DNA from: Chromatiales bacterium
GTDB taxonomy: Bacteria; Pseudomonadota; Gammaproteobacteria; Steroidobacterales; Woeseiaceae
Assembly: GCA_004282875.1 (NCBI GenBank)
Contig: SHLT01000016.1
Coordinates: 1-37,196 of the forward strand
Reading direction: 5' to 3'
DNA: 37,196 nt
The translations under genes were made by a program, and so were the position numbers. The stretch's first letter is position 1; every line of letters starts with the position of its first letter. This document shows positions 1 to 37,196 of the stretch, one piece after another. The notes under the pieces were generated by a model that was not told where the DNA came from, did not search any database, and worked only from the letters and a program-made list of their open reading frames with translations.

Positions 1-513
1 GTTCTCCCCGGCGTCAGCCAGATGCAGGCGCTGGTATACCGGGACGGCCAGCTGGTCGTCGTGGCGGAACCCGACAAGGACGAACCCGTTGTTTACGGAG
101 GCTACGACGACAGCCAGGCATTCGTGGGGTATGCCGTGCCGGCGGCCGGCCCCGGCTTCCAGGACACGATCGCCATTTTGTACGGCTACCAGCCCGCACA
201 AACACTGGTCGTCGGCATGGAAGTTCTCGAGAGCAGGGAGACCCCGGGGCTCGGTGACAAGATCTACAAGGATGCCGAGTGGGTCGGCGGCTTCAGCGCC
301 CTGTCCATAGATCCCGAAATCGCCGCCGTGAAGAAAGGCACGAAGAGCCGTGCCAATGAGATTGACGCGATAACCGGAGCAACCATTTCCTCGAAAGCCG
401 TCGTTCGAATCATCAATGAAGCCCATACCGCGTGGTCCGGCAAACTGCCTGCCCCGGGATCCGAACCGTCGATCGAAGCGCCGGAAACCACCAGCACCGA
501 GGCGGGACAATGA
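1..513 (+). CDS. rnfG: Electron transport complex subunit RnfG (5'-truncated by window edge)
   Basis: Membrane-anchored flavoprotein subunit of the Rnf ion-translocating ferredoxin:NAD+ oxidoreductase. The reading frame is open from base 1, so only about 170 C-terminal residues are present and the N-terminal membrane helix lies outside the window. Visible family marks are ESRETPGLGDKI and the flavinylation motif DAITGATISS, whose GAT threonine carries covalent FMN in the RnfG/NqrC family. NqrC shares these motifs, but the next two genes are of RnfE and RnfA type, which decides for Rnf. The stop codon overlaps the rnfE start (ATGA). The C-terminal tail is Pro/Glu/Thr-rich and presumably disordered. 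Confidence 0.88.
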   Translation, partial: VLPGVSQMQALVYRDGQLVVVAEPDKDEPVVYGGYDDSQAFVGYAVPAAGPGFQDTIAILYGYQPAQTLVVGMEVLESRETPGLGDKIYKDAEWVGGFSALSIDPEIAAVKKGTKSRANEIDAITGATISSKAVVRIINEAHTAWSGKLPAPGSEPSIEAPETTSTEAGQ

Positions 514-1154
514 AGAACAACCAGTCCTACGAAGAATTCATCAAGGGAGTCTGGCGCGACAACCCGGTATTCGCGCAGGTACTCGGAATGTGCCCGATGC
601 TGGCGGTCACCAATTCAGCAGTCAACGCGGTTGCCATGGGAATGGCGACGTTTTTTGTACTGGTCGGCTCGAGTTTCCTGGTGTCGAGCTTTCGCAACTG
701 GATCCCCAAGCAGGTTCGCATTTCCTGCTTCATTATCATCATTGCCACCTTCGTCACGATCGCCGATTACACGCTCCTTGCGCTCGTGCCCAAAGTGCAC
801 AAGGAACTCGGTGCCTTTATTCCACTCATCGTTGCGAACTGCCTCATCCTGGGTCGGCAGGAAGCGTTCGCATCGCGCTACCCGACGCGTCTCGCCGTCA
901 TGGACGCCATCGGCATGGCCACGGGCTTCCTGCTGGCGCTTTTCTCTCTCGGCGCCGTGCGCGAGATCCTGGGCGACGGCGCGCTATTCGGCGTCAAACT
1001 TTTCAGTGCAAACTTCGAGCCGTGGGTCATCATGATCCTGCCGCCGGGTGGCTTCCTGACGCTCGGCGTGATCCTGCTGTTCTTTAACTGGTTCAAGTTC
1101 AAGAAAGACGAGTTCCTGGAAGACGTCGCGGAAGCTGAGAGGAGCGGCCACTAA
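510..1154 (+). CDS. rnfE: Electron transport complex subunit RnfE
   Basis: Integral membrane subunit of Rnf, 214 aa, about six transmembrane helices. In this family RnfE and RnfA form an inverted-topology pair that binds an Fe-S centre inside the membrane through conserved cysteines. Family marks are DNPVFAQVLGMCPMLAVTNSA near the N-terminus, FIPLIVANCLILGRQEAFAS in the middle, and the REILGDG and PPGGFLTLG segments. The ILGRQEAFAS stretch fits RnfE rather than NqrD. The start ATG at 510 overlaps the rnfG stop, and the stop overlaps the rnfA start (TAATG), so the three genes are probably translationally coupled. Confidence 0.92.
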   Translation: MKNNQSYEEFIKGVWRDNPVFAQVLGMCPMLAVTNSAVNAVAMGMATFFVLVGSSFLVSSFRNWIPKQVRISCFIIIIATFVTIADYTLLALVPKVHKELGAFIPLIVANCLILGRQEAFASRYPTRLAVMDAIGMATGFLLALFSLGAVREILGDGALFGVKLFSANFEPWVIMILPPGGFLTLGVILLFFNWFKFKKDEFLEDVAEAERSGH

Positions 1155-1732
1155 TGGACAACCTCCCCTGGATCTTCATCAGTGCACTGCTGGTCAACAA
1201 TTTTGTCCTGACCTATTTTCTTGGCTTATGTCCGTTCCTCGGCGTCTCCAATTCGCTGGAAACCTCGGCCCGCCTCGGCCTCGCTACAACCTTCGTGATG
1301 CTGGTGACGGCCGTCTGTGCCTGGGTTCTCAACACGTATGTCCTGATTCACGCTCCCTACCTGCGGCTGATCTGCTTCATTGTCGTTATCGCCAGCACCG
1401 TGCAGTTCATCGAGATGCTGATCAAGAAACTGAGTCCGGCACTGTTTCGTGCGATGGGAATCTTCCTGCCGTTGATAACCACAAACTGCGCGATCCTCGG
1501 CCTTGCGATCTTTGCCACCAATCGCGGTTATGGCTTCTGGGAAGGCATCGTCTACGCGCTCGGCGCTGGTATCGGATTCACGCTGGCGTTGGTCCTGCTC
1601 GCGGGTCTGCGTGAGGAAGCCGAGCTGTCCAGTATTCCGAAGTTGATTCAGGGCACCGCCATGAACCTCATCATTGCCGGTATACTGTCGATGGCATTCA
1701 TGGGCTTTGCCGGGCTGTTCAGTTCGACCTGA
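1154..1732 (+). CDS. rnfA: Electron transport complex subunit RnfA
   Basis: Six-helix membrane subunit, 192 aa, the partner of RnfE in the Rnf complex. Characteristic segments are VNNFVLTYFLGLCPFLGVS, with the conserved membrane cysteine near residue 25, then LATTFVMLVTAVCAW, GIFLPLITTNCAILG with the second conserved cysteine, and LAGLREEAELSSIPK followed by a last helix ending AFMGFAGL. Length matches the family (about 193 aa). It lies after rnfE, giving the order G-E-A; the classical gammaproteobacterial order is A-B-C-D-G-E, while C-D-G-E-A-B is known from acetogens and sulfate reducers. No rnfB follows here. Confidence 0.92.
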   Translation: MDNLPWIFISALLVNNFVLTYFLGLCPFLGVSNSLETSARLGLATTFVMLVTAVCAWVLNTYVLIHAPYLRLICFIVVIASTVQFIEMLIKKLSPALFRAMGIFLPLITTNCAILGLAIFATNRGYGFWEGIVYALGAGIGFTLALVLLAGLREEAELSSIPKLIQGTAMNLIIAGILSMAFMGFAGLFSST

Positions 1733-1747
1733 GGAGTGTTTGCCGAG

Positions 1748-1936
1748 ATGCTGACAACACATGTTCTTCCACTCCTGGCCGTCGTGGCGCTGTGCGCATT
1801 CTGGGCTATTTTCCAGACCTGGCTGTTTAAACACGATCCAGACGCGGAGCGACGGTCGATGAAATGCGGCGGCTGCGGCGCCACGAAGGAATGTAACTCG
1901 GCCGGCGCTTGCACGCGGTCGCGTCCCGTGGGGTGA
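1748..1936 (+). CDS. Small Cys-rich single-span membrane protein, rnf-associated
   Basis: A 62-aa protein with one transmembrane helix (about residues 6–27) followed by a short polar tail carrying C40, C43, C49 and C55 (KCGGC…KEC…GAC). It begins 15 nt after rnfA and is probably the last gene of the operon. I chose ATG 1748 with GAGGAG at 1731–1736 as a somewhat distant ribosome site; GTG 1736 in the same frame would add four residues but overlaps that site. Architecture resembles NqrM, the 4-Cys membrane protein required for iron-centre assembly in Na+-NQR, though the sequence match is limited to CGG plus spaced cysteines. A maturation role for the RnfA/RnfE iron centre is inference. Confidence 0.7.
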   Translation: MLTTHVLPLLAVVALCAFWAIFQTWLFKHDPDAERRSMKCGGCGATKECNSAGACTRSRPVG

Positions 1937-2000
1937 AAGTGCCGGTCACGTGTTTTCCGACGGTCGCGGTGCCTCGTCTCGGATCTGCCGCGGTCCCCTG

Positions 2001-4001
2001 CTATTGCGGCAGCCTGCTGCGTTGCGCGGCGTCTGTAATTCCGGCTGCCTCAAGCGCCTTGATCAACGGCACGAGATGCGCCTCGTATTCCTGCCAGCGG
2101 CCGACGGCCCGTGTGTAGATCGGCTGCCGTACCTGCATGCTGTTAAACGTGTTCACAGCCCGCTTGTTTTCGTGGAAGCGCAGGCAGTTGGGATCCCAGT
2201 CCAGTCCAATGGCATCGACCAGGCGGCGGCTCGTCGCTTCCTGGTCCGACACGACATCCTCATAAGCGACGTCGATAATCTCGCCCGGGAATACGCTTTT
2301 CCAGTGCGCCATCAGGCGCCGATAGTCCGCATAGTAGGCAGCCAGCTCTTCGAAGCGGCACGCAAATTCGTTGCCAACCGCGAAATAGTGCAAATAGTTC
2401 GACAGGCATGTGTCCAGCGGTTCGCGCGTGCAGTGGATAATTCGCGCTTGCGGCATGAGCAACTTGATCAATCCGATACGCGCAAAGTTCGACGGCATCT
2501 TGTCAGTGACGCGCCTGGCCTCTCCCGAGCGTGCCGTCAGCACCTGCAGGTATCGCGACGCCGCCTCTTCCAGATCGGCCTTAGATAGCGCCGCAACGCA
2601 GTCCGGGTAACCACCCTGTTCTTGGTATCGCATTGTGAGGTCGAGTTCGATATCACCCAGGGTCGCCAGCTCCCCGGCACCGTGCACGTCGCCATGGCTG
2701 GAGAGTATCTGCTCGACCAGCGTCGTCCCGGATCTCGGCATGCCAAGGACAAATACCGGCGCCTCGCTGGTCGAACCCGCCGCACCGACGTCGCGAAACC
2801 GCTCGCTCGAGTAGGCGGTGGTCAAACGATCAACAAACTCTGAATACCCTTTGGAACTGTGCTGGATGCGCGCTCGCTTGAGATTATTGGCCTTTTGGTA
2901 GTGTTGAAAAGCATCGTCGTAACGCCTAGCACGGTGATGTATGTTGCCGAACGCATAGTGACAATGAACCGCGTCTTCGCCGTCTACCACGCCATCGTCA
3001 AGCAGCTTTTGAAGCGCCGCCAATTGCGAGTCGTCGGGTCGCAGTCGTGTCAGGTTACGGTGCGCCTCCGCGTAGTTCGGCTTCAGTTTCACGGCCGTCT
3101 CGTAGTGCGCGATCGCCTCGTCGTGGCGTCCGACCTGGTCGAGCGCATTGCCAAGATTGTTGTGCGCTTCGGCATGTCCTGCATCCAGCGCCAGCGCCTG
3201 CTCGTAACTTGCGATGGCGTCGGTTGGCTGACCGGATTCGTCGAGTGCGATGCCAAGGTTGTAATGTGCCAGCGCATCAGCAGGATTCAGCTCGACGCTC
3301 TTGGCATAGTGAACGCGTGCCTCTGTCAATTGTCCGGCGGCCCGCAGTGCGTTGCCCAGATTGCCGTGAGCTTCGGCCAGCGACGGATTGAGCGTGATCG
3401 CCTGGCGGTGACTCTGAATGGCCTCATCCTGTTGCCCCAGCGCCTCGTACACGAGACCCAGGCCCGTGTGGGCCTCAGCATAATTTGGCACCAACTCGAT
3501 CGCCTTCCGGAACGCATCCTGCGCCTCATCGAGCCTGCCGGCACGGCGTAAGGCCGAACCCAGGTTGTTGTAGGACATGGGAAAACCCGGATTCGCATCG
3601 ATTGCCGCGCGGTAGTGGCCGATGGCCTCGTCCAGGCGGGCCATCTGCAAATACAGGTTGGCCAGGTTATTGTGAGCCCCGGCAAAATCGGGGTGGAGCT
3701 CGAGCGCGCGTTTGTAGCTCGATTCCGCCGACTCACTTTTCCCCGACATCCGTAGCGCCTCACCCAGCATGTTGTGAAATTCGGGGTTTTCAGGACGGCT
3801 GCTCACGGCTGCCTCGAACAGTCGCGTGGCGTCCTGCGCATTGCCCGATTGCAGGGCGACGATACCCAGGAGATTCAGCGCGTCGGCCTGCCCCGGATCA
3901 TCTGCAAGAATCGAACGATAGACATTTTCAGCGTCGCGAAGCCGCCCGGCACGATGATGCTCGATGCCGGCCTGCAACTGCTGCTCGATTTTGGTGGGCA
4001 T
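2001..4001 (-). CDS. TPR-repeat sulfotransferase family protein
   Basis: 666 aa. Residues about 4–315 are nine consecutive 34-residue tetratricopeptide repeats (recurring N-N-L-G…A…A…P pattern). The C-terminal half is a PAPS-dependent sulfotransferase domain: PVFVLGMPRSGTTLVEQIL near residue 419 is the 5'-phosphosulfate loop, and RIIHCTREPLDTCLSNYLHYF is the 3'-phosphate-binding segment with its conserved Arg and Ser. Such fusions are common in proteobacteria and are thought to sulfate proteins or glycans, but the acceptor is unknown. There is no signal peptide. The start ATG has AGGAG seven bases upstream. It is convergent with the rnf operon and transcribed away from a DUF305 gene on the same strand 53 nt upstream. 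Confidence 0.85.
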   Translation of the reverse strand: MPTKIEQQLQAGIEHHRAGRLRDAENVYRSILADDPGQADALNLLGIVALQSGNAQDATRLFEAAVSSRPENPEFHNMLGEALRMSGKSESAESSYKRALELHPDFAGAHNNLANLYLQMARLDEAIGHYRAAIDANPGFPMSYNNLGSALRRAGRLDEAQDAFRKAIELVPNYAEAHTGLGLVYEALGQQDEAIQSHRQAITLNPSLAEAHGNLGNALRAAGQLTEARVHYAKSVELNPADALAHYNLGIALDESGQPTDAIASYEQALALDAGHAEAHNNLGNALDQVGRHDEAIAHYETAVKLKPNYAEAHRNLTRLRPDDSQLAALQKLLDDGVVDGEDAVHCHYAFGNIHHRARRYDDAFQHYQKANNLKRARIQHSSKGYSEFVDRLTTAYSSERFRDVGAAGSTSEAPVFVLGMPRSGTTLVEQILSSHGDVHGAGELATLGDIELDLTMRYQEQGGYPDCVAALSKADLEEAASRYLQVLTARSGEARRVTDKMPSNFARIGLIKLLMPQARIIHCTREPLDTCLSNYLHYFAVGNEFACRFEELAAYYADYRRLMAHWKSVFPGEIIDVAYEDVVSDQEATSRRLVDAIGLDWDPNCLRFHENKRAVNTFNSMQVRQPIYTRAVGRWQEYEAHLVPLIKALEAAGITDAAQRSRLPQ

Positions 4002-4054
4002 TCACAGCTCCTGAAGCGCTTGACAGGTGGGGCGCATAATTGCGCGGGATGACC

Positions 4055-6484
4055 CTAGTGAATTCTTGCGGCGATGTCACGTAATGACGCCGCCAGCGCG
4101 AGCTGCCTTTGGCTTTCCAGGTCGCCACCGTCTGCGTGAACTTTCTGCGCCAGGGCTTTCAGACTGGCCGCCAGGTCAGCGCTCTGGGCGCCGTCTTCCA
4201 GGAATCGCTCGGCACCTTCCAGTGCTGCAGCCATATCGGTGGCCAGTGACGTCGGCAATGCGCCGTCGCGTTTGAGTTGATCGAGATACGCCATTGCCAC
4301 CGCCGGCTCTGCGGGCCAGCTTACCCGGAACTGCTGCTGCGGATTGAACACGTCACCCTGATCGGCCATGTTGGCGGCGGCAATCTCGTGCTCGGACAGG
4401 TGCTCGCTCGGCACAAGACCAAACACATCCAGACCCCGCACGATTTCGGTGCCGTAAATTTTTCCGCTGTACCAGTACGTCGACCAGAAACCGCCCGTAA
4501 CGAGGTCTTCATCATCAATCGGACCGCGATCGAAGAACGCGATCTCCACGGGGTTGGCTGAGTCCGTGAAATCGATGACCGAGATACCGCCCTGGTACCA
4601 GGCCTGAACAAAGATGTCGCGCCCTGGAACCGGGATGATGGAACCGTTGTGTGCCACGCAGTTTTCCTGCTCAACCTGCGGCGCGGGCATCTTGAAGTAA
4701 GCACGGAATTCGAGCTTGCCGTCGACGATGTCGTAAATGGCGTCCGCACCCCAGTCCAGAGGATCGTAGGCGCGGCACCGAGGCCGGCTGCCACCTCCCC
4801 ATTCATCGGTAAACAGGACCTTCGTGCCGTCATTATTAAATGTGGCCGAATGCCAGTAGGCAAAGCCCGAGTCGACAACCACGTCCATGCGCTGCGGATC
4901 CAGAGGGTCCGAAATATCGAAAAGAATGCCGTTGCCCGAGCACGCACCTGCCGCGATATTCAGATCAGGAAACACGGTGATGTCATGACATTGGTCCGTC
5001 TGGCTGGTTTCCTGGGTTTCATCGCCATGGTCGCCGCCGCGCCACAGCCCGGCCAGCGCACCCGTCTCGGGATCCGCGAAGACTGCAGGACTATGAACGA
5101 TGCGCGCATTCCCGGGATCATCGACTGGAATCTCGATGACGTCGATGCGGAACAGCGCCGTGCGGTCATCGCCAGGCAATTCGTCGAAGCAACTCGTCAT
5201 TTCGTCCTGCTCGCGCACTGCCGACGTGCCGGAGTTGTAGACGACGATTTTTCCGCCATCGCCAGGCCCTGCAACCACCGAATGGGTATGCGAGCCGCGG
5301 CAGGTCTGCACAGCCCCAACCTGCACAGGCCGCGACAGGTCACTGATATCAAAAATCCGGAGCCCACGGAACCGTTCGGCGCTAACGTCCTCGCTCACAC
5401 CGCCGAGCCCGCAATCGAGGCGCCCCCGCGTTTCCTGCGCCGACATTAGCAACAGGTCGCCCACGATGGACACATCCCCCTGCCCGCCAGGACAGACCAC
5501 CGACGTGATCAGCTTCGGCAGGCCATCTTCCTGCAGGCGGTAGATATTGAAGCCGTGGTAATTGCCGGCCACGAGCACGTCGTCCGCAAAGGCCATGTCG
5601 GTGTTGGAAAAACTGAGCATTGGCGAGCGCTTATCGCCGCCGTCCTCAGTGGGCTTCGCTTCCTCCTCGCCTGTTTTCGCGTCATCGCCGCCGGGCGCGA
5701 CCGGCACCTCTGCCGGGTTCTCAGGATCGACAAAACCGGGCGGCTTCGACAGCGAGGCCAGGCGTTCAAGATTCCTGATCGCCTCACCGGCGTCCAGCAG
5801 TCCGGCCTTGAGCCCCGCACGCGGATCGTCAGACAGAGAGACCAGTAGCCCGTTCATCCGCTCGATCTCGACTGCCTGGTCGTTAGCGATGTCGCCGGTA
5901 AACTCGAACAGAATCGGGTCGTAGGCCGCGCCAGGCTGCTCGAGCAGCTCTTCCACCATCTTCACCGCGCCTTCATGGTGGGTGATCATCAACTGCAGGA
6001 ACAGCCGGTCAAAGGCGGTACCAGTCGACGCCGCAAGCTCCGCCATCTGCTCGGGCGTCGCCATACCGGCCATCGTATGGGATGTGTGCATGGCGTGATG
6101 CAGGGTGGGGTCAGGCACCGGCTCGCCGCGCTCACGCAGCCACTGCTGCATGAATGCAATCTCGTCTCCCTGAGACGCGTTGATGCGTCCGGCGACATCG
6201 ATGAGTTCCGGCCGGTTGGTGCGGTCGGCAACCAGTTCCGCCATCTCGATGGCCTGGTGGTGGTGCGGAATCATATCCCGCATGAACTGGGCGTCATCGG
6301 GGGAGTAGCTGGTGTCGGCTATCTCGACGGCGGCGTCGGCACTCAGCTCACGCGAAGGCTCTCCGGGTGCACCCGGCTGTACGATGGGCGCCTGTGCGAA
6401 CGCAGCCGTCGAAGCACCGCATGAAAAGGCGCCCAAGACGGCGCAACCCATCAAGCGACATAGCAAAGCGGAAACTCGTTGCAA
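4055..6484 (-). CDS. Secreted DUF305 domain / LVIVD-type beta-propeller fusion protein
   Basis: 809 aa with an N-terminal signal peptide (about 1–30, ending AAFAQA). Residues about 45–200 are a DUF305 (ferritin-like) domain with two His-rich metal-type motifs, DMIPHHHQAIEMAEL and MITHHEGAVKMVEEL. A charged Pro/Glu/Gly linker (about 255–285) leads to a long domain of repeated D-ISD/DISDLSRPVQVG and VIDFTDSANPVEI units, typical of LVIVD-repeat beta-propellers. A helical tail of about 90 residues follows. The protein should be periplasmic or extracellular; DUF305 proteins are often linked to copper or other metal handling, but no function is established here. Start is TTG 6484, favoured by GGAGGAAG six bases upstream. 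Confidence 0.78.
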   Translation of the reverse strand: MQRVSALLCRLMGCAVLGAFSCGASTAAFAQAPIVQPGAPGEPSRELSADAAVEIADTSYSPDDAQFMRDMIPHHHQAIEMAELVADRTNRPELIDVAGRINASQGDEIAFMQQWLRERGEPVPDPTLHHAMHTSHTMAGMATPEQMAELAASTGTAFDRLFLQLMITHHEGAVKMVEELLEQPGAAYDPILFEFTGDIANDQAVEIERMNGLLVSLSDDPRAGLKAGLLDAGEAIRNLERLASLSKPPGFVDPENPAEVPVAPGGDDAKTGEEEAKPTEDGGDKRSPMLSFSNTDMAFADDVLVAGNYHGFNIYRLQEDGLPKLITSVVCPGGQGDVSIVGDLLLMSAQETRGRLDCGLGGVSEDVSAERFRGLRIFDISDLSRPVQVGAVQTCRGSHTHSVVAGPGDGGKIVVYNSGTSAVREQDEMTSCFDELPGDDRTALFRIDVIEIPVDDPGNARIVHSPAVFADPETGALAGLWRGGDHGDETQETSQTDQCHDITVFPDLNIAAGACSGNGILFDISDPLDPQRMDVVVDSGFAYWHSATFNNDGTKVLFTDEWGGGSRPRCRAYDPLDWGADAIYDIVDGKLEFRAYFKMPAPQVEQENCVAHNGSIIPVPGRDIFVQAWYQGGISVIDFTDSANPVEIAFFDRGPIDDEDLVTGGFWSTYWYSGKIYGTEIVRGLDVFGLVPSEHLSEHEIAAANMADQGDVFNPQQQFRVSWPAEPAVAMAYLDQLKRDGALPTSLATDMAAALEGAERFLEDGAQSADLAASLKALAQKVHADGGDLESQRQLALAASLRDIAARIH

Positions 6485-6646
6485 GGTACTTCCTCCATTG
6501 TCGATGTGGGACGGGTATTCACATAGACTGTAGTGACTCCAGATTATTGAATCCTACTGCAAGTCGAGCCAAGCTGCCGCCACATTGGCTCTCCCGACGC
6601 GAAATGCTTCGCGCCGTTTCAACTTTTGGAATCGAGGGCAATTTCG

Positions 6647-7360
6647 ATGACCGAAACCTCAGTGAACGTCCGGGACCAGCGGCCACATCCGTTAACCGCC
6701 ATTGGCATTGTTATTGTCGTATCGGCCGTTGCTTTCGGCGGCGAGCTCGCCTTGGCCGGCAGCCTCCCCTGGGGCGAGGAGGCACGAGGCGTCATCGCGG
6801 TCCTGGCAGGTGCGATCACGGCGATATGGTTGACGGTGAGGCAGGCCGGTACTTTCGCTGGCCTCGGAATGACCAGGCCCAAGCGTTGGTGGACCGTCCC
6901 CTTCTGGGTGTTCGGCATACTCGTGACGTTCGGCACTGCGCAAGCGCTGGTCCCTCAGCTGCTCGCGCCGTATTTTGACCTCCCGCCACCGGACATGTCG
7001 CGCTACGACTTCATTCGCGGCAATGCACAGGCGGCCGTGGCAATGGCGCTATTGCTGCCGCTGACCGCGGCAATACCCGAAGAAATCGTATACCGCGGCT
7101 TTCTGATCGGGCAGTTCGAGCGTCTCTATGGTGAGGCCCCGGCGGCCGCGGTGCTCGCAGTTGGGTCGCAGGCGCTGATATTCGGCTCGGTGCACTTCCA
7201 GTGGGGCCTCGGTGGAGTCGTGATGACATCGGTGATGGGATTGATCTGGGGCGCAGCCTACCTGCTATGCGGTCGCAATTTATGGATTGTCATATTGGCG
7301 CATTCAGCAGCACATATCGCGTTGGTACTGGGTTTATATTCGGCGCCTGCGCCAGCCTAG
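6647..7360 (+). CDS. CPBP family intramembrane glutamic endopeptidase
   Basis: 237 aa, multi-span membrane protein of the CAAX protease/bacteriocin-processing (CPBP, ABI) family. The three family motifs are visible: EEIVYRG with the catalytic Glu pair and Arg near residue 145, FGSVHF with a conserved His, and a C-terminal HSAAH. About six to seven hydrophobic segments occur. The start was placed at ATG 6647 because GAGGG lies eight bases upstream; TTG 6626 in frame has no ribosome site. It is divergent from the DUF305 gene across a 162-nt gap. The substrate is unknown. Confidence 0.83.
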   Translation: MTETSVNVRDQRPHPLTAIGIVIVVSAVAFGGELALAGSLPWGEEARGVIAVLAGAITAIWLTVRQAGTFAGLGMTRPKRWWTVPFWVFGILVTFGTAQALVPQLLAPYFDLPPPDMSRYDFIRGNAQAAVAMALLLPLTAAIPEEIVYRGFLIGQFERLYGEAPAAAVLAVGSQALIFGSVHFQWGLGGVVMTSVMGLIWGAAYLLCGRNLWIVILAHSAAHIALVLGLYSAPAPA

Positions 7361-7479
7361 ATCTGAGCGAGTTCGTCGTGTTCAACACGGCCGCCGGGCT
7401 CAGGTTGCACCACCGTGCGCGGGCGCAGTAGTATCCTTGGACCATATAACGACAAAAAAATAACTTGAAGGGGATCCAA

Positions 7480-8607
7480 ATGCGCCTGTTACTTGCTGGT
7501 TTTCTGCTTCTAACGTTCAGCTTCGCGTCCGCCGATTACCTGGCCTATTCCACAAGCGAAAAGGGCCGCTCGCCATTACCTGAGCGGATTGACGAAATCG
7601 ACGCCAAACACCTGCTCAACATCGAGTGGGGAGAATTTGCGGGCAAGAAGACCCGCGTTGGCGTACTGCAGGTCGACAACAATTCCTCGGCCAGCTCCTA
7701 CAAGGTGACCGATTCGGCCGGCAACACCTACGAATCGGAATGGAACCCCGGGGGCGGGACGGTGCCGGTCAATGGTATCGAGGCAATCGTCACCGATACC
7801 ATGAACCGTACCGGCCGCTTCCGCCTGGTCGAGCGTGCCGCGCTGGGTGACGTACTCGGTGAGCAGGACCTGGCAACGTCCGGTCGTGTCGCGCAGCCTT
7901 CGGCGGCCGCAACAGGCCAGGTGCTTGGCGCCGAATTATTGATGCAGGTTGTTGTTACCGACTACGAGGAGAACACTTCGAGCACCAGCGGCGGCGTTGG
8001 CGGGCTGCTCCGGAAGGTCCCACTGGTTGGTGGCGTCGGCGTCAAGAGTGGCAAGGGACGCGTGGGCCTTAACTTCCGGCTCATCGATGCAACCACGAGC
8101 GAGGTGCTGTATACGAAGCAGGTCGAGTCCATTATCAAGGAATCGGGGCTGACGATTGCCGGCGCGGGTTGGACCGGTGATGCCCTGCTCGGCGGCTTCA
8201 TCAGCAACTATGCCAAGACCCCTATCGGCCAGGCCGTGATTGCAGGCATCAACAAGGGCGTGTACGACGTCATTAAGGAGATCGGCGCGCGCCCGGCGGA
8301 AGGCTCAATCATCAAAGCCGAGGGCAAGCGCGTGTGGCTGAACATCGGTGAAGACGGTGTCAATATGGGGGACCGCCTCACCGTGATGTCGAAGGGAGAA
8401 GAGCTTATCGATCCGGAAACCGGTATCAGCCTCGGCAGCAGCGATAGCACGCTGGGCGATGTCGAGGTGATCCAGGTTGCCGAGAAGTTCTCGATTGCCC
8501 AGTGGGTAACGCTGGCACAGTCGCCCAGTCGCGGTGACCGGGTGGTGTCACAGGCTGCGGCGCCGACGATTGAGTATGCGGATAAGTGGAAGCCGCCGAA
8601 GAAATAG
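7480..8607 (+). CDS. CsgG/HfaB family secreted protein
   Basis: 375 aa with a signal peptide (about 1–19, ending SFASA). The central region resembles the CsgG/curli-assembly family: KTRVGVLQVDN, a stretch beginning GIEAIVTDTMNRTGRFRLVER, GQVLGAELLMQVVVTDY, a Gly-rich loop, and VGLNFRLIDATTSEVLYTKQVE. A C-terminal domain of about 100 residues (EGKRVWLNIGEDGVNMGDRL…) is an added module seen in other CsgG-like proteins. There is no lipobox cysteine, unlike true CsgG, so it is probably cleaved by signal peptidase I and may not form the curli pore. No csgA/B/E/F genes lie nearby. ATG 7480 follows GAAGGGG; the in-frame TTG 7465 is less likely. Confidence 0.72.
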   Translation: MRLLLAGFLLLTFSFASADYLAYSTSEKGRSPLPERIDEIDAKHLLNIEWGEFAGKKTRVGVLQVDNNSSASSYKVTDSAGNTYESEWNPGGGTVPVNGIEAIVTDTMNRTGRFRLVERAALGDVLGEQDLATSGRVAQPSAAATGQVLGAELLMQVVVTDYEENTSSTSGGVGGLLRKVPLVGGVGVKSGKGRVGLNFRLIDATTSEVLYTKQVESIIKESGLTIAGAGWTGDALLGGFISNYAKTPIGQAVIAGINKGVYDVIKEIGARPAEGSIIKAEGKRVWLNIGEDGVNMGDRLTVMSKGEELIDPETGISLGSSDSTLGDVEVIQVAEKFSIAQWVTLAQSPSRGDRVVSQAAAPTIEYADKWKPPKK

Positions 8608-8711
8608 TGGGCTTGGGCGTAGAGAGAGGGATGGGCGCTGCGCGCCCTCACTTGCGGCTGCGCCGCTGCCTGAGTCGAACAAGGGCTCTCATCTCCATCT
8701 TCTCTGCCAAC

Positions 8712-8753
8712 AGACAAAAAGAAAGGGCCCGCATGGGCCCTTTCTTTTTGTCT
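8712..8753. terminator. Bidirectional intrinsic terminator (perfect 19-bp inverted repeat)
   Basis: Arms 8712–8730 and 8735–8753 are perfectly complementary around a GCAT loop: GGGCCC flanked by AAAGAAA and TTTCTTT tracts. Either strand transcribes a GC-rich stem followed by a U-rich tract. It lies 105 nt after the CsgG-like gene and exactly at the 3' CCA end of tRNA-Ser, so it can stop both transcripts. Confidence 0.9.
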
Positions 8754-8843
8754 GGCGGAGAGAGAGGGATTCGAACCCTCGGTACGGTATCACCGTACAC
8801 TCGCTTTCCAGGCGAGCACCTTAAACCACTCAGCCATCTCTCC
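8753..8843 (-). tRNA. tRNA-Ser (anticodon GGA)
   Basis: On the minus strand the 5' acceptor arm GGAGAGA pairs with TCTCTCC, followed by discriminator G and an encoded CCA. The anticodon stem CTCGC/GCGAG encloses the loop CTGGAAA, giving anticodon GGA (serine UCC/UCU). The long variable arm (TACGG…CCGTA) typical of tRNA-Ser and the T-loop GGTTCGAATCC are present. The total is 91 nt including CCA. Confidence 0.97.
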
Positions 8844-8872
8844 GGGTTGTTTATCGTGTATCGCGCGCCTTT

Positions 8873-9127
8873 CTACCCTACTGGCGGCGGCATATCCACA
8901 CATTTTCCGGGATCGGGATTGGGTGCATCCGGATCGGCTTTGGGAATCGGCATCTCAGCGAACTCGTTGAGAGGATCAAGACCTTCGGGTACAACAACCC
9001 GCTTGCCCGCCGTACGATTCTGGTACTGCAATTGATCGTCGCAATCCAGCGGAATCGAATCGTTGCCACCGCAGGCCGCCAGCGACGCTCCCAGGAAAAT
9101 TACAGCAATAAGCTGGCCGTTTGTCAT
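8873..9127 (-). CDS. Short lipoprotein resembling the N-terminal segment of BamC
   Basis: 84 aa with a lipoprotein signal (LAAC, lipidated Cys at about residue 19). The mature part is short and Pro-rich, with VVVPEGLDPLNEF then MPIPKADP. It starts in an ATGA overlap with the dapA stop, the operon position held by bamC (nlpB/dapX) in many gammaproteobacteria. BamC begins with an unstructured stretch containing a similar P-x-L-(D)P-L-x-x-x-P-I-P pattern that packs against BamD, and then has two helix-grip domains; both domains are missing here. I infer a minimal BamC-like accessory of the outer-membrane Bam complex. Two further Cys could form a disulfide. The identification rests on position and a short motif. 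Confidence 0.6.
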   Translation of the reverse strand: MTNGQLIAVIFLGASLAACGGNDSIPLDCDDQLQYQNRTAGKRVVVPEGLDPLNEFAEMPIPKADPDAPNPDPGKCVDMPPPVG

Positions 9128-10014
9128 GCGTTGTCCTCCAGATCGGCGGCTGCCTGGCGCATCGCCGATCGCATTTGATCATGGTACTGCTCTGAATACG
9201 GGGTCAATGGTAATCGAACATGCGGCTCGATCAGCCCCAACTGGCTGACTGCCCATTTGACCGGTATCGGGTTTGACTCGACGAACAGCGCCTTGTTCAG
9301 GGGCTGCAGCCTGTCGTCCAGCGCCTTGGCCTCGCTGGTCTTGCCAGCCGCCGCCAGCTCGCACAGCGCCGCGACCTGATCCGGCACTACGTTGCCGCTT
9401 ACCGTCACTACGCCGTGACCGCCCTGTTCTATGAAAGGCCGCAAAGTGAAGTCATCGCCGCTGTAAAGCATGAAATCGTCGTCCACCAGCGCCTGGATCT
9501 GTTGCAGGCGATCCATGTCACCGGTGGCTTCCTTAATCCCGAATATGTTCTCGTGTCGCGAAAGTCTCGCCACCGTTTCGGGCAGCATGTCGGCAACCGT
9601 GCGGCCGGGCACGTTGTACATCAGCAGCGGTTTGTCGATACCGTCAGCAATCGCCGTGTAGTGCCGAAATATGCCTTCCTGGGTGGGCTTGTTGTAATAC
9701 GGCACCACAGCCATGTAGGCAGACAGCCTCGGATCGGCAACGGCCCTTGACAGTTCGATCGACTGATCGGTCGAATTCGACCCCGTCCCGGCAATGACCG
9801 GAATACGCCCCGCCGCAATCTCGATCGCGCGGCCGATCAGTTCGATATGCTCGGATCGCCGGAGCGTCGGGGACTCGCCCGATGTACCAGCGACGACCAG
9901 CCCGTTCGAACCCTGCTCGACGTGAAAATCAATCAGTCGCTTGAGACTGCCATAATCGACCCGATTATTGCCGTCAAACGGCGTCACGAGGGCGACCAAG
10001 CTACCGTAAAACAA
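9124..10014 (-). CDS. dapA: 4-hydroxy-tetrahydrodipicolinate synthase
   Basis: 296 aa, the usual DapA length. It condenses pyruvate with aspartate semialdehyde in lysine/diaminopimelate synthesis. Visible marks are GSLVALVTPF at the N-terminus, GTSGESPTL (substrate-binding Thr pair), VVPYYNKPTQEG with the catalytic Tyr, MYNVPGRT, and GIKEATGD containing the Schiff-base Lys near residue 160. Start is TTG 10014 with GAGGAAAG just upstream, and no better start is in frame. The gene is divergent from gcvR and translationally overlaps a BamC-like lipoprotein gene. Confidence 0.96.
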   Translation of the reverse strand: MFYGSLVALVTPFDGNNRVDYGSLKRLIDFHVEQGSNGLVVAGTSGESPTLRRSEHIELIGRAIEIAAGRIPVIAGTGSNSTDQSIELSRAVADPRLSAYMAVVPYYNKPTQEGIFRHYTAIADGIDKPLLMYNVPGRTVADMLPETVARLSRHENIFGIKEATGDMDRLQQIQALVDDDFMLYSGDDFTLRPFIEQGGHGVVTVSGNVVPDQVAALCELAAAGKTSEAKALDDRLQPLNKALFVESNPIPVKWAVSQLGLIEPHVRLPLTPYSEQYHDQMRSAMRQAAADLEDNA

Positions 10015-10163
10015 AAGACTTTCCTCGCCACAAATGAGGCGGCGATGTTACTGTTCATATGCGGTGCTGGCAAGGACTGACGGAGGGCGCTCCCCGCGGC
10101 ACGAGAAGACCCAGGAATACGCGCTGGCGACACTGCGCCAAAAACAAGGAAAATTCTAGATAA

Positions 10164-10694
10164 ATGTCACAACTTATTGTTATTTCTGCGATTGGTACGG
10201 ATAGAACAGGCGTAGTCCAGGACCTGACCAAAGTGGTGCTGGCGTGTGGCGGCAACATCGAGGAAAGCCGCATGACCACGCTCGGCGCTGAATTTGCCAT
10301 GCTGCTCCTGGTATCCGGGAACTGGCACACCCTCAGCCGCCTTGAGCAGGACCTCGACAAGCTCTGCGATAAGGGGGATCTGCAGGTCTCCATCAAGAAG
10401 ACCGATGACAAGCCCATTGCCGAGAACCGGATGCCCTACGCCGTCGACGTGGTGGCGCTCGATCAGCAGGGTATCGTCTTCAACCTCGCCAATTTCTTTG
10501 CATCACGAGACATCGAAATTGCCGACGTCGCGACTCGCAGCTATGCGGCCGCACACACGGGCGCGCCGATGTTCGCCGTGCAGATGGCAGTCAACGTACC
10601 GTCATCCGTGCACGTTGCACAGTTGCGGGACGAATTCCTGGAACTTTGCGATCGTCTCAATCTCGACGCGATCCTCGAACCCGTTAAAGCCTGA
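10164..10694 (+). CDS. gcvR: ACT-domain protein, glycine cleavage system transcriptional repressor GcvR
   Basis: 176 aa made of two tandem ACT domains (about 4–85 and 92–172). VISAIGTDRTGVVQDLTK and VVALDQQGIVFNLANFFASRDIEI are the two ligand-binding loop/helix segments. In E. coli GcvR binds GcvA and glycine to repress gcvTHP. The location between dapA (divergent) and bcp (downstream) is a well-conserved gammaproteobacterial arrangement and supports the name. No gcvTHP or gcvA is in the window, so the target here is unproven. Confidence 0.88.
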   Translation: MSQLIVISAIGTDRTGVVQDLTKVVLACGGNIEESRMTTLGAEFAMLLLVSGNWHTLSRLEQDLDKLCDKGDLQVSIKKTDDKPIAENRMPYAVDVVALDQQGIVFNLANFFASRDIEIADVATRSYAAAHTGAPMFAVQMAVNVPSSVHVAQLRDEFLELCDRLNLDAILEPVKA

Positions 10695-10719
10695 CATACC
10701 TCGAATACTGGAGAGAGCA

Positions 10720-11187
10720 TTGAGCGCACCCCGAATGAACCGCGTTGTGGCCGATTTTACGGCCGAAACCACCGGCAACCAGAAAATCCGCCTTAAGGAA
10801 CTGCGCGGCAAGAACGTCGTCATCTATTTCTATCCCAAGGACAGCACGCCGGGCTGCACCACGGAAGGGCGGGACTTCAGCGCCCTCCACACCCGCTTCA
10901 AGCGCGCCAACACGGTGATTTTCGGAATTTCCCGCGACAGTATTGCGTCACATGAAAAATTCAAGGAAAAACAGGGCTTCAAGTTCGACCTGATATCGGA
11001 TCCAGACGAGAAACTCTGCAAGAAATTTGACGTTATTCACGAAAAAACCCTCTACGGGCGCAAGTTCATGGGAGTCGTGCGCAGCACATTCCTCATCGAT
11101 GCAGACGGCAAACTGCGCCAGGAATGGCGTAAGGTAAAGGTCGCCGGGCATGCCGAGGAGGTGCTGGAGGCCGCGAAATCCCTGTAA
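10720..11187 (+). CDS. bcp: Peroxiredoxin, Bcp/PrxQ type
   Basis: 155-aa thiol peroxidase that reduces H2O2 and organic hydroperoxides. The peroxidatic Cys46 lies in YPKDSTPGCT; the later motif GISRDSIASHEKF is also PrxQ-like. The usual resolving Cys five residues on is Arg51, and the alternative helix-3 Cys (as in Xylella PrxQ) is Lys82; the only other Cys is C100 in KLCKKF. The start was set to TTG 10720 because GGAGAG sits about seven bases upstream; ATG 10735 is possible. The open frame extends far upstream but overlaps gcvR and is not coding there. Confidence 0.93.
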   Translation: MSAPRMNRVVADFTAETTGNQKIRLKELRGKNVVIYFYPKDSTPGCTTEGRDFSALHTRFKRANTVIFGISRDSIASHEKFKEKQGFKFDLISDPDEKLCKKFDVIHEKTLYGRKFMGVVRSTFLIDADGKLRQEWRKVKVAGHAEEVLEAAKSL

Positions 11188-11251
11188 TTGCCGGGAACAC
11201 GGGCCGTGTCTGCCAGTCGGAAGGAACAGCAGCCCTTATATTGAGCCACCA

Positions 11252-12757
11252 ATGATCACCAGCCTATTCAAACGCCTGCTCGTTGTTACCACGCTCGCCA
11301 CACTGGTGTTTGCGGCGGGCGCCGGTGCTGACGACATCCAGTTGCCCGATATGGGCAGCCCGGCCGATGCCATCCTGAACAACACCCAGGAGTCCCAGAT
11401 CGGCCGGATGATCATGCGCGACATTCGCCGCAGCGGCCAGGTGGTCGAGGATCCGCTGGTCACCGAGTACCTCAACGATATCGGCAATCGCATCGCGGCG
11501 CAGACCAACAAGGGCGACCATAACTTCACGTTCTTTGCGGTTCAGGACGAGCGGATCAACGCGTTCGCCCTGCCCGGCGGTTACATCGGGGTGCATACCG
11601 GACTCATCGAGTCGAGCCGCAACGAGGACGAACTGGCTGGCGTAGTTGCCCACGAAGTTGCTCACGTAACGCAGCGACATATCGCCCGCGCGATTCATGC
11701 CAATTCGCGACAGAGCCTGCTGACGACGGCGATGATGCTCGGCGCAATCATCGTTGCGGCTGCTGGCGGCAGCTCGGACGCAGTACAAGGCGCCATGGCC
11801 GTGGCGCAGGGAACCGCGGTTCAGCAACAGATCAACTTCACGCGGACCAACGAGTACGAAGCCGACCGAGTCGGCATTGCCGCGCTGGCCGACGCGGGTT
11901 TCGACCCGTACGGGATGGCCTCGTTCTTCGAAGTCATGTCTCGGCAACAGACAACGAGCCCGGAAATGCGGGCACCCGAGTTCATGCGCACCCACCCGGT
12001 AACGACGGCGCGCATTGCCGAAGCACGCAGCCGCGCTCGCGATTATCCCGCAGTCAATAGCGACGATTCGATCAGCTACGGTATTGCACGCACTCGCATC
12101 ATCGTCGCCCGCTTCGACACACCCAAGGAGGCTGTCGCGTATTTCGAGGCGCGGGACTACGATAAGCAGACGGATATTGAACGCTACGGCAGGGCCGTCG
12201 CCTACCAACGGGATGAGAACTACTACGCGGCCCTCGATATCTTTGAGGATCTCCTGGACAAGGACAAATCGGTCATCGCCTACCATATTGGCCTCGGTCA
12301 GACGCTGGTCGCCCTGGACCAGACCAGCGATGCCATCAAGGTCTTTGAACGCGCCCTCGAGCTATTCCCACGCAACGTGCCGCTGGTCGTCGAATACGGT
12401 GAGCGCCTCCTCGAAATGCGCCAGCCGCAAAAGGCGCACGCCCTGCTGCTGGACCTGCTGAACAACGTCCCACCGACGCCCGAGCAGGTGCGGCTGATCG
12501 CGCGCGCCGCCAGTCTCGCCGGCGAAGAGGCTGAGGCCTATTATTACCTGTCGGAATACCGCCTGATGATCGGCGACCTGACCGGCGGCATCAGTTATCT
12601 GCAGCAGGCGCTGCGCCTGCCGGATCTGCAGGAGATCCAGCGCGCCCGCTTCGAAGCGAGAATCGACTTCATCCAGGAATTCATGACAGAGGATCAGCTC
12701 AGGCAGTTGCGCTCGGCGCGGCAGGTGGGACTGAGCTGGAGCGACGGGCGTCCATGA
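11252..12757 (+). CDS. bepA: M48 family metalloprotease, BepA-type, with TPR domain
   Basis: 501 aa with a signal peptide (about 1–27, AAGAGA). BepA (YfgC) is a periplasmic zinc protease and chaperone that helps LptD assembly and degrades stalled outer-membrane proteins. The zinc motif HEVAHVTQRH lies near residue 135, and the third ligand region is ANEYEADRVG-like (RTNEYEADRVGI). INAFALPGGYIGVHTGLI is the typical strand before the active site. The C-terminal half (about 310–500) is helical with TPR repeats. ATG 11252 begins the signal peptide. mlaA overlaps its stop, linking two outer-membrane maintenance genes. Confidence 0.93.
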   Translation: MITSLFKRLLVVTTLATLVFAAGAGADDIQLPDMGSPADAILNNTQESQIGRMIMRDIRRSGQVVEDPLVTEYLNDIGNRIAAQTNKGDHNFTFFAVQDERINAFALPGGYIGVHTGLIESSRNEDELAGVVAHEVAHVTQRHIARAIHANSRQSLLTTAMMLGAIIVAAAGGSSDAVQGAMAVAQGTAVQQQINFTRTNEYEADRVGIAALADAGFDPYGMASFFEVMSRQQTTSPEMRAPEFMRTHPVTTARIAEARSRARDYPAVNSDDSISYGIARTRIIVARFDTPKEAVAYFEARDYDKQTDIERYGRAVAYQRDENYYAALDIFEDLLDKDKSVIAYHIGLGQTLVALDQTSDAIKVFERALELFPRNVPLVVEYGERLLEMRQPQKAHALLLDLLNNVPPTPEQVRLIARAASLAGEEAEAYYYLSEYRLMIGDLTGGISYLQQALRLPDLQEIQRARFEARIDFIQEFMTEDQLRQLRSARQVGLSWSDGRP

Positions 12758-13491
12758 AGCGGATACTTGCAGTTCTCTGCGTGGGTGGCCTGCTTGGGGG
12801 CTGTGCGACGCTCCCGCCCGGTGAACCCGTCGCCTACGATCCCTGGGAGAAGTCGAACCGCCACCTGTTTCGCTTCAACGAGGCCGTCGACAAGGCGACT
12901 CTGAAACCCATCGCCAAGGGCTACCGAAAAATCGTACCGGAGCCCGTCCGCAAGGGCGTCACCAATTTCAGCCGCAACCTGGGTGCGCCACGAAACATCG
13001 TGAACAATCTCCTGCAGGGCAAGCCCCGGCATGGCGTCGAGGAATTTCTTCGTTTCATGGTGAATACCACGTTCGGCATCGGCGGTATCTTCGACGTTGC
13101 TACGCCGGGTGGGCTTGAGCCGCATCCGGAGGGGTTTGGACAGACGGCCGCCGTCTGGGGCGTGCCCTCGGGGCCCTACCTCATGATTCCATTCCTGGGT
13201 CCGCAGACGCTGCGGGATGCGGTTCTCATACCGGCTAATATCGAGCTCGACATTTTGCATCATGTCGATGATTCATCCGTCCGGGATCGCCTGTGGGCCT
13301 TGCGCAGCATTGATGTGCGGTACCGGGTGCTCTCCCTCGAGGATTTATTGAAGGACTCCAAGGACCCGTACGTGTCCCTGCGTGAATCCTACCTGCAAAA
13401 TCGTGAGTTCGAGATTTACGACGGCGACCCGCCGCTCGACGAGGCAGACGACGAGTTGTATGACGAATTCCTCGAGGAAGAGGACTACTAG
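12754..13491 (+). CDS. mlaA: Outer-membrane lipid asymmetry lipoprotein MlaA (VacJ)
   Basis: 245-aa lipoprotein with lipobox LGGC (Cys about residue 17). MlaA is the outer-membrane ring that removes misplaced phospholipids from the outer leaflet and passes them to MlaC. Family marks are YDPWEKSNRHLFRFNEAVD, PEPVRKGVTNFSRNLGAPRNIVNNLLQG, RFMVNTTFGIGGIFDVA, FGQTAAVWGVPSGPYLMIPFLGP and LRD. The C-terminal tail is very acidic. It overlaps the bepA stop by four bases and faces mlaFEDCB tail to tail, with 17 nt between. Confidence 0.95.
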   Translation: MKRILAVLCVGGLLGGCATLPPGEPVAYDPWEKSNRHLFRFNEAVDKATLKPIAKGYRKIVPEPVRKGVTNFSRNLGAPRNIVNNLLQGKPRHGVEEFLRFMVNTTFGIGGIFDVATPGGLEPHPEGFGQTAAVWGVPSGPYLMIPFLGPQTLRDAVLIPANIELDILHHVDDSSVRDRLWALRSIDVRYRVLSLEDLLKDSKDPYVSLRESYLQNREFEIYDGDPPLDEADDELYDEFLEEEDY

Positions 13492-13508
13492 GCCTGCGCG
13501 CGAGGGGC

Positions 13509-13847
13509 TTACTCTTCGTCAGGCGCCTCGATAAAGCCGGACCAGCGCTCACCGCGCGTTAACAGGGCTTCAACTTCCGTCGTCCTGGCAATGGCGAGGA
13601 TTTTCTCAGGCATGCCTGCAAAGCGAATCTCACGAACGCTGTGATTGGCCCAGGTCACCCACTCCAGCAACAGCGCGAGGCCCGCTGAATCGCTCGCCGT
13701 GATTTCGGACAAATCGACCTCGATCTGCGTATGGTCCTCAAAATATTCCTCGCTGGCTCTGAGAATCTTCTCTGCGGTATCGAACGTCAATTCGCCGCTT
13801 ACGGCAAAGCGCCCATCGCCATGATCCTCAATAGTGAACTCGCTCAT
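13509..13847 (-). CDS. mlaB: STAS-domain protein MlaB
   Basis: 112 aa, single STAS (anti-anti-sigma-like) domain covering nearly the whole protein; the motif IEVDLSEITASDSAGLALLLEWV matches the MlaB helix that contacts the MlaF ATPase. It is the cytoplasmic regulatory subunit of the MlaFEDB phospholipid transporter. It is the last gene of mlaFEDCB, beginning in an ATGA overlap with mlaC. Confidence 0.9.
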   Translation of the reverse strand: MSEFTIEDHGDGRFAVSGELTFDTAEKILRASEEYFEDHTQIEVDLSEITASDSAGLALLLEWVTWANHSVREIRFAGMPEKILAIARTTEVEALLTRGERWSGFIEAPDEE

Positions 13848-14458
13848 CCGGCCGGCTGGGCGGGGCCAATTCCGGCCTCACCTTCGAGTCGCTGAATCAC
13901 CGCCTCCAGGCTCGAGGCCCGAATTTCCGAATCGAGCTCCGCGCGGAAATTTCGAACGTACGACACACCCTCAATGACGACGTTGAAAACAAGCCAGCCC
14001 GCCTTGCGCTTGACCAGTTCGTAATCGACGGAAACCGTGCTTCCATCATCGAGAGCCACCGTGCTGCGTACCCGCGTTCGCTTCTTCGTCTCGTCGCCGC
14101 GAAACGGCAGTACGGTAATCATATCCGGATCGAATTCGAGGATGCCGTCCGAATACTTGCGCAACAGTGCCCGGTAGAATGCCTCGATAAAGCGTGCCTG
14201 CTGCTCCTCACTGGCCGTCCGCCAGTGCTTCGCCAGCACCACCTGCGCGGCGAAGCGGCGATCGAATCGGGGCATCAGAATGCCATCGATAATGTCGTAG
14301 AGTTCCTGACGATTTTCAGCCAGTTCCTCCTTGCGGCCGTCGAGTTCCTCGGCGAGCAGTTTCACCGAGCTTTCAATGACCGCGTTGGGCGAGTCTTCAG
14401 CGTACGCCGCGCCAAAGCCCATCGTCAGCCATACGAGCAGTAGAGACCATTTACGCAT
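13844..14458 (-). CDS. mlaC: Periplasmic phospholipid-binding protein MlaC
   Basis: 204 aa with a signal peptide (about 1–20, ending GAAYA). MlaC ferries phospholipids between MlaA and MlaFEDB. Matching regions are the helical ILMPRFDRRFAAQVVLAKHWRTAS, the FIEAFYRALLRKYSDGILEF segment and the later VDYELVKRKAGWLVFNVVIEGVSYVRNFRAELDSEI stretch, all typical of the family. Length is normal. The start overlaps the mlaD stop by one base (TAATG) and the stop overlaps mlaB. Confidence 0.94.
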   Translation of the reverse strand: MRKWSLLLVWLTMGFGAAYAEDSPNAVIESSVKLLAEELDGRKEELAENRQELYDIIDGILMPRFDRRFAAQVVLAKHWRTASEEQQARFIEAFYRALLRKYSDGILEFDPDMITVLPFRGDETKKRTRVRSTVALDDGSTVSVDYELVKRKAGWLVFNVVIEGVSYVRNFRAELDSEIRASSLEAVIQRLEGEAGIGPAQPAG

Positions 14459-14934
14459 TAGTCGGACTCCTTGTCGCCAGAACCGGCGTTGACGAGGAAC
14501 TTGCCAATCAGGTTCTCGAGCACGATGGCAGACTGGGTAAAGAGGATCTCACTCCCGTCTTCCAGGTACATGTCCGAACCACCCGCCTGCAGACCGATGT
14601 ACTGACTGCCGAGAATGCCGGACGTAAGAATACTGGCGTCCGTATCGTCGGGAATCTGATCATATTTTGAATCGACAACAAAGTGCACCACGGCTTCGAG
14701 CGAGACGGGATCGAACGACACCTCCGTCACACGCCCGATCGTCACGCCCGATATCGTCACCGGCGCACGTGTGCGCAGGCTGCCGATATTCTCAAATCGT
14801 GCCTCGACCGTGTACACGGACTCGGCCTTGAAGTCGTCACCACCGGTCGTCTGCGTCGTCAGGAAGAACAGGGAGCTCATCCCGAGCAACACAAAAAGAC
14901 CCGTGCCAATTTCAACTGAACGCGTTTGCCGCAT
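14458..14934 (-). CDS. mlaD: MCE-domain substrate-binding subunit MlaD
   Basis: 158 aa with one N-terminal membrane anchor (about 8–27) and one MCE domain (about 40–120): VEARFENIGSLRTRAPVTISGVTIGRV and ILTSGILGSQYIGLQAG. MlaD forms a hexameric ring on the periplasmic face of the inner-membrane transporter. The start has GAGGAAA upstream; the gap to mlaE is nine bases. Confidence 0.95.
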   Translation of the reverse strand: MRQTRSVEIGTGLFVLLGMSSLFFLTTQTTGGDDFKAESVYTVEARFENIGSLRTRAPVTISGVTIGRVTEVSFDPVSLEAVVHFVVDSKYDQIPDDTDASILTSGILGSQYIGLQAGGSDMYLEDGSEILFTQSAIVLENLIGKFLVNAGSGDKESD

Positions 14935-14943
14935 ACTATTTCC

Positions 14944-15717
14944 TCAGATCAACGCTGCTGTAATCATGAAGTCAAAAACGAGAATCGATATCGCCGTGAT
15001 GACAACAGTTCGAGTGGTTGCACGCCCGACGCCTTCTGCCGTCGGCATTGCATTATAACCTTCCCAGACGGCGATCACGCTCGCCGCAAAGCCGAACACG
15101 ACGCTTTTGATGATGCCTTCATTGACGTCCTCAGATTCGGCAATGAGCTGAATCTGCTGCCAGAACGACCCGACGTCCACCTGGAACAACTCGACGCCGA
15201 CAACATGTGCGCCGAACAAACCGACCGCGCTGAAGATGGCCGCGAGAAACGGCATGGCAATGACGCCGCCGAGAAAACGCGGCACCAGTTCGCGGCGCAC
15301 CGGGTTGACCGCCATCATCTCCATGGCCGACAACTGGTCCGTGGCCTTCATCAGGCCGATCTCCGAGGTGAGCGCCGTGCCGGCCCTCGCGGCGAACAGA
15401 ATGGCCGTCATAACCGGTCCCAGCTCCTTGACCAGCACCTGGTGGGCAGCAACGCCCGTCCAGTCCTCGGCGTTGAAAACGGCCATGTTCGAGTAGGCCT
15501 GCAGTGCGAGCACTCCGCCGACGAACAGACCGCACACCATGATGATAACCAGTGACAGGGCCCCGGTGTTGTACACCTGCTTGATAACGAGGCCGAAACG
15601 CGTGCCGAGAATGGCCGGCGAATGCCGAAGCAGGCGCAGAAAGAACAGCTGGAACGCGCCGAACGTGCGGACGAATTCAACAAGATTGTTGCGGATGTCC
15701 CTGAGAACCCGGGTCAC
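14944..15717 (-). CDS. mlaE: Phospholipid ABC transporter permease MlaE
   Basis: 257 aa, five to six hydrophobic segments. MlaE/YrbE permease marks include KQVYNTGALSLVIIMVCGLFVGGVLALQAY, VLVKELGPVMTAILFAARAGTALTSEIGLMKATDQLSAMEMMAVNP and the C-terminal MPTAEGVGRATTRTVV. It forms the inner-membrane channel of MlaFEDB. Start is GTG 15717, inside the mlaF stop (GTGA overlap). Confidence 0.95.
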   Translation of the reverse strand: MTRVLRDIRNNLVEFVRTFGAFQLFFLRLLRHSPAILGTRFGLVIKQVYNTGALSLVIIMVCGLFVGGVLALQAYSNMAVFNAEDWTGVAAHQVLVKELGPVMTAILFAARAGTALTSEIGLMKATDQLSAMEMMAVNPVRRELVPRFLGGVIAMPFLAAIFSAVGLFGAHVVGVELFQVDVGSFWQQIQLIAESEDVNEGIIKSVVFGFAASVIAVWEGYNAMPTAEGVGRATTRTVVITAISILVFDFMITAALI

Positions 15718-16529
15718 TCGGTATCCCGTCCGAGCAATTGTTCCTCATACCCCGGCGCGTCGAAGTGGAACGCTACCGGACCGTCGGCCATGCCATGCAT
15801 AAACTGCCGTACGAGTTCCGAATTGGCCGTACGCAGTTCGTCCGGGCTGCCGGATGCCGCAACCTTGCCGTCAGACAGCAGGAAGCTGCGATCGGCCACC
15901 GTGGCAATTTCCTCAACATCGTGACTGACGACAATGCTCGTGATCCCGAGCGCGTCGTTGAGCCGGCGCACGAGGCGCACGATAACACCCAGTGAAATCG
16001 GATCGAGACCGACAAACGGTTCGTCGTAAATCAGAATTTCGGGATCCATGACCATGGCGCGCGCCAGGGCGACACGCCGCGCCATACCGCCAGAGAGCTG
16101 TGCCGGCATCATGTCGGCCGCACCACGTAGCCCAACGGCATGCAGTTTGGTCAGAACAATATGGCGAATCAGGCGATTGCTGAGCTTCGTATGCTCGCGC
16201 AGCGGAAATGCGACGTTTTCGAAGACGCTCAAATCAGTGAGCAACGCGCCGTTCTGGAAGAGCATGCCGAATCGTTGCCGCAGCTGGTACAGCTCCGACT
16301 GGCTCAGCGTCGAAATATCGAGGCCGTCCACGAAAATTGCGCCCTGTTGGGGAATCAGCTGCCGCGTAATGAGGCGCAGAAGCGTTGTCTTACCGGTGCC
16401 ACTGGGGCCCATCAGCGCCGTAATCTCACCGCGCTTGATGGTCAGGTTCAGTCCGTCAAATATCGCGCGATGGCCGCGAGAGTACTTGAGATCGTGTATC
16501 TCAATCAGGTTTTCGGAGTAATCGCCCAA
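15714..16529 (-). CDS. mlaF: Phospholipid ABC transporter ATP-binding protein MlaF
   Basis: About 271 aa from TTG 16529 (E. coli MlaF is 269); the frame stays open to TTG 16571, and neither start has a strong ribosome site, so the 5' end is uncertain. Walker A is GPSGTGKTT, the signature is LSGGMARRVALARA, Walker B is EILIYDEPFVGLDP, and the switch is SHDVEE. It powers phospholipid movement by MlaFEDB. It is the first gene of mlaFEDCB and is divergent from sufR. Confidence 0.93.
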   Translation of the reverse strand: MGDYSENLIEIHDLKYSRGHRAIFDGLNLTIKRGEITALMGPSGTGKTTLLRLITRQLIPQQGAIFVDGLDISTLSQSELYQLRQRFGMLFQNGALLTDLSVFENVAFPLREHTKLSNRLIRHIVLTKLHAVGLRGAADMMPAQLSGGMARRVALARAMVMDPEILIYDEPFVGLDPISLGVIVRLVRRLNDALGITSIVVSHDVEEIATVADRSFLLSDGKVAASGSPDELRTANSELVRQFMHGMADGPVAFHFDAPGYEEQLLGRDTE

Positions 16530-16609
16530 GGTATTCCAGTCAGGTCCGTCTGTCGCGGCGTAGGATAACAAAAAAGACCGCGAAAACGCCCATCAATTCC
16601 CCTCAGGGG

Positions 16610-16649
16610 TTGGTACGCCGGGGCAAATAGGACTAAAATAGTCCCTTAT
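16610..16649 (+). promoter_or_regulatory. suf operon promoter with IscR-type Fe-S regulator operator
   Basis: A -35-like TTGGTA (16610–16615) and -10-like TAAAAT (16634–16639) are 18 bp apart, about 30 nt before the sufR GTG. The -10 lies inside the palindrome GGACTA-AAA-TAGTCC (16630–16644). The core GACTAAAATAGTC fits the central part (GACTRWWWYAGTC) of the type 1 IscR consensus exactly; the outer half-site bases fit only partly. Occupancy would cover the -10, consistent with autorepression by the adjacent Rrf2 protein. The assignment is by eye. Confidence 0.7.
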
Positions 16650-16670
16650 TGAGTAAACGCTGCCAGACTC

Positions 16671-17135
16671 GTGCTTAGAATCAGCAAATTAACCGACTAC
16701 GGAACCGTCCTGCTTGCGCACCTTGCGGTGAACCAGGCGAGCGTCCGCAGTGCTGCCGATGTCGCCCAGGCGACCGGCATTGCCGTGCCCACGGTCAGCA
16801 AGCTGCTGAAATCGCTGGCGCGCGCCGGGCTGGTCACTTCGATGCGGGGAGCCAATGGCGGCTACCGGCTGGCGCGACCGCCACAGCATATTACTGCCGC
16901 CGACGTCATCGACGCCCTGGAAGGCCCTGTGTCCATAACGGAGTGCAGCGCCAGTGACGGCGATTGCGAGCATGAGGGCGTCTGCAGCGTCGGGGGCGCC
17001 TGGCAACGCATCAATGTGGCCATTCGTCGCGCCCTGCAGGACGTGACGCTCAATGACCTTGTACGCAGCAACAGCCCGGTACCGACATTTCGTTTTGCCG
17101 GCCTGCCAATCAACGTGGAAAACAATGGCAACTGA
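16671..17135 (+). CDS. sufR: SUF system Fe-S cluster assembly regulator (Rrf2/IscR family)
   Basis: 154 aa. The N-terminal winged helix ([49 protein letters not shown]) is followed by a cluster-binding region with C92, C99 and C105, the IscR-like three-Cys arrangement. It is of the type found ahead of suf genes in Xanthomonads. It presumably senses Fe-S status and represses its own operon via the operator just upstream. Start is GTG 16671. The stop lies 11 bases inside sufB. Confidence 0.92.
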
Positions 17136-18573
17136 ATCAGAAAATCTTGAGGGCCTGGTCAATCGACGCTACGAGCACGGCTTCGTAACCGACATCGAGA
17201 CCGAGAGCCTCCCACCGGGCCTCGACGAGAACGTCGTGCGCGCCATCTCGGCACGCAAGAACGAGCCCGAATGGCTGCTCGAGTGGCGGCTGCAGGCCTA
17301 TCGTCAATGGCTGGAAATGAAAGAGCCCGAGTGGGCGCACCTGCATTACCCGAAAATCGAGTACGACCAGATCTCGTACTATGCAGCCCCGAAGTCCGAC
17401 GAAGATCGGCCCAAGAGCCTCGATGAGGTCGACCCGAAGCTGCTGGAAACCTACGACAAGCTCGGCATTCCCCTGCATGAAAGGGCGCGCCTTGCCGGCG
17501 TCGCTGTGGATGCGGTATTCGACAGTGTGTCAGTCGCAACGACGTTCAAGGACAAGCTGGCCGATGCCGGCGTCATTTTCTGCTCCTTCTCCGAAGCCGT
17601 CATCGAACACCCCGAACTCGTGAAGCAGTACCTCGGGTCCGTCGTACCCCGACGCGACAACTATTTTGCGGCGCTGAATTCAGCCGTCTTTAGTGATGGC
17701 TCGTTTGTATATATTCCGAAGGGCGTGCGCTGCCCCATGGAGTTGTCCACGTATTTCCGCATCAACGCCGCCAACACCGGTCAGTTCGAGCGCACCTTGA
17801 TCGTGGCGGATGAAGGCAGCTACGTCAGTTACCTGGAAGGCTGCACGGCGCCCATGCGTGATGAGAACCAGCTGCACGCCGCCATCGTCGAACTCGTGGC
17901 GCTCGATGACGCCGAAATCAAGTATTCCACGGTCCAGAACTGGTATCCGGGCGACGAGAACGGGGTTGGGGGCATTTATAACTTCGTGACCAAGCGCGGC
18001 GACTGCCGCGGCAGGAACTCCAAGATTTCCTGGACGCAGGTCGAGACCGGTTCCGCGATTACCTGGAAATACCCGAGCTGCCTGCTACGCGGCGAAAATT
18101 CGGTCGGCGAATTTTATTCGGTGGCCGTGACCAACAACCGGCAGCAGGCCGATACCGGCACCAAGATGATCCATATCGGGCGCAATACGCGCTCGACGAT
18201 CGTCTCGAAAGGCATTTCTGCCGGCAAGGCGCAGCAGTCTTACCGCGGCCTGGTACGCGTCATGCCGCAGGCGGCCGGCGCCCGCAATCATACGCAGTGC
18301 GACTCGTTGCTGATCGGTAAAGACTGCGGGGCGCACACGTTCCCCTACATGGAGATCAAGCACCCGTCGGCGAAAATCGAACACGAGGCAACAACATCCA
18401 AGATCTCGGCAGACCAGCTGTTCTACTGCCGCCAGCGCGGCATCTCGGAAGAGGATGCGGTGAATATGATTGTTAACGGCTTCTGCAAGGAAGTCTTCAA
18501 GGAACTCCCGATGGAATTTGCCGTAGAGGCCCAGGCGTTGCTCAACGTCAGCCTCGAAGGCGCCGTCGGCTAG
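17125..18573 (+). CDS. sufB: Fe-S cluster assembly scaffold protein SufB
   Basis: 482 aa. Core scaffold subunit of the SufBC2D complex on which clusters are built. Matching segments: [83 protein letters not shown] and the region around [10 protein letters not shown], containing the conserved Cys that receives sulfur; the C-terminal [21 protein letters not shown] is also typical. Start is ATG 17125, overlapping the sufR end; the frame open upstream belongs to sufR. Confidence 0.97.
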
Positions 18574-18581
18574 GAAAAGAC

Positions 18582-19334
18582 ATGCTCGAAATCAAGAACC
18601 TCAAGAGTCGCATCGGCGACAGTGAAATCCTCCGCGGCCTGTCCCTGTCGGTCAACGCCGGCGAAGTGCATGCCATCATGGGCCCCAACGGCTCCGGCAA
18701 GAGCACGTTGGCGCAGGTGGTTGCAGGCCACGAGGACTACGAAGTCACGGGCGGTTCCGTGACCTTCAAGGGTCAGGACCTGCTGGAACTCGAACCCGAA
18801 GAACGCGCTCGCAACGGCATCTTCCTGGGCTTCCAGTACCCGGTCGAAATTCCGGGCGTTAACAATGCCTACCTCCTCAAGGCCGCGCTCAACGCGAAAC
18901 GCAAACACCACGGACTCGACGAGATCGATGCATTTGAATTCCTGAAGCTCGCTAAAGAAAAAATGGCGACGCTCGGCATGGATCCGAAATTCCTGAATCG
19001 CGGTGTCAATGAAGGCTTCTCCGGCGGCGAAAAGAAGCGCAACGAGATCCTGCAAATGGCGATGCTGGAACCCGAGCTGGCGATTCTCGATGAAACCGAC
19101 TCCGGTCTCGACATTGATGCGCTCAAGGCGGTTGCCCAGGGCGTCAATTCACTGCGGGGACCCGAGCGGGCCATCATCCTGGTTACCCATTACCAGCGAC
19201 TGCTCGATTACATCGAACCCGACTTCGTACACGTGCTGTCGCAGGGACAGATCATCAAGTCGGGCGACAAGACGCTGGCCCACGAGCTCGAAGAAAAAGG
19301 CTATGACTGGGTTCGCGAGGCGGCAACCGGATGA
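18582..19334 (+). CDS. sufC: Fe-S cluster assembly ATPase SufC
   Basis: 250-aa ABC-type ATPase of the SufBC2D scaffold. Walker A is GPNGSGKST, the signature [15 protein letters not shown] is the SufC-specific form, Walker B is [12 protein letters not shown], and [11 protein letters not shown] carries the switch His. The start follows AGGAAAAG; the stop overlaps sufD by four bases. Confidence 0.98.
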
Positions 19335-20521
19335 CCCGGCAGTCACAAGAGGAACTGCGCGAGATCGTTGGGCGCCTGCCGACGACGCGCGATGAAGATT
19401 GGAAGTACACCGATCTTTCGCGTGCGCGGGACATCACATCGCGCTGGCTCGATGCCGGCGCTGAGACCGTGGCGGCGGACATCGACGAGGAGATCGAACG
19501 CATTAGCGGCTCGATCGATGCAACCTGGTTTGTGATCGCCAATGGCGAACTGCGGCTGCCGGACGCTGCGTCGGGTATCAGCGCCGAGCGGCTGGACGAC
19601 GTGCCCGCCGCCGCCAGCGCACTCGCAGAACTCAACTCGGCGCTGCTGGTCGACGGCCTTCGGGTTCGCATCGACGGCGCCCCCGACAAACCGGTCGGCC
19701 TGCTCTTTATTGACGGCGCGGCCGATGCGGCGACGTCACAGGCACGTGTCGAGATCGAATTTGCGGCAGGGGCCAGTGGTGAGGTCGTGGAGTACCACGC
19801 GTCCCAGGGCGCGCAGGACCACTACTCGAACACTATCGTCGCGATCACCGTTGGCGACAACGCCAACGCGGCGCATCTTCGCATCCAGTCACGTGACCTG
19901 CGGCATGTGCAAACGACGCATACCACCGTCAATACCGGACGCGACGCGCGCTTTAGGTCCGCCGGCTTCGACCTCGGCGGCGGGCTCGTGCGCAACGACC
20001 TCGTCATCGGTATCTCGAGCCCTGGTGCCGAGATTTCGTTCGATGGTCTTTACCTGGCTGGCGAGGGCCAGCACATTGACAACCACACGCGTGTCGATCA
20101 CCGCGTCGGACCCGCGACATCGCGGCAAGAATATCGCGGTATTCTGAACGGGCGATGCCGCTGCGTCTGGAATGGCAAAGCCATTGTGCACACGGGCGCT
20201 GACGGTACCGACGCCGACCAGGCTAATCACAACCTGCTGCTTTCCGAGCGAGCTGAGATCGATGCAAAACCTGAACTCGAAATCTACACCGACGACGTAA
20301 AGTGCAGCCACGGAACGACCGTTGGGCAGCTGGACGAGACCTCCCTGTTCTACCTGCGCACCCGGGGACTGGACCGACAGCACGCAAAACAGGTACTAAC
20401 GCATGCCTTCGCAGCGGGCCTCGTTTCTCGAGTTCCGGTCGAATCAGCCAGGAACATCGTCAGCGAGCTGGTCGAGGCGCGCCTGCGCGACATCATCCAT
20501 TCGGACGAGGATTTTTCCTAA
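19331..20521 (+). CDS. sufD: Fe-S cluster assembly protein SufD
   Basis: 396 aa, the second scaffold subunit, paired with SufB. The N-terminal part is divergent, with [11 protein letters not shown] near residue 20; the beta-helical core and the C-terminal [28 protein letters not shown]-like [40 protein letters not shown] and [14 protein letters not shown] are typical of the family. The stop shares a base with the sufS start (TAATG). Confidence 0.96.
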
Positions 20522-21756
20522 TGGGCGCAGTCGCCAAGACCGTAACCGCTACCGATTGGCGCGCTGACTTTCCGGCGCTTGACCAGTCGGTCCACGGGCA
20601 AGCGCTCATCTACCTCGACAGCGCGGCGTCGGCACAGCAGCCCGCCGCCGTAATTGATGCGGTAGCGCGCTACCAGCGCGAGGATCATGCCAACGTCCAT
20701 CGCGGCGTACACACGCTCAGCCATCGTGCAACTGAAGCGTATGAAGGCGCCCGCGACAAGATTCGGGGATTCATCAACGCGAAGTCCCGTAGCGAGATCG
20801 TCCTGACCAGCGGCACGACCGAGTCGATCAACCTCGTGGCACAAAGCTTCTGCCGCCCACGCCTGCAACCAGGCGACAAGATCCTGATTACCCATCTTGA
20901 GCACCATGCCAACATCGTCCCCTGGCAACTGGTTTGCGAACAGACCGGCGCCGAGCTGATAGTGGCGCCCATCAATGAGCGTGGCGAAGTCGAACTCGAT
21001 TCCCTGCTGGACTTGATCGATGACAGGGTCTTCCTTATCGGCATGGCCCATGTGGCCAACGCCCTGGGCACGGTCTGCCCCGTCGAAAAGGTCATTGAAC
21101 ATGCGCGGCAGCGCGGCATTCCGGTCCTGATCGATGGCGCGCAGGGTGTCCCGCATCTTGACGTCGACGTACAGGCTCTGGATTGTGATTTCTACGCGTT
21201 CTCCGGCCACAAGATGTTCGGGCCGACCGGTACGGGTGTCCTGTATGGCCGCGAGGCAATCCTGGACGCCATGCCACCGTGGCAAGGCGGCGGCGACATG
21301 ATTCTCGAAGTCAGTTTTGACAAGACGATCTACAACGAACTGCCGTACAAGTTCGAAGCCGGGACGCCGAATATCTCCGGTGTCGTTGGTCTTGGTGCGG
21401 CCGTCGACTATCTGCAGTCCATCGGCATGCCGACGATCGCTCGTTACGAACAGGAATTGCACGACCACATGGTTGCCAGGCTCAAGAACGTCGACGGCAT
21501 GCGCCTGATTGGGGAAGCACGCCACAAGGCCAGTGTGCAGTCTTTCCTGCTGGACGATATTCATTCGCATGACCTGGGCACTATTCTCGACCACCAGGGC
21601 GTCGCGATCCGCACCGGCCATCACTGCGCCATGCCGGTCATGCAGTTCTTCGGGGTGCCAGGAACGTGCCGGGCGTCGCTCGCGTTCTACAACAATCGCG
21701 ACGATATCGAGCAGCTGGTCGCCGCGCTCGAAAAGGCCAGAGAGCTTTTTGCATGA
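20521..21756 (+). CDS. sufS: Cysteine desulfurase SufS
   Basis: 411 aa PLP enzyme, group II cysteine desulfurase supplying sulfur. The PLP Lys lies in FSGHKMFGPTG near residue 230, and the persulfide Cys lies in RTGHHCAMP near residue 369. Also seen are YLDSAASAQQP, HRGVHTLSHRAT and ITHLEHHANIVPW. The start was set to ATG 20521 directly at the sufD stop; the longer open frame overlaps sufD. With SufU downstream rather than SufE, transfer is likely by the SufS–SufU route. Confidence 0.97.
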   Translation: MGAVAKTVTATDWRADFPALDQSVHGQALIYLDSAASAQQPAAVIDAVARYQREDHANVHRGVHTLSHRATEAYEGARDKIRGFINAKSRSEIVLTSGTTESINLVAQSFCRPRLQPGDKILITHLEHHANIVPWQLVCEQTGAELIVAPINERGEVELDSLLDLIDDRVFLIGMAHVANALGTVCPVEKVIEHARQRGIPVLIDGAQGVPHLDVDVQALDCDFYAFSGHKMFGPTGTGVLYGREAILDAMPPWQGGGDMILEVSFDKTIYNELPYKFEAGTPNISGVVGLGAAVDYLQSIGMPTIARYEQELHDHMVARLKNVDGMRLIGEARHKASVQSFLLDDIHSHDLGTILDHQGVAIRTGHHCAMPVMQFFGVPGTCRASLAFYNNRDDIEQLVAALEKARELFA

Positions 21757-22220
21757 ACGACGCGGCGCGCGATATGCAGGACCTGTACCGTGAATTGGTC
21801 ATCGATCATTCGCGCAACCCCCGGCATTTCGGGCGCCTTGAAAACGCTACCCACACTGCGGACGGCATCAATCCTCTGTGTGGCGACAAGCTCAGACTCT
21901 ATTTCCGCGTTGGCGCAGGCGGCAGAATAGAATCTTCGAGCTTCGAGGGTTCTGGTTGCGCCATTTCCATCGCCTCGGCGTCGCTGCTGACAGAAGCGGT
22001 CACCGGGCTCGAGGTCGACGACGCGAAGCACTGCTCATCCACGGTAACCTCCCGTCTGACGACCGCTATGCCCTACGCAGATCTCGACGCGCGCCTTGAG
22101 AACCTCAAGGCGCTCGACGGGGTGCGCGCCTACCCGTCACGCGTCAAATGCGCAACGCTCGCCTGGCATGCCCTGCATGCGGCGCTCAGCAATGATATGA
22201 AACCGGCTACCACGGAGTAG
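21753..22220 (+). CDS. sufU: Sulfur-transfer protein SufU
   Basis: 155 aa, NifU-N/IscU-like fold. C43 and D45 (PLCGDKL), C69 (FEGSGCAIS) and C133 (RVKCATLAWHA) match the zinc/sulfur-acceptor residues of SufU. In Firmicutes SufU takes the persulfide from SufS; this is inferred here from the gene pair. It starts in an ATGA overlap with sufS. Confidence 0.92.
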   Translation: MNDAARDMQDLYRELVIDHSRNPRHFGRLENATHTADGINPLCGDKLRLYFRVGAGGRIESSSFEGSGCAISIASASLLTEAVTGLEVDDAKHCSSTVTSRLTTAMPYADLDARLENLKALDGVRAYPSRVKCATLAWHALHAALSNDMKPATTE

Positions 22221-22227
22221 ATTGCCA

Positions 22228-22779
22228 ATGTTCGGTCACACTAATGAACCCGTAAACCTGGTACGTGACGTCAGCGCGATCATCATCCCCGTGGGAGAAG
22301 TGGTTACCTTACGCGAAGGAACCGAGGGGTTTATCACCCAGGCCCTGGGTGGCAGCTTCACCGTATACGTCGAAGGCAACCTGTTTCGGATTTCAGGCAC
22401 CGATGCGGATGCGCTGGGCAAGGAACCCGTCCCGCCACCGGCTATTCCTGAAAACGCGACAGATAAAGACATCGAGAGCGTGATCTGGGAGCAATTGAAG
22501 ACCTGTTATGATCCGGAGATTCCCGTCGATATCGTCAATCTCGGCCTGGTTTACCGATGCGACGTCACACCGCTCGGCAACGGCCAGCGCTCTGTGAGCG
22601 TCGACATGACGCTCACGGCACCTGGCTGCGGCATGGGTGACGTGCTGGTGCAGGACGCGCGCGAAAAGATTGCGGTCATTCCGACCGTTGCCGACGTCAC
22701 GGTGGAACTCGTATTTGATCCGCCGTGGAATGTCGGCATGATGACGGACGAGGCCCGGCTGCAAACAGGGCTGATGTAA
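22228..22779 (+). CDS. sufT: Fe-S protein maturation auxiliary factor SufT
   Basis: 183 aa. A small N-terminal extension (about 1–70) precedes a MIP18/DUF59 domain: WEQLKTCYDPEIPVDIVNLGLVY, MTLTAPGCGMGDVLVQDAREKI and VELVFDPPWNVGMM. SufT helps Fe-S cluster delivery to client enzymes under high demand. ATG 22228 is chosen over TTG 22222 because GGAG at 22214 is better spaced. It is probably the last gene of the suf operon. Confidence 0.92.
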   Translation: MFGHTNEPVNLVRDVSAIIIPVGEVVTLREGTEGFITQALGGSFTVYVEGNLFRISGTDADALGKEPVPPPAIPENATDKDIESVIWEQLKTCYDPEIPVDIVNLGLVYRCDVTPLGNGQRSVSVDMTLTAPGCGMGDVLVQDAREKIAVIPTVADVTVELVFDPPWNVGMMTDEARLQTGLM

Positions 22780-22803
22780 TTTCTAGATAAAGGCCTTACA
22801 TCG

Positions 22804-23301
22804 TTGAAAATACTAACAATCGTAAGACACGCTAAGTCCAGTTGGAAAGACTCCAGCCTGCCGGATGACAAGCGACCGCTGAATCGTCGCGGTGAACGCG
22901 ACGCGCCGGAAATGGGCAGGCGCATTCAGGAACACGGCATTCGACCCTCGCTCATCGTCTCCAGCCCCGCGAATCGAGCCTGGACGACAGCCAAGGTCGT
23001 CGCCGAAGCCATCAACTATCCCCGCGAGTTCCTGCAGAAGGAAGACCGCCTTTACCTCGCATCGCTCGACGATATTCTCGATGTCGTCGTTGCCCAAGAC
23101 AACGGTTTCAACAATCTCATGGTGGTCGGGCACAATCCCGGCCTCACCGACTTCACCAACTTCCTGGTTCCCGGCCTGACCAACAACCTGCCGACCGCGG
23201 GCGTCGTCAGCGTCCAGATCGACCAGGACAACTGGTCACTGTATGAACGGCCCGCGACCGAGCTGCTGGTGCACGATTGGCCGAAGAAGTCTGCGCCGTA
23301 G
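22804..23301 (+). CDS. SixA-like histidine phosphatase family protein
   Basis: 165 aa, histidine phosphatase superfamily. VRHAKSSW (phosphate-accepting His8 with its Arg), RPLNRRGERDAPEMG, IVSSPANRAWTTA and VGHNPGLTDF (second catalytic His) match SixA, a phosphohistidine phosphatase of signalling and nitrogen-PTS proteins in E. coli. Start TTG 22804 follows AAGG; no ATG is available. The 3' end matters: bases 23137–23246 recur exactly at 24190–24299, and the last 55 bases differ from the other copy at 19 positions, so the 3' end may have been exchanged. Confidence 0.88.
   Translation: MKILTIVRHAKSSWKDSSLPDDKRPLNRRGERDAPEMGRRIQEHGIRPSLIVSSPANRAWTTAKVVAEAINYPREFLQKEDRLYLASLDDILDVVVAQDNGFNNLMVVGHNPGLTDFTNFLVPGLTNNLPTAGVVSVQIDQDNWSLYERPATELLVHDWPKKSAP
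23137..23246 (+). repeat. Direct repeat copy 1 (110 bp, inside sixA-like gene)
   Basis: Identical base for base to 24190–24299, offset 1053 bp. It codes for the C-terminal third of the SixA-like protein. Identity stops abruptly at both ends. Confidence 0.95.
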
Positions 23302-23320
23302 GCGGCCCTCCTGTACTCAA

Positions 23321-23941
23321 TCAGGCCCTCGCGGCCTGCTGCCTTTTTCTCCTGCGCTGCGCGAAGAACCAGAGCGCATAGAGCAAGACGAACGAAACAA
23401 TCGTCAGGATGATCTTGTTCATCAGCAGGATATCGTACTCACGGACAGCCCCGCCCAACGTAAATGATGGCGCCGACCACCAGCTGAGTTCGACGAAACC
23501 CGGCAGAATCAGTGACATTCCGGCCCACTCAATTCCTCGCATGTAGAGAACCGATCCGACACCGATCAGAATCAGTCCCGCGACCGAGAAAATCCAGATA
23601 TCCCTGATTTCTCGTGTGACGTTTTCTCGCTGCCGAAGCTCTGATGCAAGCGCATCATGGCGTGCAAAAAGGTCCATGTGTCTCTGCCGCATCGTGAACT
23701 GGTCCTCGGGAGGGTCGGACTTGCGTATTTCCTCGATCTTCGCGCTCGTCGCCTCGTACTCTGCGAGGAGCTCCTCGGTAGATTCTTCCATTCGTACTTG
23801 CTCTTGCACGGCATAGAAGGCTGTCCCGGGCTCCACGATCGATTCCTCGATACCAATGGAATAAACGTGCACGTGACGAATGGCCTGTGTGCTTAACAAA
23901 CAGCCGAAGATCAGAAGAAACGTGACTTGCAGCGCTTTCAT
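23321..23941 (-). CDS. Coiled-coil membrane protein under c-di-GMP riboswitch control
   Basis: 206 aa, not recognised. An N-terminal hydrophobic segment (about 4–21) is a signal or anchor; about 45–115 is a charged, Glu-rich, probably coiled-coil region; then come a helix (IWIFSVAGLILIGVGSVLY), a hydrophobic loop (MSLILPGFVELSWW) and a last helix (IILTIVSFVLLYALWFF) before a basic tail RRRKRQQ. The start ATG 23941 has a strong AAGGAGGT six bases upstream. The open frame continues upstream only because it runs through the riboswitch. The end is 19 nt from the convergent sixA-like gene. The riboswitch implies a role in the motile/sessile switch or envelope; the biochemistry is unknown. Confidence 0.8.
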   Translation of the reverse strand: MKALQVTFLLIFGCLLSTQAIRHVHVYSIGIEESIVEPGTAFYAVQEQVRMEESTEELLAEYEATSAKIEEIRKSDPPEDQFTMRQRHMDLFARHDALASELRQRENVTREIRDIWIFSVAGLILIGVGSVLYMRGIEWAGMSLILPGFVELSWWSAPSFTLGGAVREYDILLMNKIILTIVSFVLLYALWFFAQRRRKRQQAARA

Positions 23942-23975
23942 GGCATACCTCCTTCTCACTCGGATCAACCCTGTT

Positions 23976-24096
23976 GGGCAAGGCCGGCAGCCCGGCTGTC
24001 TTGGGGTCCTTCGTGGCGTAGCAGAATGCGTCGCGGAGGAAGCGAGGACCCGTGGCTTTGCGTCACTGACTTTGGTCAGGTTTGCCTTTGCCTGAG
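23976..24096 (-). promoter_or_regulatory. Cyclic-di-GMP-I (GEMM-I) riboswitch, copy 1
   Basis: On the minus strand: GGCAAAGGCAAA, a stem CTGAC-CAAA-GTCAG, the hallmark GACGCAAAGCCACGGGTCC (24064–24046), a long peripheral stem closing with GGACCC, then GCCGGGCTGCCG. P1 can form from GGCAA and TTGCC. The position equivalent to G20 of the Vibrio Vc2 aptamer appears to be G and the C92 equivalent is C, favouring c-di-GMP over cGAMP (alignment by eye). The leader to the ATG is about 35 nt without a poly-U hairpin, so translational control is likely. Confidence 0.93.
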
Positions 24097-24098
24097 TA

Positions 24099-24126
24099 AT
24101 TATGAACCGCGGGAAACGCGCGTCAA
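24099..24126 (-). promoter_or_regulatory. Predicted sigma70-type promoter of riboswitch copy 1
   Basis: Minus strand TTGACG (24126–24121), 16-bp spacer, CATAAT (24104–24099). Transcription would start around 24092, at the first base pairs of the aptamer. The same geometry occurs before the other two riboswitches. Confidence 0.65.
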
Positions 24127-24189
24127 TTCTGGCTAGTACATAGACGTGCAGCGAAGCCCGGATCACAGGGCGCGATAGACAGGATCAGC

Positions 24190-24299
24190 CCCGGCCTCAC
24201 CGACTTCACCAACTTCCTGGTTCCCGGCCTGACCAACAACCTGCCGACCGCGGGCGTCGTCAGCGTCCAGATCGACCAGGACAACTGGTCACTGTATGA
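24190..24299 (+). repeat. Direct repeat copy 2 (110 bp, sixA remnant)
   Basis: Identical to 23137–23246. The sequence just before it is not sixA-like, so the duplication starts sharply here. Confidence 0.95.
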
Positions 24300-24354
24300 G
24301 CGACCGGCAGCAAAGCTCGTTGTCCACGACTGGCCAAAGAAAACGGCTGCCTAG
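24190..24354 (+). pseudogene. 3' fragment of a sixA-like gene
   Basis: In frame with the functional copy it encodes the last 54 residues plus a stop, with no start or 5' part. After the 110-bp identical block, the last 55 bases before the stop differ from the upstream copy at 19 positions, many of them third codon positions, giving ERPAAKLVVHDWPKKTAA against ERPATELLVHDWPKKSAP. The tail therefore comes from a diverged but once functional allele. The rest of 23942–24368 holds riboswitch copy 1 and its promoter; nothing else is seen. Confidence 0.9.
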
Positions 24355-24368
24355 TACCACGCAGGGAC

Positions 24369-25853
24369 TCATTCGGCTTGCTCTCCAATCAGGTTAAGCG
24401 CGGCTTCCAGCGCCGGGTCGCGGCCGGCACGGAATGCCGCAACCGTTAGCGGGGCTTCAATGTCGGGCGTAACACCAAGCCCGGGTTCAATCGCCGTGGT
24501 GTTGTTGTAGATGCGAAAGAACGGCAGTCGTGCCCTGACGCCGCTCTCCGGTAAGGTCAGCGTAAACAGGAGTCCGGCGGTCGGCCCCTCAGCGCTGCCA
24601 CCGGTCTTTTCGCCTACGAGCGTCGCGCGCCCCAATCCATTGAGTACCGCAATCAGGTTGGTGCTGCCCGACGAATTGCCGGAACTCGTGAGAATAACCA
24701 GTTCTCCCTCGAATGCAGAATGGTCCGGCCGCACCGTATCCAGGTCATCGGTGAAGAAGCGCCGCAGCGAATAAGTCCCGTCCGGGTTCGCACGAAACGC
24801 AAAACGGGACGGGTTCAACGCACGCTTGTCCCACGTGTCCAGATGGGGTCTCAGGCCGTTGAGATCGAGGGTGGCGGCGCGCATGTCTGTCTTGATCTGC
24901 AGCTTGCGACCAATGAGATGCGCAACAAGCCGCTGACTCGCGTCAGTTGAGCCGCCCCCGTTCTTGCGCAGGTCGAGAATCAGCGAGTCGCGACCTTCTT
25001 CCCTGATCGTCTCAAAAATCGGGCCGTAGATAGTATCCGGATCGACCGGACTGCGATAATTCACGAACGTATCGACGCTCAAGTAGGCACTTTTGTCGCC
25101 GATCCTTTCGAAAGATACGGCGTCTTTGAAGTTTCTCCTGGTGCCAGACTGGTCGCCTAGCGCAGTCCAGGCGTCGAAGGTGAGACGCCCGACAGCCAGT
25201 GTGCGCCGTTCGCCGTCTACCGTCCGAATGTCCAGTTCGGCCATAGGCCCTACCGGCCACAACAGCGCACCGAAATGGTCGACAGCACCGCCCATGAATT
25301 CCAGCGATTCGGACACACCGCCGCGGCGTGACCAATCTGTATAGCCATCAACGGGAATGTATGGCGACACCGCGGCAACAACAGTGCTTAGCGAGCGACC
25401 GTCGATTGCGAGGATTTCATCGCCGAAAGACAGGCCCGAAGTCTCGCCCGGGAAGGATACAATGCCGCGTCCCTCGATAAGCTGCCAGCGAAATGGCAGG
25501 TATACCGGCTCAACCTCACGCCTGATCCGCAACGTCCTGGGAAGCTCTGCCTTGGTATGGTCACAACGGATTACTACCAGAGCGCGTTCGACAGCGAGGT
25601 AAAAGTCGCCCAGCGACAGGCCATCGCCGGCCTCGGCCTGATCGATGATCTGCTGCCAGGCAGCACGCATTTCGTCCTTCGACGCGTAACGAGTGTAGCC
25701 CGGATGGACACGGGCATAGGCCGATTCGGCGAGTTTGATGTCCGCGCGAACCTGGGCCGGGGTCAGCCAGTCGTTGTCCTTCTCCTGCGCGGTCGCCGCA
25801 GCGAAAAATGCCGCGGAAAGGGCAATCGCCAGCATCTTGGTATGCAGTCTCAT
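24369..25853 (-). CDS. S41 family peptidase (C-terminal processing protease-like)
   Basis: 494 aa with a signal peptide (about 1–22). A PDZ-like segment is seen at ETSGLSFGDEILAIDGRSLS (about 135–160). The S41 core has ILDLRKNGGGSTDASQRL, the nucleophile region ILTSSGNSSGSTNLIAVL (Ser near residue 393) and GEKTGGSAEGPTAG with the likely Lys partner near 418, followed by GLGVTPDIE. Predicted periplasmic or secreted; the substrate is unknown. ATG 25853 has GGAGGAG upstream. It follows an AraC-type regulator on the same strand, a possible target. Confidence 0.87.
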   Translation of the reverse strand: MRLHTKMLAIALSAAFFAAATAQEKDNDWLTPAQVRADIKLAESAYARVHPGYTRYASKDEMRAAWQQIIDQAEAGDGLSLGDFYLAVERALVVIRCDHTKAELPRTLRIRREVEPVYLPFRWQLIEGRGIVSFPGETSGLSFGDEILAIDGRSLSTVVAAVSPYIPVDGYTDWSRRGGVSESLEFMGGAVDHFGALLWPVGPMAELDIRTVDGERRTLAVGRLTFDAWTALGDQSGTRRNFKDAVSFERIGDKSAYLSVDTFVNYRSPVDPDTIYGPIFETIREEGRDSLILDLRKNGGGSTDASQRLVAHLIGRKLQIKTDMRAATLDLNGLRPHLDTWDKRALNPSRFAFRANPDGTYSLRRFFTDDLDTVRPDHSAFEGELVILTSSGNSSGSTNLIAVLNGLGRATLVGEKTGGSAEGPTAGLLFTLTLPESGVRARLPFFRIYNNTTAIEPGLGVTPDIEAPLTVAAFRAGRDPALEAALNLIGEQAE

Positions 25854-25929
25854 GAACTCCTCCGATTTTCCTGGGAGTATCGGGCGAGCAGCCAGGCGTG
25901 TCGTCGCAATCTACTAAATAGCCGCAGTT

Positions 25930-27063
25930 TTATGGGAATTGAGACGTCTGGGCGCGCCTGTAGGCGCTCGGTGTCAGCCCGCTGAACAGCTTGAAGGCGC
26001 GGTTGAAACTGGCCTTCGAGCCGAAACCGGATGCCATGGCAACGTCCAGCAGGCTCATGCGCCCCTCATCCAGCAGGACCTTGGCATGTTCGACGCGTAG
26101 TCCATTGATGAAACTGCTGAAACTGAGTCTGAAGCCCTGGTTGAGGGCGCGCGACACGTAGGCCTGGTTCATGCCGAAACGACGCGCGAGCTCCTGCAGT
26201 GAAAGACCCGGCTGGAGGTGCCAGCCGTTTTCGAGGACAGCCGCCTGCAGCCGCAGCCCTTCTGCAGACCAATCGCGTTCGCTGCGGTCCCGGCTCCTGG
26301 TCGCTGCAGGTCCACGGGGTTCGGCCATCTTTGGATACGGCCGCTGAATTCGGGCCAATGCCTCTAGCGAGACGAAGAACAGTAGAACAAACACAGAGAA
26401 TTCCGCCCAGAAACGCTCGGCGTAATTGAGACCGATTATCCTGCCAAGAAAGTTCTCAAGCGCCCAGACTACGACCAACGGCACACCGATGGCGATCAGG
26501 TGCATCAGCCAGGCCGGATCGAAGGCATCGTCATCCGAGTAGTGGTCTTGCAGCCAGGCGAGATAGCGTGTCCGCATGCGCCAGATTGCGAACAGCGCCC
26601 ACGCCATGAGCCCGAGGCCGGCATAAAACACCGCTGGTAGAACATAGGGGTAGTGCACCGCTTCATTGAACGCCCATTTTGCGGTGTGATCGCCAAGAAA
26701 CAGGAATGCCCATAGCTGATAAATCCAGTACACGGCACCGGGCAGGAGCAGCCACCAATAGTGCCCGTTCGGTTGGCCGAGCATCAGAGCCCGGGCATGA
26801 AAAAATACCAGCGGACCCAGTAGCAGCGTCATCTGGACCGGCAAGAAGGTCAGTCCGGGCCATACGTCGAACGCTCCCGCGAAACCGGCCACGACGGGGA
26901 TTCCGGACACAACGGCGGCCATGACGAGGGCACCCAGCCACGCGACGGCGCGTCGCTCGATCTTTCGCGAATAGAGATACCCGAGGGGAATCATGGCGCA
27001 CAGCATGATGATTGCCAGCATGGCGCTGCGCCAGTTCATGACCAGGGTGTGAGATTCTTCCAT
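25930..27063 (-). CDS. Membrane-bound AraC family transcriptional regulator (7TM + HTH)
   Basis: 377 aa from ATG 27063; TTG 27084 (seven residues more) and ATG 27039 are also possible, and none has a clear ribosome site. About seven hydrophobic helices fill residues 10–240 (e.g. LTFLPVQMTLLLGPLVFFHARAL, HLIAIGVPLVVVWALENFL), as in 7TM sensor modules. The C-terminal 110 residues are an AraC/XylS double HTH: LSLQELARRFGMNQAYVSRALNQG and RMSLLDVAMASGFGSKASFNRAFKLFSGLTPSAYR. It may sense a membrane or periplasmic signal. It lies 76 nt upstream of the S41 peptidase gene. Confidence 0.88.
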   Translation of the reverse strand: MEESHTLVMNWRSAMLAIIMLCAMIPLGYLYSRKIERRAVAWLGALVMAAVVSGIPVVAGFAGAFDVWPGLTFLPVQMTLLLGPLVFFHARALMLGQPNGHYWWLLLPGAVYWIYQLWAFLFLGDHTAKWAFNEAVHYPYVLPAVFYAGLGLMAWALFAIWRMRTRYLAWLQDHYSDDDAFDPAWLMHLIAIGVPLVVVWALENFLGRIIGLNYAERFWAEFSVFVLLFFVSLEALARIQRPYPKMAEPRGPAATRSRDRSERDWSAEGLRLQAAVLENGWHLQPGLSLQELARRFGMNQAYVSRALNQGFRLSFSSFINGLRVEHAKVLLDEGRMSLLDVAMASGFGSKASFNRAFKLFSGLTPSAYRRAQTSQFP

Positions 27064-27140
27064 ACGGCATGATGTTGGCTGCAATGGAGCAGCTATTGCA
27101 AGGAGTCAGCCAGCCCGGACGGCGATCGAGTGGTTTGTTG

Positions 27141-28451
27141 CTAGCACTCCGGAACGTTTACGGCCAGACCACCCTGCGAAGTTTCCTTGTAGTGCGAGGA
27201 CATGTCCTCGCCGGTCTGGCGCATCGTCTCTATTACCTGATCCAGTGTGACCTTGTGCGTGCCGTCACCATGCATGGCAAGCTTCGCTGCATTGATCGCC
27301 TTGACGGCTCCCATCGCGTTGCGCTCGATACACGGGATTTGCACGAGTCCGCCAATCGGGTCGCAGGTCAGGCCGAGGTTGTGCTCCATCCCGATTTCCG
27401 CGGCCTCCTCGACGTGGTCGTTGGAGCCGCCCAGGGCCGCGGCGAGTCCGCCGGCCGCCATGGAGCAGGCAACACCGACTTCGCCCTGGCACCCCATCTC
27501 CGCACCCGAGATCGACGCATTGACCTTGTAGAGAATGCCAATGGCCCCGGCGGTCAGCAGAAACTTGCGAATGCCGTCCTTATCCGCCTCCGGCACGAAA
27601 TCGACGTAGAAACGCAGAACGGCAGGAATGATCCCTGCCGCGCCGTTTGTCGGTGACGTCACCACCCGGCCGCCGGCGGCGTTTTCCTCGTTCACGGCGA
27701 TGGCGTAAACGTTCACCCATTCCATGGCGTCCAGCGTCTGCGGTGTCCCGCGCTGCTTGAGGCTCCTGGCAACCTTCGCGGCACGCCGCAACACCGACAT
27801 CTGGCCCGGGAGGACCCCCTCTGTCCGCATGCCCCGCTCGATACAAGCGTTCATCGCTTCCCAGATTCCGTCAATGCCTGCGTCCAGCGACGCCGCGTCA
27901 CGCCAGGTCTGCTCGTTCCTGCGGACCAATTCGGCAATGCTCAGGCCGTGCTCAGCCGCAAGTGCGAGCAGCGACTCACTCGTCGAATAGGGCAGAGGCG
28001 GTTCCTGGTCATTCGCTGCGGCTTCAGGTTCGTCATTACGCGCGATGAACCCGCCGCCGAGCGAGAAATAGTCATCGCTGCGCAGCTCGGTGCCTTGCCC
28101 GTCAAGCGCCGCGAAGCGCATACCGTTGGTGTGACGATCCAGCTGCTGCTCGTAGTTGAAATCGATATTGATACGGCCCTCGGCGCGCACGGCCTCGAGG
28201 ATGCCGGCGACGGCATCCGGGTCGACCGTTTCCGGCTTCTCACCGGACAGGCCGAGCAGAATCGCCGAGTCGGTGCCATGCCCCTTGCCGGTCCAAGCCA
28301 GCGATCCGTACAAGGTCACGTCATAGGACGCGACGTCCAGCTGACTCACATCCTCGGCGAACGCGCGAGCGGCTTTCATCGGCCCGACCGTATGAGAGCT
28401 GGACGGGCCGACGCCTATCTTGAAGATGTCGAAGACACTGACCGCCGCCAT
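27141..28451 (-). CDS. sdaA: L-serine ammonia-lyase
   Basis: 436 aa, single-chain Fe-S L-serine dehydratase converting serine to pyruvate and ammonia. [24 protein letters not shown] opens the beta domain; [36 protein letters not shown] and [21 protein letters not shown] carry the [4Fe-4S] Cys ligands, and the C-terminal Cys (…NVPEC) matches the family's tail cysteine that caps the cluster. ATG 28451 overlaps the putA stop (TGATG), so the two are coupled. Confidence 0.96.
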
Positions 28452-31400
28452 CAATCGGAGCCGAGCGTCAGCAGGCTGGCGTTACCGCCCACCGCCGAGA
28501 TGTTGTTGCTTAGCGTGAACTCCGTGCCGAAGCGCTGCACGTAGTGAGGACCACCCGCCTTGGGCCCGGTTCCGGAGAGCCCCCTGCCTCCAAATGGCTG
28601 CACACCGACGACCGCACCAATCATGTTGCGGTTGACGTAGAGGTTGCCTGCGCCGCAATCGGCGGCGAGGCCCGCTACCCGGGAATCGATACGACTGTGC
28701 AGACCCATGGTGAGGCCGAAGCCCGTGCCATTGACGGCTGCCACGGTCTTGTCCAGATCGCGTCCCTTGAACTTTACGACGTGCAGAATCGGGCCGAACT
28801 GCTCTTCGGTCAGGGCCCCGATATCGTCAATCTCAACCAGGGTCGGCGCAAAGTAGGTACCGCGCTGCGTTGCATCCGGCAACGGACAGCGATAAACGAC
28901 GTTCTGTTCCTTCTTCATGCGCGCGACGTGCGCACCCAGGATCTGCCTTGATGGGTCATCAATGCACGGTCCGACGTCCGTCGAAAGGTGCCGCGGATCG
29001 CCAATCGTCAGCTCTTCCATATAGCCCTTAAGCAGGTCCAGCGTGCGCGGCTCGATGTCCTCCTGTACGCACAGGAGACGCAGCGCCGAACACCGCTGGC
29101 CGGCGCTGTTGAAGGCCGAGAAAATGCTGTCGTGCACGACCTGCTCGGGCAGCGCGGAACTGTCGACGAACATGGCGTTCTGGCCGCCGGTTTCGGCGAT
29201 CAGCACGCCGATCGGGCCATCCCTGTGCGCCAGGGTCTGGTTGATCGTCTGGGCGACCTCGGTCGAACCGGTGAACACCACGCCGGCTACGCGCGGATCG
29301 GCGACGGCACGGCTACCAATCAGCCGGCCGCTGCCGGGCGTGAAATGCAGCACCTCGGTCGGCACCCCGGCCTCGTGCAGCAACTGTATCGCCCGGTAGG
29401 CGACGAGTGGCGTTGGTGCGGCCGGCTTGGCCAGCACCGCGTTACCGGCCGCCAGCGCAGCCGTCACCTGCCCGGTGAAAATGGCCAGCGGGAAATTCCA
29501 CGGGCTGATTGCAATAAACACGCCACGACCGCGCATGCTGTAAGTGTTCCGTTCACCGGTCGGCCCCGGCAACACGATCGGCTCACCGAAGTGCTTCCTC
29601 GCCTGGGCTCCGTAGTAGCGCATGAAGTCCACCGCTTCGCGCAGCTCGGAGATTGAGTCCGGAATACTGCGACCGCCCTCCGTGACACAGAGTCTCAGGA
29701 GTTCGTCACTGTGTTTCTCGTACAAATCTGCCGCACGGTCCAGAATGTCCGCCCGCTCATTGCCGCCAAGCCGGTCCCAGGCCGGCTGTGCAGCAACCGA
29801 CAGCTCTATCGCCTTATCGACGTGCTCTTCCGTCGCCTGGTGGCATACACCAACAACCTCGGACGTATTCGACGGGTTGACCGACGGCTCCTCGCGACCG
29901 TCAACCTCTTTACCGCCAACAATCGGCTTCGCTGTAATCGTCTTCTTGCTCGCCGCCTCCAGTTCAGCGAGCAGTTGCCTGCTGACACTGCGGTCGGGAA
30001 GATTAACGCCGCGCGAGTTATTACGCTCGGGCTGAAAGATATCGGCCGGCGCCGGAATCCGGTCGTGCGCTGCGTAGTTGTGGGCGGCGGCTGTTACCAG
30101 CGGATCTGCCACGATGTCCTGGACGTCGATCGACTCGTCCGCAATCTTGTTCACGAACGACGTGTTCGAGCCATTCTCCAGCAGACGGCGCACCAGGTAC
30201 GGCAGGAGGTCTTCGTGGTTTCCGACCGGGGCATACACGCGGCACGGTCGATCGTGTTTCTCCGGATCGACCACTTCAGCGTAGAGCTCTTCGCCCATAC
30301 CGTGCAGGCGCTGGAATTCATAATCCCGCCTCGAACCCGCATAGTGCAGCACACTGGCCAGCGTGTGTGCGTTGTGCGTTGCGAACTGCGCATAGATCTT
30401 GTCGCCCGCATCGAGTGCAGCTCGCGCAGCAGCGAGGTAGGACACGTCGGAATGGGATTTACGCGTATAGACCGGGTAGCTCTGAAGGCCCAGCTCCTGA
30501 GCCCATTTCACTTCGCTGTCCCAGTAGGCGCCCTTGACCAGGCGCACCGGAATACGTCGCCCTACTTCGCCGGCAAGGTCGATCAGGAACCGCATGCAAT
30601 CGCGGCCGCGTCGCTGGTAAGTCTGCAGCGCAACGCCGAATCCCTCCCAGCCGGACAATGCCGGGTCACGATAAACGCGCTCAAAAATTCCAAGCCACAT
30701 TTCCAGGCGATGGGCCTCTTCAGAGTCAATGGTCAGCCCGATGCCCACGTCCTTTGCGTGCTTCGCAAGCTCGAGCACGGCCGGCACGAGTTCGGCCATG
30801 ACGCGTTCTTCCTGGGAATACTCATAGCGGGGATGCAACGCCGATAGCTTGACCGAGATACCGGGCGCTGCGAACACGTCGGGCGCGTCGATCTGGGGCC
30901 CTTCCGCGATGCTCTTGATACCGTCGTGGTAGTTGTCCAGGTAGCGCTGCGCATCCGTTGCGGTCAGGGCCGATTCACCAAGCATGTCGAAGGAATACCG
31001 ATACGGCAGGTCGGTGCTTTTCATTGCTCGCCTGAGCGCCTCGCCGATATTGCGCCCCATGACGAACTGGTGGCCCATGATCTTCATTGCCTGGCGCATT
31101 GCCGTGCGGACAACCGGCTCGCCCGCCCGGCTCACGAGTTTGCCAAGCAGCCTGGCCGGATTTCCTTTCTCGATATCATCGAGGGTCAGGATCTTGCCCG
31201 TCAGCATAAGGCCCCAGGTCGACGCATTGACGAATAGCGAATCGCTCGACCCGACATGGTCCTGCCACTTGGCAGACGTTATCTTGTCCGCGATCAGGCG
31301 GTCGGCTGTATCAGCATCCGGGATACGCAGCAGCGCCTCGGCGATACACATGAGCAGTACGCCCTCGTCCGAGGAGAGGTCGTATGTCTTGAGGAACGCC

Positions 31401-31603
31401 TCGATGCCACCGTCATTCTTCGTATTCTTGCGCACGGCGCGCACCAGCTGCGCCGCCGTGTTCAGGATATTCTCGCGTGCCGCTTCACCGGGATCCGCCT
31501 CGGCGGCCAGCGCCCGTACGATGGCCTGCTCATCGGCAAGGTAGTTGTCGTTGATGTAAGGAATGCTGCTTTCGCGCGCAGCTGGCTGATCGATGAAGCT
31601 CAT
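28451..31603 (-). CDS. putA: Bifunctional proline dehydrogenase / L-glutamate gamma-semialdehyde dehydrogenase
   Basis: 1050 aa. It oxidises proline to glutamate. The PRODH barrel spans about 130–480 (GISVKLSALHPRYEY, RLVKGAYWDSEVKWAQELG, ATHNAHTL, EFQRLHGMGEELY) and the P5C dehydrogenase about 540–1040 (ISPWNFPLAIFTGQVTAALAAGN, IAETGGQNAMFVDSS with catalytic Glu, FSAFNSAGQRCSALRLLCV with catalytic Cys). It lacks both the N-terminal ribbon-helix-helix DNA-binding domain and a long C-terminal extension, so it is a minimal PutA that cannot autoregulate as in E. coli. It is the first gene of a putA–sdaA unit. Confidence 0.97.
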   Translation of the reverse strand: MSFIDQPAARESSIPYINDNYLADEQAIVRALAAEADPGEAARENILNTAAQLVRAVRKNTKNDGGIEAFLKTYDLSSDEGVLLMCIAEALLRIPDADTADRLIADKITSAKWQDHVGSSDSLFVNASTWGLMLTGKILTLDDIEKGNPARLLGKLVSRAGEPVVRTAMRQAMKIMGHQFVMGRNIGEALRRAMKSTDLPYRYSFDMLGESALTATDAQRYLDNYHDGIKSIAEGPQIDAPDVFAAPGISVKLSALHPRYEYSQEERVMAELVPAVLELAKHAKDVGIGLTIDSEEAHRLEMWLGIFERVYRDPALSGWEGFGVALQTYQRRGRDCMRFLIDLAGEVGRRIPVRLVKGAYWDSEVKWAQELGLQSYPVYTRKSHSDVSYLAAARAALDAGDKIYAQFATHNAHTLASVLHYAGSRRDYEFQRLHGMGEELYAEVVDPEKHDRPCRVYAPVGNHEDLLPYLVRRLLENGSNTSFVNKIADESIDVQDIVADPLVTAAAHNYAAHDRIPAPADIFQPERNNSRGVNLPDRSVSRQLLAELEAASKKTITAKPIVGGKEVDGREEPSVNPSNTSEVVGVCHQATEEHVDKAIELSVAAQPAWDRLGGNERADILDRAADLYEKHSDELLRLCVTEGGRSIPDSISELREAVDFMRYYGAQARKHFGEPIVLPGPTGERNTYSMRGRGVFIAISPWNFPLAIFTGQVTAALAAGNAVLAKPAAPTPLVAYRAIQLLHEAGVPTEVLHFTPGSGRLIGSRAVADPRVAGVVFTGSTEVAQTINQTLAHRDGPIGVLIAETGGQNAMFVDSSALPEQVVHDSIFSAFNSAGQRCSALRLLCVQEDIEPRTLDLLKGYMEELTIGDPRHLSTDVGPCIDDPSRQILGAHVARMKKEQNVVYRCPLPDATQRGTYFAPTLVEIDDIGALTEEQFGPILHVVKFKGRDLDKTVAAVNGTGFGLTMGLHSRIDSRVAGLAADCGAGNLYVNRNMIGAVVGVQPFGGRGLSGTGPKAGGPHYVQRFGTEFTLSNNISAVGGNASLLTLGSD

Positions 31604-31719
31604 GAAAAACTCCGTACGTCCACTTCCAGTGGATTCGCGTTAGCGCCCTGTGAAAGGGCCCGTGGCGGGCGATTATAGGGTATTAATAACGAGACAGGCA
31701 CTCGTATTGATCCGGATTT

Positions 31720-32109
31720 TCAGCCTTTCCCGCGGTTCCTGTCCCGCAGCCTGCGGCGCGTATGTTTGTCGGGCCGGCCTGGTGTCGTCGCCAACTGCAG
31801 ACGATCGCTGCGCAGGTCGGCCACGTGGCTCTTGCGCGCCGCGACGCTGTCCTCGGATTCGGTGTAGCAGGCCTGCGCCTCGGACGCCGGGCCGCGCCGC
31901 ACAGGTATGTCCTCGACCATCATTTCATAGGTCAGCTGATTCCTGACCAATCGAATACGGTCTCCAATCGCAACCTTCGCCGAGCTGCGGGCACGCTCGC
32001 CGTTGAGGCGCACGTGCCCGCCCTGCACCGCCGCGCTCGCAGCCGACCGCGTCTTGTAAAAGCGCGTGAAAAATAGCCAGCGGTCCAGCCTCAGGCTGCG
32101 GTCTGCCAC
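31720..32109 (-). CDS. hslR: Ribosome-associated heat shock protein Hsp15 (S4 domain)
   Basis: 129 aa. The S4 RNA-binding domain occupies about residues 4–65 ([32 protein letters not shown], then [13 protein letters not shown]), followed by a basic tail. Hsp15 rescues 50S subunits carrying nascent chains. Start is GTG 32109 with GGAG seven bases upstream; the longer open frame overlaps the kbl 5' region. It is divergent from kbl. Confidence 0.9.
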
Positions 32110-32133
32110 AATCGATCTCCGTCTTCGTACTGA

Positions 32134-32139
32134 TATACT
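32134..32139 (+). promoter_or_regulatory. Predicted extended -10 promoter element for kbl–tdh
   Basis: TGATATACT: an extended -10 (TG, one base, TATACT) in the 61-bp divergent gap between hslR and kbl. No good -35 is seen. The start would lie about 25 nt before the kbl GTG. Confidence 0.45.
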
Positions 32140-32170
32140 TTGCTTCCTTCGAACCCTGAGAGCAAACCCA

Positions 32171-33370
32171 GTGCCTGCCGAATTCCTTGCCACCCTCGCG
32201 GAACAAACCGAAGCCCTTCGCAACGAAGGCCTGTTCAAACAAGAACGACTGATCGCCGGTCCCCAACAAGCCGCGATTAAGGTGCAGTCAAACGGCGATA
32301 CCGCCGAAGTGTTGAACCTCTGCGCGAATAACTACCTTGGACTCGCGAACCACCCCGACGTCATCGCCGCTGCGCACAAGGCGCTGGACGAATACGGCTA
32401 CGGAATGGCGTCGGTGCGCTTTATCTGCGGTACGCAGACGATTCACAAGGCGCTCGAAGACCGTATCAGCAGCTTTCTGGGTACCGAGGATACGATCCTG
32501 TACCCGTCGTGCTTTGATGCCAACGGAGGCCTGTTCGAAACGCTGCTCGGACCCGAGGATGCCGTAATCAGCGATGTCCTGAACCACGCCAGCATCATCG
32601 ACGGCATCCGGCTGTGCAAGGCGAGCCGGTTTCGATATGCGAACAACGACATGGCCGATCTGCGGGCACAGCTCGAAGCAAGCAAACAGGCCAACGTTCG
32701 CCTGATCGTGACCGACGGCGTATTTTCCATGGACGGCACCATCGCCAACCTCGAAGGCATTTGCGATCTCGCCGACGAGTATGACGCGCTGGTCATGATT
32801 GATGATTGTCACGCAGCCGGGTTCATGGGCAAACACGGCAAGGGTACGCATGAGTATCACGACGTCATGGGACGCATCGACATCATCACCGGGACACTTG
32901 GCAAAGCACTCGGTGGCGCATCGGGCGGTTACACGTCGGGACGCAAGGAAATCGTAGGCTGGTTGCGCCAGCGCTCGCGACCCTACCTCTTTTCAAACTC
33001 GGTAGCGCCGATGATCGCGGCCTCCTCCATTGCTGTACTCGACCTGCTCGAGCAAGACAACACCCTGCAGCAGCAGCTGCACGAAAATGCTGCCTATTTC
33101 CGCGAGCAGATGACCGCACGTGGTTTCGACCTGAAGCCTGGCGAACACCCGATCATCCCGGTGATGCTGGGTGACGCGAAACTCGCGACGACCATGGCCG
33201 ACAAACTATTGGAGCGTGGCATCTATGTCATCGGATTCTCGTTCCCGGTCGTACCGAAAGGCCAGGCACGGATTCGCACGCAAATGTCGGCCGGCCTGAC
33301 TCGTAAACAACTCGACAAGGCGATTGCCGCGTTCACTGAGGTCGGTCGCGAACTTGGGGTTATCTCATGA
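32171..33370 (+). CDS. kbl: Glycine C-acetyltransferase (2-amino-3-ketobutyrate CoA ligase)
   Basis: 399 aa PLP enzyme, alpha-oxoamine synthase family. It cleaves 2-amino-3-ketobutyrate with CoA into glycine and acetyl-CoA. Visible: [64 protein letters not shown] and [13 protein letters not shown] with the PLP Lys near residue 243. Start GTG 32171 gives the family length; its ribosome site is weak. The stop overlaps tdh by four bases. Confidence 0.97.
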
Positions 33371-34392
33371 AAGCACTCGTCAAGGCGAAAGCGGAACGCG
33401 GCATCTGGATGGAAGACATCGACAAGCCGCACGTCGGTCACAACGATGTCCTGATCAAGGTCAAGCGCACCGCAATTTGCGGCACGGACATTCACATCTT
33501 CAAGTGGGACGACTGGGCTCAGGCGACGATCCCGGTGCCGATGGCCGTGGGTCACGAATTCAGTGGCGAAATCGTTGATATGGGGATCGAGGTAAAGGGC
33601 TTCGAGATTGGCGATCGGGTCTCCGCCGAAGGACACATCACCTGCGGTTACTGCCGCAACTGCCGGGCCGGACGTCGCCACCTGTGCATGAATACCGTCG
33701 GCGTTGGCGTGAACCGCCCCGGCGCTTTTGCGGAATATCTGTCAGTTCCTGCCTTCAACGCTTTCAAGCTTCCCGACGCCATCACGGATGAGATGGCGTC
33801 GATTCTCGATCCGCTCGGCAATGCAACGCACACTGCCTTGTCGTTCGACCTCGTCGGCGAAGACGTGCTGATTACAGGCGCTGGTCCTATCGGCATCATG
33901 GCCGTTGCGATCGCACGCTACGCTGGTGCGCGCCACGTGGTCATCACCGACGTCAACGACTATCGCCTGGACCTTGCCCGCACGATGGGAGCGACGCGCG
34001 CGATTAACGTCACCTCAACGTCGATCGATGAGACCATGAAAGAACTCGGCATGGTCGAGGGCTTCGACGTAGGCATGGAAATGTCGGGTAACCCGCAGGC
34101 GTTTCGCGACATGCTCCGTACGATGCACCATGGCGGGAAGGTTGCGATTCTGGGAATCCCGCCCGGCGACATGGCCGTCGACTGGAACGACGTCATCTTC
34201 AAGGGCCTGATCCTGAAGGGCGTCTACGGCCGCGAGATGTTCGAGACCTGGTACAAGATGTCCAGCATGCTGCAAAGCGGCCTCAACATGGAGCCGATTA
34301 TCACGCATCACTTCGACATCGATGAGTTTCAGCCGGCGTTCGAACTCATGGAATCCGGACAATCCGGTAAAGTCATCCTGCACTGGAATTGA
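33367..34392 (+). CDS. tdh: L-threonine 3-dehydrogenase
   Basis: 341 aa zinc alcohol dehydrogenase family, standard length. Catalytic zinc region [17 protein letters not shown] and GHEFSGEIV; structural zinc cysteines in [18 protein letters not shown]-binding [20 protein letters not shown]. It oxidises threonine to 2-amino-3-ketobutyrate, the substrate of Kbl. It is coupled to kbl (ATGA) and its own stop overlaps the next gene (TTGA). Confidence 0.98.
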
Positions 34393-35630
34393 TCAACGCC
34401 CTCCGCATCCTGTTATTGCTGACCTGCTGTACAGCGCAGGCGACGGACGTTGTTGCGTATTCGAACTTCGCGAAGAGACAGGGTGGCATTGCCGCGGCCT
34501 GGGCCAACGGCGCGGATGGCGTCGAGATAGATGTACGCGTTTCAACGGACGGTACCGTCTACGTGTTCTACGATGGCCTGCTCGAGACACCGGGGCTGGA
34601 CGATCGAACGTACAGCGAAATTCTCGAAACCTACACCTACGACCTTCCGACGCTGGCCGCGCTACTGCGTGACGCGCCACATTCCGGTTACTTTGTTTTC
34701 GACCTCCGTATTTCAGACATGGAACGCGTCGGCTTCGCAGTTGCCGCAATCCGGCTGAGCCAGATCCCAACCGAGCAAATTGTCCTTCAGAGTGACGACA
34801 TCGATGTGCTGGCGGCGGTCAGGGAGCTATGGCCGGAAGTCACGCGGTCTTACGCATCCACAACGCACGGCATCTTACCGTTCGTAGCCCCGGCATCCCC
34901 GTCCGAACTGGCCGGCTTACTGGCCGCGAACGAGATCGACCGCGTCAGCCTGAAAGGCAGGCTCTTGCTGGATGCCGAGTTCATCAAAACCCTCAAACTC
35001 AAGGGCCTGGAGGTCCACGTCTGGACAATAAATTTCGGCGCTCGAATTGAACATTACCTGCAGCTGGACGTTGATGGCATCGTTACCAGGCGCCCCAGCA
35101 CCGTCAGAAAAGAGATCGGGCGATTTATCAGGGCGTCGGCACGTCCTCGAACCGCAATCTTTCCGCGGGCGCGCATTGTTACCACGGACCCGAATCTGCA
35201 CTACTACAGGCAAATCCGGGAATCGGTCCTGGACCCGAAGTCGCAATCCGATACCCTATTTCACGCTCCACAGCCATCGCAGGTCCCGGTGCAGGTTGCC
35301 TGCCATGAAATCGAGCGCCTCGGCGTGATAGTGGATGTCGTGCACACGTTGCCAAAATCAGACTACGCCAGCGAACTGGCCTGGGCGAACCGAACCGGCC
35401 GAGCGCTCATTCAATACTATTGGACTCACTCCGCTTACCCGGACGACGATCGCATCTTCTACTCGCGAAGCCGAGTCTATCCGCGTCGCCAGAGCTTCGT
35501 CACGGCCGGAACCATGGGGCTAAAACAGAAACATCGGCTGGACGGCACTATCAAAGTGCGAATCACGCAAGACGAGACGGATATTTACGAAACCACGTTC
35601 AATCTCGTTGGATGCGAAAACGACCGCTAG
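34389..35630 (+). CDS. Degenerate GDPD-like secreted protein with unknown C-terminal domain
   Basis: 413 aa with a signal peptide (about 1–18). Residues about 20–230 resemble glycerophosphodiester phosphodiesterases: [37 protein letters not shown] and a late [30 protein letters not shown]. The catalytic HRG/ENT region is replaced ([11 protein letters not shown]) and the family's FHD is FYD, so both catalytic His are missing and it is probably not an active phosphodiesterase. The C-terminal 160 residues match no domain I recognise ([15 protein letters not shown]…, [14 protein letters not shown]). TTG 34389 overlaps the tdh stop. It is convergent, four bases away, with a riboswitch-controlled peptide gene. 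Confidence 0.68.
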
Positions 35631-35634
35631 TTTC

Positions 35635-35721
35635 CTAGGGCAGCTGACCTGTCGCAAAGAAGAAGACAACAAGCATTGCCAGCAGGACAACAGATACCGG
35701 GATTTTGTAGGTGAAGAACAT
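35635..35721 (-). CDS. 28-aa single-span membrane peptide under c-di-GMP riboswitch control
   Basis: A 28-residue peptide: a short N-terminus (MFFTYK), one strongly hydrophobic helix (about 7–24, VSVVLLAMLVVFFFATG) and the end QLP. ATG 35721 has GGAGGG about five bases upstream. The frame is open further upstream only because it runs through the riboswitch. The combination of riboswitch, ribosome site and hydrophobic helix argues for a real small protein. It resembles other one-helix regulators of membrane complexes only in general shape, and no family is recognised. Confidence 0.72.
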   Translation of the reverse strand: MFFTYKIPVSVVLLAMLVVFFFATGQLP

Positions 35722-35751
35722 TACGCCCTCCTGTGGTTTGGCTATAGACCA

Positions 35752-35868
35752 TGTCGGCAGCCCGGCGATCTTGGGTCCTTCGTGGCGTTGCAGAAAGCGT
35801 CGCGGAGGAAGCGAGGACCCGTGGCTTTGCGTCACTGGCTTTTGCCAGATTTGCCCTTTCGCGACCTT
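35752..35868 (-). promoter_or_regulatory. Cyclic-di-GMP-I (GEMM-I) riboswitch, copy 2
   Basis: Minus strand: GTCGCGAAAGGGCAAA, stem CTGGC-AAAA-GCCAG, hallmark GACGCAAAGCCACGGGTCC (35833–35815), peripheral stem closing with GGACCC, then GCCGGGCTGCCGAC. P1 forms from GTCG and CGAC. Very similar to copy 1, including the peripheral insert. The G20-equivalent looks like G. The leader to the ATG is about 30 nt with no terminator. Confidence 0.93.
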
Positions 35869-35896
35869 AGTATGCCCGAGGGTGTGCAACTGTCAA
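35869..35896 (-). promoter_or_regulatory. Predicted promoter of riboswitch copy 2
   Basis: Minus strand TTGACA (35896–35891), 16-bp spacer, CATACT (35874–35869). The predicted start is at about 35863, the 5' strand of P1. Confidence 0.68.
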
Positions 35897-35943
35897 TTCG
35901 GTAAAGTGCTTATCGTTCACGTCAACTTAAGTAATTCCCAGAA

Positions 35944-35971
35944 TTGACTGCGTCTGCCAGGAGCGCAAACT
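35944..35971 (+). promoter_or_regulatory. Predicted promoter of riboswitch copy 3
   Basis: TTGACT (35944–35949), 16-bp spacer, CAAACT (35966–35971). The -10 is weak, but the geometry is that of the other two riboswitch promoters and the start would fall at about 35978, the first P1 base. Confidence 0.55.
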
Positions 35972-35976
35972 ACGTA

Positions 35977-36089
35977 CCGCGACAAAGGCAAATTCGATGA
36001 AAGTCGAAGACGCAAAGCCACGGGTCCTCGCTTCCTCCGAGATGTATCAGGCAGCTTCACGAAGGACCCAAGATCGCCGGGTTGCCGCG
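35977..36089 (+). promoter_or_regulatory. Cyclic-di-GMP-I (GEMM-I) riboswitch, copy 3
   Basis: CGCGACAAAGGCAAA, stem TTCGAT-GAAA-GTCGAA with a GNRA tetraloop, hallmark GACGCAAAGCCACGGGTCC (36009–36027), peripheral stem closing with GGACCC, then GCCGGGTTGCCGCG. P1 uses CGCG on both sides. The G20- and C92-equivalents look like G and C. Downstream, CCGC-GTTGA-GCGG and GCGGA…TCCGC can form mutually exclusive hairpins just before the AAAGGAG ribosome site, a possible expression platform. With copy 2 it fills the 405-nt gap between the two genes. Confidence 0.93.
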
Positions 36090-36126
36090 TTGAGCGGAGT
36101 ACAACCTATCCGCAAAGGAGAAGGCG

Positions 36127-37167
36127 ATGAAAATTTCACCATCAAGATTCATGGCGGCTACTGCCGCTTGTTTGACCCTGTCCGCGGCCGGTGCGTTTGC
36201 TAATCCCTACGTCGTCAACTGCGACGAGGGCGATCTATTGCAGGACGCGCTGGGCAAAGCCGCAGGCTCTGCAAAGCTGATCGAGATCAATGTTTACGGT
36301 ACGTGCTACGAAGATCTTAGGTTCAGCCGTGACGATGTCAGGATCTACGGCGACGGCAACACGACCATTGTGGGTACTGCCCGCTTCTTTAGTGCCAAGG
36401 GCGTCTGGTTTGAGGACGTCAATTTCACGGGACCCGGTGACGGCCTGAGAATTGTTGACGGCAGGATTCGGTTAATCAGATCCCATATATCGGGCAACAT
36501 CGGCGACGGCATACTCGTTACCCAGAACGGAACGATCAACCTCACCGGCTGCTTCGTCGAGCACAACAGCGGAGCCGGCATAGTGCTCAATAATGCATCG
36601 ACTCGCATTCGCAATACGCAGGTTACGAACAACGGCGCTGACGGAATTGTGGTGACAAACAATGCAGCATTGAACTTCGCCGGCGGCGGGATCAACTACC
36701 ACGAAAACGGATTCGGAATTCGCGCCTCGAACAGCTCGTCGATTGACCTGAGCGACACCCATATCGGTGTCAGCAATCCTGTCGGGATCGGCCTGAGCCT
36801 GGGATCGACGGGGATTACCGATAATTCCTACGCGAATGCCAACGCCGAGATCGGAATTTTGCTGGAGACTAACTCCGCACTGGAGTTCAACGGCGGCGGT
36901 ATTTCATGGAATGGCCTCTATGGCGCCTATGCGAGATCGCATTCGACCCTCAGCCTCAGTGGTGTCAGCGTCGACAACAACGCGGCCCATGGCATTGTTG
37001 TCGAATCCGACGCCGCATTGTTTGCCGGGGACGGCACGCGTGTTGAGTACAACACGGCAGGTGATAGCGTGCAGATCGAGTGCCGCGACAAGGAATCGAG
37101 CATCGACATCGATGGCTCAGTGGTCGTTACTCCCCCGATGATCAACTGCCCTGACCCGGACTTCTGA
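36127..37167 (+). CDS. Secreted right-handed parallel beta-helix repeat protein
   Basis: 346 aa with a signal peptide (about 1–26, ending GAFA). From about residue 60 the protein is a run of 20–24-residue coils with Asn/Asp and G-I-x-V/L patterns (e.g. SGNIGDGILVTQNGTINLTG, NNGADGIVVTNNAALNF, DNNAAHGIVVESDAALF), typical of pectate-lyase-like beta-helices. Cys occur in pairs near both ends (VNCDEG, GTCYED; IECRDK, INCPDP). It may bind or cleave a polysaccharide, or be a structural surface protein; no catalytic residues can be assigned. ATG 36127 follows AAAGGAG. It is controlled by the riboswitch upstream. Confidence 0.85.
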   Translation: MKISPSRFMAATAACLTLSAAGAFANPYVVNCDEGDLLQDALGKAAGSAKLIEINVYGTCYEDLRFSRDDVRIYGDGNTTIVGTARFFSAKGVWFEDVNFTGPGDGLRIVDGRIRLIRSHISGNIGDGILVTQNGTINLTGCFVEHNSGAGIVLNNASTRIRNTQVTNNGADGIVVTNNAALNFAGGGINYHENGFGIRASNSSSIDLSDTHIGVSNPVGIGLSLGSTGITDNSYANANAEIGILLETNSALEFNGGGISWNGLYGAYARSHSTLSLSGVSVDNNAAHGIVVESDAALFAGDGTRVEYNTAGDSVQIECRDKESSIDIDGSVVVTPPMINCPDPDF

Positions 37168-37196
37168 GTTCGGTTGGCTGGTGCCCGGCCAAAGCC

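Follow-up and report, generated by a model that had tools for sequence, protein, structure and literature searches.

As a second messenger, c-di-GMP is a lifestyle signal, and short ORFs of the kind that might answer to it are often missed by gene callers. The locus considered here raises the question of whether a complete c-di-GMP riboswitch can have a peptide of only 28 residues as its target and, if so, what such a peptide might do. It lies in a contig of Chromatiales bacterium (assembly GCA_004282875.1, contig SHLT01000016.1), of which positions 1 to 37,196 were analyzed; this whole stretch of 37,196 nucleotides is termed the window. We regard it as probable that the locus is a stand-alone micropeptide gene controlled by c-di-GMP, the 28-aa product of which acts in trans from the inner membrane. 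It would then provide a clean case of a second-messenger riboswitch for which a micropeptide is the one evident target, and a way into the roles of micropeptides in transitions between motility and attachment.

Organization of the riboswitch locus

Read along the minus strand from position 35912 to position 35635, the locus comprises a sequence box that includes the -35 hexamer, an aptamer, a Shine-Dalgarno site and a 28-codon ORF ending in TAG (Table 1), so that the peptide frame with a ribosome site that an earlier note had placed behind the switch is found there. The same note had called the riboswitch complete, and the covariance-model search agrees: the Rfam c-di-GMP-I family (RF01051) matches over model positions 1-87 of 87 at 56.4 bits and an E value of 1.4e-8, the gathering score being 35. 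The alignment of the window aptamer contains the ligand-pocket core (GGCAAA, GACGCAAAGCC and GCCGGGCUGCC), which is nearly invariant in the consensus of 65 elements of the same subtype. The leader RNA is predicted to bind c-di-GMP. Three positions, G20, A47 and C92, presumably fall within this core. The same positions are described as important in a published account (PMC9049102). The source genome has 11 c-di-GMP-I matches in total; one of the further aptamers in the window diverges from the switch of the peptide across a gap of 112 bases and precedes a beta-helix protein.

Table 1. Positions of the features discussed, numbered from the first nucleotide of the window
Feature	Position	Strand	Basis
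22-nt regulon box overlapping the -35 hexamer (TAAGCACTTTACCGAATTGACA)	35891..35912	-	recurrence at peptide loci and extended-P3 elements
sigma-70-like promoter TTGACA-16-CATACT	35869..35896	-	consensus promoter scan, 10/12 matches
c-di-GMP-I (GEMM-I) riboswitch aptamer, extended-P3 subtype	35753..35865	-	Rfam RF01051 and alignment of 65 subtype elements
P3 bulge, 5' strand, pyrimidine-rich (CGCTTCCTCC); candidate anti-Shine-Dalgarno	35804..35813	-	conservation; function putative
Shine-Dalgarno site AGGAGGG	35726..35732	-	sequence
gene of the 28-aa predicted single-helix membrane peptide, stop included	35635..35721	-	homologs, alignment, pN/pS, hydropathy
28-codon ORF without stop	35638-35721	-	ATG at 35721, TAG ending at 35635
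GDPD-family ORF, next gene	34389-35630	+	convergent to the peptide gene
second c-di-GMP-I-clan aptamer, best family c-di-GMP-I-GGC	35978-36090	+	covariance-model search
beta-helix protein behind the second aptamer	36127-37167	+	ORF downstream of that aptamer
third c-di-GMP-I-clan aptamer, upstream of a 206-aa ORF without Pfam match	23983-24096	-	

A consensus promoter scan of window positions 35400-36200 located the promoter, although shuffles of the scanned region would by chance yield about 0.5 sites of this quality, so that the hexamers taken alone prove little. The claim that the riboswitch has its own promoter draws its strength from elsewhere, namely from the motif GAATTGAC, which recurs at this position upstream of the peptide in all eight loci at which the peptide was found.

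A conserved family of 28-residue peptides

Among 73 genomes of the genus, 23 were matched in the peptide search when E was allowed up to 1, and eight of these (G000, G013, G018, G023, G037, G105, G108, and G110) contain homologs of exactly 28 aa, a family delimited by a full-length or near-full-length homolog in a frame no longer than 85 codons with an E value of 5e-9 or better. The other 15 matches are weak (E of at least 6e-4). Two of them (G015 and G038) fall in the interior of a large membrane protein, two in short frames (G055 and G057) bear no resemblance to the peptide and have neither aptamer core nor box upstream, and the rest sit in frames of at least 187 codons.

The eight peptides align without gaps, with M1, K6, P8, V9, S10, L13, L17, and G25 invariant and with 54-68% identity of the other homologs to the window peptide. 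Their starts were fixed at the Shine-Dalgarno site, the GTG starts in G110 and G108 being our assignment. Pooled over the 28 pairs that the eight genes form, pN is 0.26 and pS 0.66, a ratio of 0.40; shuffling of alignment columns gave 0.93 +/- 0.17, none of 2000 shuffles fell as low as the observed value, and since the pairs are related and not independent this is a strong result to which no formal probability is attached. In addition, 1971 of the 2000 shuffles introduced a stop into at least one row. These observations indicate that the peptide is real and that its 28-codon frame evolves as coding sequence under purifying selection. A longer open frame is present in the window, running through the aptamer from a TTG start for 84 codons (35635-35889); in G018, G023 and G037, an in-frame stop occurs a few codons upstream of the peptide ATG, so that the start of the 28-codon frame, and not that of the 84-codon frame, is the conserved one. 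All eight genes end with TAG followed by G (window 35634-35637), perhaps by descent only.

A c-di-GMP-I-type aptamer scoring over a gathering threshold lies upstream of the peptide in seven of the eight loci, that is, in the window and in six of the seven relatives, the aptamer of G023 having the sister family c-di-GMP-I-GGC as its best match. Loss of the peptide frame behind conserved aptamers had been named in the earlier note as a possible refutation; the frame is instead kept behind an aptamer in seven of the eight homologs, window included.

The family appears confined to the genus within the samples searched: no member from another genus turned up among 396 genomes from the order or 369 from the class, each sample including genus members. 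The matches beyond the genus were weak (E 0.002-0.009), two lying inside long frames (G385 and G603), one being interrupted by a stop (G353) and one occupying a 25-codon frame that does not resemble the peptide and has no aptamer core or box upstream (G444). None of 78 pattern-matching stretches from viral contigs encodes a relative, and plasmids searched with the window peptide gave no match. No member has a match over the cut-off in Pfam or NCBIfam, or a sequence match in the PDB. FixS/CcoS (PF03597) was considered and set aside, the window peptide scoring 13.3 bits against a cut-off of 23.1 and only two of the eight members matching at E up to 1. The aptamer itself is of a known family.

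Every member has a single hydrophobic core, the best 19-residue hydropathy ranging from 2.04 to 2.49, with Lys and Arg confined to positions 5-6. Small single-helix membrane proteins of the CydX, KdpF and CcoQ types adjust larger complexes, and by general description the peptides resemble these in length and in their single hydrophobic helix; also by description, they are set apart by having a riboswitch of their own and no match in Pfam, NCBIfam or the PDB. The earlier note had suggested that the peptide modulates a membrane complex when c-di-GMP changes. The peptides are single hydrophobic segments and might act in this way. Size and hydrophobicity would equally suit a membrane-depolarizing peptide that arrests growth, resembling the toxin of a type I toxin-antitoxin system but gated by c-di-GMP instead of antisense RNA, and such a role would accord with a distribution over 8 of 73 genomes in varying genomic positions and with loss in a near relative (G030, described below). 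The fixed length and the eight invariant residues suggest specific contact, however, and nothing in Pfam or NCBIfam exceeded the cut-off, so that growth arrest seems to us quite unlikely.

The extended-P3 aptamer subtype and its regulon

The aptamer is of a subtype distinguished by a long extension of P3, in which a pyrimidine bulge is conserved. A search pattern for the long P3 matched in 24 of 73 genomes, the reversed control pattern in none. From the DNA fetched, 65 distinct aptamer strings were collected, identical ones being counted once; seven are elements with the peptide behind them, of which that of G108 is missed by the subtype pattern and entered through the peptide search only. The bulge reads CGCTTCCTCC in 42 of the 65, and CCT occurs in the bulge region of all 65. 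Where at least 90 nt of upstream sequence was available, ATTGAC was present in 57 of 64 elements and GAATTGAC in 51 of 64.

The wider box (TAAGTACATCCCAGAATTGAC) overlaps the -35 hexamer at two places in the window, 35891-35912 on the minus strand and 35931-35948 on the plus strand, and was also seen at L006, L010 and L123. It occurs ahead of extended-P3 riboswitches and also without them, and appears to be a recognition site for a dedicated activator or sigma factor. Allowing up to two mismatches, the box was found in 42 of 73 genomes, and its reversed control matched once in 73. The extended-P3 signature accompanied 12 of 29 inspected box sites, a count obtained with a simple test that misses some aptamers. 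By eye, sequence resembling a decayed aptamer can be made out at L151, L155, L158, L167, and L169, box sites without a recognized aptamer.

An ORF with a Shine-Dalgarno site was called behind 61 of the 65 elements, comprising the seven peptide genes, 50 ORFs of at least 60 aa and four frames of 2-24 codons (L088, L105, L115, and L136). The last, one of them at a contig end and the others probably a flaw of the start rule, were set aside with the four elements lacking such an ORF, eight of 65 in all. When the 58 ORFs of at least 20 aa were clustered by BLAST, the 28-aa peptide formed the largest group (7/58), followed by a group of five that includes the beta-helix type of the window. In a Pfam scan at E up to 0.001 of 49 of the 50 longer ORFs, one being left out for its undetermined residues, beta-helix proteins were the commonest (6), with single proteases, a pectinacetylesterase, cytochrome-type and Calx-beta proteins among the other families and a few cytoplasmic-looking products, such as OsmC and FAD oxidoreductases, as well. 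A hydrophobic stretch is present within the first 40 residues of 45 of the 50 longer ORFs as against 23 of 78 control ORFs. The subtype thus seems to stand mostly ahead of exported-looking proteins, and the regulon of box and extended-P3 aptamer could be mapped in these uncultured gammaproteobacteria.

That so many longer products behind the same switch begin with such a stretch bears on the origin of the peptide itself, which has a Lys-containing n-region, a hydrophobic core and, in most members, small residues at the end (e.g., ATGQLP or ASGALP). It could accordingly be a short exported or signaling peptide, or a freed signal sequence, in which a signal-peptide-like segment has been cut short by a stop. 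Against this, the stop and the G that follows it are kept in all eight loci, and cleavage near the end would release only a few residues; we consider this reading unlikely.

How the aptamer might govern translation of the peptide was approached by folding seven of the leaders. While the peptide follows an aptamer in seven of eight loci, folding gave neither a common expression platform nor a shared partner for the Shine-Dalgarno site, which was 0.19-0.62 unpaired across the seven. The conserved P3 bulge of the aptamer subtype (CGCUUCCUCC) is complementary to Shine-Dalgarno sites, making it attractive to regard the CUUCCUCC bulge as a built-in anti-Shine-Dalgarno. Because pairing of the bulge with the Shine-Dalgarno site (CUCC-GGAG) appears in the best structure of G110 only, and the bulge is altered at two peptide loci (G023 and G037), this role stays hypothetical.

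Genomic settings, proposed mechanism and natural variants

The eight peptide loci occupy about four genomic settings: adjoining tdh (window, G018, and G105), near a 2-oxoacid oxidoreductase or wax-ester-synthase-like region (G023, G037, and possibly G013), near hydrogenase-like genes (G110) and adjoining a DUF819 gene (G108). Neighbors were taken as the longest ORFs of at least 90 aa and not as annotated genes, and their names outside the window, DUF819 apart, are our reading of the translations. The downstream neighbor varies likewise, being GDPD in the window, tdh in G018 and other ORFs in G105, G037, G110, G108, and G013. The next ORF is convergent with the peptide gene in seven of eight loci, and codirectional in G023. 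For the window, the earlier note's statement that the downstream gene is convergent holds: the GDPD-family ORF lies on the opposite strand and so cannot be a conventional target. Extension of the minus-strand transcript into another gene, which would have told against the peptide as target, is made unlikely by the convergence at seven loci, but the point keeps some force from the codirectional ORF of G023 and from the window, where no terminator was found in a scan between the peptide gene and the GDPD ORF.

With no terminator found in the window beyond the peptide gene, transcription may continue into the GDPD ORF in antisense orientation, the two stop codons being only 4 bases apart. The riboswitch could in principle work through such read-through, controlling the convergent gene by antisense RNA. 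The downstream neighbor differs among the loci, however, and in G023 it is codirectional, which makes an antisense role highly improbable.

For a c-di-GMP-controlled micropeptide acting in trans, the following sequence of events is proposed. A promoter bearing the regulon-wide box would give rise to a short leader that folds into the c-di-GMP-I aptamer, the state of which would set translation of a single 28-codon message about 30 nt downstream; control at translation is proposed because no terminator-like site was found between aptamer and peptide start in the window. The product would be a single-pass inner-membrane peptide of 28 aa that, by the positive-inside rule, has its Lys-5/6 end facing inside. 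As no neighboring gene is constant across the loci, the peptide would act in trans, with a membrane partner encoded at another site, and would form part of a c-di-GMP program that switches a set of exported proteins. A wider claim may be built on this, which we put forward tentatively and think somewhat doubtful: that the peptides are a new micropeptide family serving as a dedicated riboswitch output and, for a regulon of exported proteins under c-di-GMP, as a small membrane actuator; that in this regulon one box and one extended-P3 subtype stand over dozens of genes of the genus, the peptide is the most recurrent target and the only short one among resolved copies, the family is possibly derived from signal sequences, and the aptamer may carry an anti-Shine-Dalgarno bulge.

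Targets of c-di-GMP-I riboswitches listed in a study of C. difficile and a review include flagella, an adhesin, a protease, gbpA, tfoX, and a chemotaxis protein, as well as three hypothetical proteins that are not described further (PMC6200980; PMC6366702). The window aptamer is typical of RF01051 in scoring over the gathering threshold with the conserved core present, and departs from the family in its long P3 extension with pyrimidine bulge and in having a mostly stand-alone 28-codon ORF as target. No pairing of a c-di-GMP riboswitch with a micropeptide was found in searches of open-license literature (CC0, CC BY, and CC BY-SA). The nearest stand-alone case appears to be the merRNA of Bdellovibrio, a c-di-GMP riboswitch downstream of which its authors, in the account given there, found no conserved ORF (PMC3627812). 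Each is a short transcript in which the c-di-GMP riboswitch is not followed by an ordinary gene. By this precedent, the RNA itself could be the product, a sponge or store for c-di-GMP with the peptide incidental, and such a function would fit a short unit that mostly stands alone, contains an aptamer and has no other constant target gene. In contrast to merRNA as described, the ORF here is conserved and selected, and one lineage (G013) retains the peptide without a detectable aptamer; a sponge is therefore very unlikely.

The genus offers natural experiments, with peptide and switch together, the peptide without a detectable switch, and both eroded. The peptide is present in 8 of 73 genomes as against 72 of 73 for c-di-GMP-I aptamers, and at this frequency it is dispensable for most of the genus. 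In the near relative G030, with flanks of 89-90% DNA identity to the window on either side, the 261 bp at window positions 35637-35897 are replaced by 73 bp (L180, about 2115-2187). The remnant retains part of the aptamer but neither the 5' side of P3 nor the hexamers of the promoter, and tblastn gave no match to the peptide in this genome at E up to 10. Promoter, switch and peptide have thus eroded jointly, as expected of one unit. G013 has kept the promoter box, Shine-Dalgarno site and peptide frame (L145, about 1300-1473), and no aptamer was found there, whether at the gathering level or with E allowed up to 10. A short GAAAAGGCAA stretch can be seen at this locus, by eye only.
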